From assembly GCF_014489475.1 (NCBI RefSeq), contig NZ_CP060820.1, forward strand, positions 1,876,001 through 1,940,000: a stretch of 64,000 nt of DNA, read 5' to 3'. The stretch's first letter is position 1. Each line of letters opens with the position of its first letter. The notes under the pieces were generated by a model. It saw nothing but the letters and a program-made list of their open reading frames with translations. It did not search any database and was not told the DNA's origin. The translations under genes and the position numbers were made by a program. Positions 1 through 64,000 of this stretch are shown in pieces. This DNA comes from Lysobacter terrestris. GTDB lineage: Bacteria; Pseudomonadota; Gammaproteobacteria; Xanthomonadales; Xanthomonadaceae.

Positions 1-3000
1 GCGCTCAACGCCAACCTCGAGTACGTGAGCGCGACGGTGAGCGTCGGCGGCGTGATCAACGGCGCGGGCGTGGTCAACACCAGCACCGCCGCGCAGGTGT
101 CGATCGCGATCGACCGGATCGCGGCGGGCCAGCAGGCCTTCGTCGACGTGCGCGTGCGCGTGCGCAACGTGATGGGCGCGCAGCAGGGCGTGGACGTCGA
201 CAACACCGCTGCAATCACCTGGGCGGAAACCGGTGGCGGCACGCGTGAACCGGGCCAGGTCACCAATCCGGTCGCCTTCAACATCGTCGAACCGACGCTG
301 ACGATCGCCAAGACCGCCGACCGCGCCACCGCGGTCGCCAACGATGTCATCCGCTACACGATCACCCTCACCGCCGCGAGCGGCACCGATGCCTCGGGCG
401 CGTTCGACGTAGCGCTGACCGACACGCTGAGTCCGGGCCTGGTGTACGCCGGCAATCCGGTGGTCACCGGCACCGGCAACACGCTGGGCGCGCCGGTCGT
501 GACCGGCGACGGCAGCGCAGGTGCGCCGCAGGCGCTGGCGTGGAGCCTGGCCGACGGCAACGCCAGCATCGACATGCCCGAAGGCAGCTCGGTGCAGGTT
601 TCGTACGACGTGCGCGTGCTCGCCGGCGTGCTCGCCGACCAGCAGCTCACCAACACCGCGGTCGCGCGCTGGACCGGCCTCGACGCCGCCAACGCCAACG
701 AGCGCACCGGCGCCGATGGCGCAGGCCAGCTCAATGACTATGTGACCGCGCCGGTGTCCACCACCGTGACCACCCCGGGTGCGCGTCCGGCCAAGCAGCT
801 GGTCGCACCGGCGACGGGCCTGGCGACCATCGGCCAGGAGGTCACCTACTCGATCACCGTGCCGAGCGCGCCCAGCAGCGCGACGTTGTACGACGTCGCG
901 GTCACCGACGTGCTCGATGGCAACCTCGAATTCGTCGGCGCCACCGTCACCGGCGTGGGCGGCGCATCGAGCGCGGCCAGCACCGCGACGCAGATGAACG
1001 TCGCCATCCCGCAGATCCCCGCGGGCCAGCAGGCGACGATCGAGCTGCGCGCGCGCGTGCGCAACCTCGCGACCGCGCAGCAGGGCGTGGTGGTCAGCAA
1101 TACCGCGTCGTACACCTATGCCAAGACCGCGGGCGGTACCGCGGTTGCGCCGCTGGTGAGCCCGGCGGCGACGTTCACCATCGTCGAGCCGACGATCACC
1201 GTCGCCAAGACCGGCGACAGGACCGGCGCGAAGGGCGGTGACATCGTGCGCTACACCGTCACCCTGACGGCGGCCGCGGATGCGAACGCGTCCGATGCCT
1301 TCGATCTGCGCCTGGTCGATACGCTGGCGCCGGGTCTGGAATACGTCGGCAACCCGACCGTGACCGGCGCCGGTAGCACCATCGCCGCACCGCAGGTCAC
1401 CGGCACCGGCAGCGCTGCCGCGCCGTACGTGCTTACGTGGAGCACGACGGCCGGCAATGCCGACGTCAACGTGCCCAAGGGCGCGTCGGTGCAGGTCAGC
1501 TACGACGTGCGCGTGCAGGCCAACGTCCCGGCGCTGACCACGCTCATCAACAGCGTGGTCGTGGACTGGACCGGCCTCGACGGCGCCAGCACCTACGAAC
1601 GCCACGGCAACGGTTGCCCCGCGATCACCGCACCCAACGACTACTGCGCCGGCCCGGCGAGCCATTCGCTGCTCACCGATCCGCCGCGCCTCGACTTCAG
1701 CAAGACCGTGGTCACGCCGACGCCCGCGCATCCGGGCGACGTGGTCCAGTACCGCCTGCAGCTGCGCAACCTCAGCAACGTCAGCGCCGCCGGCCTCTCG
1801 CTGGTCGACGAAATCGACGCGCTCAACGATCCGGCGAAGTTCGTGCCGGGCACGCTGGCGCTGGTCGGCACGCTGCCTGCCGGTGCGAGCAACAACACCA
1901 ACGCCACCGGCGGCGCCAAGGGCACCGGCCGCATCGACATCGGCAACCTCACGCTGGGTGCGGCGGGCAGCGGTGCGGACACCGTGGTCATCGAGTACCG
2001 CGTGCAGCTGGTGCCGGTGATCGCCAACGGCACCGTCGTCCTCAACCAGGCGCGTGCGCAGTTCGGCACGGCGCTGATCGCGCTCAGCGACGATCCGGGC
2101 GTCAACGGCCCGGCCAACCCGGATGTCGCCGGCGACGAGGATCCGACCCGCCTGCCGATCGACTCGGCCCCGCAACTGGTCGTGCAGAAGACCTCGGCCT
2201 ACCTCGGCGCGGATCCGTCCGCGCTGATGGCCGGCGACACGCTGCGGTACACCATCACCGTGCGCAACATCGGCACCGACCATGCGCATGGCGTGGTCCT
2301 GCGCGACCTGGTGCCGGCGAACACCACCTACGTCGCCGGCAGCACCGCGCTCAACGGCGTGGCCGTGGCCGATGGCGCCAACGGCTCGCCGCTGATCAAC
2401 GGCATCGCGATTACCTCGCCCGCGGAAACCACGGCCGGCGTGGTCCGCGCCGACAACCCCGCCGACGCCGCGGCCAACGTCGCCACGATCACCTTCAACG
2501 TGGTCGTCGACGCGGATGCGGCCGACGGCACCGTCATCGCCAACCAGGCCTTCGTCACCGGCACCGACGTCGCGGGCGAAGTGCCGTCCGACGATCCGCG
2601 CACGCCGATCATCAACGACCCGACCCGCGACGTGGTCGGCAACGTGGCGCTGCTGTACGCCGACAAGGCCGCGGTGTTGCGCATCGACGGCGGCACCCCG
2701 GGCGTCGTCGAACCGCTCGACACGCTGCGCTACACCATCCGCATCTACAACAACGGCAAGGCGCCGGCCACGCAGGTGATGCTGCGCGACGACGTGCCGC
2801 AGCACACCACGTGGGTGGCGAATTCGCTCACCGTGAACGGCCAGCCCGTGGGCCAGCCGGACGGCGGCGTGTCGCCGCTGATCGCCGGCATCGCCATCGG
2901 CACGCTCAATCCGGGCGAGGTGGCGACCGTGCAGTTCGACCTGCAGGTCAACGCCGGTACCGCCAACGGCACGCTGATCGTCAACCAGGCACGCGTCCTC

Positions 3001-5400
3001 GGCAGCGGACAGCCACCGCTGCTGACCGACGGCGACGGCAACCCGTCCACCGGCCCCGAGCCGACCGTGGTGGTCGTCGGTGGCACGCAGATGCTCACCA
3101 TCAACAAGCAGGTGGCCGTGGTCGGCGGCGGCGCGGCATTGCCGGGCGCCGAACTCGAATACCTCGTGGTCGTGCGCAACATCGCGACCGTGCCCGCCAC
3201 GCTGGTGCGCATCGTCGACGACCTCAACGCCACGGCGTCGGGCCAGCTCACCTACGTCAACGGCTCGGCCACGTTGAACGGCGGAACCGCGGGCATCAGC
3301 GTCGTCGGCCAGGCGATCACCGCCGATTACGCGGGTGCCCACGGCGATCTCGCCCCGGGGGCATCGGCGACGCTGCGCTTCCGCGCCATGCTCGCGTCCA
3401 ATCTCGCGGCCGGCACGCGCGTGACCAACACCGGTGTCGTGAACTGGAACGCCCCGGCGCAGACCGCAAGCGCGAGCGTCGCCTTCGACGTCGGCGGCCG
3501 GATCGGCGTCGGCGTGCTCAGCGGCCGCGCCTGGCACGACGCCAACTTCAACCGCACGACGGACGCGGGCGAACGCGTGCTCGCCGGCTGGAATGTCGCG
3601 CTGTACCGCAACAGCCAGCTCGAACGCAGCACCGTCACCGACGCCAACGGCAACTGGCAGATCGCCAACGTGGCGCCGAACGCTGCCAGCACCGGCAGCA
3701 TCGCGCCGGCCGCCGCGGGCGACGCGCTGGAACTCCGCTTCACCGCACCCGGCGCCACCGCGACCACGGCCAAGCTCGGCTACGCGCATTCGGTATTCAG
3801 CAACGACCTGCAGCGCATCCACGCGATCGTCGTGCAGTCCGGCAGCAGACTGCCCAACCTCAACCTGCCGATCGAACCCAACGGCGTCATCTACGAATCG
3901 ATGAACCGTGGCGCCATCGCCGGCTCGCGCCTGCGCCTGCTCGATGCGGCCGGCGTGTCCGCATTGCCGGCCGCGTGCTTCGCCGATCCGGCGCAGCAGG
4001 GGCAGGTCACGCAGCAGGGCGGCTTCTACCGCTTCGACATCAACTTCGCCGACCCGATGTGCGCGTCGAGCGGCAGCTACGTGGTCGAAGTCGCGCCGCC
4101 GTCGACGGACTACATCGCCGGTGCCTCGGCGTTGATCCCGCCGATGTCGGATGCGACCACCGCTGCGTTCGTGGTGCCGACCTGCCCGGCCAGCCTGAAC
4201 GACGCCGTGCCCGGCACGACCGAACGCTGCGAGGCGCAGGTCTCCGAGCTGGCGCCGCCGGTGTCGGTCCCGGCGCGCTCGGCCGGCACCACCTACCACC
4301 TGCACCTGCGCCTGGACGACTCGTCCATGCCGGGCAGCAGCCAGATGTTCAACAACCACATCCCGCTCGACCTCGACCTCGGCGAAGCGCTGTCGATCAG
4401 CAAGACCACGCCGATGAAGAACGTCGTGAAGGGCCAGCTGGTGCCGTACACCATCACCCTGCGCAACCTCTCCGGCCTGCAGCTGCGCGACGTGCGCGCC
4501 GTCGACTACTTCCCGGCGGGCTTCAAGTACGTGCCGGGTTCGGCGCGGGTCGACAACGTGCCGACCGAGCCGACCCAGAACGGCCGCCAGCTGACCTGGA
4601 GCGGCGTCGCGTTCGGCACCGCCGACGAGCACGTGATCACGTTGCTGCTGGCGGTCGGCGCCGGCGTGGGCGAAGGCGAGTTCACCAACCGCGCCCGGGT
4701 GTGGAACGGCCTCACCGATCGCCCGCTGTCGGGCGAAGCCAGCGCCACCGTGCGCGTGGTGCCGGATCCGACCTTCGATTGCACCGACGTGATCGGCAAG
4801 GTGTTCGACGACGCCAACCGCAACGGCACGCAGGACGACGGCGAAGGCGGCATCGGCGGCGTGCGCCTGGTGACCGCGCGCGGCCTGGCCGCGACCACCG
4901 ACAAGCACGGCCGTTACCACATCACCTGCGCGGTGGTGCCGAACGAGGACCGCGGCAGCAACTTCGTGCTCAAGCTCGACGACCGCACGCTGCCCAGCGG
5001 CTACCGCCTCTCCACGCGCCAGACCGTGATCGCCCGCGCCACCCGCGGCAAGGCGCTGGGCATCGACTTCGGTGCCTCGGTGTTCCGCGTGGTGAGCCTG
5101 GATCTCACCGACGAGGTGTTCGAACACGACCGCGAGCAGCTGCGCCGCCACTGGGAGCCGCGCCTGCAGACGCTGATCGACGAACTGTCGACGGAACGCT
5201 CGGTGCTGCGCCTGACGTACCTGGCCGACCTCGAGTCCCCTGAGCTGGTCGAAGCACGCCTGGCCGCGATCAAGCAGAAGGTGATCGACGCATGGCCGGA
5301 AGCCGAAGCCGGCTACCCGCTCACCGTCGAGCAACAGACCTTCTGGCGCCGCGGCGCACCGGTGCAACGACCGGCCGGCAACCAGGAGGCGAGCAAGTGA
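1..5400 (+). CDS. Giant DUF11-repeat surface protein, 5' end cut by window
   Basis: The frame is open from the first base, so the true start lies outside the window; the GTG at 25 is internal, because the codons before it read as the conserved start of a DUF11 unit. About 1,799 residues are visible. At least eight DUF11-type beta-sandwich repeats can be followed, beginning near bases 292, 784, 1186, 1687, 2182, 2660, 3090 and 4390, with recurring AKT, LRYTI and NTA patterns. Two SdrD_B-like segments (near 3520-3700 and 4790-5000) carry D-x-N-x-D/N loops that suggest calcium binding. The last 100 residues resemble an OmpA-like fold (RLTYLADLESPELVEARLAA). Such proteins are usually exported and surface-exposed. 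The stop overlaps the GTG start of the next gene, so the pair is translationally coupled. Function is unknown; adhesion or envelope scaffolding is only an inference. Confidence 0.85.
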   Translation, partial: ALNANLEYVSATVSVGGVINGAGVVNTSTAAQVSIAIDRIAAGQQAFVDVRVRVRNVMGAQQGVDVDNTAAITWAETGGGTREPGQVTNPVAFNIVEPTLTIAKTADRATAVANDVIRYTITLTAASGTDASGAFDVALTDTLSPGLVYAGNPVVTGTGNTLGAPVVTGDGSAGAPQALAWSLADGNASIDMPEGSSVQVSYDVRVLAGVLADQQLTNTAVARWTGLDAANANERTGADGAGQLNDYVTAPVSTTVTTPGARPAKQLVAPATGLATIGQEVTYSITVPSAPSSATLYDVAVTDVLDGNLEFVGATVTGVGGASSAASTATQMNVAIPQIPAGQQATIELRARVRNLATAQQGVVVSNTASYTYAKTAGGTAVAPLVSPAATFTIVEPTITVAKTGDRTGAKGGDIVRYTVTLTAAADANASDAFDLRLVDTLAPGLEYVGNPTVTGAGSTIAAPQVTGTGSAAAPYVLTWSTTAGNADVNVPKGASVQVSYDVRVQANVPALTTLINSVVVDWTGLDGASTYERHGNGCPAITAPNDYCAGPASHSLLTDPPRLDFSKTVVTPTPAHPGDVVQYRLQLRNLSNVSAAGLSLVDEIDALNDPAKFVPGTLALVGTLPAGASNNTNATGGAKGTGRIDIGNLTLGAAGSGADTVVIEYRVQLVPVIANGTVVLNQARAQFGTALIALSDDPGVNGPANPDVAGDEDPTRLPIDSAPQLVVQKTSAYLGADPSALMAGDTLRYTITVRNIGTDHAHGVVLRDLVPANTTYVAGSTALNGVAVADGANGSPLINGIAITSPAETTAGVVRADNPADAAANVATITFNVVVDADAADGTVIANQAFVTGTDVAGEVPSDDPRTPIINDPTRDVVGNVALLYADKAAVLRIDGGTPGVVEPLDTLRYTIRIYNNGKAPATQVMLRDDVPQHTTWVANSLTVNGQPVGQPDGGVSPLIAGIAIGTLNPGEVATVQFDLQVNAGTANGTLIVNQARVLGSGQPPLLTDGDGNPSTGPEPTVVVVGGTQMLTINKQVAVVGGGAALPGAELEYLVVVRNIATVPATLVRIVDDLNATASGQLTYVNGSATLNGGTAGISVVGQAITADYAGAHGDLAPGASATLRFRAMLASNLAAGTRVTNTGVVNWNAPAQTASASVAFDVGGRIGVGVLSGRAWHDANFNRTTDAGERVLAGWNVALYRNSQLERSTVTDANGNWQIANVAPNAASTGSIAPAAAGDALELRFTAPGATATTAKLGYAHSVFSNDLQRIHAIVVQSGSRLPNLNLPIEPNGVIYESMNRGAIAGSRLRLLDAAGVSALPAACFADPAQQGQVTQQGGFYRFDINFADPMCASSGSYVVEVAPPSTDYIAGASALIPPMSDATTAAFVVPTCPASLNDAVPGTTERCEAQVSELAPPVSVPARSAGTTYHLHLRLDDSSMPGSSQMFNNHIPLDLDLGEALSISKTTPMKNVVKGQLVPYTITLRNLSGLQLRDVRAVDYFPAGFKYVPGSARVDNVPTEPTQNGRQLTWSGVAFGTADEHVITLLLAVGAGVGEGEFTNRARVWNGLTDRPLSGEASATVRVVPDPTFDCTDVIGKVFDDANRNGTQDDGEGGIGGVRLVTARGLAATTDKHGRYHITCAVVPNEDRGSNFVLKLDDRTLPSGYRLSTRQTVIARATRGKALGIDFGASVFRVVSLDLTDEVFEHDREQLRRHWEPRLQTLIDELSTERSVLRLTYLADLESPELVEARLAAIKQKVIDAWPEAEAGYPLTVEQQTFWRRGAPVQRPAGNQEASK

Positions 5401-8400
5401 ACACGAGCCAGAAGAAGAACATGTTGACGAAAAACATGCGCACCCCGTTGCTCGCCCTGTGCCTGCTGACCGCCACCGCGGCGGCGCAGACGGTCGGGGA
5501 AGCGGCATCGATTGATGTGGCGGCGGGTGCGCCTTCCAGCGAAGCCACGGCCGCGGGCGACGCGGCCACGGCGGCGCAGGAGGCATCGGCCTCCGGTGGG
5601 GAAGCGACCGGGGCGGCCCCGACCGACGCGGAGTCCGCCGAGGAAGCGTCCGCCGGCGAGGAATCGTCGGGAGCAGCCGTCGACGAAGACCAGGCACCCA
5701 AGGACGCGCCGATCCGCGAATCGCTCGAACGCCACCTGCCCGGCGACGAAACCTTCCGCACGCTCGCACGCGACCCCAACGTCGCCACCGACCTGCGCGG
5801 CGACCGCGTCGAGAAGCAGCAGGTCGACGGCGAAGTGATAGACACGGTGAAGCTCACCGGGATCATCAAACCGCTGTACTTCGACTCGGGCGCGATCCGC
5901 ATCCGCGACGAGGACATCGCCAAGATCCGCCGCGCGCTCGAATCGGTGCAGGGCAAGGCCAACGTGCGCCTGCACCTGGCCGGCCACGCCGACAACCAGC
6001 GCCTGTCGCCGGACCTGGCCGCGCGCTACGGCGACAACCAGGGCCTGTCGCGCGAGCGTGCGGGCGAAGTCGCCGAGCTGCTGCAGCGCGCGCTGACCCT
6101 GCCGCCCGAAGCCATCGCCTTCGAGGGCTATGGCGACACCAGGCCGGTCGCGAGCAACGGCTCGGACGCGGGCCGCGCCCGTAACCGCCGCGTCGAAGTC
6201 GAAGTCTGGTACGACGAGCCCAAGGTCGCGACCACCGAGAAGGACGTGGTCGTCACCGAGGAGTTCCGCCAGATCAAGGTCTGCCGCGTGCAGGAGCTGT
6301 GCCTGATGCGCTTCCAGGAAGGCAACGCGCGCCGCACGCGCGTGAACAACCTGGTCACCGCGTTGCACTACGGCGAGGAGGGCGTCGAGGTCACGCCGGA
6401 ATTCGTCGAGCAGGTGCGCAAGGCCTTCGCCAACCTGCAGGGCAAGCAGAACGTGACCGCGAAGTTCATCGGCTACAGCGACGACATCGCACTGTCGGAC
6501 CGCAACGCGCGCATCTACGGCGATGCGGTCGCGTTGTCGAAGGCGCGCGCGCACCGCACCGCGCTGGCCGTGCAGGAAGCCCTCGGCCTGCCCGCTGCAT
6601 CGGTGCAGAGCGACGGCCGCGGCGCCACCACCTTCATCGGCGCGAACGACACGGCGCAGGGCCGCGCGCTCAATCGCCGCGTCGAAGTGCAGTTCTGGTA
6701 CGACGACCCGATGCAGGAGCTGCCGGAAGGGCCGCAGATGTGCCCGGCGGAAGCCGACCACGAGATCGTCACCCGCATCCACCAGCCCAGCGGCGGCGAA
6801 CTGCCGGTGCTGACGCTGGACGGCAGCGACATCGTCATCCCGGTCGGGATGACCGAGCGCCTGCGCAGTGCACTGGACGAGATCCGCGACCGCGACAACG
6901 CGCGCCTGCGCTTCATCGGCTACACCGGCAACGCGCGCCTCGATCGCCGCACCACGTCCGTCTACGAGGACGACATCGGCCTGTCGACGGCACGCGCGCG
7001 CCGCGCGATGGACACCGTCCGCAGCCTGATGCAGCTCGGCCCGGAACAGGTCGAACACGAGGGCCACGGCTTCGTGCAGGCCGCCGACGTCCCCAGCGAA
7101 GGCTTCGTGCAGGGCCCGGATTCCTACATCGAAGTGCAGGTCGTGTACGACGAGGAAGTGCTGCGCGACGACTACGAAGGCGTCGACATCACCCGCCTCA
7201 ACCGCGAGCTGGCACCGGCCAATGCCTACGGCCTCAATCCGATGCACATCTCGGTGAACGGCAAGCCGCTCGACGATCCGGGCCGCAGCTCCGCCGACGT
7301 GCAGCGCTGCACCGACGTGGCGCTGGACGACGCCGGCATCCGCTTCCAGTTCGACGACCTCAAGGCCTCGCCGCGCCTGGCGGTGTCGGCGTCGCCGCAG
7401 GTCGCCACCGTCGACGAGCCCGTGCGCTTCCGCATGTACTCGAACTACAACGGCTTCATCGGCCGCGCCGAAGTCCGTGTCCTCGACAAGACTCAATCCA
7501 CGCAGGCAACGCCGATCGCGGTGGTGACGCTGGATGCCAACGGCAATGGCGAATGGCAGCCGGCGATCGTGGACATCCCGGCGTCCGGGCGCGAGCTGCA
7601 ATACGTGCTGCGCGCCTACGACGAGCAGGGCCGCTTCGACGAAACCAGCCCGCGCCCGTTGTGGCTGGTGAAGGCGAACGCCGACGGCAGCGTCGCCGAC
7701 GTTCCCGCGATCGCCTCCACCGCCGGCGCACCGCCGCTGGCCGGTTACGGCGAAAGCCACATCGCGCGGCGCAACATCCGCATCGGCGCCAACACCGTCG
7801 CGGTGCGCGGCAGCGGCATCCCGCAGGGCCACACCGTGTGGGTGGCGGGCCGCGCGGTGCCGGTGGATGCCAACGGCGATTTCATCGCCGAGGAAATCCT
7901 GCCCGACGGCCTGCAGACGGTCGAAGTCGCGGTGCTCGATCCGCAAGGCAACGGCCAGGTCTACCTGCGCGACCTGGAGATGCGCAGCCGCGACCGCTTC
8001 CTCGTCGGCATCGCCGACGTGACCCTGGCCAGCAACAACACCAAGGGCCCGGCCGACCTGCTCGAGGGCGAGAACACCGCCTTCGAACGCAGTTCGTCGT
8101 TCTACGGGCGGCTGGCGTTCTTCGGCACCGAGAAGTTCGGCAACGGCTGGCGCCTCACCGCCAGCGCCGACACGCGCGAAGGTCCGATCAAGGACATCTT
8201 CGGCAACCTGCTCGACAAGGCGCCCGACGCGCTGTTCCGCCGCCTCGATCCGGACTACCACTACCCGACCTTCGGCGACGACGGCGTGGTCGAGGAGATG
8301 GCGCCGACGATGGGCAAGTTCTACCTGCGCGCCGAGCACGGCGACGACTTCGCCATGTGGGGCAACTTCCAGACCGACTACGCCAGCAACGAGATGGCCC

Positions 8401-10688
8401 AGGTCGATCGCGGCCTGTACGGCGCCAACGCGGAATGGAAGTCGGATACGACCACCACGTTCGGCGAGCGCCGCACCGTGGTCAGCGGTTTCGCCGCGGA
8501 GCCGGGCACGATCGGCGGCCGCGACGAGTTCCGCGGCACCGGCGGTTCGCTGTTCTACCTGCGCAACCAGGACATCCTCGGCGGTTCCGAGCGCCTGCGC
8601 ATCGAGATGCGCGACAAGGATTCGCAATTGGTCACCGGCACGGTCGACCTGCGCCCGGGCCTCGACTACGACATCGACTACCTGCAGGGCCGCGTGCTGC
8701 TGTCGCAGCCGCTGTCGTCCACGGGCGGCGACAACATGCTGGTGCGCGACGGCGGCCTCTCCGGCGACGAGGCGTGGCTGGTGGCGCGCTACGAATACGC
8801 GCCGGGCTTCGACGAGATCGACACGCTGAGCACCGGTGGCCGCGCGCACATGTGGCTCAACGACCACGTCGGCCTCGGCCTCACCGGCAGCCGCAGCAGC
8901 GGCGATGCCGACGACAACAGCGTGCTCGGCGCCGACCTCACCCTGCGCAAGACCACCGACACGTGGCTCAAGCTGCAGGGCGGCCGCACCACGGGCCTGG
9001 TGTCGAACTCGCTGTTCTCGTACGACGGCGGCTTCGGCTTCACCGGCAACGATCCGGCCGCGTTCGACGGTGCGCAAGCCAGCAGCTACCGCGCGGACGT
9101 CAGCCTCGGCATCGGCGACGTGTTCCGGAACGGCAAGGGCCGGGTCACGCTGTACACGCAGTCGCAGGACGCGGGCTATTCGGCGCCGGGCCTGGCCACG
9201 GCGTCCGACCGCAGCTACTACGGCGGCACCGTGGACGTGCCGATCGGCGACAGGCTCAGCGTCGTCGGCAAGGCCGACCACCGCGAACAGGACGCGGGCC
9301 TCACGCTCGAGGCCGCCGAAATCAACGTCCGCTACCAGCTCGACGATCGCTGGAAGGTGGCGGCCGGCGTGCGCAACGACAAGCGCGAGGACCTGCGCAC
9401 CACCGTGCCGCTCACCCAGGAGCAGGGCCAGCGCACCGATGCGGTGGTGCACGTGGGTTACGACTCCGCCGGCAAGTGGAACGCGTGGGGCTTCGCCCAG
9501 CAGACGCTGTCGAAGGACGGCGACCGCCAGGACAACGGCCGCGTCGGCACCGGTGGCGCGATGCGCATCGGCGAGAAACTGCGCGTGGAAGCCGAGGCCT
9601 CGGCCGGTGATCTCGGCCCGGGCGGACGCCTGGGCACCAGCTACATGGTCTCGGACAAGACCAGCCTGTACCTCAACTACGCGCTGGAAAACGAACGTGG
9701 CGACATCCTCAACGGCACCAACATCAGCGGCCAGCGCGGCAGCCTCGTCGGCGGCATGAAGCGGCGCCTCGTCGATGGCAGCACCCTCTACGCCGAAGAG
9801 CGTTACCAGGACGCCAACGAAGCCCGCGGCCTCACCCACGCCGCCGGCATGTCGCTGAACCTGGGCGAGCGCTGGACGCTGGGCGCGAACGCCGAACTGG
9901 GCACCCTGCAGGACAGCGACACCGCGGCCGAGACCGAACGCCGCGCCGGTGGCGTGCGCGTGGCCTACACCCTGGGGGCGACGCAGGTTTCCAGCGGCGT
10001 CGAGTACCGTGCCGACGACAGCGAGCAGGTCGACGCCACGCACGTGGAGCGCACCACCTGGCTGTTGCGCAACAACTTCAAGGTGCAGATGTCCGACGAC
10101 TGGCGCCTGGTCGGCAAGTTCGACCACTCCAGGAGCGAGAGCTCGCAGGGCCAGTTCTACGACGGCAAGTACACCGAGGGCGTGGTCGGTTTCGGCTACC
10201 GCCCGGTGGCGAGCAACCGCCTCAACGCGCTGGCGAAGTACACCTACTTCTACAACGTGCCCACCACCGACCAGGTGACCCTCGCCGGCACCGCCGCGCA
10301 GTTCATCCAGAAGAGCCACATCGCCTCGGTGGACGCCAACTACGCGCTGACCCCGCGCTGGTCGGTGGGCGGCAAGTACGCCTACCGCCTGGGTTCGGTG
10401 AGCCTGGACCGCGAGAACCCGGAGTTCTTCGACAACCGCGCGCAACTGCTGATCCTGCGCACCGACCTGCGCCTGTTCGGCGACTACGAAGCACTGGTGG
10501 AAGCACGCAGGCTGCACCTGCCGGACATCGACGAATCGCGCAGCGGCATGCTGCTGGGCGTGTACCGATACTTCGGCGAACACGTGAAGGCCGGCGTGGG
10601 CTACAACTTCACCGACTTCTCGGAAAACCTCACCGACCTGAGCTATCGCCACCAGGGCGTGTTCGTGAACGTCGTCGGCGCGTTGTAG
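5397..10688 (+). CDS. OmpA-family outer-membrane protein with three OmpA-like domains and a large beta-barrel
   Basis: The protein has 1,763 residues. The GTG at 5397 is chosen because AGGAGG lies at 5384-5389, seven bases upstream, and the codon overlaps the previous stop. A signal peptide (MRTPLLALCLLTATAAAQ) begins about 13 residues in. An acidic Ala/Glu-rich linker follows, then three OmpA-like domains (roughly residues 155-290, 310-440 and 460-590), each ending in an RNRRVEV- or YIEVQV-like strand. Beta-rich domains follow to about residue 870, and the remainder alternates aromatic and polar residues like an outer-membrane barrel (FYGRLAFFGTEKF, YRPVASNRLNALAKY). The C-terminus (VNVVGAL) lacks the usual final aromatic residue, so canonical Bam recognition is uncertain. 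It is cotranscribed with the DUF11 protein and probably anchors or exposes it, which is an inference. Confidence 0.85.
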   Translation: MNTSQKKNMLTKNMRTPLLALCLLTATAAAQTVGEAASIDVAAGAPSSEATAAGDAATAAQEASASGGEATGAAPTDAESAEEASAGEESSGAAVDEDQAPKDAPIRESLERHLPGDETFRTLARDPNVATDLRGDRVEKQQVDGEVIDTVKLTGIIKPLYFDSGAIRIRDEDIAKIRRALESVQGKANVRLHLAGHADNQRLSPDLAARYGDNQGLSRERAGEVAELLQRALTLPPEAIAFEGYGDTRPVASNGSDAGRARNRRVEVEVWYDEPKVATTEKDVVVTEEFRQIKVCRVQELCLMRFQEGNARRTRVNNLVTALHYGEEGVEVTPEFVEQVRKAFANLQGKQNVTAKFIGYSDDIALSDRNARIYGDAVALSKARAHRTALAVQEALGLPAASVQSDGRGATTFIGANDTAQGRALNRRVEVQFWYDDPMQELPEGPQMCPAEADHEIVTRIHQPSGGELPVLTLDGSDIVIPVGMTERLRSALDEIRDRDNARLRFIGYTGNARLDRRTTSVYEDDIGLSTARARRAMDTVRSLMQLGPEQVEHEGHGFVQAADVPSEGFVQGPDSYIEVQVVYDEEVLRDDYEGVDITRLNRELAPANAYGLNPMHISVNGKPLDDPGRSSADVQRCTDVALDDAGIRFQFDDLKASPRLAVSASPQVATVDEPVRFRMYSNYNGFIGRAEVRVLDKTQSTQATPIAVVTLDANGNGEWQPAIVDIPASGRELQYVLRAYDEQGRFDETSPRPLWLVKANADGSVADVPAIASTAGAPPLAGYGESHIARRNIRIGANTVAVRGSGIPQGHTVWVAGRAVPVDANGDFIAEEILPDGLQTVEVAVLDPQGNGQVYLRDLEMRSRDRFLVGIADVTLASNNTKGPADLLEGENTAFERSSSFYGRLAFFGTEKFGNGWRLTASADTREGPIKDIFGNLLDKAPDALFRRLDPDYHYPTFGDDGVVEEMAPTMGKFYLRAEHGDDFAMWGNFQTDYASNEMAQVDRGLYGANAEWKSDTTTTFGERRTVVSGFAAEPGTIGGRDEFRGTGGSLFYLRNQDILGGSERLRIEMRDKDSQLVTGTVDLRPGLDYDIDYLQGRVLLSQPLSSTGGDNMLVRDGGLSGDEAWLVARYEYAPGFDEIDTLSTGGRAHMWLNDHVGLGLTGSRSSGDADDNSVLGADLTLRKTTDTWLKLQGGRTTGLVSNSLFSYDGGFGFTGNDPAAFDGAQASSYRADVSLGIGDVFRNGKGRVTLYTQSQDAGYSAPGLATASDRSYYGGTVDVPIGDRLSVVGKADHREQDAGLTLEAAEINVRYQLDDRWKVAAGVRNDKREDLRTTVPLTQEQGQRTDAVVHVGYDSAGKWNAWGFAQQTLSKDGDRQDNGRVGTGGAMRIGEKLRVEAEASAGDLGPGGRLGTSYMVSDKTSLYLNYALENERGDILNGTNISGQRGSLVGGMKRRLVDGSTLYAEERYQDANEARGLTHAAGMSLNLGERWTLGANAELGTLQDSDTAAETERRAGGVRVAYTLGATQVSSGVEYRADDSEQVDATHVERTTWLLRNNFKVQMSDDWRLVGKFDHSRSESSQGQFYDGKYTEGVVGFGYRPVASNRLNALAKYTYFYNVPTTDQVTLAGTAAQFIQKSHIASVDANYALTPRWSVGGKYAYRLGSVSLDRENPEFFDNRAQLLILRTDLRLFGDYEALVEARRLHLPDIDESRSGMLLGVYRYFGEHVKAGVGYNFTDFSENLTDLSYRHQGVFVNVVGAL

Positions 10689-10737
10689 CGCCGGCGGCTG
10701 CGCGCGGCCCGCCGGCCGGTTCGCCAAGCACAAGGAG

Positions 10738-10759
10738 CCCCGCACCTGCGGGGTTTTTT
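10738..10759 (+). terminator. Rho-independent terminator after the OmpA/DUF11 operon
   Basis: A GC-rich stem (CCCCGCA pairing with TGCGGGG, two-base loop or slightly frayed) is followed directly by six T residues at 10754-10759. It lies 50 bases after the stop of the outer-membrane protein gene, so it probably ends that operon. Confidence 0.85.
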
Positions 10760-10844
10760 GTGCGTCCTTCGCGCCGCGTCCGGCCCGGATGTCGATCGCA
10801 GCCGCCTTCGTTCGTCGCCATCAGGAACACCCTGGAGGCACGAG

Positions 10845-11426
10845 ATGGGCCGGATCATCGTGGAGCAGATCATCAGCGCCGACGGCTACGCGGCCGAGCC
10901 GGACGGCGGCATCGGTTTTTTCGTCGACGCGCGCGGCATCAACGAGGCCGACCAGGCGCAGTTGCGCCTGCTGGAATGCGTGGGCGCCATCGTCCTGGGG
11001 CGCACGACCTACCGCATGTTCGCCGATTACTGGCCCGACGCCGATCCGGTGCAGGAACCCGTGGCGGTGCCGATCAACCGCCTCCCGAAATACGTGGTGT
11101 CGAACACCCTGGACCGGGCGCCCTGGGGCCAGCGCGGTGATGCGGCGACCGTCCTGCGCGGCGACGGCACGGAATCGGTGCGCGCCCTGCGCAGTCGCGT
11201 CGATGGCGACGTGATCATCTGGGGCAGCCTGACCCTGTCAGATGCCTTGCTGCGCGCAGGCGAAGTCGACCTGCTGCGCCTGCGCGTCCTGCCGGTGCTG
11301 ATCGGCGCCGGACGCTCCTTCGCTCCCGCCGATCCTGGTCGGCGCCCGCTGGAACTGCAGTCCAGCCGCGGGTACGCACAGGGGTTCGTGGTGCTGGAGT
11401 ACCGCTGTCCGCGCGCCGCACACTGA
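10845..11426 (+). CDS. Dihydrofolate reductase family protein (RibD C-terminal fold)
   Basis: The protein has 193 residues. The start at 10845 is preferred over the upstream in-frame ATG at 10758 because GGAGG sits at 10834-10838 with six-base spacing, and the upstream codons overlap the terminator. The N-terminus (VEQIISADGYAAEPDGG), the VLGRTTYRMFADYW segment and the IIWGSLTLSDALL and LRLRVLPVLIGAGRSF segments match the NADPH-binding DHFR/RibD-C fold. Stand-alone members of this family are mostly uncharacterised reductases, so no substrate is assigned. It lies alone between a terminator and a glutathione transferase gene 37 bases downstream, possibly cotranscribed. Confidence 0.8.
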   Translation: MGRIIVEQIISADGYAAEPDGGIGFFVDARGINEADQAQLRLLECVGAIVLGRTTYRMFADYWPDADPVQEPVAVPINRLPKYVVSNTLDRAPWGQRGDAATVLRGDGTESVRALRSRVDGDVIIWGSLTLSDALLRAGEVDLLRLRVLPVLIGAGRSFAPADPGRRPLELQSSRGYAQGFVVLEYRCPRAAH

Positions 11427-11463
11427 TTCTCGACAATCCATGCCATCGCCACGGAGCCGTCCG

Positions 11464-12108
11464 ATGATCCCCACCATCACCGCGTTCGAACGCTCGCCCG
11501 ATGGCGGCAAGGGACTCGCACGCGATACGCGCGTTCGCTGGGCCCTTGAAGAAGTGGGCCAGCCCTACGCGGTCCGCCCGGTTTCGTTCCGCGCGATGCG
11601 GGAGCCGGCGCACCTGGCCCTGCATCCTTTCGGAAAGATTCCGACCTACGAGGAGGGCGATCTGGCGCTGTTCGAATCGGGCGCGATCGTCTTCCATATC
11701 GCCGAGCACCACGCCGGCCTGTTTCCGGACGATGCCAATGCCCGGGCGCGGGCGATCACTTGGATGTTCGCCGCGCTCAACACGGTCGAGCCGGCGATCC
11801 TTGAACTGGCAACCGCCAGGCTGCTGGAGGGCGACAAGCCCTGGAGCCGGGAGCGCCTGCCACTGGTCGCCGATCGCGTGCGCGACCGGCTGAAGCAACT
11901 TTCCGCGCATCTGGGCACTGCGGACTGGCTCGATGGCGTATTCAGCGCGGGTGACCTGATGATGGTGTCGGTGCTGCTCCGGTTGCGGGCCTCGGGCGTG
12001 CTGGACGAATTCCCGGGCCTGGCGGCCTACGTCTCCCGTGGCGAGGCGCGGCCCGCTTACCGGCGCGCGTTCGCCGCGCAGTTAGCGATCAACGCGCCGT
12101 TGGAGTGA
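11464..12108 (+). CDS. Glutathione S-transferase family protein
   Basis: The protein has 214 residues if it starts at the ATG at 11464, which has a GGAG about nine bases upstream; an in-frame ATG at 11440 would add eight residues. The N-terminal thioredoxin-like half contains HPFGKIPTYEEGDLALFESGAI, with the cis-proline and the ES pair that holds glutathione. The C-terminal half is all-helical, with AGDLMMVSVLLRL near residue 160 resembling the N-capping box of the GST fold. Cytosolic conjugation or reduction of electrophiles is the family role; the actual substrate cannot be read. It converges with rho across a hairpin that lies between them. Confidence 0.85.
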   Translation: MIPTITAFERSPDGGKGLARDTRVRWALEEVGQPYAVRPVSFRAMREPAHLALHPFGKIPTYEEGDLALFESGAIVFHIAEHHAGLFPDDANARARAITWMFAALNTVEPAILELATARLLEGDKPWSRERLPLVADRVRDRLKQLSAHLGTADWLDGVFSAGDLMMVSVLLRLRASGVLDEFPGLAAYVSRGEARPAYRRAFAAQLAINAPLE

Positions 12109-12184
12109 TAGCGGTCTGTTCCGGGTCGGGCACCGCCATTCCCGGCTCCCGACAGGAACGCTCCCGCCAAGGAACTCGCAGGCA

Positions 12185-12239
12185 CAAAAAAGCCCTGCTG
12201 ATTGGAAGGCCTTGAAGTCCAAGGCCCCAGCAGGGCTTT
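12185..12239 (-). terminator. Terminator of rho
   Basis: A twelve-base arm (AAAGCCCTGCTG at 12189-12200) pairs perfectly with 12228-12239, and the loop holds a second short stem (TTGGA/TCCAA). On the minus strand the stem ends in six T residues (12190-12185), fitting a terminator for rho, whose stop is 35 bases upstream. The plus strand lacks a clear T tract, so termination of the convergent GST gene here is less certain. Confidence 0.8.
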
Positions 12240-12273
12240 CGCTCGGACCTCGGCAGGTCCGATCTTTCGTTGC

Positions 12274-13935
12274 TCAGCGCTTCATCGAACTGAAGAACTC
12301 GTCGTTCGACTTGGTGTTCTTCATCTTGTCGAGCAGGAATTCCATCGCGCCGATCTCGTCCATGCCGTGCAGCAGCTTGCGCAGGATCCAGATCTTCTGC
12401 AGCAGCTCCGGTTCGATCAGCAGGTCTTCGCGGCGGGTGCCCGAGCGGTTGATGTTGATCGCCGGGTACACGCGCTTTTCGGCGATGCGACGGTCCAGGT
12501 GCACTTCGGAGTTGCCGGTGCCCTTGAACTCTTCGTAGATCACCTCGTCCATCTTCGAGCCGGTGTCGATCAGCGCAGTCGCGATGATGGTCAGCGAACC
12601 GCCTTCCTCGACGTTACGCGCGGCGCCGAAGAAGCGCTTCGGGCGGTGCAGGGCGTTGGCGTCGACACCACCGGTCAGGACCTTGCCCGAGGACGGCACC
12701 ACGTTGTTGTAGGCGCGGGCCAGGCGGGTGATCGAGTCGAGCAGGATGACGACGTCCTTCTTGTGCTCGACCAGGCGCTTGGCGCGCTCGATCACCATCT
12801 CGGCGACCTGCACGTGGCGGGCGGCGGGTTCGTCGAAGGTCGACGACACCACTTCGCCGCGCACGGTGCGCTGCATTTCGGTCACTTCTTCCGGACGCTC
12901 GTCGACCAGCAGGACGATCAGGTGCACGTCCGGGTGGTTGGTGGTGATCGCGGTGGCGACCTGCTGCATCAGCATGGTCTTGCCGGCCTTGGGCGGCGAG
13001 ACGATCAGCGCGCGCTGGCCTTTGCCCTGCGGCGCCATCAGGTCGAGGATGCGGCCGGTGATGTCTTCGGTCGAACCGTCGCCGCGTTCGAGGCGGAACT
13101 TGCGGCGCGGGAACAGCGGGGTCAGGTTCTCGAACAGGACCTTGTTCTTCGACGCTTCCAGCGGCTCGCCGTTGATCGTGTCGACCACGGCCAGGGCGAA
13201 GTAGCGCTCGCCGTCCTTGGGCCAGCGGATGCGGCCGGACAGGTGGTCGCCCGTGCGCAGGTTGAAGCGGCGGATCTGGCTGGGCGAGATGTAGGTGTCG
13301 TCCGGGCCGGCCAGGTAGCTGGCCTCGTGCGAGCGCAGGAAGCCGAAACCGTCGGGCAGGATTTCCAGCACGCCGTCGGCGGCGACGCCTTCGCCGTGGC
13401 GGGTCAGGACCTTGAGCACCGCAAAGATGACGTCCTGCTTGCGCGCGCGGGCGACGCCTTCCTGGATCTGCAGCTGCTCGGCGATGTCCAGCAGCTTGTT
13501 CGCCGGCATGCGCTTGAGGTCGCCCAGCGAATAGACCGGGAAGCCTTCCGGCACCTGCGGGTGCGGGCGCGGCACGAAGGTCTCGTTGCCGCCGCCCTCG
13601 TCCTGCATGCCGCCGTCGCGGTAGCGGTCGCGCTGGCGGTCGCGGCGGTTGCGGAAGCGGTCGCGGCGGTTGTTGCCGCCACCACCACGGTTGTCGAAGT
13701 CGCGGCCTTCGCGCGGCTGGCCGTTGTCGTTGCCTTGGGCCTGGTCGCCGGCAGGCGCAGGGCCCGCGGTATCGGCGGACGGCGCCGGCGCGGCTTCGCG
13801 CGGTGCGGACGGCGCGGCGGCCTGGGGAGTGGGTTCGGCGGTGGCGGCCGGAGCAGCGGCGTCGGCCTTCACGACGCGTGCCTTGCGCACGCGCTTCTCG
13901 GCGGTTTCGCCGGAATCGGGGGTGTTATCGGACAA
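12274..13935 (-). CDS. rho: Transcription termination factor Rho with long disordered N-terminal extension
   Basis: Rho is the hexameric RNA-dependent ATPase that ends transcription of untranslated RNA. The 553-residue protein has a normal core: the N-terminal helical domain starts near residue 135 ([20 protein letters not shown]), followed by the RNA-binding cold-shock fold, the Walker A PPKAGKT near residue 310, the Walker [17 protein letters not shown], and the R-loop region [22 protein letters not shown]. coli Rho has 419 residues; the extra 134 are an Ala/Pro-rich stretch and then an Arg/Asp/Gly/Asn-rich tract (residues 75-118). The start codon is TTG at 13935, with GAGGA about seven bases upstream. 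It lies downstream of trxA, as in E. coli, where rho is autoregulated through its leader. Confidence 0.97.
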
Positions 13936-14251
13936 GCAGGGAATCCTCGCTAAGCGGCGAGCGCTCGCGGGCTGCGAGCGTTACGTCAGGGACGTGGGTC
14001 ATGGAGAAGAGGGGCGCGGCGCCGGACGCTCGATGGCAGTTCCGGCAGGCCTGCGAGGCGAAACTAGCACCGCGGCCGCGTGGCGGCAAGCGCGCCGCGA
14101 CAGGGGTTCAGCCCCGATAGTGATGAATGCGAGCCGCTGCCGACAGCAAGAAACCGGTTGCCGGGCCGTTTGGCAGGCTGCCGGCGGCCCGCTTGCACGG
14201 CGTCGCGGCACCCGGCAGCGCCCTCTCCCGTCGGGAGAGGGCTTGGGGCGC
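13936..14251. other. rho leader/intergenic region between trxA and rho
   Basis: No convincing gene is present in these 316 bases. On the minus strand it is the leader of rho. It holds small hairpins (CGCTCG/CGAGCG around 13955-13980; GGGG/CCCC around 14103-14116) and, next to trxA, a 10-bp palindrome annotated separately. I could not identify a convincing promoter. A long leader fits the known autoregulation of rho by attenuation in enterics, which is only an inference here. Confidence 0.5.
14220..14242. repeat. Palindromic hairpin (GCCCTCTCCC / GGGAGAGGGC) after trxA
   Basis: A perfect ten-base stem with a three-base GTC loop, nine bases beyond the trxA stop. There is no T tract on either strand. 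Its position and form resemble the short extragenic palindromes common in Xanthomonadaceae genomes. It could stabilise the trxA mRNA 3' end or act as a weak terminator. Confidence 0.6.
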
Positions 14252-14578
14252 TCACAGCGCCTTGTCGATCATCTGGCTGAGCTGGGCCTTGCCGACCGCG
14301 CCGATCTGCTGCGAATGGATCTGGCCGTCCTTGAACAGCAGCAGCATCGGGATCGAGCGCACGTGGTACTTCATCGCGCTGGCGCGGTTGTGGTCGACGT
14401 TGACCTTCACGATCCTGGCCTTGCCGGCGTAGGTATCGGCCAGTTCGTCCAGGGCCGGGGCGATCATCTTGCAGGGGCCGCACCATTCGGCCCAGAAGTC
14501 GACGAGGACCGGCTCGGACGAGCCCAGCACGACGGCGTCGAAATCGGCATCGCCGACATGCATCACTTTGTCGCTCAC
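14252..14578 (-). CDS. trxA: Thioredoxin
   Basis: The protein has 108 residues, the normal size of TrxA, the general cytosolic dithiol reductant. The active site WCGPCK has its cysteines at residues 33 and 36, and the cis-proline loop SIPMLLLFKDG is intact. The start codon is GTG at 14578, with AGGAGA seven bases upstream. It is transcribed toward rho and divergently from rhlB, the same order as in E. coli. A short C-run/G-run hairpin at about 14597-14612 lies in its leader. Confidence 0.97.
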   Translation of the reverse strand: MSDKVMHVGDADFDAVVLGSSEPVLVDFWAEWCGPCKMIAPALDELADTYAGKARIVKVNVDHNRASAMKYHVRSIPMLLLFKDGQIHSQQIGAVGKAQLSQMIDKAL

Positions 14579-14810
14579 GCAAATCTCCTGGAAGACCCCC
14601 TGAAAAGGGGGGTTGCGCCCCGGCAGACGGGCGGGGCAAGGGTCTGGGTTAAACTGGGGCGTTTCGCGCCGGCTTCAAGTCCTGGCGCCGACCGGACCGG
14701 CCTGACAGAACGAGGTACGGAACCCGCCGCCCGCCACGCCCGGCCCCGGCAGTCTGCGATGCAGGCCGCCCCCCATGCAAGCGCGCACTGCGCGCACCGA
14801 TGAAACACTG

Positions 14811-16508
14811 ATGAGCGATAAGCCCCTAACCGATATCACGTTCGATTCGTTCGAACTCCACCCGTCCTTGCTGGCGGGCCTCGAAGCCGCCGGCTTCACC
14901 CGCTGCACGCCGATCCAGGCGCTCACCTTGCCGCTGGCCCTGAACGGCCGCGACGTCGCCGGCCAGGCGCAGACCGGCACCGGCAAGACCCTCGCCTTCC
15001 TCGTGGCGGTGATGAACCGCCTGCTGACGCGCCCGGCCCTGGCCGAGCGCAAGCCGGAAGACCCGCGTGCGCTGATCCTCGCCCCGACCCGTGAACTCGC
15101 CATCCAGATCCACAAGGATGCGGTGAAGTTCGGCAGCGACCTCGGCCTGAAGTTCGCCCTGGTCTACGGCGGCGTCGACTACGACAAGCAGCGCGAGATC
15201 CTGCAGAAGGGCGCCGACGTCATCATCGCCACGCCCGGCCGCCTGATCGACTACGTCAAGCAGCACAAGGTCGTGTCGCTGCACGCCTGCGAGATGTGCG
15301 TGCTCGACGAAGCCGACCGCATGTTCGACCTCGGCTTCATCAAGGACATCCGCTTCCTGCTGCGGCGCATGCCCGAGCGCACCACGCGCCAGACCCTGCT
15401 GTTCTCGGCGACGCTGTCGCACCGCGTGCTCGAACTCGCCTACGAGCACATGAACGAGCCGGAAAAGCTCGTGGTCGAAGCCGAAACGGTGACCGCCGCG
15501 CGCGTGCGCCAGAAGCTGTACTACCCGGCGGACGAGGAGAAGTTGCCGCTGCTGCTCGGCCTGCTTTCGCGCAGCGAGGGCGCGCGCACGATGGTGTTCG
15601 TCAACACCAAGGCGTTCGTCGAGCGCGTCGCGCGTGCGCTGGAACGCGCCGGCTACCGCGTCGGCGTGCTCTCCGGCGACGTCCCGCAGAAGAAGCGCGA
15701 ATCACTGCTGAAGAAGTTCCAGGCCGGCCAGCTCGAGATCCTGGTCGCCACCGACGTGGCCGCGCGCGGCCTGCACATCGATGGCGTGTCGCACGTCTAC
15801 AACTACGACCTGCCGTTCGACGCGGAGGACTACGTGCACCGCATCGGCCGCACCGCGCGCCTGGGCGCCGAGGGCGATGCGATCAGCTTCGCCTGCGAGC
15901 GCTACGGCATCTCGCTGCCCGACATCGAGGCCTATATCGAGCAGAAGATCCCGGGCGAGCACGTGACGCCGGAGATGCTGGTCGCGCTGCCGCGCACGCC
16001 GCGCGAAGTCCCGGCCGGTGCGGACGGCGACGACGACGAAAGCATCGGCGCCATCTTCAAGGAAGCGCGCGAGCAGCGTGCCGCCGACGAAGAGCGTCGT
16101 GGCGGTGGCCGCAGCCGCAGTGGCAGCGGTGGCGGCCGTCGCGAGGGTTCGCGCGACGGGGCCCGTCGCGAAGGCGGCCCGCGCCGCGAACGCACGCCGG
16201 GCGAGGCGCGTCCGCCGCGTGCCGAGCGTCCCGCCGCGGCGCCGGTCGTGGCCGCAGCTGCGGTGGCCGCAGTGCCCGCCGCCGAAGGCGAGCGCGCGCC
16301 GCGCAAGCGCCGTCGCCGTCGCGGCGGTCGTCGCATCGAGAACGGTGAAGCCGTGCAGGCAGCAACGGCCGCCAAGGCGTCGGTGAACGTGGCCGCCAAG
16401 CCCGCCGCCAAGCCGGCCGCCGCGGCCCCGGCCAAGCCCGGCCTGCTGGCGCGCATCGGCCACGGCCTGAAGAAGCTGGTCACCCGCGCGCCCAGTTCGC
16501 AGCACTGA
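14811..16508 (+). CDS. rhlB: ATP-dependent RNA helicase RhlB
   Basis: This is a DEAD-box helicase that in enterics works with RNase E in the RNA degradosome. The start at 14811 ([18 protein letters not shown]) aligns with the RhlB N-terminus; an in-frame ATG at 14775 would add 12 residues. Motifs are intact: Q-motif [20 protein letters not shown] (I), PTRELA (Ia), TPGR (Ib), [13 protein letters not shown] (II), SAT (III), ARGLHIDGV (V) and HRIGRTAR (VI). It is 565 residues long, against about 420 in E. coli. The excess is a C-terminal tail from about residue 400, rich in Arg/Gly and then Lys/Ala/Pro, probably disordered and RNA-binding. It is divergent from trxA-rho. Confidence 0.95.
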
Positions 16509-16543
16509 GGCTGGCCGCGGCAGGCGCGTGCCTGCGCTTGCTT

Positions 16544-16640
16544 CGTCATCCCGGCGCAAGCCGGGATCCAGCCGTTGCTCCGCGCCAAGGCGTTGCGAAG
16601 GTAATTTCCAAGCTGGATCCCGGCTTACGCCGGGATGACG
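16544..16640. repeat. Long palindromic intergenic repeat, copy 1
   Basis: Two inverted arms of about 28 bases (16544-16571 and 16613-16640) contain CGTCATCCCGG and CCGGGATGACG at the outer ends. Each arm is itself partly palindromic, and about 40 bases lie between them. A related, diverged copy occurs at 56814-56890. No open reading frame lies inside. This looks like a REP/MITE-type repetitive element, placed between rhlB and ftsE, where it may also attenuate transcription. Confidence 0.75.
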
Positions 16641-16724
16641 GGCAATGCCGCACAACCGCGTTCTGACTAGCCATCCCTGCGCCCGCCGTCGATACTTGCT
16701 GCTGGCCCAGCACACCGGCACCGA

Positions 16725-17411
16725 ATGAGCGTCCTGCGCTTCGACAACGTCAGCAAACGCTACGACAGCGGTCACCACGCGCTGACCGACGTCAGCTTCG
16801 AAGTCGCCCCGGGCGAGATGCTGTTCGTCACCGGTCATTCCGGTGCCGGCAAGAGCACGCTGCTCAAGCTCATCCACCTCAGCGAGCGCGCCAGCCGCGG
16901 CGCGGTGTTGTTCGGCGAGAAGAACCTCGCCAAGGTGCGCGGCGGCCGCATCGCCCTGCATCGCCGCGACGTCGGCGTGGTCTACCAGGACCACCGCCTT
17001 CTCACCGACCGCAACGTCGCCGACAACGTCGGCCTGCCGCTGGTGCTGCGTGGCATGCGCCGCGGCGACATCGCCAAGCGCGTGCGCAGCGTGCTGGAAA
17101 AGGTCGGTCTCGCCGCGCGCGCCAACGCCTTCCCCGGGCAGCTCTCGGCCGGCGAGCAGCAGCGCGTCGGCATCGCGCGCGCGATCGTCAGCGAACCCAA
17201 GCTGCTGGTCGCCGACGAGCCCACCGGCAACCTCGATCCCACCCTGTCGGCGGAGATCCTCGCCCTGTTCGCCTCGCTGCCCGAGCGCGGCACCAGCGTG
17301 CTGGTCGCCAGCCACGACCTCGGCCTGCTCAAGCGCATGAAGAAGCGCGTGCTGGTGCTCAACGAAGGGCGTCTCGTCGACGACATCTCGCCGCAGGAAC
17401 TGGCCGAATGA
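16725..17411 (+). CDS. ftsE: Cell division ATP-binding protein FtsE
   Basis: FtsE is the ATPase of the FtsEX complex, which links the Z-ring to activation of periplasmic amidases through EnvC-type partners. The 228 residues show Walker A GHSGAGKSTLL (about residue 36), the Q-loop VVYQDHRLL, the signature LSAGEQQRVGIARA, Walker B LLVADEPTGNLD and the H-loop ASHD. Its stop overlaps the ftsX start (ATGA). Confidence 0.96.
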   Translation: MSVLRFDNVSKRYDSGHHALTDVSFEVAPGEMLFVTGHSGAGKSTLLKLIHLSERASRGAVLFGEKNLAKVRGGRIALHRRDVGVVYQDHRLLTDRNVADNVGLPLVLRGMRRGDIAKRVRSVLEKVGLAARANAFPGQLSAGEQQRVGIARAIVSEPKLLVADEPTGNLDPTLSAEILALFASLPERGTSVLVASHDLGLLKRMKKRVLVLNEGRLVDDISPQELAE

Positions 17412-18361
17412 ACAGCGAAGTCGAGGCCATCCGGCCGCAGTCGCGGCTGGGCATGTGGTTCGACCACCACGTCTACAGCCTCGTCGCCAGCCTGGGGCGC
17501 ATGCTGCGCAAGCCGTGGGCGACCGCGCTCACTGTCGGGGTGATGGCGGTGGCGCTCGCGTTGCCGCTGGGCCTGTGGGTCGCGCTGCAGAACGTCGAAC
17601 GCTTCGCCGGCAACGTGCAGCAATCGCGGCAGGTGAGCCTGTTCCTGAAGACGGCGGTCGCGTCCGAACGCGCCCGCGCGCTCGCGGACGAGCTGCAGGC
17701 GCGCGCGGACGTCGCCGCGGTCGAACTGCGCACGCCGGAGCAAGGATTGGACGAACTGCGCCGCCGCGGCCTGGGCGATTCGGTCGCCGCGCTGGAAGGC
17801 AACCCCTTGCCCAGCCTGTTGATCGTCACGCCCAAGGCCGACGGCGACGGCGATGCCGAAGCCGCGCTGGTGCAGGCGTTGCAGCAACTGCCCGAGGCCG
17901 ATGTCGTCCAGCACGACGCCGGCTGGCGCGACCGGCTCGCGCAGTGGCTGCGCTTCGGCATGCGCCTGGCGTGGGTGCTGGCGGCGCTGCTCGGATTCGG
18001 CGCGCTGCTGGTGGTCGGCAACACCGTGCGCCTCGACATCCAGTCGCGGCGCGACGAAATCGGTGTGCTGCAGTTGCTCGGCGCCAGCGATGGCTTCATC
18101 CGCCGGCCGTTCCTGTACCTGGGCGCGTGCTACGGCGTGATCGCCGGTGCGCTCGCGCTCGCCGTGCTGACCGTGGCCGATCTCGCCCTGCGCGCGCCGC
18201 TGGCGGAACTCGCGCGCAGTTATGGCAGCGGGTTCGCCCTGCATGGCTTCGACCTGCCGCAGGCGATCGCGACCGTGCTGGGCGCCGGCGTGCTGGGATG
18301 GCTCGGCGCCGGCTTCGTGACCGGCCATTACCTGCGCCAGACCCGTCCGACCGAAACCTGA
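17408..18361 (+). CDS. ftsX: Cell division protein FtsX
   Basis: This is the permease-like membrane partner of FtsE. The 317 residues show a first membrane segment near residues 42-62, a periplasmic extracellular loop domain (residues about 65-185) and three further membrane segments with the FtsX core (LLVVGNTVRLDIQSRRDEIGVLQLLGAS). The ATG at 17408 overlaps the ftsE stop, indicating translational coupling. The DNA then runs 89 bases to a separate regulator gene. Confidence 0.95.
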   Translation: MNSEVEAIRPQSRLGMWFDHHVYSLVASLGRMLRKPWATALTVGVMAVALALPLGLWVALQNVERFAGNVQQSRQVSLFLKTAVASERARALADELQARADVAAVELRTPEQGLDELRRRGLGDSVAALEGNPLPSLLIVTPKADGDGDAEAALVQALQQLPEADVVQHDAGWRDRLAQWLRFGMRLAWVLAALLGFGALLVVGNTVRLDIQSRRDEIGVLQLLGASDGFIRRPFLYLGACYGVIAGALALAVLTVADLALRAPLAELARSYGSGFALHGFDLPQAIATVLGAGVLGWLGAGFVTGHYLRQTRPTET

Positions 18362-18450
18362 GTAAAAAGCCGACGGTCGTCGCAACTCGATCACATAAAG
18401 CCGCGACGCAACGCGTACACTCGCCGCTCGCCCGTCGCTCCGAAATTTCC

Positions 18451-19293
18451 ATGTCATCGCAGGACCTGCGCCACCTCGACAATGCCGCGCCGCGCGTGAT
18501 GGTGGTGGACGGCAGCAAGCTGGTGCGCAAGATGATTGGCGACGTGCTCGTGCGCGAAGTCGCCGATGCCGAACTGGTCGCCTGCGGCAGCATCGAGGAG
18601 GCGCGCAACGCGCTCGCGCAGGGCGCGGTCAACCTGGTCACCACCTCGCTGGTGCTGCCGGACGGCGACGGCATCGTCCTGGCGCGCACCGTGCGCGAGG
18701 CGTCGGGACAGGCGTACGTGCCGGTCATCGTCGTGTCCGGCAATGCGCAGGACGCGCTGGAAGCGCGCCGCTTCACCGAAGACGTCACCGATTACTTCGA
18801 CAAGGGCCTGGGCTACGGCGCGCTGGCCGCCTTCATCCGTGGCTACGTGCAGCCCGAGCCGATCCCCGGCGCGCGCGTGCTGTACGTGGAAGACAGCAAG
18901 GTCGTCGCGATGGCGACCAAGCGCATGCTCGAGCGCAGCGGCCTGGTCGTCGTGCATTTCGTCGGCGTCGAAGAGGCGCTCGAATACCTGGAGCAGCACC
19001 GCGGCAACGACGATCCGGGCGCCGACCTGGTGCTCACCGACGTCTACCTGAAGGGCGTGCTGGAAGGCAGCGACCTGCTCAAGCGCATCCGCCACGATTT
19101 CGGCTACGGCAAGCGCCGTCTGCCGGTGCTAGTGATGACCGGCGACGCCAACCCCGACAACCAGAGCGAACTGCTGCGCATGGGCGCGAACGATTTGGTG
19201 CTCAAGCCGATCGAGGAGCGCCTGCTGGTGACCAAGACGCTGTTCCAGCTGCGCGTGGCGAAGATCCCCGAGCAACGCACGCTGGATGCGTAG
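18451..19293 (+). CDS. Double-receiver response regulator, first receiver lacks the phosphoacceptor
   Basis: The protein has 280 residues with two CheY-like receiver domains and no DNA-binding or enzymatic output domain. In receiver 1 (about residues 15-130) the acidic pair is reduced to D20-G21, and the position normally held by the phosphorylated Asp is Ser66 (TTSLVLPDGDG), although the conserved Lys118 remains. Receiver 2 (about residues 142-275) is complete: E147/D148, Asp197 (VLTDVYL), Thr in VMTGDA and a KPIEE lysine. It may relay or sense by protein contacts. The start at 18451 gives a natural N-terminus; no strong Shine-Dalgarno site is seen. The TAG stop abuts a palindromic repeat. 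Confidence 0.85.
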   Translation: MSSQDLRHLDNAAPRVMVVDGSKLVRKMIGDVLVREVADAELVACGSIEEARNALAQGAVNLVTTSLVLPDGDGIVLARTVREASGQAYVPVIVVSGNAQDALEARRFTEDVTDYFDKGLGYGALAAFIRGYVQPEPIPGARVLYVEDSKVVAMATKRMLERSGLVVVHFVGVEEALEYLEQHRGNDDPGADLVLTDVYLKGVLEGSDLLKRIRHDFGYGKRRLPVLVMTGDANPDNQSELLRMGANDLVLKPIEERLLVTKTLFQLRVAKIPEQRTLDA

Positions 19294-19381
19294 GGCGGGC
19301 TCAAGCCCGCCGCTGGCTGCTTGAGTAATCCGGCGGCCGCCTGATGAATCCCGCGACAGGATGGCGGGCTTGAGCCCGCCC
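19294..19381. repeat. Paired GGCGGGCT/AGCCCGCC palindromic repeat
   Basis: Two short hairpins (19294-19311 and 19363-19380), each an eight-base perfect stem, are inverted relative to each other with about 51 bases between, so the whole can also fold as one long stem. It begins right after the TAG of the response regulator and ends 18 bases before ung. A single hairpin of the same type follows the MATE gene stop at 37361. REP/BIME-like element; possible mRNA-end stabiliser or terminator. Confidence 0.75.
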
Positions 19382-19399
19382 TGCGCTTATCCTTGGCGC

Positions 19400-20122
19400 A
19401 TGAACGAAACCGTCGAACGCATCAAGCTCGAGCCGTCCTGGAAGACGCGCATCGGTGAGTACCTGCAGCGCGACGACATGCAGCAGCTGTCGGCGTTCCT
19501 GCGCGAACGCAAGGCACAGGGCGCGCGGGTGTTTCCGCCGGGGCCGCAGATCTTCGCCGCGCTGGAGGCGACGCCGTTCGACGACGTGAACGTGGTGATC
19601 CTCGGCCAGGATCCCTACCACGGCGTCGGCCAGGCGCACGGCCTGTGCTTCTCGGTGCAGCCCGGCATCGCCGTGCCGCCGTCGCTGGACAACATCTACA
19701 AGGAAATCCAGCGCGACCTCGGCATCGCGCGGCCCAACCACGGCTGCCTGACGCATTGGGCCGAACAGGGCGTGCTGCTGCTCAACGCAGTGCTGACCGT
19801 CGAGGAAGGCCGCGCCGGCGCGCACCAGGGCAAGGGTTGGGAGGGCTTCACCGACCACATCGTCGACCTGCTCAACCGCGAGCGCGAGCACCTGGTGTTC
19901 CTGCTCTGGGGCAGCTACGCCCAGGCCAAGGGCAAGGTGATCGATCCACGCCGGCACCTGGTGCTGAAGGCGCCGCATCCGTCGCCGCTGTCGGCGCATC
20001 GCGGCTTCATCGGCTGCGGGCATTTCTCCGCCACCAACCGCTACCTGGCGCAGCACGGCAGGCCGCCGATCGACTGGTCGTTGCCGGCGCAGGCGGCCGG
20101 GCGCGCCCAGCCCCTGGTGTAG
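19400..20122 (+). CDS. ung: Uracil-DNA glycosylase
   Basis: Family 1 UDG removes uracil from DNA at the start of base-excision repair. The 240 residues show the catalytic water-activating motif [18 protein letters not shown], the uracil-binding [10 protein letters not shown] and [11 protein letters not shown] segments, and the minor-groove loop [11 protein letters not shown] with the catalytic His. The ATG at 19400 is chosen over an in-frame start at 19361 because the latter reads into the repeat and the family N-terminus begins at 19400. Confidence 0.95.
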
Positions 20123-20153
20123 GATCGCGGCGCTTTCCACGACTAGGACCGTC

Positions 20154-20984
20154 ATGCGTCATCTGCGTGCAGCCCTCGCGGCCGCGGGTCTGTTCCTTGC
20201 GGCCACGACCGCGCAGGCGGCGACGCATTACGACCGCCTCTACGCCTTCGGCGACAGCTTTTCGGATACCGGCGCGGGTTTCGCCGGCAGCAACGGCCCG
20301 ACCGCCGTGGCGCAGCTCGCGCATCGTCTCGGGCTTTCCCTCGCCCATTCGCGCGAACCCGAAGCCAACTGCCGCAGCATCAACTTCGCCGTGGCCAGCG
20401 CGCGCACCGGCGACAACCCCGGGCGCAGGATCGGCGACTATTGGCTGGTGGTCGGGATGCAGAACCAGGTGGAGGACTTCGCCACGCGCGTGCAGCGCGG
20501 CGACATCGCCTTCGATCCCGAGACGACTCTGTTCTTCATCGAAGGCGGCCTCAACGATGCGGGCACGCCGGCCGCGGTGACGACCGCCAACCTGACCCGC
20601 CAGATCGAGCGCCTGCGCAGCGTCGGTGCGCGCCACGTCTCGGTCGCGCTGCTGCCGACGCGGATTCCCGCATTCCGCGAGGAGGCATTGCGGCTCAATC
20701 CCGCCTACCGCAGCCTGGTGCCGGTGTTGCGGCGCACCTTGGGCATCGACGTGCGCCTGAACCGGTTCGGCGCCTACCTCGACGACATCCAGGCCGACCC
20801 GTCGCGCTACGGCCTGGTCGATACCGAATCGCAGTGCGCCGGCAACCCGCTCGCCGGCGAGGACACCACGCCCTGTGCGGCGCCGGATACCTACTTCTAC
20901 TACCTGGCCGACCACCCCTCGGCCGCGGTGAGCCGCATCGTCGGCGACCGGCTGTACGCGGAGATCGTGGGCGCAGCGCGCTGA
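20154..20984 (+). CDS. Secreted SGNH/GDSL-family hydrolase
   Basis: The protein has 276 residues with a signal peptide ending in TTAQA (residue 22). The GDSL block I (YAFGDSFSDTGAGF) supplies the nucleophilic Ser, block III is GGLND (about residue 129) and block V is ADHPSAAVS (about residue 256) with the catalytic Asp and His. The likely role is an extracytoplasmic esterase or lipase. A cysteine pair near the end (SQCAGNPLAGEDTTPC) may form a disulfide. The gene is alone between ung and a bidirectional terminator. Confidence 0.87.
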   Translation: MRHLRAALAAAGLFLAATTAQAATHYDRLYAFGDSFSDTGAGFAGSNGPTAVAQLAHRLGLSLAHSREPEANCRSINFAVASARTGDNPGRRIGDYWLVVGMQNQVEDFATRVQRGDIAFDPETTLFFIEGGLNDAGTPAAVTTANLTRQIERLRSVGARHVSVALLPTRIPAFREEALRLNPAYRSLVPVLRRTLGIDVRLNRFGAYLDDIQADPSRYGLVDTESQCAGNPLAGEDTTPCAAPDTYFYYLADHPSAAVSRIVGDRLYAEIVGAAR

Positions 20985-21048
20985 TGCAAGCGGTGGATCC
21001 GTGGGTGCGTCGCCAGGCCGAGTCGATGCGAGTGCGAGTTAAACGGAA

Positions 21049-21077
21049 CAAAAAACGGGGCCACGTGGCCCCGTTTG
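21049..21077. terminator. Bidirectional terminator between the SGNH hydrolase and the DUF4097 gene
   Basis: A perfect stem built on ACGGGGCCAC and its inverse sits between convergent genes, flanked by A residues (21050-21055) on one side and TTTGTT on the other. It can act on both strands; the minus-strand T tract is the better one. Confidence 0.85.
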
Positions 21078-21101
21078 TTCGTCGATGAGCAAGCCGATGT
21101 T

Positions 21102-22022
21102 TCAGTCGAGCTGCAGCCGCGCATCGCCCGAGAACGATTCCAGGCGGACCTCGCCGTCGCCGTTGCCGTAGCGGTGTTCGAAGCTGGAGCCCGGGCCGTG
21201 CTTGGGCCGGCTGATCTGCGCGTTGGGCGCGGTCAGGTCGCCGCTGAAGCTTTCGCCGCGGACTTCCGCCGACAGGTTCGCCGGCAGGCGCAGGGTGAGG
21301 TTGCCGCTGACGCTCTCCACGCCGATGCGGCCGCCCGGCGCCAGCGCGGTGGCGATGCGCATGTCGCCGGAGACGGTGTTGCCGGTCAGCTTGTGCACGC
21401 TGCTCTGGTGGCCGGACATGTCGATGTCGCCGGACACGGTTTCGACGTGCACCTCGCCGCCGAGGCGGCCGCGCAGCTCGATGTCGCCGCTCACGCTTTC
21501 GGTGCTGACCTTGGCGCTGTTGAGGATCAGGCGCAGATCGCCGCTGACGCTGTCGATGGTCGCTTCGCGTGGCGCGCCGACGACGCTGACGTCGCCGCTG
21601 ACGCTGTCGATCGACAGGTCGCCCGCGGCGAGGCCGTTGACGTCGACGTCGGCCGACACCGCGTCGATCTCGAGGTCGGCCTGCAGCGGCACCATCAGGC
21701 GCAGCTGCGACGGTTCGCTCTTGTCGCTGCCGGAGAAGAAGCCCAGGCCGCCGGTCTTCGGGTACTTCACCTTCACCGACAGGTGCTGCGCGTCGCCGCT
21801 GATCTCCAGCTTCTCCACGCCCTGGCCGAGGCTGCCTTCGATCTTCACCTCGCGCCGGTCCCATGCGCGGACTTCGATGCGGCCCTTGAGGTTCTCTACG
21901 GTGACATGGCCGCGCGCGTCCAGCGGGCGGGTTTCGTTGATCGGCGTGGCGGCGAGCGCGGCGTTGAACAGCGAAGGCGCGGCGAGCGCAGCGGCGATCA
22001 TGAGGGCGGGGAGTCGGGACAT
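21102..22022 (-). CDS. DUF4097 family exported repeat protein
   Basis: The protein has 306 residues. The ATG at 22022 has GGAGA about six bases upstream; an in-frame start at 22046 would spoil the signal peptide, which ends near LFNAALAA. At least six copies of an SVSGD/SFSGD motif recur every 19-25 residues (about residues 130-300), typical of DUF4097 proteins, which are predicted to form a right-handed beta-helix-like adhesin fold. It is the third gene of an operon with an ECF sigma factor and its anti-sigma protein, 66 bases after the latter, so it may be a target or modulator of that envelope-stress unit. Confidence 0.85.
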   Translation of the reverse strand: MSRLPALMIAAALAAPSLFNAALAATPINETRPLDARGHVTVENLKGRIEVRAWDRREVKIEGSLGQGVEKLEISGDAQHLSVKVKYPKTGGLGFFSGSDKSEPSQLRLMVPLQADLEIDAVSADVDVNGLAAGDLSIDSVSGDVSVVGAPREATIDSVSGDLRLILNSAKVSTESVSGDIELRGRLGGEVHVETVSGDIDMSGHQSSVHKLTGNTVSGDMRIATALAPGGRIGVESVSGNLTLRLPANLSAEVRGESFSGDLTAPNAQISRPKHGPGSSFEHRYGNGDGEVRLESFSGDARLQLD

Positions 22023-22088
22023 GGTGGTTCTCCGGAACTGCAACAAGCGTGGAATCGACTGACTAACTGACTAATCGGTGCGGTGGGA

Positions 22089-22583
22089 TCAGGTGTAGGC
22101 AACGCGCTGGGCGAGCGCCAGGCGATGGGCGTAGGTGCGGCGCAGCTGTTCGAGCAGGCGGACCGAATCCGGATCGCTGGCCAGCGCGGCGCGGATCGTG
22201 GCGACGTCGCGGTCGAGCGCTTCGGCGGTCGGCTGCAGGCTCGCCGGGATCGGTGCCTGCACTTCCTGCAGCGCGGCCTGGTACTGGCGGCTGAGGCTGT
22301 CGGCCTCGCGCTGGACCAGGGTCGGCGCCGGCGGCGATGCGTACTGGCCCGTGCGCGCCAGCCAGCCCGCCGCGCCTACCGCCAATACGAGGCTGGCGGC
22401 CATGGCCAGGGTGGCGGGGCGCAGCCAGCGCCGCGCCGCGGGCGCCGACGCGCGCTGCGGCGCCAGCCGTCCGGCGATGCCGGGCCACAGGTCGTGCGCA
22501 GGCGTGGCGTCCTGGCGCAGGGCGCGCAGTTGCCAGCGCAGGGCATCGGGGAAGTCGTGCGGATCGTCGTGGTGGGTGTTCAT
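22089..22583 (-). CDS. Probable membrane anti-sigma factor
   Basis: The protein has 164 residues. A cytoplasmic N-terminal part of about 47 residues (WQLRALRQDATPAHDLWPGIAGRL) resembles the short sigma-binding domain of ECF anti-sigma factors, followed by one membrane segment (about residues 54-74) and a helical periplasmic tail (residues 85-160). Its ATG overlaps the stop of the sigma gene (ATGA), the classic arrangement of a sigma/anti-sigma pair. No zinc-binding HxxxCxxC motif is seen. The role is inferred from context and topology, not from strong sequence motifs. Confidence 0.75.
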   Translation of the reverse strand: MNTHHDDPHDFPDALRWQLRALRQDATPAHDLWPGIAGRLAPQRASAPAARRWLRPATLAMAASLVLAVGAAGWLARTGQYASPPAPTLVQREADSLSRQYQAALQEVQAPIPASLQPTAEALDRDVATIRAALASDPDSVRLLEQLRRTYAHRLALAQRVAYT

Positions 22584-23152
22584 GCGTGTGCCTCCAGCCG
22601 GGTCCGCAGCAGCTGCCGGGCCCGGTGCAATTGCGCTTTCGAGCTGCCGACGGCCATACCGAGTTCGGCGGCGATTTCCTCGTGTTGCCAGCCTTCCACG
22701 TCGTACAGGACCAGCACCGCGCGGGCGCGCGGCGGCAGGCTGGCGACGGCGCGTTCCAGGTCCATCGACAGGGCCGTGGCGTGGCCGGCGGAATCTGGGG
22801 TGCCCAGGATGTCGAAGGCGTCTTCGTCGCCGTCGTCCTGCGGCCGGCTCTTGCGGCTGCGCAGGTCCATCAGTGCGGTGTTCACCGCCAGCCGGTGCAG
22901 CCAGGTCGCGAAGGCCGACTCGAAGCGGAATGCCGGCAATGCCTGCCAGGCGCGGACGAAGGCGTCCTGGGTCAGGTCCTCGGCGCGGGAGCCGTGCCCG
23001 CCCACCAGGCGGGCGATGACGCCGTGGATCCGCCCGGCATGGCGGCGGTACAGGGATTCGAAGGCCGCCACCTCACCCCGCGCGGCGGCCCCGACCAGGG
23101 CGCGCTCGTCGTCGGTCCCGTCCTCGGGCTGGCTGTCGATCTGGATGGGCAT
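22580..23152 (-). CDS. ECF-type RNA polymerase sigma factor (RpoE-like)
   Basis: The product has 190 residues if translation starts at the ATG at 23152 (MPIQIDSQ); ATGs at 23167 and 23173 are also in frame, and none has a strong Shine-Dalgarno site. Region 2 (FESLYRRHAGRIHGVIARL ... DLTQDAFVRAWQALPAF ... FATWLHRLAVNTALMDLR) and region 4 (LPPRARAVLVLYDVEGWQHEEIAAELGMAVGSSKAQLHRAR) are complete. An acidic linker separates them. It is the first gene of the operon with the anti-sigma factor and the DUF4097 protein, and is divergent from rpoH. Confidence 0.92.
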   Translation of the reverse strand: MPIQIDSQPEDGTDDERALVGAAARGEVAAFESLYRRHAGRIHGVIARLVGGHGSRAEDLTQDAFVRAWQALPAFRFESAFATWLHRLAVNTALMDLRSRKSRPQDDGDEDAFDILGTPDSAGHATALSMDLERAVASLPPRARAVLVLYDVEGWQHEEIAAELGMAVGSSKAQLHRARQLLRTRLEAHA

Positions 23153-23442
23153 GACGGCGGTGAGCATAGCCATACAGATGCAGGCCCGGCTGCAGGCGTT
23201 TAAACAGGGGTGAACGAAGCTGAAGCCCTTCCGGCGAGGCCGGCGGTGGCCCAGACCGTCGGCCCCCGGAGTGGGCCAAGGCGCGAGCAGGGTGTGGCAG
23301 TGCCGCCGGGGATCCATTCAGGAATCACCGTGCTCCCCCGAGCATCCAGAATTTATGTAACTAACTGATTTTACTTGGCTTGATTCGAGCCTGATGGTGC
23401 CCGCCCGCCCCGCCAAACCTCGTTCCACGAGTGCAACGCATC

Positions 23443-23470
23443 GGAACCTTTTTGCCCTTTAGCAGTCCCA
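23443..23470 (+). promoter_or_regulatory. Possible ECF (sigma-E-like) promoter of rpoH
   Basis: GGAAC at 23443-23447 matches the -35 of sigma-E-type promoters, and TCCCA lies about where the TCTGA-like -10 would be (near 23466-23470). E. coli rpoH also has a sigma-E promoter. The -10 match is weak (three of five), so this is tentative. Confidence 0.35.
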
Positions 23471-23485
23471 TAACCCGACTGCTAA
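23459..23485. repeat. Perfect 9-bp inverted repeat upstream of rpoH
   Basis: TTAGCAGTC (23459-23467) and GACTGCTAA (23477-23485) are perfect inverted copies with a nine-base spacer, ending 10 bases before the rpoH ATG. It could be an operator for a dimeric regulator or an RNA hairpin covering the translation start. No Shine-Dalgarno site lies between it and the ATG. Confidence 0.6.
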
Positions 23486-23495
23486 GATCCCCGCC

Positions 23496-24386
<891 letters not shown>

Positions 24387-24415
24387 TTAGATACACAGCC
24401 CGATACGCTTGACCA

Positions 24416-24448
24416 CGAACGGCCCGGAATTCCGGGCCGTTCGTTTTT
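24416..24448 (+). terminator. Terminator of rpoH
   Basis: A perfect 28-base palindrome (24416-24443) built on CGAACGGCCCGGAA is followed by TTTTT (24444-24448), 30 bases after the rpoH stop. It is symmetric enough to form on both strands, but the T tract serves the plus strand. Confidence 0.9.
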
Positions 24449-24455
24449 GCAGCGA

Positions 24456-26342
24456 TCAGTGCGCCGGCGCCGCCTGCGGTTTCGGCATCGATGCCTGCAG
24501 GCGCTGTTCGTCCTGTTGCTGCAACTGCACGTTGGTCGCGACCTGCCGGGCCTGCTGGCTGCTTTCGGCAATCGATTGCGACATGGCCTGCTGGGTGCCG
24601 ATCGCATCGGTGCTGCGGTTGAGCGCCGGTTCGTCGCGCAGGGCATTGACCTGCACCGCGCGCGCCAGCGTGCCCTGCGCGTTCAATTCGACCCGGTCGA
24701 TGCGCTCCAGCCGCTCGCGCACCGCTTCGACGGTCAGCGCGCCCGCCAACTGTTCGCTGTGCGGCCCCGGCTTGATGCCGCGCTGCGCCTCGGCGGCGTG
24801 CACCTTGTCCAGCACCTGCAGATAGCGGCCATGCTGTGGATGCCCGGCATGCGTGAGCAGTTCCCGCTCGCCCTGCCGAAGCAGTTCCTGCGTCTTCGGT
24901 CCGGCGACGCCCAGGCCCTGCAGGCCGTGTTCGCGCTGGAACGCCTGCAACGCGTGCCGCGTGCGCTCGCCGAAGTCGCCATCCGCCAGCAGCGGCTTGC
25001 CTTCCGCGTCGCGATAGCCGAGCCGCCGCAGGGTTTCCTGCAGGCGCGTCACGTCCGCGCCCTTCTCGCCGAGCTGCAGGACGCCGTCGGCACCGGCACT
25101 GCGCGGTCTGGCCTGTGCGGTTTCCGCATGCGTCGGGGCGCCCTGGGTACGCGCCTGGCCCTGGATCAGCTCGCGCGCCTTTGCCAGCGGATCGGTGGCG
25201 TACAACCCGACGCCGCGACCCTGCTTGGCCTGCAGGTAGCGATCGAGCGGAATCATTTCCACGCCTTCGCCGCCCCGCGACTGGCTGATCATCAGCCGGC
25301 CATCGCTGGGGTCGCGCACCACCATGGTGATGTGGTCGATGCCTTTGTAGCGGCCGGCGGGTTCCCAGCTCTGCTTGCCGTTGTTCTCGCCGATGATCAT
25401 GCCTTCCTTGAGCATGTCCGGCGTCAGCGGAGCCTTGTGCAGGACTCCCGTCTTCTCGACGGTTTGTCGGATCATCTGGTCCGATGTCGTGGTTGCGAAG
25501 AGATCACGGTTGCCGAACACCGGCCGCCCACTCTCGCGATTGACCTCCATCATCGTGGCGTTCTGCAGTTCCTTGACCCAGCCCGCGCAGTCGATGCGGC
25601 CTCGTTCAAGATTTTTTGCACCAAGGCCGTACTTCACATCGTCGTACTTGATGCCAAGTTCGTATGCGGCATTCAAGGTGAGGCCCTCTCGTGGCGCCGG
25701 CCGTGCCTCATTGGTAGAGGGATGGCGCTGCTGGGCGGGCGCCGGGTCCGCGACAGCGACGGTCTTCCATGCCTGTTCCGGAGCAATGCCCCGGTCTACG
25801 AGCGCCCGGTAGTCGCTACGCATCTCATTCAGCGCGGCGGCCGATTGCGCGAGGGTGATGCTGGCGTGGTTCGCGCCGCCGTAATGGCTCTTTCCGTTCT
25901 TGTTCGGATCGCCAAAACTTGCCCACTCGCAGGCCAGTGCGTATTGGGCTTTCTCCAGCGTCACTCCCGGCTTTCCCACGATGTAATCGTGGATGGCGGG
26001 ACGCTTGGTCACTATCAGGTACTCGGAAAAAACCCGGTCCTGCAGCTGCGGGGTGAAGCGCTGGTCGCGATCGAGTCCCAGGCGTGCGACCGCAGCGTCC
26101 ATCGTCTGGGGGATGATCTGGTACTTCCCCACGGCGAAAAGGCGATCCGGATCGCGTCGTGCCGCGTGTTGCAGGTCCAGCACCTGTCCAAGGGTGAGTT
26201 GGGAAAAGTCGATGGAACGGTCGGGTGGGCGTATGCGCTGCGTGCCGTCCGAGTCCACATAGGTGCCACGGTTGTAGGCGTTGTATCCGGCTGCACCGGA
26301 TTCGCCCCGCCGGATAAGCTCGAGCAAAGGGTTTCCGCTCAT
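24456..26342 (-). CDS. Probable type IV-secreted antibacterial peptidoglycan hydrolase with XVIPCD domain
   Basis: The protein has 628 residues and no signal peptide; the ATG at 26342 has AGGAAG seven bases upstream. Four parts are visible. Residues 1-195 look like a phage-lysozyme-type muramidase (LIRRGESGAAGYNAYNRGT with candidate catalytic Glu14; FAVGKYQIIPQTM). Residues 220-395 look like an NlpC/P60 peptidase, with Cys252 in IDCAGWVKEL and His337 in IDHITMVV. Residues 420-490 are a PG_binding_1 domain (VTRLQETLRRLGY). Residues 497-628 match the XVIPCD secretion signal of Xanthomonadaceae type IV effectors: HPQHGRYLQVLDKVH, RLERIDRVELN and a Gln-rich tail. Such effectors are injected into rival bacteria by VirD4 recognition of XVIPCD. 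The upstream lipoproteins are candidate immunity proteins. Domain boundaries are read by eye. Confidence 0.85.
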   Translation of the reverse strand: MSGNPLLELIRRGESGAAGYNAYNRGTYVDSDGTQRIRPPDRSIDFSQLTLGQVLDLQHAARRDPDRLFAVGKYQIIPQTMDAAVARLGLDRDQRFTPQLQDRVFSEYLIVTKRPAIHDYIVGKPGVTLEKAQYALACEWASFGDPNKNGKSHYGGANHASITLAQSAAALNEMRSDYRALVDRGIAPEQAWKTVAVADPAPAQQRHPSTNEARPAPREGLTLNAAYELGIKYDDVKYGLGAKNLERGRIDCAGWVKELQNATMMEVNRESGRPVFGNRDLFATTTSDQMIRQTVEKTGVLHKAPLTPDMLKEGMIIGENNGKQSWEPAGRYKGIDHITMVVRDPSDGRLMISQSRGGEGVEMIPLDRYLQAKQGRGVGLYATDPLAKARELIQGQARTQGAPTHAETAQARPRSAGADGVLQLGEKGADVTRLQETLRRLGYRDAEGKPLLADGDFGERTRHALQAFQREHGLQGLGVAGPKTQELLRQGERELLTHAGHPQHGRYLQVLDKVHAAEAQRGIKPGPHSEQLAGALTVEAVRERLERIDRVELNAQGTLARAVQVNALRDEPALNRSTDAIGTQQAMSQSIAESSQQARQVATNVQLQQQDEQRLQASMPKPQAAPAH

Positions 26343-26551
26343 TGATAACTTCCTGTCTGGTCAAGATGGATGAATGGTTGCCTGAAGAAATTTCGTCCTG
26401 AATCTTCCTCAGCCATCGCAAGCACAACGTGCTTGCCATCGAGCCGGACACTTGCCAGATCCGACTCGTCCTGGCGCCTCATGCGCCATTGCCGCTGCTG
26501 CGGCAATTCCTGGTTGCCAGGCCGCGGATGCGGTCGCGACCCGGCAATCAC
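26339..26551 (-). other. Short open frame between toxin and lipoprotein, possible gene remnant
   Basis: A 70-codon frame fills exactly the gap between the second lipoprotein gene and the toxin, starting with GTG immediately after the lipoprotein stop and ending across the toxin start. The middle (ASVRLDGKHVVLAMAEEDSG) reads like natural protein, but there is no Shine-Dalgarno site. It may be a remnant of a deleted gene, or noncoding. Confidence 0.25.
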
Positions 26552-27073
26552 TTACTTTTCCGGGGTGACCTCCCAGCTCATGACCTGGAGTCCGGATTCC
26601 TCGCCAGCGACATTCCAGTCACTCAGTTCACCCACGCCGGTGACTTCCAGGCGCAGGCCTCCGGCTTCGTTGCGGAACACGGAAAGACTCCGGGCATCGC
26701 CGCTGTAGGCGCTGAGTTCCGGGATTTCGTCGCAAGCACGGCACGACGGGAGGTCAGGGTTGCCCTCGCAAAGCGCGACATGGTCGCTGCCAGCGACATT
26801 GACCTTGCATTGCGGGTCTACGACGGGCTGCCAGCCCAGGGCGAGCACTTCGTTGCGGAAGTCGGCGTACGCCATGCCCTTCCTGGCGACGCGATCGAGT
26901 GCGACGGTGGGGGATTCGTCCGTGTTCGCTTCCATGCGGTTTTCCTTGGCGGTCGAGGCCAGTTGCGGCTGCGCCGCTTGCGGAATGGATGACTCCGTTG
27001 AGCCGGATGAGGCGGGGCCACAAGCGGTCAGCAACAAGGCGAGGGAAAATGCCGATGCGATCGATTCACGCAT
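26552..27073 (-). CDS. Lipoprotein, candidate immunity protein for the XVIPCD toxin (X-Tfi-like)
   Basis: The protein has 173 residues. The ATG at 27073 has AGGA nine bases upstream. The signal sequence ends in the lipobox LLTAC with the lipidated Cys at residue 18, followed by a Ser/Gly/Gln-rich tether. The folded part carries YADFRNEVLALGWQPVVDPQC ... CEGNPDLPSCRAC, with paired cysteines suited to the periplasm. Xanthomonadaceae type IV effectors are typically encoded with small periplasmic lipoprotein inhibitors that protect the producer and its siblings. It lies 14 bases after another lipoprotein gene and upstream of the toxin on the same strand. Binding to the toxin is inferred from context. 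Confidence 0.75.
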   Translation of the reverse strand: MRESIASAFSLALLLTACGPASSGSTESSIPQAAQPQLASTAKENRMEANTDESPTVALDRVARKGMAYADFRNEVLALGWQPVVDPQCKVNVAGSDHVALCEGNPDLPSCRACDEIPELSAYSGDARSLSVFRNEAGGLRLEVTGVGELSDWNVAGEESGLQVMSWEVTPEK

Positions 27074-27087
27074 TGCTGTCGTTCCTT

Positions 27088-27636
27088 TCAATCCGCAGCG
27101 TTGAGGTAGGCAGACCAGCGCTGCAGCCATTCGTCGCGCTGGGTGCTCGTGATGATGGTCGGTGCGCAGGCGCGGACGTGCTCGAGGCCCTTCACCGGAG
27201 CGCATGCCCAGGCGTTACCAAGGTTCTGCGCGGAATCGAAGAGCACCGCGCTTACGATGCGATCACCCGCCAAGCCAAGCATCAGGTCGGGCCAGGGTGA
27301 TGGATCGCTCGTGTCCGCATCGGTCGCGTAGTGGCGACATACCTGCTCGAAGGGGAGCCCGTCGTCCTTGCCGCATTCGTCGCGGAAAAAGCGGGACAGG
27401 TACTGCGAGACCTCGCCCGGCTTGGCGTTCGGGTTGGCGGAAATGCGCGCGAGTTCCGTGGTCGCGGGGTCTCCGGCCGCGTCTGAGCCAGGTTGCGGCG
27501 GAGTCGCCGCGCTATCGGCCACGGGTGCCGCGGTGTCGGCAGGCGCTGGCGGGTTGTTGCTGGTTTCGGCAGGCGAAGGTGCACAGCCCGCCAGAACGAT
27601 GAATGCACAGCACATCCATGCGCGTCGGTATGACAT
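27088..27636 (-). CDS. Lipoprotein, second candidate immunity protein
   Basis: The protein has 182 residues. The ATG at 27636 is fixed by AGGAGG five to ten bases upstream (27641-27646); a longer in-frame start at 27684 would place the signal peptide internally. The signal peptide ends in the lipobox VLAGC, followed by a Pro/Ala/Asp-rich tether of about 55 residues. The C-terminal domain has four cysteines (DECGKDDGLPFEQVC and WACAPVKGLEHVRAC), again suggesting a periplasmic disulfide-bonded protein. I do not recognise a named family. It is first in a presumed three-gene unit with the other lipoprotein and the toxin; since the toxin has two catalytic domains, one inhibitor per domain is possible but unproven. 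Confidence 0.7.
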   Translation of the reverse strand: MSYRRAWMCCAFIVLAGCAPSPAETSNNPPAPADTAAPVADSAATPPQPGSDAAGDPATTELARISANPNAKPGEVSQYLSRFFRDECGKDDGLPFEQVCRHYATDADTSDPSPWPDLMLGLAGDRIVSAVLFDSAQNLGNAWACAPVKGLEHVRACAPTIITSTQRDEWLQRWSAYLNAAD

Positions 27637-27683
27637 CGGTCCTCCTTGACGATCGAGTTGTAGTGCCCCGTGGGGCCGATCCA

Positions 27684-27711
27684 TTTAGACACGAAAAACC
27701 GCACCGCACAA
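27684..27711 (-). promoter_or_regulatory. Weak candidate promoter for the lipoprotein-toxin unit
   Basis: On the minus strand TTGTGC (27711-27706) and TCTAAA (27689-27684) are spaced by 16 bases, about 48 bases upstream of the first lipoprotein start. Both elements are poor matches to the sigma-70 consensus, so this is only a pointer to the likely promoter region between ndh and the lipoprotein. Confidence 0.25.
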
Positions 27712-27733
27712 ATCGCGCAATGCGTTCTCACAG

Positions 27734-28999
27734 CTATGCCGCGTCCTCGTCCCCCAGGATGATCCGCGCATGGCGCTGGTAGCTCCAGTACGCCCAGGCC
27801 CAGTTGATCAGGACGATGAGGCGGTTGCGGAAACCGATCAGGAAGAAGATGTGGATGAACAACCAGAACCACCACGCCAGCAGGCCCGACAGCTGCAATC
27901 GGCCCAGGTGCATGACCGCGGCCATGCGGCCGATCGTGGCGAGGTTGCCGAAGTCGCGGTAGCGGAATGGCGGGCAGGACTGCTTGCGCAGGCGGGCGCG
28001 GATCACGCGCGCGACGTACGCGCCCATCTGCTTGGCCGCGGGGGCGACGCCCGGCACCGGCTTGCCGTCCTGCTGCACGCTGGCGAGGTCGCCGGCGACG
28101 AATACCTCGGGATGGCCGGGAATGCTGAGATCCGCTTCGACCAGCACACGGCCCGCGCGGTCGCACGGCGCGCCGAGCAACTTGCCGAGCGGTGACGCCG
28201 CCACGCCCGCGGCCCAGAGCACGGTGCGCGCAGGCACGAATGTGTCGCCGAGCCGGTAGCCGTTGGCATCGATCGCGCCGACCGGCGTGCCGGTCACGAC
28301 TTCGACGCCGAGGCGTTCGAGTTGCGCACGTGCACGCGCCGACAACGCCTCCGGGAACGAGGCGAGCACGCGCGGTCCGGCTTCGATCAGGCACACCTTG
28401 GCCTCGGCTGGATCGATATTGCGGAACTCGTCGCGCAGGGTGTGGCGCGCGATTTCGGCGAGCGTGCCGGCCAGCTCCACCCCGGTTGGCCCGCCGCCGA
28501 CGATGGCGAAGTTGAGCCAGGCGGCGCGCTCCTGCGCGGTGTCGGCGGCCTCGGCGCGTTCGAAGGCGAGCAGAAGCCGTCGCCGCACCGCGAGCGCGTC
28601 GTCGAGCGTCTTCAGGCCGGGTGCGTGCGGCGCCCAGTCGTCGTGGCCGAAGTAGGCGTGGGTGGCGCCGCTGGCCAGCAACAGGAAGTCGTAGGCCAGC
28701 GTGTCGCCGTCGGCGAGGGCAACCGTACGCGTGGACGCATCGATGCCGGTGACTTCGCCCAAGCGCACTTCCACGTTGCGCTGGCCGCGCAGGATGTGCC
28801 GCAGCGGCGCGGCGATGTCCGGCGAAGACAGGCCGGCGGTCGCGACCTGGTACAGCAGCGGCTGGAACAGGTGGTGGTTGCGCCGGTCGATCAGGGTGAT
28901 GCGGACGCCGTCGCGCGCGAGTGCACGCGTCGCCCACAATCCGGCGAAGCCGCCGCCGATGACGACGACATGGGGGATGCCTGCCTGCGGAGCGTTCAT
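27734..28999 (-). CDS. ndh: Type II NADH dehydrogenase (NDH-2)
   Basis: This is a single-subunit flavoprotein that passes electrons from NADH to quinone without proton pumping. The 421 residues show an FAD-binding VVVIGGGFAGLWATRAL at residues 11-27, the NDH-2 signature HHLFQPLLYQVATAGLSSPDIA, the NAD-binding AIVGGGPTGVELAGTLAE near residue 166 and a flavin-contact segment VFVAGDLASVQQDG. The C-terminus has hydrophobic segments (LLAWWFWLFIHIFFLIGF) for membrane attachment. It is separated by 45 bases from the transporter gene downstream of tal. Confidence 0.93.
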   Translation of the reverse strand: MNAPQAGIPHVVVIGGGFAGLWATRALARDGVRITLIDRRNHHLFQPLLYQVATAGLSSPDIAAPLRHILRGQRNVEVRLGEVTGIDASTRTVALADGDTLAYDFLLLASGATHAYFGHDDWAPHAPGLKTLDDALAVRRRLLLAFERAEAADTAQERAAWLNFAIVGGGPTGVELAGTLAEIARHTLRDEFRNIDPAEAKVCLIEAGPRVLASFPEALSARARAQLERLGVEVVTGTPVGAIDANGYRLGDTFVPARTVLWAAGVAASPLGKLLGAPCDRAGRVLVEADLSIPGHPEVFVAGDLASVQQDGKPVPGVAPAAKQMGAYVARVIRARLRKQSCPPFRYRDFGNLATIGRMAAVMHLGRLQLSGLLAWWFWLFIHIFFLIGFRNRLIVLINWAWAYWSYQRHARIILGDEDAA

Positions 29000-29044
29000 G
29001 CCGCCATTGTCCCCACTCGCGGTCGCGCGCGCGAGTGCCGCGGC

Positions 29045-30352
29045 TCAGTCCGCGTCGTGGTCGATGCGCGACGTGCGTTGGGTGTCGGGCATCCACAGGT
29101 AGACCAGTAGCGACACGCCGATGCACGCGGTGACGTACCAGTAGAAGCCGCGTTCGATGCCGGCCTGCTTGAACCACAGGGCGACGTGTTCGGCGGTGCC
29201 GCCGAACACCGCGACGGTCAGTGCGTAGGGCAGGCCGACGCCGAGGGCGCGCACTTCCGCCGGGAACAGTTCGGCCTTCACCACCGCGTTGATCGCGGTG
29301 TAGAAGCTGACGATGGTGAGTGCGCACAGGATCAGCCAGAACGCCTGCGTGGCGGTCTGCACGTCCTGCAGCGCGCTGAGGATCGGCACGGTCAGCGCGG
29401 TGCCGAGGACGCCGAAGGCGATCAGCACCGGACGCCGCCCGATCCGGTCCGACAGCAGGCCGACCAGCGGTTGCATCAGCATGTACACGAACAGCGTCGA
29501 CGCGTTCAGCAGCGACGCGGTGCGGCCGTCGAGCCCGGCGCTGTTGACCAGGAACTTGTGCATGTACGTGGTGTACGTATAGAACGCCAGCGTGCCGCCC
29601 ATGGTCAGGCCGACCACGGTCAGCACCGCGCGCGGATGCTGCATGAGCGCGCGCAGCGTGCCCTGGCGCTGCTGCTGTCGCGCACCACCCTGTTCGCCGC
29701 GCACGAAGGTCTCGGTCTCCTGCATGCCGCGGCGCAACCACAGCGCGGTGACGGCGGCCAACGCGCCGATCACGAACGGGATGCGCCAGCCCCACTCGCG
29801 CAGCTGCGCGTCGCTGAGGAACACGCGTTGCAGCGCGATCAGCACCAGCAACGCGAGCAGGTGGCCCATCACCAGGGTCACGTACTGGAAACTGGACCAG
29901 AAGCCCCGGTGCTCGCGCGTGGCCATTTCGCTCAGGTAGGTCGCCGAGGCGCCGTACTCGCCGCCCACGCTCAGGCCCTGCAGCAATCGTGCGAACACCA
30001 GCAGCGCCGGCGCGGCGATGCCGATGGTGGCGTAGCCCGGCGTCACCGCGATGAGCAGCGAGCCGGTGCACATCATCAGCACCGACAGCATCAGCGCGCG
30101 CCGGCGGCCGTGGCGATCGGCGTAGCGGCCGAGCAGCCAGCCGCCGAGCGGCCGCATCAGGAAACCGACGGCGAAGATCGCCGAAGTGTTGAGCAGCTGC
30201 GAGGTGGGATCGCTTGCGGGAAAGAACGCCTGCGCGAAGTACAGCGAGAACGCCGCGTAGGCGTACCAGTCGTACCACTCGACCAGGTTGCCGATCGAGC
30301 CGGAGAAGATGCTGCGCAGGCGGCGGGCCGGCGTGAGCGGGGCGGCGGTCAT
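29045..30352 (-). CDS. MFS transporter of the metabolite:H+ symporter (MHS) family, KgtP-like
   Basis: The protein has 435 residues and twelve predicted membrane segments. The MHS/sugar-porter-like loop GRYADRHGRRRALMLSV lies between segments 2 and 3, and LQGLSVGGEYGASATYLSE matches the MHS family signature. The N-terminal GNLVEWYDWYAYAAFSLYFA is typical of alpha-ketoglutarate, dicarboxylate and proline/betaine symporters; the closest reading is a KgtP-like dicarboxylate permease, but substrate is not certain. It starts seven bases after the transaldolase stop, so the two are probably cotranscribed. Confidence 0.85.
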   Translation of the reverse strand: MTAAPLTPARRLRSIFSGSIGNLVEWYDWYAYAAFSLYFAQAFFPASDPTSQLLNTSAIFAVGFLMRPLGGWLLGRYADRHGRRRALMLSVLMMCTGSLLIAVTPGYATIGIAAPALLVFARLLQGLSVGGEYGASATYLSEMATREHRGFWSSFQYVTLVMGHLLALLVLIALQRVFLSDAQLREWGWRIPFVIGALAAVTALWLRRGMQETETFVRGEQGGARQQQRQGTLRALMQHPRAVLTVVGLTMGGTLAFYTYTTYMHKFLVNSAGLDGRTASLLNASTLFVYMLMQPLVGLLSDRIGRRPVLIAFGVLGTALTVPILSALQDVQTATQAFWLILCALTIVSFYTAINAVVKAELFPAEVRALGVGLPYALTVAVFGGTAEHVALWFKQAGIERGFYWYVTACIGVSLLVYLWMPDTQRTSRIDHDAD

Positions 30353-30359
30353 GCGCGGG

Positions 30360-31307
30360 TCACAGGCGCGCGGCGAGCAGCTGTTCCAGCTTCACCTGGT
30401 CGGCGGCGAAGCGGCGGATGCCGTCGGCGAGCTTCTCGGTCGCCATCGCATCCTCGTTGTGCTGCCAGCGGAAGGCGGCTTCGTCCATGCGTGCGGGTGG
30501 CGTGCGGCGCGTGCCGTCGTCGATGAGCGCGCGTGCCACAGGCGCCTGGCCCGCTTCGAGCTGGGCCAGCAGTTCCGGCGCGATCGTGAGGCGATCGCAG
30601 CCGGCCAACGCCAGCACCTGGCCGATGTTGCGGAAGCTCGCACCCATCACCACGGTGCCGTAGCCGTGCTGCTTGTAGTGGTTCCAGATGCGCGTGACCG
30701 AAACCACGCCCGGATCGTCCTGCGGCGTCGCCGGTGCGGGCGCGCCCTGGGCGAGGTGCCAATCGAGGATGCGGCCGACGAAGGGCGAGATCAGGAACAC
30801 GCCCGCTTCGGCGCACGCCACCGCCTGCGCGAACGAGAACAGCAGGGTGAGGTTGCAGTGGATGCCTTCGCGTTCGAGCTGCTCCGCGGCGCGGATGCCT
30901 TCCCAGGTGGCGGCGATCTTGATCAGCAGGCGCTCGCGACCGATGCCAGCCGCCGCGTACAGCGCGACGAGCCTGCGCGCCTGCGCCAGCGTGGCGGCGG
31001 TGTCGAAGCTGTGGCGCGCATCGCACTCGGTGGAGACGCGACCGGGGACGAGCTTGAGGATCTCCGTGCCGACGGCAACGGCGAGGCGATCGCCGGCGTC
31101 GGCGATGCGCGCGTTCGTGTCGGCGCCCTGCGCGCTGGCGACGGCGGCGTCGAGCAACGGCGCGCACACCGGCAGCGCGGCGGCCTTGAGCAGCAGCGAC
31201 GGATTGGTGGTGGCGTCGAGCGGACGGAAGCGGGCGATGGCGTCGATGTCGCCGGTGTCGGCGACCACGGCGGACAGCGTCCGCAATTGTTCGAGCTGGT
31301 TGGTCAT
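30360..31307 (-). CDS. tal: Transaldolase
   Basis: This is the pentose-phosphate enzyme that moves dihydroxyacetone units between sugar phosphates through a Schiff-base lysine. The 315 residues start at the ATG at 31307 ([20 protein letters not shown], matching the TalB N-terminus). Motifs are [13 protein letters not shown], the lysine in [31 protein letters not shown] and [11 protein letters not shown]. It is the first gene of a pair with the MHS transporter. Confidence 0.94.
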
Positions 31308-31428
31308 GGCTCGATTGTGCGTGATGCCCGCAGCGGCGTCGACGCACGCCGCGCGTGCATGCGGCGCGTGCTGCAGCGACGCAATCCGGCGCACGCGCAA
31401 ATGCGCGATCGCTGGTAGGGGTCGATCG

Positions 31429-33618
31429 CTAGTACAGATCGATCGGATCCACGTCCAGCGACCAGCGCACGCGGCGCGCTTCGGGCAGCGCATGGATCGC
31501 GGGCAACGCCGCATCCAGCGCCGCGTGCAGCGGCCGGCGTTCGGTCGCCGACAGCAGCAGCTGCGCGCGCTGGTAGCCGGCGCGGCGCGGCATCGGCGCG
31601 GGCAACGGGCCGTGCAGTTCCAGGGCGATGCCGGTGTCGCGCAGCGCGACCTTGGCGGCGTGCAGGAACGCGTGCGCGGCGTCGAGCTGCTTGGCCTCGG
31701 CGCGCATCAGCGCCAGGTGCGCGAACGGCGGGAAGCCCGCGGCTTCGCGTTGCCCGAGTTCGGCCTGGGCGAAGGCGTGGTAACCGCCGTTGAGCAGGGT
31801 CTCCAGCAGCGGGTGCTGCGGGTGGTGGGTCTGCAGCAGCACTTCGCCGGGACGCTCGGCGCGACCGGCGCGGCCGGCGACCTGGATCAGCAGCTGCGCG
31901 AGTTTTTCCGGCGCGCGGAAGTCGGCACTGAACAGTCCTTCATCGACGCCGACCACCGCCACCAGCGCCAGGTTCGGCAGGTCGTGGCCCTTCGCCAGCA
32001 TCTGCGTGCCGACCAGGATGCCCGGCGCGGTGCCGAATTCGCGCAGCAGCTGCTCCAGTGCATCGCGACGCTGGGTGGTGCCGCGGTCGATGCGCAGCAC
32101 CGGCACGTCGGGAAAGCGCGCGGCGAGGGCTTCCTCGATCCGCTCGGTGCCCGCGCCCTGCGCCTGCAGCGCCAGGCCGCCGCAATCCGGGCACGCGTCC
32201 GGCGCCGGCCGGCGCGCGCCGCAGTGGTGGCATTGCAGGCGACGGCCACCGGCGTGCACGGTCATCGGTGCGTCGCAGCGCGTGCACTGCGCGCTCCAGC
32301 CGCAGTCGTGGCACAGCAGCACCGGCGCGTAGCCGCGGCGGTTCTTGAACACCAGTGCCTGGCCGCCGCTGCGCAGCGTCGCCGCGACCGCTTCGAACAG
32401 TTCCGGCGACAGGCCCGCCTCGAGCGGGCGCTTGCGCACGTCGCACACGCGCACGCGCGGCGATCGCGCCACGCCCGCGCGCGCGCGCAACTGCAGGTGC
32501 GCGTAGCGGCCGCTGCTGGCGTTGCGCAGCGTCTCCAGCGACGGCGTGGCGCTGCCCAGCACGATCGGCACGTCGAGGGCCTTGGCGCGGACCAGGGCGA
32601 AGTCGCGCGCGTGGTAACGGATGCCGTCGAGCTGCTTGAAGCTGCCGTCGTGCTCCTCGTCGATGACGATCAGCCCGGCCGCGGGCAGCGGCAGGAACAC
32701 CGCCGAGCGCGTGCCGACGATCACCCGCGCCTCGCCGCGCAGGCACGCCGCCCAGGTGCGCGCGCGTTCGCCGTCGCCCAGTCCCGAGTGCAGGGCGTGC
32801 ACGGGCACGCCGAGGCGTTCGCGGAAGCGCCGCAGCGTCTGCGGGGTCAGGCCGATCTCCGGCACCAGCACCAGCGCCTGGCGGCCGCGGGCGAGGCAAT
32901 CGGCGATCGCGTGCAGGTAGACCTCGGTCTTGCCGCTGCCGGTGACGCCGTCGAGCAGGAACGGGGCGAAGCCGGTGCCGGCCGCGCGCAGGGCATCGAC
33001 CGCCTGCTGCTGTTCGGCGTTGAGGACCGGGCCGGTGGCGGCCTCCGGCGCGCGCGGCGTTGCCGGCGCCAGGGCGAAACGTTCGACCAGCGCGCGGCCC
33101 GCCAGCGCTCGTGCGGCACCGCGCCAGTCCTCGAGCAGCGTGGCCAGCGCGTCCTCGTCGCGTTCGGCATCGGCCAGCAGGTCCGCCAGCCGCCGCGGCT
33201 TGCCGCGCAGGCGCGGCCAGGCGGTGCGCCCGGCTTCGGTCAGGCGCCAGCCCCAGGCGTGGGTGTCGGCGAGCGGCTCGCCCTGGCGCAGCGACGCCGG
33301 CAGCGCGGTGGCCACGACCTCGCCCAGCGGCGCATGGGCGTAGCGCGCCAGCCAGCGCAGCGACTCCAGCAGCTCGCCCTGCAGCAGCGGCGCGGAATCG
33401 AGGCGCTCGCCGGTGCGCAGCTCGGGCGTCGCGTCGTCGGGCGGGGCGATACCGGCGATCACCCCCACCAGTTCGCGCGTTCCGAACGGCACCCGCACCC
33501 GGCAGCCGATATCGCCGGGGCCAGCCTCACCGGCCGCCGGGCGGTAGTCGAACAGGCGCGGCAACGGCACCGGCAGGGCGACGTTCCAGACCAGGGCGGG
33601 GGCAGGGGCGGTGGGCAT
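31429..33618 (-). CDS. priA: Primosomal protein N' (replication restart helicase PriA)
   Basis: PriA recognises stalled forks and loads the replicative helicase. The product has 729 residues from the ATG at 33618; an in-frame ATG at 33633 is possible. The N-terminal DNA-binding domain ([15 protein letters not shown] ... GCRVRVPFG) is followed by the helicase core: [12 protein letters not shown] (Walker A), [10 protein letters not shown] (Walker B), GSATPSLET and AGRAGR. Eight cysteines (CHDC, CTRC, CHHC, CPDC) form the two zinc sites typical of PriA. Upstream is a gene-free region with DnaA boxes, which may bear on its regulation. Confidence 0.95.
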
Positions 33619-33760
33619 GGGTCCGCCCATCATGCGGCATCCGGCCGCGCCGGCCGGTGCGGCGACCGGGGTGCGAGGCAGGGAAAACCCAATTCAGAAA
33701 AACCGGCCCCGAGGCTGGTCGCGCATGGGTTGCAGTTGCGCGTCATTCTTGCCCGTAACT

Positions 33761-33772
33761 TGACGTACGTCA
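33761..33772. promoter_or_regulatory. 12-bp perfect palindrome TGACGTACGTCA
   Basis: A self-complementary 12-mer of the size expected for a dimeric repressor or activator site, 33 bases before the DnaA boxes and 143 bases upstream of priA. The regulator is unknown. Confidence 0.4.
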
Positions 33773-33804
33773 CGCAACTATCGGAAGTAAAAGGAGATTG
33801 TGGT

Positions 33805-33839
33805 TTATCCACATCGTCTGTGGATAAGTCTGTGGAAGG
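33805..33839. promoter_or_regulatory. DnaA box cluster (two perfect, inverted; one degenerate)
   Basis: TTATCCACA at 33805-33813 and its inverse TGTGGATAA at 33819-33827 both match the high-affinity DnaA box exactly, separated by five bases. A third site, TGTGGAAGG at 33831-33839, matches seven of nine. A TGTGCACAA near-match lies at 34010-34018. They may mark DnaA control of priA, or part of a replication-linked site. Confidence 0.65.
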
Positions 33840-34117
33840 CCATCGGCTACCTACGCGCAATGCCGTAAACACAGGCACCCCGCATAGGTTGGCGAAAAAA
33901 GTGCCAACGCAGCTATGTCTTTTCGAATCAATGGCTTGCGCGTGAAACACCGTGGTCATCGCGGCCGCGGTGGCGCTCGATCCGGCCCGGGTGACGGAGT
34001 TGTTACTGCTGTGCACAACTGTTCGGCACGCAGGCCGCGCCACGTCTGGAGGAGCGCCAAATCGGACGGTGTCAAGCCGGCTTTTTCCCGGTTCAGAACG
34101 GACCCGTCCCGGGGCCA

Positions 34118-34498
34118 CTAACCGGTGTTGCCGGAGCGCTCCGGCAGCAGCGCCAGGACCCGGCGCGAGGCGGTGAAACGGGTGCCGAAACGGGCGGCGC
34201 CTTCGGCCCGCAGCCGCGGTGCGTGTTCGGCCAGGTAGACGCCCAGGGCCTCCGGCCCGGTCAGCCGGTACTGCACGCACAGGCTGGCGCGGCCGGGGGC
34301 GGGCGCCGGATCGGTGACTTCCAGTATCCGGGCGTCGATGAAGCCCGGCAGCGCGCAGATCTCGGCCACGTGCGCGGCGAGCCAGCCCAGGTACTCCGCG
34401 CGTACCGCGACTTCCAGGTCGAGGTTGACCTCGTAGACCACGCCCGCGGGGATCGCGTCGGCGGAGGTCGCGTCGGCGGAGATCACGTCCGCGCTCAC
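34118..34498 (-). CDS. DUF4286 family protein
   Basis: The protein has 126 residues, starting at the GTG at 34498, which overlaps the stop of the DUF3667 gene (GTGA). The folded core reads VVYEVNLDLEVAVRAEYLGWLAAHVAEICALPGFIDARILEV and LCVQYRLTGPEALGVYLAEHAPRLRAEGAARFG, matching small DUF4286 proteins with a ferredoxin-like alpha/beta-barrel dimer fold. The first 17 residues (repeated SAD motifs) are probably unstructured. Function is unknown. It is the second gene of a coupled pair with the zinc-ribbon membrane protein. Confidence 0.75.
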   Translation of the reverse strand: MSADVISADATSADAIPAGVVYEVNLDLEVAVRAEYLGWLAAHVAEICALPGFIDARILEVTDPAPAPGRASLCVQYRLTGPEALGVYLAEHAPRLRAEGAARFGTRFTASRRVLALLPERSGNTG

Positions 34499-35739
34499 GC
34501 GACGATCCCCGCCAGCACCGCGAACAGGACCACGAACAGGACCAGGAACATGTAGATGCTGCCGACCACCAGGTAGCGGACCGCGGTCAGCGCCCAATGG
34601 TCACGGTAGACCCGGTGCTGCATCACGAACAGGTAGATCGGCAGCCAGATCCACAGCGCCGCGTCGACCAGCGCGGTGACGACCGGCACCCAGCCCTTGT
34701 TGCCCGCGGCCTGGTCGAGCGCGTTCATCACGAACATCACCAGCAGCACCAGCAGCAGCCAGGCGTGGCTGTACAGCGCGACCACCAGGTGCTCCAGGTA
34801 GCGGCGACCGGAGCCGAGGTAGAGCACCTTCAGCAGCAGCGCGAACACCGGCATCAGCAGGAATAGCGCGGTCGGCACCGCGCCCAGCGAGGCCTGCACG
34901 AACTGGTTGGCGTCCGCCATGTGTTCGACGTTGGCCTTGGCGCGGCCGATCTTGCGATTGACCCAGCGATCGACGAAGGCCGGCAGCAGCGGCACGTCGA
35001 CCGGGTTGGTCTTCTCGTCCCACGGGCGATCGTTGAAGCGCCACTCGCCGTTGTCCTTGATGCCCGGCTTGATCCGCTTCGGCGCCGGCGTGGTCGCCAC
35101 CGCCGGCGCGTTCGTAGCGGTCGGGGCGGTTGCGGGTGTCGCGGTCGTGGTCGTGGTCGCGTGCGGCTGCGCGCCGGCGGCGGCCGCGGCGCGCTGCTTC
35201 GCTGCCGCCTCGATCTCGACGATGCGCGAAGCCGCTTCGCCCTGGATCCGCGCGCGCGTAGCGATCAGCGCGGCGTTGACGCCGGGGACCTTGGCTGCTT
35301 CGGCTTCCTCGGCCTCGAGCTTCTTCAGCAAGCGGGCCTCGACCTGGCGCACTTCCGCCACCGTCTGCGCGTTGGTGATGGCCGCGCCGCCCTCGCCGCC
35401 GAACTGGATCGCCGGCCCGTCCACGTGCACGACCAGCTTGCCGACGAAGAAGGTCAGCAGGCTCAGGATCACGAACAGCCGCAGCGGCGCGATGTAACGC
35501 GCGCGCTGGCCATCGAGGTAGTTGCGCGCGACGCGGCCGGGCCGCATCAGGTCGCGCAGGGTGCGGAACACGCGCCCGTCGAGGTGCCAGAACGACTCGA
35601 ACACCTCCTCCAGCGCGTGGCCGAAGTGGCGGGTCGGGTTGTGCACGGACTGGCCGCACTCGTGGCAGTAGTGGCCCTGCAGCGGTGTGCCGCAGTTTTC
35701 ACAATTTGTCGGCGCGTGTTGCGCGTCCGTTGCACTCAT
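34495..35739 (-). CDS. DUF3667 family membrane protein with N-terminal zinc ribbon
   Basis: The protein has 414 residues. The ATG at 35739 is chosen because it is immediately followed by the zinc ribbon NCENCGTPLQGHYCHECGQ, which heads DUF3667 proteins, while the longer open frame upstream runs through a repetitive noncoding stretch. Conserved family features follow: RTLRDLMRPGRVARNYLDGQRARYIAPLRLFVILSLLTFF (first membrane segment). A long Ala/Thr/Glu-rich periplasmic or linker region (about residues 120-245) comes next, then three or four membrane segments in the last 140 residues. Function is unknown. It is translationally coupled to the DUF4286-like gene. Confidence 0.85.
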   Translation of the reverse strand: MSATDAQHAPTNCENCGTPLQGHYCHECGQSVHNPTRHFGHALEEVFESFWHLDGRVFRTLRDLMRPGRVARNYLDGQRARYIAPLRLFVILSLLTFFVGKLVVHVDGPAIQFGGEGGAAITNAQTVAEVRQVEARLLKKLEAEEAEAAKVPGVNAALIATRARIQGEAASRIVEIEAAAKQRAAAAAGAQPHATTTTTATPATAPTATNAPAVATTPAPKRIKPGIKDNGEWRFNDRPWDEKTNPVDVPLLPAFVDRWVNRKIGRAKANVEHMADANQFVQASLGAVPTALFLLMPVFALLLKVLYLGSGRRYLEHLVVALYSHAWLLLVLLVMFVMNALDQAAGNKGWVPVVTALVDAALWIWLPIYLFVMQHRVYRDHWALTAVRYLVVGSIYMFLVLFVVLFAVLAGIVA

Positions 35740-35797
35740 TGCCCGCGTCCCCGGTCCGTGAACTGCCGCCAGCGGCAGGCGGCTAAGATAACGGGCA

Positions 35798-35883
35798 GCC
35801 CGCGACTTCGATAGGCGACGGCCCGGTTGACGCCGCGCCGGCCCGCGACTTCCGTGAAGTGACGGCGCGGTTGAGGCCGCGCC
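35798..35883. repeat. Imperfect tandem duplication of 43 bp upstream of the MATE gene
   Basis: Two 43-base units (35798-35840 and 35841-35883) share GCCCGCGACTTC at their start and GTTGA(C/G)GCCGCGCC at their end. They lie in the 265-base space between the divergent DUF3667 and MATE genes. No gene or clear promoter was identified in the rest of this spacer. Confidence 0.55.
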
Positions 35884-36004
35884 CGCGGCGGGTGATGGCA
35901 AACCATCTGCAGTTCGCTTGAAGAACCAAAAAGCACAATGACGGCCTTCCGCTCGGCCTGTCACACGAAAGCCGTTGTAGAAATCTCCCGGTTGCCCCTG
36001 TCCC

Positions 36005-37360
36005 ATGACCATCGAATCCGTCCTCCCGGCGCGCCCGCGCTTCGGCCGTGAAGTGCGCACCACCGGCGTGCTGGCCGCGCCGCTGGTGGCCGGGCACGTG
36101 TCGACGGGCCTGATCGGCTTCGTCGACAGCGTCATCGCCGGCCATCACGGCACCACGACGCTGGCGTCGGTGGCGGTGGGCACGGCGCTGTTCTGGCTGC
36201 CGATGATGATTCCGATGGGCACGCTGATGTCGCTGCCGCCGGCGGTGTCGCAGCTCGACGGCGGCGGCCGCCGCCACGAGATCGGCGCGCTGTTCCGCCA
36301 GGGGCTGTGGCTGGCGGCGATGCTGGGCGTGCTGCTGTTCGGCTTCCTCACCGTCGCGGTGTACGCGCTGGAACCGATGGGCATCGCCGCGGAGATCCGC
36401 CCGGGCGCGGTCGCCTTCCTGCACGGCATCCGCTGGGGCGTACCCGGGCTGACGCTGTACCTGACCATGCGCTACCTCAGCGACGGCCTGCACTGGACGT
36501 TGCCGACCATGCTGCTGGGTTTCGGCGGCCTGCTGGTGCTGGTGCCGCTGGGCTACCTGCTCACCTACGGCCTCGGCGGCCTGCCGGAGCTCGGCGCCGG
36601 CGGGCTCGGCATCGCCTCGGCGATCATGATGTGGGCGCAGGCGCTCGCCTTCGCCTGGTACCTGGCGCGTTCGCGGCGCTTTGCCGATCTGCGCCTGTTC
36701 GCGCGGTTCGATCGCCCGCACGGGCCGACGCTGCGCTCGCTGCTGCGCACCGGCCTGCCGATCGGCGTGACCGTGACCATGGAAGGCGGCTTGTTCATCG
36801 CCACCGCGCTGCTGATCGGGCGGCTGGGCGAAGTGCCGGCGGCCGCGCACCAGATCGCGATCAACATCTCCGCGCTGTGCTTCATGGTGCCGATGGGCGT
36901 GGCCGAGGCGACGACGGTGCGCATCGGCCATGCGCTCGGCCGCGACGACGCCCATGGCGTGCGCCGCGCCGCGCTGGCCGGCTACACCATCGTGCTGGCG
37001 ACGCAGGCGCTGTCGGCGCTGGTGCTGCTGGCCGGCAACGAATTCGTGGTCGGCTTCTACACCCGCGATGCCACGGTCGCCGCGCTGGCGGCCTCGCTGC
37101 TGCTGTACGCGGCCGCGTTCCAGTTTCCCGACGGCGTGCAGGTGCTCTCGGCCGGCGCGCTGCGCGGGCTGGGGGACACCCGCGTGCCGATGCTGCTGGC
37201 CGCGCTGGCGTACTGGGGCATCGGCATGCCGGTCGGCGCGGGGCTGGGCCTGGGCCTGGGCTGGGGCCCGCGCGGCATGTGGGTGGGGCTGATCTTCGGC
37301 CTGTCCATGGCCGCGGTGCTGCTGTGCGGCCGCTTCTGGCGGTCGAGCCGGAAGGTGTAG
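36005..37360 (+). CDS. MATE family efflux transporter (NorM-like)
   Basis: The protein has 451 residues and twelve predicted membrane segments in two MatE repeats. Typical features are LAAPLVAGHVSTGLIGFVDSVIAGHHG in segments 1-2, LPPAVSQLDGGGRRHEIG, PIGVTVTMEGGLFIATALLIGRLG in the second half and HQIAINISALCFMVPMGVAEATTVRIGHALGR. It exports cationic drugs or metabolites using a Na+ or H+ gradient; the substrate cannot be told. The TAG stop is followed directly by a GGCGGGCC/GGCCCGCC hairpin. Confidence 0.93.
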   Translation: MTIESVLPARPRFGREVRTTGVLAAPLVAGHVSTGLIGFVDSVIAGHHGTTTLASVAVGTALFWLPMMIPMGTLMSLPPAVSQLDGGGRRHEIGALFRQGLWLAAMLGVLLFGFLTVAVYALEPMGIAAEIRPGAVAFLHGIRWGVPGLTLYLTMRYLSDGLHWTLPTMLLGFGGLLVLVPLGYLLTYGLGGLPELGAGGLGIASAIMMWAQALAFAWYLARSRRFADLRLFARFDRPHGPTLRSLLRTGLPIGVTVTMEGGLFIATALLIGRLGEVPAAAHQIAINISALCFMVPMGVAEATTVRIGHALGRDDAHGVRRAALAGYTIVLATQALSALVLLAGNEFVVGFYTRDATVAALAASLLLYAAAFQFPDGVQVLSAGALRGLGDTRVPMLLAALAYWGIGMPVGAGLGLGLGWGPRGMWVGLIFGLSMAAVLLCGRFWRSSRKV

Positions 37361-37378
37361 GGCGGGCCCTGGCCCGCC
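37361..37378. repeat. GGCGGGCC hairpin after the MATE gene
   Basis: An eight-base perfect stem with a two-base CT loop begins right after the TAG stop of the MATE gene, in the same position relative to the stop as the first arm of the 19294 element. No T tract follows. Likely the same extragenic palindrome family. Confidence 0.6.
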
Positions 37379-37507
37379 GCCCGCGTGAACCTTCGCGGAA
37401 TTAAACCCGCGCGCCCGCCCAACCGGCATGAGGTCACGATGACCACTGGCGGGTGAAACCGACGCGGCAGGCAGGTACCCTGCCGTTATCGTTTCGGAGT
37501 CAAGTAC

Positions 37508-39415
37508 ATGAATACCCCCGTGCGTCGCGGCCCCATCGCCGAATTCTTCGTCGGCCTGTGGAACGTGATGAATTTCACCCGCCGCCTGATCGTCAACTTC
37601 ATCTTCTTCGGACTGCTGCTGCTGTTCCTGCTGGTGATGCTCGCCATCGCCGGCGCCGGCGGCACCAAGCCGATCCTCGACGACACCGCGCTGGTGATCG
37701 AACCGACCGGCCCGCTGGTCGAGCAGTACTCCTCCGATGCGGCCGAACGCGCGCTCAAGCACGCGATGGGCGACCGCGAAGGCGACGAAGTGCAACTGCG
37801 CGACCTGCTGCGCGTGCTCGACGCGGCCAAGGACGACAAGCGCATCGAACGCGTCGTGCTCAAGCTCGACCGCCTGCAGGCCGGCGGCATGGCCTCGCTG
37901 CGCGAAGTGGCCGCGGCGATCGCCAGGCTCAAGGCCAGCGGCAAGGAAGTGGTCGCCTACGGCGAAGCGATGGACCAGAAGCAGTACCTGCTCGCCGCGC
38001 AGGCCAACGAGATCTACCTCGACCCGATGGGCGGCATGCTGCTCGAGGGCCTGGGCCGCTATCGCCAGTACTACCGCCAGGGCCTGCAGGACAAGCTCGG
38101 CGTCGACGTGCACCTGTTCAAGGTCGGCGAATACAAGTCGGCGGCCGAACCCTACGTGCTCGACGCCGCCTCGCCGCAGGCGAAGGAAGCCGACCTGTTC
38201 TGGATGAGCGACGTGTGGCAGCGCTACCTCGGCGACCTCGCCAAGGCGCGCAAGCTCGACGCCGCGAAGCTGGCCGAAGGCATCGACCAGCTGCCGGCCG
38301 GCATCGCCGCCGCGCAGGGCGACATCGCCAGGTACGCCGTGCAGCAGAAGCTCGTCGACGGCCTCAAGACCGCCGAGGAAGTCGGCGACATGCTGGCCGA
38401 ACGCGGCGCCGCTGACAGCGATGCGGAGGACGGCTACCGCCAGGTGTCGTTCGAGGATTACCTCGCCCACCTCAACACCAAGCTCAATCCGCTCGACGAG
38501 CGCCCGAAGGTGGCCGTGGTCGTCGCCGAGGGCGAGATCACCGGCGGCGAGCAGCCGCCGGGCACCGTCGGTGGCGAGTCGACCGCACAGCTGCTGCGCG
38601 AGGCGCGCGACGACGAGAACGTCAAGGCGCTGGTGCTGCGCGTGGATTCGCCCGGTGGCGAAGTTTTCGCCAGCGAGCAGATCCGCCGCGAGATCGCCGC
38701 GCTGAAGAAGGCCGGCAAGCCGGTGGTGGTGTCGATGGGCGACCTCGCCGCGTCGGGCGGCTACTGGATCTCGATGAACGCCGACAAGATCTACGCCGAC
38801 GAATCGACCATCACCGGTTCGATCGGCATCTTCGGCCTGATCCCGACCTTCCCGCGCGCGCTCGACAAGATCGGCGTGCACAGCGACGGCGTGGGCACCA
38901 CCAGGTTCGCCGGTGCCTTCGACGTCACCCGCCCGCTGCAGCCGGAAGTCGGCCAGGTGATCCAGAGCGTGATCGACAAGGGTTACCGCGACTTCACCGG
39001 CCGCGTCGCCACCGCGCGCAAGCGCAGCGTCGAGCAGATCGACGAAGTCGCGCGCGGCCGCGTGTGGAGCGGTGCGCAGGCGAAGGAGCGTGGCCTGGTC
39101 GACGACTTCGGCGGCCTGCAGGTCGCGATCGACGACGTCGCCCAGCGCGCCAAGCTCGGCAAGCCCGACAGCTACCAGGTCCGCTACCTGGAGAAGGACG
39201 TGGCGCCGTTCGCGCAGTTCTTCTCGCACTTCGCCGGCAGCCGCATGGGTGCGTACTGGTTGCAGCACTCGACGTTCGCGCAGGGCCTGGCGCAGTCGCT
39301 GCTGCCGCGCGCGCTGCCGCAGACCGCGCAGGACCTGCGCTTCCTGCAGAGCGCGATCGAACCCACGCACGGCGTGCCGGTGAAGTCGCTCGCGTACTGC
39401 TTCTGCGGCCTGTAA
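37508..39415 (+). CDS. sppA: Signal peptide peptidase SppA, 67 kDa type
   Basis: SppA is a membrane-bound serine protease that degrades cleaved signal peptides. The 635 residues start with a cytoplasmic stretch and one membrane segment (about residues 28-52). The long form has two S49 halves: the N-terminal half supplies the catalytic Lys210 (GEYKSAAEPYV) and the C-terminal half the nucleophile Ser416 (DLAASGGYWISMNADKI). LRVDSPGGEVFASEQIRRE and ESTITGSIGIFG are conserved. The gene has a strong terminator downstream. Confidence 0.95.
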   Translation: MNTPVRRGPIAEFFVGLWNVMNFTRRLIVNFIFFGLLLLFLLVMLAIAGAGGTKPILDDTALVIEPTGPLVEQYSSDAAERALKHAMGDREGDEVQLRDLLRVLDAAKDDKRIERVVLKLDRLQAGGMASLREVAAAIARLKASGKEVVAYGEAMDQKQYLLAAQANEIYLDPMGGMLLEGLGRYRQYYRQGLQDKLGVDVHLFKVGEYKSAAEPYVLDAASPQAKEADLFWMSDVWQRYLGDLAKARKLDAAKLAEGIDQLPAGIAAAQGDIARYAVQQKLVDGLKTAEEVGDMLAERGAADSDAEDGYRQVSFEDYLAHLNTKLNPLDERPKVAVVVAEGEITGGEQPPGTVGGESTAQLLREARDDENVKALVLRVDSPGGEVFASEQIRREIAALKKAGKPVVVSMGDLAASGGYWISMNADKIYADESTITGSIGIFGLIPTFPRALDKIGVHSDGVGTTRFAGAFDVTRPLQPEVGQVIQSVIDKGYRDFTGRVATARKRSVEQIDEVARGRVWSGAQAKERGLVDDFGGLQVAIDDVAQRAKLGKPDSYQVRYLEKDVAPFAQFFSHFAGSRMGAYWLQHSTFAQGLAQSLLPRALPQTAQDLRFLQSAIEPTHGVPVKSLAYCFCGL

Positions 39416-39434
39416 GGCGCAGCGCAGGAAGCAG

Positions 39435-39465
39435 AAAAGCCCGGCTCAGGCCGGGCTTTTTCTTT
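39435..39465. terminator. Bidirectional terminator between sppA and a small lipoprotein gene
   Basis: AAAAGCCCGG and CCGGGCTTTT form a ten-base stem with a CTCAGG loop; the plus strand continues with further T residues, and the minus strand ends in TTTTCTGC. It sits between convergent genes. Confidence 0.9.
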
Positions 39466-39497
39466 AGCTGGATGCGGATGGCGGTGGCGAAGCGGCG

Positions 39498-39716
39498 CTA
39501 GCCGCCGGCGGCCTCGAGCGCCGCGTCCTGTGCGTCCTGCGCCTTCTGCACGTCGGCGTCGACCTGCCTGGCCTTGTCGATCGGCGCCTGGATCGCGTCG
39601 CGCAGTTCGGTGTGCGCCTGCGCCTGCGGGTCGACCGGTCGTTCCTTCTCCGGCGGCTGCGGCCTGGAACAGGCGGCGAGTGCGAGCAGTGCGCAGCACA
39701 GCAACAGTCGAACCAT
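39498..39716 (-). CDS. Small lipoprotein
   Basis: The protein has 72 residues. The signal sequence MVRLLLCCALLALAACS ends in a lipobox (LAAC, Cys at residue 16). The mature part is a short Pro/Glu/Lys-rich linker and then a charged helix (TELRDAIQAPIDKARQVDADVQKAQDAQDAALEA) that may form a coiled coil. No named family is recognised. A weak GGAGA lies upstream of the ATG at 39716. Confidence 0.7.
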   Translation of the reverse strand: MVRLLLCCALLALAACSRPQPPEKERPVDPQAQAHTELRDAIQAPIDKARQVDADVQKAQDAQDAALEAAGG

Positions 39717-39789
39717 GGCGGCGTCTCCGGTCTTGTCGTGGCTGCGGCTATGCTACGCCGGTCGCGCAGGCCGCGTAGAGAGGACACCC

Positions 39790-40566
39790 ATGGACCCGAA
39801 ACGGTGGCGACTGGACGGGCAACTCGCCCTGGTCACCGGCGGCAGCGCCGGCATCGGCCGCGCGATCGCGCGCGAACTGCTCGGCTTCGGCGCCGACGTG
39901 CTGCTCGCGGCGCGCGATGCCGCCGGCCTGGACAATGCGCGCGCCGAACTGGCCGAGGATTTTCCCGAGCGCGAAGTCAGCACCTTCGTCGCCGACGTCG
40001 CCGACGACGAGCAGCGCCGCGAACTGCTCGACTGGGTCGAGGATTTCGGCGAAGGGCTGCACGTGCTGGTCAACAACGCCGGCGGCAACGTCACCAAGGC
40101 CGCCAACGACTACACCGAGGACGAGTGGCGGCAGATCTTCGAGATCAACCTGTTCTCCGCCTTCGAACTCTCGCGCTATGCGTATCCGCTGCTGACGAAA
40201 CATGCGGCCTCCGCCATCGTCAACGTCGGCAGCGTGTCCGGCGTGACCCACGTGCGCAGCGGCGCGCCCTACGGCATGAGCAAGGCGGCGATGCACCAGA
40301 TGACCCGCAACCTCGCGGTGGAATGGGCCGAGGACGGCGTGCGGGTGAACTGCGTCGCGCCGTGGTATATCCGCACGCGGCGCACCTCGGACAAGCTGGC
40401 CGATCCGGACTACCTCGACGAGGTGCTGCTGCGCACGCCGCTGGGTCGCATCGGCGAGCCGGAGGAAGTCGCCGCCGCGGTGGCGTTCCTGTGCCTGCCC
40501 GCGGCGGGCTATGTCACCGGCGAATGCCTCGCGGTGGACGGCGGCTTCCTGCGCTACGGCTTCTAG
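39790..40566 (+). CDS. SDR family oxidoreductase (tropinone-reductase-like)
   Basis: The protein has 258 residues with all classical short-chain dehydrogenase motifs: NAD(P)-binding TGGSAGIGRAIA near residue 17, the NNAGGNVTKAA segment, catalytic Ser in VGSVSGVTHVRSG, and YGMSK with the Tyr/Lys pair. The RNLAVEWAEDGVRVNCVAPWYIRT segment and the substrate-loop sequence resemble the tropinone reductase-like subgroup, but the true substrate is unknown. The ATG at 39790 has AGAGAGGA upstream; the longer open frame to 39574 overlaps the divergent lipoprotein gene. Confidence 0.9.
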   Translation: MDPKRWRLDGQLALVTGGSAGIGRAIARELLGFGADVLLAARDAAGLDNARAELAEDFPEREVSTFVADVADDEQRRELLDWVEDFGEGLHVLVNNAGGNVTKAANDYTEDEWRQIFEINLFSAFELSRYAYPLLTKHAASAIVNVGSVSGVTHVRSGAPYGMSKAAMHQMTRNLAVEWAEDGVRVNCVAPWYIRTRRTSDKLADPDYLDEVLLRTPLGRIGEPEEVAAAVAFLCLPAAGYVTGECLAVDGGFLRYGF

Positions 40567-40609
40567 TGTCCGCCCTTTTCCTGCACGGGGAGAGGGCGAA
40601 GTAAGCGCG

Positions 40610-41293
40610 TCACTTCAGCAACGGCTCCAGTGCCTTCCACACGTGGTCGCGCAACGCCGGTTGCACCGCCGCGACCGGATGCAGGTTGTCGGCCTGGAAC
40701 GCGGCGCGGTCGCGCGCGATCGGTTCGAGCAGGAACGGCAGCAGCGCGGTGTCGAACAATTGCGACAGCTCGCGGTAGTTGCGTTCGAACGCCTGCGTGT
40801 ATTCGGCGCCGTAGTTCGGCGGCATGCGCATGCCGACCAGCAGCACCTTCGCGCCGACGCCCTGCGCGGCGCCGATCATCCGCGCCAGGTTGCGGCGCGT
40901 CTCGCGTGGCGGCAGGCCGCGCAGGCCGTCGTTGGCGCCCAGCGCGATCACCACCACGGTCGGACGCACGCGCGCGACTTCGCGCACCACCCGCGCCGAA
41001 CCGCCGGCGCTGGTTTCGCCGCTGATGCTGGCATTGATCACGCGCCAACCCGGCCGCGCCTGCGCCATGCGTTGTTCGAGCAATGCGACCCAGCCCTGCG
41101 CGGCGTCCAGGCCGTAGGCCGCGGACAGCGAATCGCCGAACACCAGCACCGTCGGCGGCGGCAACGGCGCGATCTTCGCCGGCGTGGCCGCCCAGGCGAC
41201 GTTGCCCAACGCCAACAGCAGCAGCCACAGCGCGGCCACAGGGACTTTCGGCCATTGCAGCGGGCGCCGCGAGGCCCTATCTCGTGAGTTCAT
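40610..41293 (-). CDS. tesA: Periplasmic arylesterase / lysophospholipase TesA
   Basis: The product has 227 residues with a signal peptide ending AWAA. SGNH blocks are complete: [14 protein letters not shown] (Ser), [10 protein letters not shown] (Gly), [10 protein letters not shown] (Asn) and [10 protein letters not shown] (Asp/His). TesA hydrolyses thioesters, aryl esters and lysophospholipids in the periplasm. The ATG at 41293 has GGAGAA about six bases upstream. It is divergent from the YbbA/YbbP-like ABC genes, the same association as in E. coli. Confidence 0.93.
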
Positions 41294-41361
41294 GCCGTTC
41301 TCCGAAACCGTAGCGGGCGCGGACCGCGTGATGACGTGCCGCCGCCGAAGGATGTCCATCG

Positions 41362-42096
41362 ATGAATAGAGCCGATCCGCTGCCGGCGCAAGCCGACGCC
41401 GCCATCCTCCCCCACGCCGCGGCGTCCGCGCATGCGCTGGAAGTCAGCAACCTCGGCAAGCGCGTGGCGCTGCCGAGCGGCGAGTTGACCATCCTCGCCG
41501 ACGTCGGATTCACCATCGCGCGCGGCGATGCGGTGGCGATAGTCGGCGCGTCCGGGTCCGGCAAGAGCACGCTGCTCGCATTGATGGCGGGTCTGGATGC
41601 GCCCAGCAGCGGCCGCATCGTGCTCGAGGGCGAGCCGATGTCCGCGCTCGACGAGGACGGCCGCGCGCGCGTGCGTGCCGAACGCGTCGGCTTCGTGTTC
41701 CAGAGCTTCCAGCTGCTGCCCTCGCTCACCGCGCTGGAGAACGTGATGCTGCCGCTGGAACTGCGCGGCGATGCCGATGCGGAAACACCGGCGCGCGCGA
41801 TCCTGGCGCGCGTCGGCCTGGGCGAACGCCTCGGCCATTACCCGCGCCAGCTCTCCGGCGGCGAACAGCAGCGCGTCGCACTGGCGCGCGCCTTCGTCAC
41901 CCGGCCGTCGCTGCTGTTCGCGGACGAACCCACCGGCAACCTCGACACGCGCACCGGCCAGGCCATCATCGAACTGCTGTTCGAACTCAACGCCGCCGCC
42001 GGCACCACGCTGGTGCTGGTGACGCACGACGAACACCTCGCCCAGCGCTGCCACCGCATGCTGCGCCTGGACGGCGGCCGGCTGGTGCAGTCGTGA
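41362..42096 (+). CDS. ybbA: ABC transporter ATP-binding protein, YbbA/LolD-like
   Basis: The protein has 244 residues with Walker A GASGSGKSTLLALMAGL, Q-loop FVFQSFQLLPSLTALENVMLPLEL (MacB/LolD-type), signature LSGGEQQRVALARAF, Walker B LLFADEPTGNLDTRTG and H-loop VTHDE. It pairs with the large permease encoded next, whose start overlaps its stop (GTGA). Together with tesA this matches the E. coli tesA-ybbA-ybbP neighbourhood. The physiological substrate of this mechanotransmission-type ABC system is not settled. Confidence 0.92.
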   Translation: MNRADPLPAQADAAILPHAAASAHALEVSNLGKRVALPSGELTILADVGFTIARGDAVAIVGASGSGKSTLLALMAGLDAPSSGRIVLEGEPMSALDEDGRARVRAERVGFVFQSFQLLPSLTALENVMLPLELRGDADAETPARAILARVGLGERLGHYPRQLSGGEQQRVALARAFVTRPSLLFADEPTGNLDTRTGQAIIELLFELNAAAGTTLVLVTHDEHLAQRCHRMLRLDGGRLVQS

Positions 42097-44642
42097 AGCC
42101 GACGCTGATCGCGCTGGCCTGGCGCCAGCTGCGGCGCGACCTCAAGTCCGGCGACATCCGCATCCTGCTCGCGGCGCTGGCATTGGCCGTGTTTGCCGTC
42201 ACTGCAGTCGGCTTCGTCACCGACCGCGCCGAACGCGCGCTCGCCATCGAAGCCAACCGCCTGCTGGGCGGCGACGCGGTGGTGCGCGGCGATGCGCCGA
42301 TCGCCGGTGCGGTGCGCGCCGCGGCGCAGGCGCGCGGTCTGCGCATGACCGAAACGGTGGAACTCAATTCGATGATCCGCGTCGCGCGCGACGGCGCCGC
42401 GCCGGGCGATGCCGACAGCCTGCGCCTGGGCGACCTGCGCGCGCTGGGGCCGGGCTTCCCGCTGCGTGGCGCGTTCCGCGTGCTCGATGCCAACAAGGTC
42501 GAGCGCGAGGCGAACGCCATTCCTGCGCGCGGCACCGTGTGGATGAGCCGCGCCGGCGTCGACACGCTGGGCGCGTCGATCGGCGACACCGTGCGCCTGG
42601 GCGATGCGTCGCTGCGCCTGGTCGCGCTGGTGGCGCAGGAACCGGATGCGTCGCTCGATTACTTCAACGTCGCGCCCAAGGTGTTCCTCAACCTCGCCGA
42701 CCTCGCTGCGACTGGCCTGGTGCAGGAAGGCAGCCGCGTCGGTTATCGCCTGGTCGTGGCCGGCGACGCCGGCGCGGTCGAGCGCTTCGTCGCGACGGCA
42801 CAGCCCGCGCTCGGCCGCGGCCAGCGTCTGGAAACGATCGGCCAGGCGCGCCCGGAAATCCGTTCCGCGCTCGAACGCGCCGCACGCTTCCTCGGCCTGG
42901 CCGCGCTGGTGTCGGTGGTGCTGGCGGCGATCGCGGTGGCGATGGCCGCGCGCCGCCACAGCGCGCGCCACATCGAAGGCGCGGCGGTGATGCGCTGCCT
43001 CGGCGCCAGCCAACGCACGCTGGTCGGCATCCACGTCGGCGAACTGCTGTGGATGGGCGTGATCGCCAGCATCGTCGGCGTCGCCCTGGCGTTCGCGGTG
43101 CAATGGGTGCTGGGCGGTTGGCTGGCACGCATGCTGTCGCTGTCGATTCCCGCGGCCGGCTGGTTGCCCGCCGTGCAGGGACTCGGCGTGGGCCTGGTGG
43201 TGCTGCTCGCGTTCGGTACGCCGCCGGTGCTGGCGCTGCGCCGCGTCTCCGCGTTGCGCGTGCTGCGTCGCGACCTCGATACCACCGAACCCAGCGCCTG
43301 GCTGGTCGCGTTCGCCGGTTTGGGCGGCCTCGCCGCGCTGCTGTGGTGGAAGGCGGGCTCGGCAACGCTCGGCGTGGCGATGCTGGTCGGGATCGGCGCG
43401 ACCTTCCTCGTGCTCGCGCTGCTGGCGTGGCTGCTGATCCTCGCCGTGCGCCGCCTGCGCCCGCACCTGCGCGGCAGCCTGCGCTACGGCCTGGCCAACG
43501 TCAGCCGCCGCGCCGGCATCAGCATCGCGCAGGTGTCCGCGCTCGGCCTGGGGTTGATGGCATTGCTGCTGCTGACCTTCGTGCGCACCGACCTGCTCGA
43601 TCGCTGGCAGCTGTCGTTGGCGCAGGACGCGCCCAACCGTTTCATCATCAACGTGCAGGACGACCAGGTGCAGCCGCTGCGCGACTTCATCGCCACGCAG
43701 GGCATCGCCGCGCCGACGCTGTATCCGATGGTGCGCGGCCGCCTGGTCGCGCACAACGGCCAGCCGGTCGCGAACGCGGCGCGCAACGGCGATGCGCCCC
43801 AGGACGACGACGAAATGCGCGCGCGCCGGCGCAGCGAACGCGAGTTCAACCTGTCCTCGGCCGCCGCGCTGCGCGACGACAACAAGGTCGTCGACGGCGC
43901 GTTCTGGAAGGACGGCGCGCGCGTGTCGGCGCAGTTCTCGGTCGAGGAGGACTTCGCCGCGTCGCTGGGCTGGAAGATCGGCGATCGCATCGCCTTCGAC
44001 ATCGCCGGGCAGCGCCTGGAAGCGCCGATCACCAGCCTGCGCAGCGTGGAGTGGGAGAGCTTCCGCCCGAACTTCTTCGTCATCGCCTCGCCCGGTGCGC
44101 TCGACGGCCTGCCGGCCAGCCACATCACCGCGGTGAGCGTGCCGGCGCAGAAAACGCGCTTCACCGCCGACCTGGTGGAACGTTTCCCCAACCTCTCGGT
44201 GATCGACGTCGACGCCGTGCTGGCGCAGGTGCGCGCCACCGGCGACCAGGTGTCGCGGGTGGTGCAGGTGGTGTTCTGGCTCTCGCTCGCCGCCGGCCTG
44301 CTGGTGCTGATGGCGGCGATCAGCGCCAGCCAGGACGAGCGCCTGCTCGAAGGCGGGGTGATGCGCGCGCTCGGCGGCAGCCGCCGGCAGTTGCGGCTGG
44401 CGCAGGCCTCGGAATTCGCGGCGATCGGCTTGATCGCCGGCCTGGTCGCGGCGATCGCCTCGTCGTTGCTGTCCGGCGTCATCGCCGATCGCGTGTTCGA
44501 CCTGCCGTGGCGACCGGACTGGACGCTCGCGGCGGTCGGTGGCGCGCTGGGCATGCTGGCCGCGCTCGCCGCGGGCCTGTTCGCGACGCGGCGCGTGCTC
44601 GATGCGCCGCCGAGCGTGACCTTGCGCGAGAGCCAGGGGTGA
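42093..44642 (+). CDS. ybbP: ABC transporter permease, YbbP-like (FtsX superfamily, 8+ membrane segments)
   Basis: The protein has 849 residues starting with GTG at 42093, which overlaps the ybbA stop. The FtsX-type permease cores lie near residues 255-385 (LAALVSVVLAAIAVAMAARRHSARHIEGAAVMRCLGASQRTL) and 710-840 (VVQVVFWLSLAAGLLVLMAAISASQDERLLEGGVMRALGGSRRQLRLAQASEFAAIG), with MacB_PCD-like periplasmic domains between. A membrane segment pair sits in the middle (about residues 400-455). It moves or extracts an unknown envelope molecule with the ATPase partner. Confidence 0.9.
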   Translation: MKPTLIALAWRQLRRDLKSGDIRILLAALALAVFAVTAVGFVTDRAERALAIEANRLLGGDAVVRGDAPIAGAVRAAAQARGLRMTETVELNSMIRVARDGAAPGDADSLRLGDLRALGPGFPLRGAFRVLDANKVEREANAIPARGTVWMSRAGVDTLGASIGDTVRLGDASLRLVALVAQEPDASLDYFNVAPKVFLNLADLAATGLVQEGSRVGYRLVVAGDAGAVERFVATAQPALGRGQRLETIGQARPEIRSALERAARFLGLAALVSVVLAAIAVAMAARRHSARHIEGAAVMRCLGASQRTLVGIHVGELLWMGVIASIVGVALAFAVQWVLGGWLARMLSLSIPAAGWLPAVQGLGVGLVVLLAFGTPPVLALRRVSALRVLRRDLDTTEPSAWLVAFAGLGGLAALLWWKAGSATLGVAMLVGIGATFLVLALLAWLLILAVRRLRPHLRGSLRYGLANVSRRAGISIAQVSALGLGLMALLLLTFVRTDLLDRWQLSLAQDAPNRFIINVQDDQVQPLRDFIATQGIAAPTLYPMVRGRLVAHNGQPVANAARNGDAPQDDDEMRARRRSEREFNLSSAAALRDDNKVVDGAFWKDGARVSAQFSVEEDFAASLGWKIGDRIAFDIAGQRLEAPITSLRSVEWESFRPNFFVIASPGALDGLPASHITAVSVPAQKTRFTADLVERFPNLSVIDVDAVLAQVRATGDQVSRVVQVVFWLSLAAGLLVLMAAISASQDERLLEGGVMRALGGSRRQLRLAQASEFAAIGLIAGLVAAIASSLLSGVIADRVFDLPWRPDWTLAAVGGALGMLAALAAGLFATRRVLDAPPSVTLRESQG

Positions 44643-44689
44643 GCGAGGGCGCGTGCGGGATGACCGCGCGCGCTTCCGCGAAGGTTGCG

Positions 44690-45097
44690 TCAGGCCAGCG
44701 ACGTGTCGATGCGCACTTCGCCGACCAGCACGTTGTGGATCGGGCAGGCGTTGGCGATCTGCAGCAGGCGTGCGCGCTGTTCGTCGTCCAGTTCGCCCTG
44801 CAGCACGATGCGGCGGGTGATGTCGGTGCCGCTCTTGGGCTTGCCGGCGGGATTGAACTGCAGTTCGACCTCGACGCCGATGAGCGGCCACTGCTTGCGC
44901 GCGGCGTACATCTGCAGGGTGATGACCGTGCACGCGCCCAGCGCCGACAGCAGCAGGCGGGTGGGGTCGGGCGCGAGGTCGGCGCCGCCCTTGTCGACGG
45001 GTTCGTCGCCCAGCCAGGCGTGGCCGAGGTCGTCGCCCAGCTGGACCGACCACGGCGCGGCGCCGTTGCGGGCGGTGACGGTGGAAATGTTGCCCAT
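44690..45097 (-). CDS. OsmC family protein with both catalytic cysteines
   Basis: The protein has 135 residues. OsmC/Ohr proteins reduce organic hydroperoxides through two cysteines; here Cys56 (SALGACTVITLQMYAARK) and Cys118 (QIANACPIHNVLVGEVRI) are both present. A YhfA-like subfamily is the closest reading. The ATG at 45097 has GGAGAG upstream. It follows a paralogue by 20 bases and lies downstream of a pirin gene, in the same direction. Confidence 0.85.
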   Translation of the reverse strand: MGNISTVTARNGAAPWSVQLGDDLGHAWLGDEPVDKGGADLAPDPTRLLLSALGACTVITLQMYAARKQWPLIGVEVELQFNPAGKPKSGTDITRRIVLQGELDDEQRARLLQIANACPIHNVLVGEVRIDTSLA

Positions 45098-45117
45098 TCG
45101 AATGCTCTCCGTGGAAG

Positions 45118-45519
45118 TCAGCTGCCGCGTTCGCTGGTGATCACCGCGCCTTCGCGCATCGCCTTGGTCACCGGCGTGTTGGCGACGATCTCGAGCAGGC
45201 GCGCCCATTGCTCGTCGCTGAGCGGCTGGTCGGAGTGCAGGGTACGGTGCACGTGCACCTTGCCGTCGTCGTCGAAGCTCAGCGCCAGCTCGGCGCGGAA
45301 TTCGCCCAGCTCCCAGCCCTTGCGCTCGGCGTACATGCGCAGGGTGATCGCGGTGCAGGCCGACAGCGAGGCGAGGTAGTAGTCGAACGGCGCCGGGCCG
45401 GCGCCCTGGCCGCCCAGCGCCTTGGGCTCGTCGGTGTCGAGGTCGAAATGCCCGACGTGGATGCGGTGCAGGTACTGCGCGCCGGTGGATGCGATCGTGG
45501 CCAAACCGACCTTCTTCAT
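45118..45519 (-). CDS. OsmC family protein, second cysteine lost
   Basis: The protein has 133 residues, a paralogue of its downstream neighbour. The nucleophilic Cys55 is retained (SLSACTAITLRMYAERKGW), but the resolving cysteine position is Thr115 (VANTPVTKAM). With only one cysteine the normal disulfide cycle cannot run within the protein, so it may use an external thiol or may not be a peroxidase. A GGAGACAAC element is upstream of the ATG at 45519. The gene lies between the pirin and the two-cysteine OsmC gene, probably as one operon. Confidence 0.85.
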   Translation of the reverse strand: MKKVGLATIASTGAQYLHRIHVGHFDLDTDEPKALGGQGAGPAPFDYYLASLSACTAITLRMYAERKGWELGEFRAELALSFDDDGKVHVHRTLHSDQPLSDEQWARLLEIVANTPVTKAMREGAVITSERGS

Positions 45520-45639
45520 GGTTGTCTCCTGCAGCGGCGGCGTCGGCAGAACTTACGCCATCCGCGTGGATCGGGGAATGCACGCGGTCGCGTGGGTCGA
45601 AAACAGCGCCGACCCCGTGTGGGGCCGGCGCGGGTCGTG

Positions 45640-46503
45640 TTACTGCATGCGGCCGAACTTGCCGCCGTTGAAGTCGACGATCGCCTGGCTGATCTCCTCC
45701 TGCGTGTTCATCACGAAGGGGCCGTAGCCGACGATGGGTTCGTCGATCGGTTCACCGCTGAGCAGCAGCACGGTGGCATCGCTGTTGGCTTCGACGTGGA
45801 CGTCGCGGCCGTCGAGGCCGAGCGTCACCATCTGCGCCTCGCGCGCGACCTGCGTGCCGTTGACCTGCACGGTGCCCTTGAGCACCACCAGCGCGAGCGT
45901 GCGGCCTTCGGGCACGCTGAACTGCGTCGCGTGGCCCGCGTTGAGCCGCACGTCCCACACGTCGATCGGCGTGAAGGTGCGCGCCGGGCCGCGATGGCCG
46001 GCGTACTCGCCCGCGATCACCCGCACCTTGCCGGCGCCGTCGGTCAGTTCGATCGCCGGGATCTCGGCGTCGAGCAGTGTCTGGTAGCCCGGCGCGGCCA
46101 TCTTGTCCTTGGCCGGCAGGTTGACCCACAGCTGCACCATCTCCAGCGTGCCGCCGCTGCGGGTGAACTCGTGCGAGTGGAACTCCTCGTGCAGGATTCC
46201 CGACGCCGCGGTCATCCACTGCACGTCGCCCGGGCCGATCTTGCCGCCGGCGCCGGTGGAGTCGCGGTGCTCGACCTCGCCCTCGTAGACGATGGTGACC
46301 GTCTCGAAGCCGCGGTGCGGGTGCTGGCCGACGCCGCGCGGCTGCGCGGCCGGGTCGAACTTGTGCGGACCCGCGTAGTCGAGCAACAGGAACGGGCTGA
46401 GGTGGCGGCCGTGGCTGTTGTAGGAGAACAGCGAGCGCGCCGGGAAGCCGTCACCCACCCAATGCGGGCGCGGGGCGCTGTAGATGCCCTGGACCTTCTT
46501 CAT
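45640..46503 (-). CDS. Pirin family protein (quercetin dioxygenase-like cupin)
   Basis: The protein has 287 residues. The N-terminal cupin has the metal-binding set HPHRGFETVTIVYEGEVEHRDS and the later histidine/glutamate in ASGILHEEFHS; the Pirin and Pirin_C halves follow. Bacterial pirins often show quercetinase activity or modulate oxidative metabolism. The ATG at 46503 has AGGAG nine bases upstream. It is 120 bases upstream of the OsmC pair. Confidence 0.92.
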   Translation of the reverse strand: MKKVQGIYSAPRPHWVGDGFPARSLFSYNSHGRHLSPFLLLDYAGPHKFDPAAQPRGVGQHPHRGFETVTIVYEGEVEHRDSTGAGGKIGPGDVQWMTAASGILHEEFHSHEFTRSGGTLEMVQLWVNLPAKDKMAAPGYQTLLDAEIPAIELTDGAGKVRVIAGEYAGHRGPARTFTPIDVWDVRLNAGHATQFSVPEGRTLALVVLKGTVQVNGTQVAREAQMVTLGLDGRDVHVEANSDATVLLLSGEPIDEPIVGYGPFVMNTQEEISQAIVDFNGGKFGRMQ

Positions 46504-46655
46504 TTGTGACTCCTGCCTTGAGGCGTTGGCCGGGACCGGACGGTCCCTTTGGCTTGCCGCGCATCCTGAAGGCAGGACGATTGCGCCGGTAGACGGCGGA
46601 ATTCGGTCTCACCGTCCCATCGGGTGAACGATCGGGCCGGGCAAGGGACGGGAGG

Positions 46656-47351
46656 CTAGGGACCGGGGCTGGCGCGGCCGCAGGTGGTCTCCTGCACCAC
46701 GCGCGTCAGCCGTTGCACCTCGGCTTCGGCCTTGGCGCGGTCCTCGCTGGCGCCGTAGCGCAATGCGGACTCGGCATCGCGCAGGCGCCGGCGCCAGCCA
46801 TCGCACAGCGCGCCGTCGGGCACGCGCTGGCACTGGTCGAGTTTCATCTCGCAGGCGGAGGTGTTGCTGCCGTTCTCGATCATGCCGCCCAGGCCGGTCG
46901 TGGTGAGCGTCACGCAGCGCGGCCGCGGATCGCCGTTGTCGCTGAAGTAGCGGTCGTCGTCGTAGGTGCGGCACTCGTACAGCCACGGCGGCGGCAGCCG
47001 ATCACCGTCGGCGACGGCGGGCTCCGCCGCGGCGGGGGGCGCGGGCGGCGGCGGTACGACCGGCGGCGCGCGCAGCGCGCGTGGCACCACCACCGGTTGC
47101 GGCGCAGGCGCCGGCAGCGGCGGCGTGTAGCCCGCCGGTGGCGTCGGCGCGGCTTCCATCACCCGGCGTTCCTGCTTGCTGCCCTTGGGGCAGGGCGTGC
47201 CGTTCTGGATGGTGAGCGCGCCGCTGGCGTCGGTGCAGCGGTAGATGACCACGCCCTGGGCGGACGCGGTGCCCATCGTGGCCAGCAGGACGACGCCGGA
47301 CAGGACGGTGCTGGACAGCAGGCGCCGCCCGGATCGGATTGCATCGAGCAT
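46656..47351 (-). CDS. DUF4124-like exported protein
   Basis: The protein has 231 residues. The ATG at 47351 overlaps the stop of the preceding gene (TGATG). Signal peptide cleavage is expected after GTASAQ. The first mature stretch VVIYRCTDASGALTIQNGTPCPKGSKQERRVME is the DUF4124 pattern (Y-R-C-x-D ... C). A Pro/Ala-rich linker follows (about residues 75-130), then WLYECRTYDDDRYFSDNG and a Cys-containing helical end. The Pro-rich repeats around 47030-47140 suggest a flexible cell-envelope linker. It is one of two adjacent related genes; function unknown. Confidence 0.75.
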   Translation of the reverse strand: MLDAIRSGRRLLSSTVLSGVVLLATMGTASAQGVVIYRCTDASGALTIQNGTPCPKGSKQERRVMEAAPTPPAGYTPPLPAPAPQPVVVPRALRAPPVVPPPPAPPAAAEPAVADGDRLPPPWLYECRTYDDDRYFSDNGDPRPRCVTLTTTGLGGMIENGSNTSACEMKLDQCQRVPDGALCDGWRRRLRDAESALRYGASEDRAKAEAEVQRLTRVVQETTCGRASPGP

Positions 47352-48070
47352 CAACTGCCTCCGCAGTCGTTGGCCAGGCGCGCGTCGATGCCGCGGGTCT
47401 CGCGGTCGATCTGCGCGCGTTCGCTGGGTTGGGCGATGTTCCAGCGGCGGTTCAGGGCGTAGCGGTCGTCGCGCAGGCGCTCGCAGACCTCGGCCTGCGG
47501 CAGGCGGTGGCATTCGTCGTACACCCATTGCCCGGTGGGGACCGCCGGCACGAGGACGGTGCCGTGGTGCGAGGGATGCCCGGGGTCGCCGACGCGGACG
47601 TGGCCGCGCACGTCGCCGCTGCGGAAGCCGATGTTGGCGCTGACGCCGCCGTCGGGTCGCATCGGCACGGCGGGGTAACCGAAGGCCCACAGCGGTTCCC
47701 AGCGCGGGCGGCCTTGGCCGCTGTCGCTGGTGTAGCGCTCGCCGTCGACGCTGACGCATTCGTACAGCGGCTGCGGCGGCGTGACCAGGACGTAGCGCGT
47801 GGTCGCCTCCGAGGCCGGCTTCGTTGCGGTCGCAGGTGTGGCCGGTAGTGGGCGCGGCGGCGGATCGGTCGGGCGCACCATGCTGCGCGTTTCCTGCTTC
47901 TCGCCGGCGCGGCACGGCGTATCGCGCAGCGCCACCTGACCCTTGCCGTCGGTGCAGCGGTAGATCGTCACCTCGGCGGCGTGCACCCGCACGCCCGGCA
48001 GCGCCAGCAGCGCGGCGCCTGACAGCAGCGCGCAGGCAATCGACGGCAGGACGGGGTGGGTGCGTTTCAT
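47351..48070 (-). CDS. DUF4124-like exported protein, paralogue
   Basis: The protein has 239 residues. The ATG at 48070 (MKRTHPVLPS) gives a standard signal peptide ending VRVHAA; an in-frame ATG nine bases upstream is possible. The DUF4124 pattern EVTIYRCTDGKGQVALRDTPCRAGEKQETRSM follows, then LYECVSVDGERYTSDSGQG, which matches the WLYECRTYDDDRYF segment of the next gene, and a Cys-bearing helical end. The stop overlaps the start of the paralogue. Function unknown; gene duplication is evident. Confidence 0.75.
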   Translation of the reverse strand: MKRTHPVLPSIACALLSGAALLALPGVRVHAAEVTIYRCTDGKGQVALRDTPCRAGEKQETRSMVRPTDPPPRPLPATPATATKPASEATTRYVLVTPPQPLYECVSVDGERYTSDSGQGRPRWEPLWAFGYPAVPMRPDGGVSANIGFRSGDVRGHVRVGDPGHPSHHGTVLVPAVPTGQWVYDECHRLPQAEVCERLRDDRYALNRRWNIAQPSERAQIDRETRGIDARLANDCGGS

Positions 48071-48162
48071 GGGCGGCATCTTGCGCCCGCGCGGCGATGC
48101 GGGGAAGCCGGCGGCGATGGATGTTGCTGCGGGTTCAGGCCGCGGCAGCGGAAAGCGCAGCA

Positions 48163-48192
48163 GCAAAGAAAGGGCCGGCAGCGCCGGCCCTT
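48163..48192 (-). terminator. Terminator after the DUF1579 gene
   Basis: AAGGGCCGGC and GCCGGCCCTT form a perfect ten-base stem with a short loop, and the minus strand then reads TTTCTTTG. It begins 27 bases after the DUF1579 stop. Confidence 0.8.
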
Positions 48193-48218
48193 CCCTCCCC
48201 GCATGCGAAGACAGGAAC

Positions 48219-48833
48219 CTACTTCGCCCGCGTGTACTCGATCTGCATGCTCTTGCGCTCCTTGCCGTCGCGCGTTTCGTACATCTCGAAGGTGACGTGG
48301 TCCTTGTCGACGACGCGCATGGTTTCGCGCACCGGCACCGGCGCGCCGTTCTGCATCGGGTCGTTCATCGTCGCGGTGTAGTTGTAGACCTTGCCGGCCG
48401 CGTCGTAGCTGCCTTCGGCCACGAACAGGCCGGTCGACATGTTGTCCGACCAGGTGCTGAAGTACTTGCCGGTAACGTTGTCGTAGCCGGTGTAACCCAT
48501 GCCCTGGAACGGCTGGCCCATGAACTGGCCGCTGTAGTCCATGCGCAACTGGCGGCCGCCCAGCACGGCGGTGTTGACCGACTTGCCGGTTTCCACCTGC
48601 GGCGGCGCCGAGGGATCCATCCACGAGGTCATCTTCGTGTTCCAGGTGCCCGCGAACTCGGCGATTAGCTGCTGGTGCCGCTCGTTGGGCGTGGAGGCCT
48701 TCTGCCAGGCGGCCATCGCCGCCTGTTGCTCCGGCGTCATCGGCGGCGGCGCGTCGGTCTTCGGGTCGTGCGCGCTGGCGGTCGTGGCGATCAGGCAACC
48801 GAGCGTCAGCGCGGCGATGTGGCGGAGCTTCAT
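48219..48833 (-). CDS. DUF1579 family exported protein
   Basis: The protein has 204 residues with a signal peptide (MKLRHIAALTLGCLIATTASA). The mature part begins with a linker, then HQQLIAEFAGTWNTKMTSWMDPSAPP, LGGRQLRMDYSGQFMGQPFQGMGYTGYDNVTGKYFSTWSDNMSTG and the remaining beta-rich DUF1579 fold, resembling a lipocalin-like barrel. No function is established for the family. The gene is upstream of a strong terminator, apparently monocistronic. Confidence 0.85.
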   Translation of the reverse strand: MKLRHIAALTLGCLIATTASAHDPKTDAPPPMTPEQQAAMAAWQKASTPNERHQQLIAEFAGTWNTKMTSWMDPSAPPQVETGKSVNTAVLGGRQLRMDYSGQFMGQPFQGMGYTGYDNVTGKYFSTWSDNMSTGLFVAEGSYDAAGKVYNYTATMNDPMQNGAPVPVRETMRVVDKDHVTFEMYETRDGKERKSMQIEYTRAK

Positions 48834-48938
48834 TGCGTCCTCTCCCTGGGGAAATCGACCGCGGGCTGCGGCCGGCGGGCGAACGCTACGCCGGGTTTCG
48901 TTAACGCGATGTTCGCCGCGATGTGCGGCGATTGCGAT

Positions 48939-49502
48939 TCACAGGCGCAGCACGTCGCCGCTGCGCGCGTCGCGGATCGCCGTGGGCGCGGCCAGGCCGC
49001 CGGTTTCGCCCGTGCTGACGCCGTCGAGCAGCGCCAGCAGCGCCGGATCGAGCGCGTCGCGCTGGAACGCCGGCGGTTCGCCGGCGCGGTTGGCGCTGGT
49101 GGACACCAGCGGGCCGCCAAATTTTTCGCACAACGCCGCCATGATCGGGTGGGCGCTGACGCGCATCGCGACGCCCGCATGCGCGCCGGTGATCCAGCGC
49201 GGCACCGTGGCCGTGGCCGGCACGATCCAGGTGTTGGGCCCCGGCCAGCTCGCTTCGACGACGGCGAGGCGCTCGCGCGGCAGTGCGGCCGCATCGAGCA
49301 GGCCGTCGAACTGCGCGCGCGTGGCCGCAGCGAGGATCAGCCCCTTGGCGACGTCGCGCTGCTTGATCGCCAGCAGGCGCCGCACCGCCGCCTCGTTGAA
49401 CGGATCGCAGCTGAGGCCCCACACCGCTTCGGTGGGGCAGGCGATGACGCCGCCGTCGCGCAACACGCGGACGGCGGCATCGTGGGACAGCGGTGCGCTC
49501 AT
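48939..49502 (-). CDS. tsaC: L-threonylcarbamoyladenylate synthase TsaC
   Basis: TsaC makes threonylcarbamoyl-AMP, the precursor of t6A37 in ANN-decoding tRNAs. The 187-residue single-domain YrdC protein has the substrate motif GGVIACPTEAVWGLSCDP, KQRDVAKGLILAA and the nucleotide-binding GPLVSTSANRAGEP. It starts 14 bases after topA on the same strand, a conserved neighbourhood in gammaproteobacteria. Confidence 0.94.
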   Translation of the reverse strand: MSAPLSHDAAVRVLRDGGVIACPTEAVWGLSCDPFNEAAVRRLLAIKQRDVAKGLILAAATRAQFDGLLDAAALPRERLAVVEASWPGPNTWIVPATATVPRWITGAHAGVAMRVSAHPIMAALCEKFGGPLVSTSANRAGEPPAFQRDALDPALLALLDGVSTGETGGLAAPTAIRDARSGDVLRL

Positions 49503-49516
49503 GCGACGGGCAGCCG

Positions 49517-52015
<2,499 letters not shown>

Positions 52016-52215
52016 GGGGGAGTCCGGTTCCGGGCGTTCCCGGGCTATGGGGGAGGAACGCCAAACGACAGCAGAGAAGGCAACGCCCGGGGCCGGGGGC
52101 CACGGGCGTCGGGTGTTTTTCCTTTTTTAGTGGAATCACGAGGCGGCCGGCGCTGTCAAGCCGCGGCCGCCGAAGCGGGACCGGAAACCCCGTCCCGCGT
52201 GCCTCCGGGGCCGGT

Positions 52216-53253
52216 TCAGTGCGCGCCGGCGGCCATGCCCAGGGCGACGACGGCGCCGATGATCAGCAGCAGGTAGCCCACCATCAGCACGCCGGCGATC
52301 ACCGCGATCACGATGGTGACGGTGCCCAGTTCGTGGCGCTGGCGTTCCGGATGGGCGGTGAAGGCCCACTGGTCCACCACCAGGGTGCTGGCGACCATGT
52401 CGTGCAGCGCGCGCTTGCGCTCGGTGAAGCCGGCCATGAGGTAACCGATGCACAGGATCAGGCTGCTCAGGATCGCGGCGAAGTAGCGGCCGATGCCGCG
52501 GGCGAAGCTGATCCGCTGGCCGTCGTCGTCGGTGACCTTGATGCCCACGGCCATCTTGCCCAGCGTGGCCTGGCGGTCGGACGAGTGCATCCAGGCGAAG
52601 TACACCGCCTGCATCGCGAGCGGCACGATGACCATGCCGAACAGGAAGCCGACGATGCCGGCGCTGGCGATCATGCTGCCGGGATCGCTGCGCGCGGCCA
52701 GACCGGTGCTGGCGCCGAAGCCGGCCATGATGATCATCTGCACGATCCAGGTGACGATGCCGACCAGGACCGAGTCGATGAAGTACGCGGCGAAGCGCTT
52801 CCAGAAGCCGGCATAGACCACTTCGCCGCCACCGACGTAGGCGTTGCCGTCATGCAGCGCGGCGCGCGGCGGCGCGTAGGGCGAGGACGGCTCCGCGACG
52901 GCGTAGGGGTTGGCGCCCGCACCCAGCGTGGCAGTCGACGACAGCGTGCCCAGCGACGGGCCAGCGGCGGCCGCGGCTAAGGCCGGCGCCGCCGACGGCA
53001 GCGGTTCGGCCATCGCGTACGGGTTCACGCCCGCCGACAGCGGCACGGCGTCGGCGGCGGGCGAGGTGCGGCCCGCGGCTTCGTTCAAGGCCTGGGTCAT
53101 CACTTCGCGCCAGGCGCGCCATTGCGGCATGCCCTCGCGCCAGACCAGGGTGTCCGGCTGCAACTGGCCGGCATGGTGCAGGTCGGCGAGATCGCTCGCG
53201 GCGACGGGGCCGAGGCGGTTGCGCTGGTAATCGCTGTAGTACCACTGGCTCAT
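52216..53253 (-). CDS. GYF_2 domain and RDD family membrane protein
   Basis: The protein has 345 residues. The ATG at 53253 is followed at once by the GYF_2 (DUF4339) pattern QWYYSDYQRNRLGPVAASDLADLHHAGQLQPDTLVWREGMPQW (residues 3-45). A Pro/Ala-rich linker holds two copies of an (A/S)PYA-type motif. The C-terminal RDD domain (about residues 145-300) has four predicted membrane segments (VYAGFWKRFAAYFIDSVLVGIVTWIVQ ... RGIGRYFAAILSSL) and the conserved ALHDMVASTLVV end. GYF_2/RDD fusions are common but uncharacterised. Third gene of a three-gene GYF_2 cluster. Confidence 0.85.
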   Translation of the reverse strand: MSQWYYSDYQRNRLGPVAASDLADLHHAGQLQPDTLVWREGMPQWRAWREVMTQALNEAAGRTSPAADAVPLSAGVNPYAMAEPLPSAAPALAAAAAGPSLGTLSSTATLGAGANPYAVAEPSSPYAPPRAALHDGNAYVGGGEVVYAGFWKRFAAYFIDSVLVGIVTWIVQMIIMAGFGASTGLAARSDPGSMIASAGIVGFLFGMVIVPLAMQAVYFAWMHSSDRQATLGKMAVGIKVTDDDGQRISFARGIGRYFAAILSSLILCIGYLMAGFTERKRALHDMVASTLVVDQWAFTAHPERQRHELGTVTIVIAVIAGVLMVGYLLLIIGAVVALGMAAGAH

Positions 53254-53263
53254 GGGCGTGTGC

Positions 53264-53977
53264 TCAGGTCGGGTTCGGATTGGTGCGGCATTGCGCGGGA
53301 CGGACGCGGTCGGGCAGGTCGCCGCCGCTGCAGTCCCAACGCGAGACATCGTCATCGGCTTCGAACAATAGCGTTTTGCCGTCCTGCGCGCCGATGCCGC
53401 GCAGGGTGATCTCGAAGGCGCAATGTCCGCCTTCGAGCGTGCCCACGCGCGTCGCGGCGATGCGCGGGCTCTGCGCGAGTTGCGCCAGCAGCGGCGCCAG
53501 GTCGGCGCTGTCGTTGTCGGGGCAGCGGCCTTCGCGCACGCCGTGTTCGGCGATGGCGGCCTTGACCGGCGCGACCATTGCGATCGCCTCGGCGACCTTC
53601 GCCTTCTGCGTGTAGTCGTTGTAGGCCGGGATGGCGATCGCGGCGAGGATCGCGATCATCGGCACGGCAACGACCGCGCAGACGATCAACGCGATCAGGC
53701 AGCCCGACATGCCCTGCTTGCGCGGCGGCGCGCGGTTCGCCGGCGGCGCGGCGCCGATGCCCGTCGGCACCGGCGGCGGCAGCGTGGCGTCCGGCGTGAC
53801 CGAGTCGATGTCGAGCTCCAGCGCCAGCCGCTCCAGCGGCAGCCACTGCACCATGCCCTCGCTCCACACCAGGCTGTCGCGACGCAGGCGCCGCTGGCGG
53901 TAGTGCTCGCGCAGTTCGTCGGCGGACATCGGGCCGACGCGGTTGCGCTGGTCGTCGGCATAGAACCATTGGGTCAT
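53264..53977 (-). CDS. GYF_2 domain fused to membrane-anchored pilin-like domain
   Basis: The protein has 237 residues, starting at the ATG at 53977. The GYF_2 domain (QWFYADDQRNRVGPMSADELREHYRQRRLRRDSLVWSEGMVQWLPL) covers residues 3-50. After a Pro-rich linker, a membrane segment (about residues 84-112) reads LIVCAVVAVPMIAILAAIAIPAYNDYTQKAKVAEAI, whose end is like type IV pilins, but the prepilin-peptidase site (G-F-x-x-x-E) is absent. The C-terminal globule has four cysteines (GRCPDNDS, GHCAFEI, WDCSGG, AQC). It is adjacent to a paralogue with the same four-cysteine pattern. Function unknown. Confidence 0.8.
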   Translation of the reverse strand: MTQWFYADDQRNRVGPMSADELREHYRQRRLRRDSLVWSEGMVQWLPLERLALELDIDSVTPDATLPPPVPTGIGAAPPANRAPPRKQGMSGCLIALIVCAVVAVPMIAILAAIAIPAYNDYTQKAKVAEAIAMVAPVKAAIAEHGVREGRCPDNDSADLAPLLAQLAQSPRIAATRVGTLEGGHCAFEITLRGIGAQDGKTLLFEADDDVSRWDCSGGDLPDRVRPAQCRTNPNPT

Positions 53978-53993
53978 CGGGCGTTCTCCTGGA

Positions 53994-54743
53994 TCAGCCG
54001 TCGCGGCGGCATTCGTAAGGGCGGTACGCGTCCGGCATGTCGCCGCCGCTGCAGTCCCAGGCGAAGCCCTCGGCATCGGGGCGGCCCTCGTAACGCAGCG
54101 CCTTGCCATCCAGCGCCTGGCCGTCGGCATCGATCGCGATCTCGAACGCGCAGCCGCCGTCGATGTCGGCGAAGCGCAGGTTCAGTGCGGCGCGTTGGCG
54201 GATGTTGCGCCGCACCGGGGCGAGACGCGTGTCATCGTTGGCCGGACAGCGCCCGGTGCGTAATGCGTGCTCCGCGACGACGCGCTTGAGGCCGTTCGAC
54301 AGTCCTTCCACGGCGCCCAGGCGGGTCGCGTCGCGGACGTAGTCCTGGTAGGCCGGCAGCAGCAGCGCGCCGATGATCATCACGCCCGGGATCGCGACGG
54401 CGGCGACGATCAGCGCGATCGCACCGCTCGACAGCGTCTTCTTCTGCCGCAGTGGTGCGCGCGCGTATTTGCCGCGCGGGGTCGAAGGGGCGTGGTGTGC
54501 GGATGAAGAGGGTGCGCCCATCGGCATCGGCGGCGGGACGGACGCAGCGCCGCCGTGCGCATGCAGGCGTTCGATGCCGAGTTCGCTGGCGAGCTGCTCC
54601 AGCGGCTGCCATTCGCGCAGGCCGGCGTGCCAGACCAGCGTGTCGCGCTGGATCACACGGTCCTGGTAGCGCTTGCGCATGGTCTCGGCCGACAACGGTC
54701 CGACGCGCCCCTCGCCGGGAGCGTGGTAATACCAATCGATCAT
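53994..54743 (-). CDS. GYF_2 domain fused to membrane-anchored pilin-like domain, paralogue
   Basis: The protein has 249 residues with GGAGG just upstream of the ATG at 54743. GYF_2 (DWYYHAPGEGRVGPLSAETMRKRYQDRVIQRDTLVWHAGLREWQPL) covers residues 3-49. A Ser/Pro/His-rich linker is followed by one membrane segment (about residues 106-132) that runs into LLLPAYQDYVRDATRLGAVE. The four cysteines of the C-terminal domain (GRCPANDD, GCAFEI, WDCSGG, YEC) match the neighbouring paralogue. First of three tandem GYF_2 genes lying between smg and topA. Confidence 0.8.
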   Translation of the reverse strand: MIDWYYHAPGEGRVGPLSAETMRKRYQDRVIQRDTLVWHAGLREWQPLEQLASELGIERLHAHGGAASVPPPMPMGAPSSSAHHAPSTPRGKYARAPLRQKKTLSSGAIALIVAAVAIPGVMIIGALLLPAYQDYVRDATRLGAVEGLSNGLKRVVAEHALRTGRCPANDDTRLAPVRRNIRQRAALNLRFADIDGGCAFEIAIDADGQALDGKALRYEGRPDAEGFAWDCSGGDMPDAYRPYECRRDG

Positions 54744-54832
54744 CGCCTCCCCCCGAGGCTCGTCCCTGCAATCGCGGCACTTTTTCTAACGCGTCGCCGA
54801 CGCCTCCCCAGGCATCGGCGACCGAAGCGCGG

Positions 54833-55321
54833 CTAATGTACCGGTTCGGGTTCGTCCGTGAACATCTGGGTTTCCATCCAGGCGTACGCGGCCTCGCTGC
54901 CGGGCTGGTTGAACAGCACCATCAGCACGACCCACTTGAGGTCGTCGAGGTCGAGTTCGTCCTGGTCCAGCGCCATCGCGCGGTCGAGCACGAGTTCGCG
55001 CTGGTCGGCGTCGAGGATGCCGTGTTGCTCCAGGAACAGCAGGAAGCCGCGGCATTCGACGTCGAGCTTGTCCAGCTCGGGGCCGAAGTAGATGCGGGTC
55101 GGGCCGTTGGCGCGCGGCGTGGCCGTGCTCGGGCGCTGCGACGCGAGCGCGTCGAGCCACTCGAAGGCCTTGTTGATCTCGGCGGGACTGAAGCCGGCCT
55201 GGCCGAGCTCCTCGAAGAGGGGGCCGCTGCGGAGCGAATCGTGGTCGCGGACGAGGTCGGCGTCCTCGGTGAAGTAGTGCTCGAACAGGTACAGCAGGAC
55301 GTCCAGGATGCTCTCTTTCAT
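54833..55321 (-). CDS. smg: Smg/DUF494 family protein
   Basis: The protein has 162 residues and no signal peptide. It shows the Smg pattern [82 protein letters not shown] and [16 protein letters not shown]. The role is not known; the gene usually lies next to dprA/smf and topA in gammaproteobacteria, as here, 85 bases after dprA. Confidence 0.9.
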
Positions 55322-55406
55322 TTCCCTCGGCCTGCGCCGCTGGCGGCGCGATGGGCGGGTTGGGGCTTACTTGGGGTGCCGCAAGAACCGTGCCTCATGG
55401 GGCGGA

Positions 55407-56573
55407 TCAACGACTCCGGTGATACCGGCCGTGCTGCACTGTTACCCGGCCGTCAAGCTCCATGAGCAGCAGCATGGAGGACAGTTCGGCAGGCGTCAAT
55501 CCGGTCCGGGTGACGAGTTGGTCCATATCTGTAGGGTCATGACCGAGCGCCTTCCACAACTTCTGGTGGTCGCCGTCCTGGCGTGGCGGGTCGGTTTGTG
55601 ACCCTTCCGGACCCTCGTCTGGCCCCGGATCGGCAGCCGCTGCGGCGCCTGCAGGGGATGTGGGGCTGTCCAGCCGGATCCGCAAGTCGGCCGCCAGTTC
55701 CTGCGCCGCGGGGGCCAAGGCCGCGATCACTTCGCGGGCGGTTTCGACCAGGGCGGCGCCGTCGCGGATGAGCCGGTGGCAGCCGCGGGCCAGCGGGTTG
55801 TGGATCGATCCGGGTACCGCGAACACCTCGCGCCCCGCCTCGGCCGCGAGCCGCGCCGTGATCAGGGCGCCGGAACGCTCGGCGGCCTCGATCACGACCG
55901 TGCCCAGGGCGAGCCCGGCGAGGATGCGGTTGCGGCTGGGGAAGTGTTCGGTGCGCGCGCCGGTGCCGGGCAAGTGCTCGCTGACGATTGCGCCCGTCGC
56001 CGCGATGCGCGCGTGCAGGTCGGCGTGCGCACGCGGATACGGTACGTCCGGGCCGGTGCCGAGCACGGCGACGGTTGCGCCGCTCGCTTCCAGCGCTGCC
56101 TGATGCGCGGCGGCATCGACGCCCGCGGCCAGGCCACTGACCACGGCGAAGCCGGACGCGACGAAGCAGCGCGCGAAGACCGCGGCGTTGTCGCGTCCGC
56201 CGGGCGTGGCCGCGCGGCTGCCGACGATGGCGATCGCCGGATGCCACAGCAGCGCGGGATCGCCGGCGACGAACAGCGCGAGCGGCGCGTTGGGGCTGCG
56301 CCGCAGCAGGGACGGATAGTCGGCATCGTTCCAGCCGAGCAGGTGGTGGCGCGCGTCGGTGCACCAGTGCCGTGCCGCTTCGAGTTTCGCCGCGTCCGGC
56401 CTGCGCAGGGCGTGCACCTGCGCGTCGGACAGGCCGCTCGCGCGCCATGCCGTGGCACCGGCCGCGAGTGCGGCGGTTGCGGAGCCGTGCCGTTCCAGTA
56501 GTGCCTTGCGCGGCGCGGCCGCGCCGCCTGCCGTGATCAGGCGCAGCAGTGCATCGGTGTCGTCGTTGTGCAT
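55407..56573 (-). CDS. dprA: DNA-processing protein DprA (Smf)
   Basis: DprA loads RecA on incoming single-stranded DNA during natural transformation. The 388 residues show an N-terminal SAM-like region, the Rossmann core (IAIVGSRAATPGGRDNAAVFAR ... VVSGLAAGVDAAAHQAAL ... FPSRNRILAGLALGTVVIEA) and a C-terminal winged helix (MDQLVTRTGLTPAELSSMLLLMELDGRVTVQHGRYHR). A disordered acidic stretch (about residues 305-335) joins them. Confidence 0.94.
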   Translation of the reverse strand: MHNDDTDALLRLITAGGAAAPRKALLERHGSATAALAAGATAWRASGLSDAQVHALRRPDAAKLEAARHWCTDARHHLLGWNDADYPSLLRRSPNAPLALFVAGDPALLWHPAIAIVGSRAATPGGRDNAAVFARCFVASGFAVVSGLAAGVDAAAHQAALEASGATVAVLGTGPDVPYPRAHADLHARIAATGAIVSEHLPGTGARTEHFPSRNRILAGLALGTVVIEAAERSGALITARLAAEAGREVFAVPGSIHNPLARGCHRLIRDGAALVETAREVIAALAPAAQELAADLRIRLDSPTSPAGAAAAADPGPDEGPEGSQTDPPRQDGDHQKLWKALGHDPTDMDQLVTRTGLTPAELSSMLLLMELDGRVTVQHGRYHRSR

Positions 56574-56813
56574 CCACCAAGGCTACGGCGCACGTCGCGG
56601 GATTGCGGCCGGACGCGGACGTGCGAACGCGTAGGAGTTTTCCGAAACTGCTTTCACGCGCACTGCAGCGCTATGTCTGAACGATTGCGGCCATACGCGT
56701 GCGCTGGTCGCGGAAGTTTTCCACGTGAATCTCGGCGGCGGCGCCACGAACCATCAAGCGATCGCCCGATGCGTCGGCACGCAGAAAAGAATTCGGGCGG
56801 GCGTTGAATTGGT

Positions 56814-56890
56814 CGTCATTCCGGCGCGGAATCCAGCTCTTCAGGAACGTGGCGAGAAAAGCTGGATCCCGGCTTGCGCCGGGGATGACG
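56814..56890. repeat. Long palindromic intergenic repeat, copy 2
   Basis: Outer arms CGTCATTCCGG and CCGGGGATGACG and inner GGAATCCAGCT/AGCTGGATCC segments match the copy at 16544, with a shorter 5' arm and a diverged loop. No open reading frame is present. Confidence 0.75.
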
Positions 56891-56930
56891 AGACTGACTT
56901 TTCGGCGTTGCCTTTGGGCGGCACAAACGA

Positions 56931-56954
56931 CAACGGCGCCTTGCGGCGCCGTTG
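56931..56954 (-). terminator. Probable terminator hairpin of the LysM gene
   Basis: CAACGGCGCC pairs perfectly with GGCGCCGTTG around a TTGC loop, 17 bases beyond the LysM stop. The minus-strand flank (TCGTTTG) has only a weak T tract. Confidence 0.6.
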
Positions 56955-56971
56955 CGGTTTCGAAGCGACGA

Positions 56972-58123
56972 TCAGTTCGACGCGTCGGGGTGCTTCAGTT
57001 CGTAGCCGACGCGGGTCGGGCGGATGCTGTCCATCACCAGCGCGTAGCTGACCTTGTCGAAGGTGCGGAACACCATCATGTGGCCGGAGAACTCGTCGGG
57101 CAGGCGGACCTTGCTGCCCGGTGCGTCCGGGCTGCGATCGTCGCCGACCGCGACGCGGTCCGGGGTGGTACTGCCGACGCGCCAGCCGGAGAACACCGTG
57201 CCGTTGTCCACGCCGTCGCGGGCGCCGACCGAGAGGGCGACCACGTCGCGCGGGCCGCCGGTGCTGATCATGTCGGCCACCGCGAGCACCTTGGCCTTGC
57301 CGTATGCGAATTCCTGCTTGGGCGGGTGCGGGAAGAACTGCAGGTCGTACGGCTGGGCCTCGACTGCGATCAGGCGATCGCCGACGCGCACTTCGCGACC
57401 GGACTGGTCGAGGACGAGCGTGGCGGCGTCGGACTGGCCGCCGGGGCCACGGCTGACGGTGGCGGTGGTGAGCTGCATCAGCTCGTAGCCGAGGAACTCG
57501 CCCTTGCTCGCCGGCATCTGGTGGTTCCACAGCTGCTCGGTGAACTTGGTGGTGCGGCCGCGGAAGTCGAGGTCTTCCGGCTTGGTCGTGGTGACGTCAC
57601 AGCAACGCTTCGGGTTGATCGCGTTGTAGCGCACGGTCGGGCGGACGATGGCGTAACGCTGGCCCGGCTGGGCGTCGGCGAGGCCGCGGACGTAGGCGAC
57701 CTGGTCGAGCGAGGCGCGCAGGCGGTCTTCTTCCAGGCCGACCACGTAGGGCAGGTCCTCGAACTCGTCGACCACGCGCAGGTTCTTCAGGAACGGCTCG
57801 ACGTCCTTGAGCGGCACGCCGGTGAGCGGGGCTTCGTCGCGCGGACCCTGGGTCACCGCGACGCGGTCGAGGTAGGCCAGCGAGATCACGTCGCCCGGAT
57901 AGATCAGGTGCGGGTTCTTGATCTGCGGGTTGGCCTGCCAGATCTCCGGCCACAGCCACGGCCGCTTCAGGAACTTGCCTGCGATGTCCCAGAGGGTATC
58001 GCCGCGCCGGACCGTGTAGGTGTCGGGGTGATCCCCGCGCATTTCCTGCGCGACGGACACGGTGGCGATGGTCAGGAACGCAGCGGTGATAACCGTGCGG
58101 ATTGGTTTAAGCATGGCGGCCAT
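56972..58123 (-). CDS. Exported LysM-domain protein
   Basis: The protein has 383 residues; a second in-frame ATG at 58114 would shorten it by three. The signal peptide ends near VSVAQ. One LysM domain at about residues 36-82 (YTVRRGDTLWDIAGKFLKRPWLWPEIWQANPQIKNPHLIYPGDVISL) has the long loop typical of the family found next to dprA. The remaining 300 residues are beta-rich, with no catalytic domain that I recognise. It probably binds peptidoglycan in the periplasm. It is divergent from def. Confidence 0.9.
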   Translation of the reverse strand: MAAMLKPIRTVITAAFLTIATVSVAQEMRGDHPDTYTVRRGDTLWDIAGKFLKRPWLWPEIWQANPQIKNPHLIYPGDVISLAYLDRVAVTQGPRDEAPLTGVPLKDVEPFLKNLRVVDEFEDLPYVVGLEEDRLRASLDQVAYVRGLADAQPGQRYAIVRPTVRYNAINPKRCCDVTTTKPEDLDFRGRTTKFTEQLWNHQMPASKGEFLGYELMQLTTATVSRGPGGQSDAATLVLDQSGREVRVGDRLIAVEAQPYDLQFFPHPPKQEFAYGKAKVLAVADMISTGGPRDVVALSVGARDGVDNGTVFSGWRVGSTTPDRVAVGDDRSPDAPGSKVRLPDEFSGHMMVFRTFDKVSYALVMDSIRPTRVGYELKHPDASN

Positions 58124-58356
58124 GTACTTGATTCCCCTTGCCAGTTTTCCCCACGGGCCTGGGCACTATAGCCCAGAAGATGCGCGCGTTTGCAAGCGTT
58201 GGCCGGGCTTTGCGGGGTTACAATTCGACCTGTGCTTGACGATGTGACCGCGGCCCCCGTTTTCCCGGGAAGCCGCCTGCTGGAGCGCACGGCGCTTCAG
58301 TGACCGGTTGCATGTTTCCCCTCATCGCCCCGTCGCCACCCCCGGCGACCCGGCCT

Positions 58357-58374
58357 CCCCCTCGGCGGAGGGGG
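58357..58374 (+). repeat. Hairpin in the def leader
   Basis: CCCCCTC and GAGGGGG form a seven-base stem with a four-base GGCG loop, ending 17 bases before the def ATG. It resembles the CCCTCTCC-type palindromes of this genome and may be a repeat fragment rather than a dedicated regulatory structure. Confidence 0.45.
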
Positions 58375-58391
58375 CCCAGAGAACCAGAACC

Positions 58392-58913
58392 ATGGCCTTG
58401 CTTCCCATCCTTGAATTCCCCGACCCGCGACTGCGTACCCAGGCGGTGCCGGTCGATCCCGCGGCCATCGCCGACCCGGCGTTCCAGCGCCTGCTCGACG
58501 ACATGTTCGAGACCATGTACGACGCGCCCGGCATCGGCCTGGCGGCGAGCCAGGTCGACGTGCACAAGACCTTCATGGTCATAGACGTGAGCGAAGACAA
58601 AACCCGGCCGCTGGTGTTCATCAATCCGGTGATCACCGCGCGCAGCGGCGACCAGGTCTACCAGGAGGGCTGTCTGTCGGTCCCCGGCATCTTTGCCGAC
58701 GTCACCCGCTCCAACCAGATCACCGTCCGGGCGCTGGACCGCAATGGCCAGCCGTTCGAACTGGAAGCCGACGGCCTGCTCGCGGTGTGCGTCCAGCACG
58801 AGATGGACCACCTGCTCGGCAAGCTGTTCGTCGATTACCTCTCGCCGCTCAAGCGCGAGATGGTGCGCAAGAAGCTGGCCAAGCAGCGCCGCCTGGCGGG
58901 CGACGCGGCCTGA
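58392..58913 (+). CDS. def: Peptide deformylase
   Basis: Removes the formyl group from nascent N-terminal methionine. The 173 residues show the three motifs GIGLAASQ (about residue 45), EGCLSVP (about residue 92, metal-binding Cys) and QHEMDHLLG (about residue 135, metal-binding His and catalytic Glu). The ATG at 58392 is chosen because the open frame upstream (from 58308) runs through a GC-rich hairpin region. First gene of the def-fmt-rsmB series. Confidence 0.96.
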
Positions 58914-59004
58914 TGCGCGCGGCGCCGCCTGCCGCGGCGCTGCTGCAACCGGTGTTTCGGGCGACGCGCATGCGCGTCGTCCATCTGCACGCTACGGATA
59001 GTTC

Positions 59005-59931
59005 ATGGCCCTGAGAATCGTTTTCGCCGGCACGCCGGATTTCGCCGTGCCCTGCCTGCGCGCCGCCGCGCAACGCAATGAAGTGGCCGCGGTCTACACC
59101 CAGCCCGATCGTCCCGCCGGGCGCGGCCGCGAGCTGACGCCGTCGCCGGTCAAGCGCGAGGCGCTGCTGCGCGGGATCGAGGTGGTGCAGCCGGAGAACT
59201 TCCGCTCGATCGTGTCCAAGGACGCGCTGCGCGCGCTGCAGCCCGACCTGATGGTCGTGGTCGCCTACGGCCTGATCCTGCCGCAGTCGGTGCTGGATAT
59301 TCCCACCTACGGCTGCTGGAACGTGCACGCCTCGCTGTTGCCGCGCTGGCGCGGCGCGGCGCCGATCCAGCGCGCGATCGAAGCCGGCGACAGCGAGTCC
59401 GGCGTGTGCCTGATGCAGATGGAGAAGGGGCTCGACACCGGGCCGGTGCTGCTGTCGCAGGCGCTGGCCATCGGCGCCGGCGAGACCGGCGGCCAGCTGC
59501 ACGACCGCCTCGCCGCGCTCGGCGCGCAGGTGCTGGCCGACGGCCTGGGCCTGCTGCGCGCGGGCATCCGTCCGGTGCCGGTGCCGCAGCCCGAGGAAGG
59601 GGTCACCTACGCGCACAAGCTCGACAAGGCCGAGGCGCGACTCGACTGGAACCAATCGGCGACGCGACTGGCCGCCAAGGTCCGCGCCTTCAATCCCTGG
59701 CCGATGGCCGAAGCGGTGGTGGCGGGCGAACGCCTGCGCCTGCACGGTGCCGTCGCCTTGGACGAAGCGCCCGCCGCTACGCCGGGTACGTTGCTGCGCG
59801 CCAGCCGCGATGGCCTCGATGTCGCCTGCGCCGACGGCGTGCTGCGCATCCGCACGCTGCAGCGCGACGGCGGCAAGGCGATCACCGCCGCCGACTACCT
59901 CAACGGCCGTCCCGAACTGAGGAACGCATGA
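59005..59931 (+). CDS. fmt: Methionyl-tRNA formyltransferase
   Basis: The protein has 308 residues with formyltransferase motifs: [17 protein letters not shown], the [20 protein letters not shown] signature, [18 protein letters not shown], and the C-terminal tRNA-binding domain starting near residue 205 ([21 protein letters not shown]). It formylates initiator Met-tRNA using 10-formyl-tetrahydrofolate. Its stop overlaps the rsmB start (ATGA). Confidence 0.96.
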
Positions 59932-61223
59932 GCACCGGCGCCGCCCCGCGCGTGGCGGCCGCGCGCGTGCTCGATGCGGTGCTGCACCGCGGCCGTTCGC
60001 TCAAGGCCGAACTCGCGGCGCAGCTGCCGACCCTGCCGGACCCGCGCGACCGCGCGCTCGCCGAGGCGATCTGCTTCGCCGTGCTGCGCCAGCCGATGCG
60101 CTTCGAAGCCGCGCTGAAGGCGTGGGTGCCGCGGCCGCTGGGCCGGCGCGACGACGAGCTGCGCGCGCTGCTGTACGCCGGCTTCGCCCAGCTCGATCCC
60201 CTGGGGTTGCCGGCGCATGCGGCGCTGGCCGCCACGGTCGATGCGGCGCGCGCGCTCGGACGCGCCCACCAGGCCGGCATGGTCAACGCACTGCTGCGCC
60301 GTGCGCAGCGCGAAGGCCTGCCGCCCGGCGATCCCGCCGCGCACTGGCCGCACTGGCTGCGCGCGCGGTTGCAGCAGGACTGGCCGCAGGAGCATGCGGC
60401 CATCCTCGAGGCCAGCGCGCAGACGCCGCCGCTGTGGTTGCGGGTCAATCGCCTGCAGCAGTCGCGCGACGCCTACCGGCGGCGCCTGCTCGAGGCCGGC
60501 ATCGAAACGCAGGTGGACGCCGCTGCCGCCGACGCCCTGCGCGTCGAAGGCAGCGTGGCGGTGGCGCAGCTGCCCGGGTTTGCCGACGGCGCGGTGTCGG
60601 TGCAGGACCTCTCCGCGCAGCGCGTGGCCGATGCGCTGGCGCTGCCCCCGGGCGCGCGCGTGCTCGATGCCTGCGCCGCGCCGGGCGGCAAGTCGGCGCA
60701 CCTGCTCGAGCGCGATCCGGCGCTGCGCCTGACCGCGCTGGACGTGGATGCCCGGCGCCTCGACCGCGTGCGCGACACGCTCGCCCGCCTCCGCCTCGAT
60801 GCGCAGGCGCGCCTGCGTGCGGCCGATGCGGCGCACCTGGACGCCTGGTGGGACGGCACCCCGCTCGACGCCGTGCTGATCGACGCGCCGTGCTCGGCGA
60901 CCGGCATCGTGCGCCGGCAACCCGACGTGCTGCTGCATCGGCGCGAAACCGACCTCGCGCCGTTGCTGGCCACGCAGGCGCGCCTGCTGGATGCGCTGTG
61001 GCCGACCCTCGCCCCCGGCGGCGTGCTGCTCTACGCCACCTGCTCGATCCTGCAGGCGGAGAACGCGGCGCAGGTCGACGCCTTCCTCGCGCGCACGCCC
61101 GACGCACGGGCCGAGGCGCTCGACGACAGTTTCGGTCGTGCCAGCGGCGCCGGGCGCCAGCGCCTGCCGGGCGAACACGGCGCCGACGGCTTCTTCTACG
61201 CCCGCCTGCGCCGCCTGCGCTGA
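59928..61223 (+). CDS. rsmB: 16S rRNA (cytosine-967-C5)-methyltransferase RsmB
   Basis: The protein has 431 residues. The N-terminal NusB-like domain is [19 protein letters not shown] ... [40 protein letters not shown]. The RNA methyltransferase core has [17 protein letters not shown] (SAM binding), [18 protein letters not shown] (catalytic Cys region) and [21 protein letters not shown] (second Cys). The ATG at 59928 overlaps the fmt stop, so it is the third gene of the def-fmt-rsmB operon. Confidence 0.95.
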
Positions 61224-61319
61224 CGCGGCGCTGCGGCGGCGGGGCGTTCGCGATCGGGTTGCGTCGAAGCGGCCGGGCTGGACAATTCTGCGACACGCCA
61301 CGCCACTATCATCCGCGCC

Positions 61320-63011
61320 ATGCTGAAGACGACCCGTTCCCGCGAGACCTGGCTGTTCTGGATCCTGGCCCTGCTGGTATTGGGGGCCGGGCTCGGCCTG
61401 CGCGATCCCTGGCCCGCCGACGAACCGCGCTTCACCCTCGTCGCGAAGCACATGGTCGAAAGCGGCGACTGGCTGTTCCCGCATCGCGGCAACGAACTGT
61501 ATTCGGACAAGCCGCCGGTGTTCATGTGGCTGCAGGCCGCGGCGTACAGCGTGTTCGGCAACTGGCGCGTGGCCTTCATGCTGCCCTCGCTGCTGGCTGC
61601 GCTGGGCACGCTGTGGTGCGTGGTCGACCTGGGCAAGCGACTGTGGACGCGCCGGGTCGGCCTGTACGCGGGCTATGCGCTGCTGTTCACCCTGCACTTC
61701 ACCTACCAGGCGAAGAAGGCGCAGATCGATCCGACCGTGGTGTTCTGGATCACCTTGGCCAACTACGGCCTGCTGCGCCACTTCCTGCGCGGCGGCGATT
61801 GGCGGATGTGGATGCTGGGCTGGTTCGCCGCGGGCATGGGCACGATCACCAAGGGCGTCGGCGCGCTGGCGCTGCTGATGCTGGTCCCGGCGGTGCTGGG
61901 GGCGTTGCGGCAGTGGCCGGGCGTGGTCTTCCCGCGGCGCTGGCAGTTGTTGCTGGGGCCGTTGGCGTTCGTCTTCGCCGTGTCGTTGTGGCTGGTGCCG
62001 ATGGTGACCAGCGCGCTGCACCACCCGGACCCGACCTACCACGCATACATGGAGGACATCCTGTTCCGGCAGACCGCGAAGCGCTACGCGCAATCGTGGG
62101 ACCACCACCAGCCGCCGTGGTACCACCTGACCGTGATGGCCTCGATGTGGCTGCCGTTGCTGCTCGCGTTGCCGTGGGCGCTGCCGGCGTGGAAGCGGCG
62201 CCTGCAGCGCCGCGATCCGCGCTACCTGCTGCCGCTGCTGTGGTGGGCGCTGGTCCTGCTGTTCTTCTCCATTCCCAACGGCAAGCGCGATGTCTACATC
62301 CTGCCGGCGTTGCCGATGGCGTGCCTGGCGTTCGCGCCGCTGCTGCCGGGCATCGTGCGTAAGGCCTGGCCGCGGCGCATCGCGTTCGCGTTCGCCGCGC
62401 TGTTCGCGCTGCTGTTGACCGGCGCCGGCCTGGCGATGCTGCTGGGCAATCCGGGGTTCGAAGCCAAGCTCATCGGCGATCGCGGCCTGCACGCCAGCGC
62501 TGCGCCGTTCGCGTGGACGCTGCTGGCGATGGGCGGTGGCGCGTGGGCCGGCCTGCTGTGGTTCGGCCTGCGCCGGCCGCTGGCCGCGCTGCTGTCGAGC
62601 CTGGCGGTGGTCTGGGTGCTCTACGGCCTGCTGGTGTATCCCCTGTTGAACGACTCCAGTTCGGCGCGCGGGCTGATGACCGCCATCGACCGGCGCCTGC
62701 CCGCCGACGCGCAGCTGGGCCTGGTGGCGTGGAAGGAGCAGAACCTGCTCATGGCGCAGCGCCCGGCGGCGACGTTCGGTTTCCGCGTGCCTTGGCACGA
62801 GCAGCTGCGGCAAGCCATCGCCTGGCAGGGCGAAGCCCCGCAGCGACGCTGGCTGCTGGTGCAGGAGCCGGCGTTGTCGGAGTGCATCGACCGGAGCAAG
62901 GCGGAATTCGCCGGGCGTTCCAACCGGCGCGCGTGGTGGCTGGTGCCGGCGACGGCGGTGGTGCCCGGCTGCAGGCCGGCGGCGAAGCCGGACGCAGCGG
63001 ATCCCGACTGA
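61320..63011 (+). CDS. Membrane glycosyltransferase, GT39/ArnT-like
   Basis: The protein has 563 residues. The N-terminal loop DPWPADEPRFTLVAKHMVESGDWLFPHRGNELYSDKPPVFMWLQA matches the PMT/ArnT family, with the Asp-Glu pair at its head (catalytic region), followed by about ten to twelve membrane segments. A hydrophilic end of about 90 residues contains RLPADAQLGLVAWKEQNLLM. It probably transfers a lipid-linked sugar to an envelope acceptor. It lies in a group with a GT2 gene and the partial gene at the end of the window, 96 bases after rsmB. Confidence 0.88.
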   Translation: MLKTTRSRETWLFWILALLVLGAGLGLRDPWPADEPRFTLVAKHMVESGDWLFPHRGNELYSDKPPVFMWLQAAAYSVFGNWRVAFMLPSLLAALGTLWCVVDLGKRLWTRRVGLYAGYALLFTLHFTYQAKKAQIDPTVVFWITLANYGLLRHFLRGGDWRMWMLGWFAAGMGTITKGVGALALLMLVPAVLGALRQWPGVVFPRRWQLLLGPLAFVFAVSLWLVPMVTSALHHPDPTYHAYMEDILFRQTAKRYAQSWDHHQPPWYHLTVMASMWLPLLLALPWALPAWKRRLQRRDPRYLLPLLWWALVLLFFSIPNGKRDVYILPALPMACLAFAPLLPGIVRKAWPRRIAFAFAALFALLLTGAGLAMLLGNPGFEAKLIGDRGLHASAAPFAWTLLAMGGGAWAGLLWFGLRRPLAALLSSLAVVWVLYGLLVYPLLNDSSSARGLMTAIDRRLPADAQLGLVAWKEQNLLMAQRPAATFGFRVPWHEQLRQAIAWQGEAPQRRWLLVQEPALSECIDRSKAEFAGRSNRRAWWLVPATAVVPGCRPAAKPDAADPD

Positions 63012-63042
63012 ACGCGCGACTACGGGACCGGCGGTCGTACTC

Positions 63043-63834
63043 CTACGGCGCCTGCCCGTTCTGCAGGAGCCACAGCATGATGGTCTTCTGCCGCACGTAG
63101 TTGGCGCGCACGTAGGCGTAGACCAGGCCGTGCCAGCCATCGCGGAAGCCGCCGCGCAGCAGGTAGCCGCGCCAGAAGCGCCACGCCGGCGATACGATCA
63201 GCTTGCCCAGCGTCGCGCGCTTGCCGCGGGCGAAATCGTGCTGCGCCATCATCCGCGCGTAGCGCTGGGTCTTCTGCAGTTGCTGCTCGAGCGAGCGGTA
63301 CGGGTGGTGGACGAGGTCGCCGCGCAGCGTGCGCACCGCGCCATCGACGCTCGCCGCTTCGTGGACCTCGCGCGTGCCGCGCCAGCCGCCGCGGCGGCGG
63401 TCGAACAGACGCAGCACGCGATCGGGATAGGCATTACCGTGGCGCAGGAACTTGCCGAAGTACTCGCTCAGGCGGGCGAAGCGGAAGCCGGCGGCGTCGC
63501 CGAAACCGCGGCCACGTTCGGCCTCGATCGCGCCGCGCAGCGTGGCATCGACGCGTTCGTCGGCGTCCAGGCACAGCACCCAGTCGTGCATGCACTGATC
63601 GACCGCGAACTGCTTCTGGCTGCGGAAACCGTCGAACGGCCGCAGCAGCACGCGTGCGCCCAGGCGCTGCGCGATCTCGACGGTCGCATCGGTCGAATGC
63701 GAGTCGACCACGACGATCTCGTCGCAGAACGCCAGCGACGCGATGCAGTCGGCGATGCGGTCGGCCTCGTTGAACGTGATAATGCAGGCCGATAGCGGGA
63801 CACGGTCCGGTGAGGCAGGCGAGGAAGCGTTGAT
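63043..63834 (-). CDS. Family 2 glycosyltransferase without a canonical start codon
   Basis: The frame shows a complete GT2 N-terminus (LSACIITFNEADRIADCIASLAFCDEIVVVDS, then DWVLCLDADERV with the DxD) and ends about 222 codons after base 63711. The first ATG, GTG or TTG in frame is GTG at 63711, inside the conserved domain, so that start would remove the nucleotide-binding strand. Upstream to the in-frame TAA at 63843-63841 there is no ATG, GTG or TTG. ATC at 63834 would give a natural N-terminus (MNASSPASPDR) and a 263-residue protein. Either a rare AUC start or a sequence error/frameshift must be involved. Family and neighbours suggest lipopolysaccharide core synthesis. Confidence 0.75.
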   Translation of the reverse strand: MNASSPASPDRVPLSACIITFNEADRIADCIASLAFCDEIVVVDSHSTDATVEIAQRLGARVLLRPFDGFRSQKQFAVDQCMHDWVLCLDADERVDATLRGAIEAERGRGFGDAAGFRFARLSEYFGKFLRHGNAYPDRVLRLFDRRRGGWRGTREVHEAASVDGAVRTLRGDLVHHPYRSLEQQLQKTQRYARMMAQHDFARGKRATLGKLIVSPAWRFWRGYLLRGGFRDGWHGLVYAYVRANYVRQKTIMLWLLQNGQAP

Positions 63835-64000
63835 GGCGGATTACCTGTTGTTCGCGACAGAGCGCTATGCGTTGCCCATCCTGCAACCGCTGGCGCACGC
63901 CCTGCAAGCGCAGGGCCATGGCGTGCACGCCTGGTTCGTCGATGGCGCCGCCGGCGCGAGGCTGCCGGCGCCGGTGCACATGGTCGGCCTGCGCGAAGCG
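63833..64000 (+). CDS. Partial gene at window end, CDP-glycerol glycerophosphotransferase-like
   Basis: Only the first 56 codons are visible (ADYLLFATERYALPILQPL, then HALQAQGHGVHAWFVDGAAG). The ATG at 63833 has GAGGAAG at 63821-63827. The pattern resembles the N-terminal part of CDP-glycerol:glycerophosphotransferase-type proteins seen near LPS core genes in Xanthomonadaceae. The start overlaps the ATC codon of the divergent GT2 gene. The assignment rests on a short stretch and needs the rest of the gene. Confidence 0.55.
   Translation, partial: MADYLLFATERYALPILQPLAHALQAQGHGVHAWFVDGAAGARLPAPVHMVGLREA

Follow-up and report, generated by a model that had tools for sequence, protein, structure and literature searches.

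Between smg and topA, Lysobacter terrestris carries three adjoining genes whose products we read, at a probability of roughly 55%, as one inner-membrane assembly that descended from a single GYF_2–RDD–pilin polypeptide and whose parts are probably docked through GYF_2 and a PPP[L/V/M]P motif. In the window, that is, the whole stretch of 64,000 nt under analysis, the set lies at 52216–54743 on the minus strand in the order smg–B–A–RDD gene–topA (Table 1), the B–A and A–RDD intergenic gaps being about 16 and 10 bp. Pfam searches and synteny bore out the initial annotation in its view that each gene opens with a GYF_2 domain, that the third encodes an RDD domain and that smg and topA flank the set. 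The matches to PF14237 (GYF_2) in the module proteins, to PF00114 in A and B, and to PF06271 (RDD) in the third protein exceed the curated cut-offs, and the GYF fold was also recovered by Foldseek. No NCBIfam model scored over cut-off for the three proteins; a characterised family covering them all, which would have told against the initial reading, was not found.

The L. terrestris genome (one contig, 3.15 Mb) encodes four GYF_2 proteins, namely the module trio and a GYF_2–AIM24-like protein. A and B are its only PF00114 matches, and it further holds 15 N-methyl prepilin signals and pilus-type ATPases. A promoter and terminator scan returned nothing exceeding chance, and plasmid and phage collections gave no match.

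Table 1. Features of the three-gene set and its neighbours, in positions of the window.
Feature	Positions	Strand	Basis
smg, upstream neighbour	54833..55321	-	synteny
Pilin-like protein B, 249 aa: GYF_2 - PPPMP - membrane helix - pilin domain	53994..54743	-	Pfam + translation
Protein B GYF_2 domain	54588..54734	-	Pfam 9.1e-14
Protein B PPPMP motif	54522..54536	-	translation + motif statistics
Protein B pilin domain PF00114, without prepilin site	54006..54305	-	Pfam 8e-9
Pilin-like protein A, 237 aa: GYF_2 - PPPVP - membrane helix - pilin domain	53264..53977	-	Pfam, translation, AlphaFold2
Protein A GYF_2 domain	53828..53968	-	Pfam 1.3e-15
Protein A PPPVP motif, presumed docking motif	53765..53779	-	translation + motif statistics
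Protein A uncleaved pilin alpha-1 helix + membrane anchor, aa 93-134	53576..53701	-	AlphaFold2 helix 93-134; no GFTLIE motif
Protein A pilin domain PF00114, four cysteines	53285..53605	-	Pfam 1.4e-14; Foldseek to 1ay2, 1qve
RDD protein, 345 aa: GYF_2 - linker - RDD - C-terminal helix	52216..53253	-	Pfam + translation
RDD protein GYF_2 domain	53101..53244	-	Pfam 4.3e-13
RDD protein SPYAPP motif; almost constant spacing to the following RDD in relatives	52867..52884	-	motif count in relatives
RDD domain	52390..52815	-	Pfam 2.4e-25
RDD protein C-terminal helix; position holds truncated pilin alpha-1 in several relatives	52219..52329	-	helix-tail profile comparison
topA, downstream neighbour	49517..52015	-	synteny

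A pilin domain without its processing site

Proteins A and B contain a domain of the type IVa pilin fold with a PF00114 sequence match (Pfam, Foldseek), and the pilin-like stretches picked out initially, AIPAYNDYTQKAKVAEAI and LLPAYQDYVRDATRLG, are both present in the translations. Structure prediction, which had been proposed as a check, confirmed the pilin fold for A: the AlphaFold2 model (pLDDT 89.6, 27 sequences) comprises the long pilin helix (93–134) and a four-stranded globule, with Neisseria and Pseudomonas pilins (1ay2, 1qve, 2hi2) as top Foldseek matches. The N-terminus of the model matches the GYF domain of GltJ (7z3c), a gliding-machine protein that has other domains and shares only this fold with the module, and eukaryotic GYF domains with proline-rich peptides (3fma) are also among the structural matches. 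A globule with four conserved cysteines had been described as following the pilin-like stretch. The cysteines are kept in 94 of the 103 anchorable pilin-like domains (relatives and window), but the globule is the pilin domain itself, including its C-terminal D-region loop, and no separate domain.

The missing prepilin peptidase site was equally confirmed, as none of these 103 domains has a prepilin motif (G-1, F/M+1) or E5. Compared with the type IVa major pilin PilA (PF00114; Foldseek 1ay2, 1qve), the module pilins thus share the globular domain, the D-region cysteine loop and the α1 core (ILAAIA[IL]PAYxDYxxRA, kept across relatives), but are devoid of the G-1/F1/E5 site, carry a cytosolic GYF_2 domain instead of a short leader and are predicted to be membrane-retained. 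In a tree, one branch separates them from 22 canonical pilins (SH-aLRT 82). Having lost the prepilin site and E5, the pilin-like domain would stay anchored in the membrane by its uncleaved α1, and the usual entry into the pilus would be blocked. Since K/R residues precede the helix, we expect GYF_2 to face the cytosol and the four-cysteine globule the periplasm. An SGC that resembles a lipobox precedes the helix but was dropped as a candidate because the hydrophobic stretch comes after the cysteine.

The clear pilin fold (Foldseek) would also suit unusual minor pilins that enter the pilus via a different leader or peptidase. This is highly improbable, given the ~90 residues of cytosolic domain ahead of the helix, the absence of prepilin site and E5 from 103 of 103 domains, and, in relatives, the placement of the domain behind a multi-pass RDD protein that could not be extracted into a pilus. 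The most likely role, put forward tentatively, would be that of a non-polymerising periplasmic head presented by the RDD membrane protein, as an envelope scaffold or sensor.

The main rival to a scaffold or sensor would make the pilin-like proteins regulators of type IV pili, whose α1 packs with unassembled PilA within the inner membrane and reports or limits its pool, while GYF_2 relays the signal. PilS senses PilA in the membrane, which provides a precedent, and pilin α1 residues (IPAY, Y, R) are kept far beyond the needs of an anchor. PilM was present in all 150 family genomes searched, but, being universal, it cannot discriminate; moreover, the locus is no pil cluster, and site-less pilin domains are also fused to RDD, TM2, DUF2628 and M48, which suggests a general periplasmic module. 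We consider regulation of the pilus unlikely.

Outside the family, C-terminal pilin domains without a prepilin site were seen at L123, L126, L127, L134, L142, L143, L160, L263 and L287, their carriers being TM2, zinc-ribbon–RDD, DUF2628 and M48-peptidase proteins. This suggests that membrane-anchored pilin domains unable to polymerise form a broader class, in which an unprocessed pilin domain would be used as a periplasmic module.

Fused and separate forms at the smg–topA locus

Among 25 Xanthomonadaceae genomes found through smg alone, 23 have the module in some form at smg, as judged from locus annotation or, for genomes without a fetched locus, from adjacent matches: 21 with a pilin-like domain and two with GYF-RDD only, the remaining two (G005, G052) having none there. 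Matches to protein A came from 147 of the 150 family genomes, counting those to GYF_2 alone and to ordinary pilins; among the named carriers are Xanthomonas, Stenotrophomonas, Pseudoxanthomonas, Lysobacter, Arenimonas and Chiayiivirga. At 20 loci fetched from other families of the order, smg is directly followed by topA in 16, three pieces end short of topA, and one (L191) holds a fused form.

The genome-context survey that had been proposed showed five arrangements at the locus: GYF-pilin plus GYF-RDD (the window type, and the commonest, although frequencies are biased by most loci having been picked through a match to the pilin query), GYF_2-less pilin plus GYF-RDD, RDD-pilin, GYF-RDD-pilin, and one part only. 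Fusions at smg–topA exist without GYF_2 (L081, L082, L084, L086, L226, L233) and with it (L089, L223, L201, L227, L229). In other families of the order they were found at smg in L191 and elsewhere in the genome in L270–L278, the fused proteins f3, f11 and f12 being full length and f9 nearly so. No full-length RDD-pilin fusion was among the matches listed for the rest of the class (321 genomes). One Zn-ribbon–RDD–pilin protein on a Rhodocyclaceae contig (L126) indicates that the fusion does occur outside the order as well.

A truncated pilin α1 makes up the C-terminal end of several separate RDD proteins, e.g. L057 ('..VAIAIPAYQQFVQGAAGA') and L232 ('..IAAIALPAYQEYVRRAAGAG'). With a pilin-helix profile built solely from unfused pilin-like proteins, nine of 91 separate RDD tails outscored all 1820 shuffles. 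Such tails are hard to explain unless the lineages carrying them once had the fusion. In the window, the RDD tail gives no stub signal (score −0.6), and the split history of L. terrestris is therefore deduced from its relatives. In the RDD tree, the deeper branches hold the fused forms in a scattered fashion, whereas most separate forms belong either to one large group (SH-aLRT 91) or to a smaller mixed group nested with fused ones (SH-aLRT 98). A single origin of all separate RDD proteins was not rejected by the AU test (p-AU 0.27), i.e. several splits were not significantly favored.

The older form thus seems to have been one GYF_2–RDD–pilin polypeptide that was later split, leaving GYF_2 on both pieces. 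This leaves the initial proposal, in which a GYF_2 anchor took up a pilin-derived module, only partly borne out. In the L. terrestris lineage, the pilin and RDD parts are borne by different proteins, and there are two copies of the pilin part. With the RDD family (PF06271), the third protein shares the RDD domain; it differs by the GYF_2 domain in front and, in relatives, by a pilin stub or domain behind. No solved PDB structure matched the RDD region of the fused model, and the searches brought up no functional evidence for a transport activity of the RDD family.

Natural RDD-pilin fusions, the kept neighbourhood and short gaps within the module (median 40 bp; ≤60 bp in 69 of 81) support the earlier idea of one envelope complex, from which we infer that the pilin-like and RDD proteins associate physically; the pilin-derived helix would lie beside the RDD bundle and hold the parts together. 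Scatter of the genes among relatives, which would speak against such an association, was not seen within the family; only in one other family of the order were GYF-pilin and GYF-RDD genes found apart, on different contigs within a genome (G185, G215). Alternatively, the three proteins may be neighbours merely by descent, through tandem GYF_2 duplication and domain shuffling, and work independently, with the pilin-like domain a decaying relic. GYF_2 is common to all three, copy number and arrangement vary by genome (one to three RDD genes, one or two pilins), and some genomes have one part only (L094, L195, L199, L231, L232; L077, L093, L202). Yet a relic would not be expected to have its four cysteines and core residues preserved in 94 of 103 domains, or a nearly invariant PPPLP inside a variable linker, and the fusions speak for joint work, so we judge this explanation improbable. 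Two or three tandem GYF-RDD genes were observed at the locus in L067, L068, L095, L097, L110 and L198.

Relation to orphan 'pilA' genes

The pilin-like orphan itself was already known. XAC3805 of Xanthomonas citri 306 and AZ78_3612 of Lysobacter capsici are DUF4339 pilin-like orphans that have been set aside as not true pilins (PMC10333488, PMC4960238). Like the module pilins, and of the same family, they combine GYF_2 (DUF4339) with a pilin domain, have no prepilin leader and are encoded far from the pil cluster (PMC10333488, PMC4960238), and it is by this description that we liken the two. In the passages on these orphans there is no mention of an RDD partner, the smg–topA locus, fusions, stubs or the PPPLP motif, and the openly searchable literature yielded nothing on RDD partner, fusions, stubs or motif. 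What is added here is that RDD and pilin-like domains form one polypeptide in further genera and in other families of the order, often as GYF_2–RDD–pilin; that some separate RDD proteins keep a truncated pilin helix, implying that a fused protein was split; and that PPP[L/V/M]P lies beside GYF_2 in separate pilin-like proteins, is absent from fused forms and recurs after GYF_2 in SPFH and AIM24 proteins unrelated to the module. These findings give the orphan annotated as 'pilA' in Xanthomonas and Lysobacter both a partner and a locus, with a mechanism that can be tested, and advise against counting it as a pilin.

The PPP[L/V/M]P motif and possible GYF_2 docking

Linkers between GYF_2 and the helix differ in length as well as in sequence, apart from a PPP[L/V/M]P block. 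PPP[LVMIA]P occurs in 51 of 74 GYF-pilin linkers vs. 4.4 expected from composition-preserving shuffles (non-redundant set: 47 of 63 vs. 3.2). It is kept in eight of 12 pilin-like proteins without GYF_2, making up about the whole cytosolic tail in several of them (MSIPPPLPPS.., MNQPPPVPPS..), and was found in none of 19 non-redundant fused RDD-pilin proteins. Stenotrophomonas GYF-pilin proteins have polyproline without the strict motif, though RDD is present. Where no separate RDD gene neighbours GYF-pilin, the motif exists in L281, L282 and L283 and is missing from L077, L093, L202, L220, L279 and L280. Phylogenetically independent pairs for fusion vs. motif are too few (one on well-supported branches, seven on all), and the correlation may reflect few events. 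Block 61–70, containing PPPV, has a pLDDT of 84 in the model of A vs. 62 in a fused protein without the motif, an ordering that gives only a hint of docking.

A distinct block, [SN]P[YF]x[AP]P, lies 21–25 residues before RDD in 65 of 89 RDD proteins of relatives (0.1 expected) and never occurs in GYF-pilin linkers.

GYF_2 is rare in a phylum-wide sample, where it was detected in 32 of 200 genomes. The strict motif nonetheless also follows GYF_2 in unrelated proteins (SPFH, AIM24): it was counted in 12 of 27 well-framed cases, a set to which the module contributes three proteins, vs. 1.5 expected, with fewer independent cases than this count implies because many are close relatives of each other. 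Judging from these sequence patterns, PPPLP is likely a ligand of GYF_2, in cis or in trans, and a candidate ligand for bacterial GYF_2 domains; in the module, GYF_2 is predicted to bind the PPP[L/V/M]P of the pilin-like protein in either manner. The more far-reaching proposal, that the pilin is a fixed periplasmic head of an RDD complex whose parts, once the ancestral protein had split, stayed joined through GYF_2–PPPLP and that such docking is a general means of linking membrane-associated proteins in bacteria, is possible, though we hold it as rather doubtful.

Elsewhere in the phylum (L290–L314), proteins named SPFH-type by sequence resemblance close with a GYF_2 domain and, behind it, a PPPLP or PPPPP tail. 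The fourth GYF_2 protein of L. terrestris (G000:C1:2964406-2964549, L004) reads GYF_2-HLPPPMPG and continues into a domain that resembles the AIM24 type.
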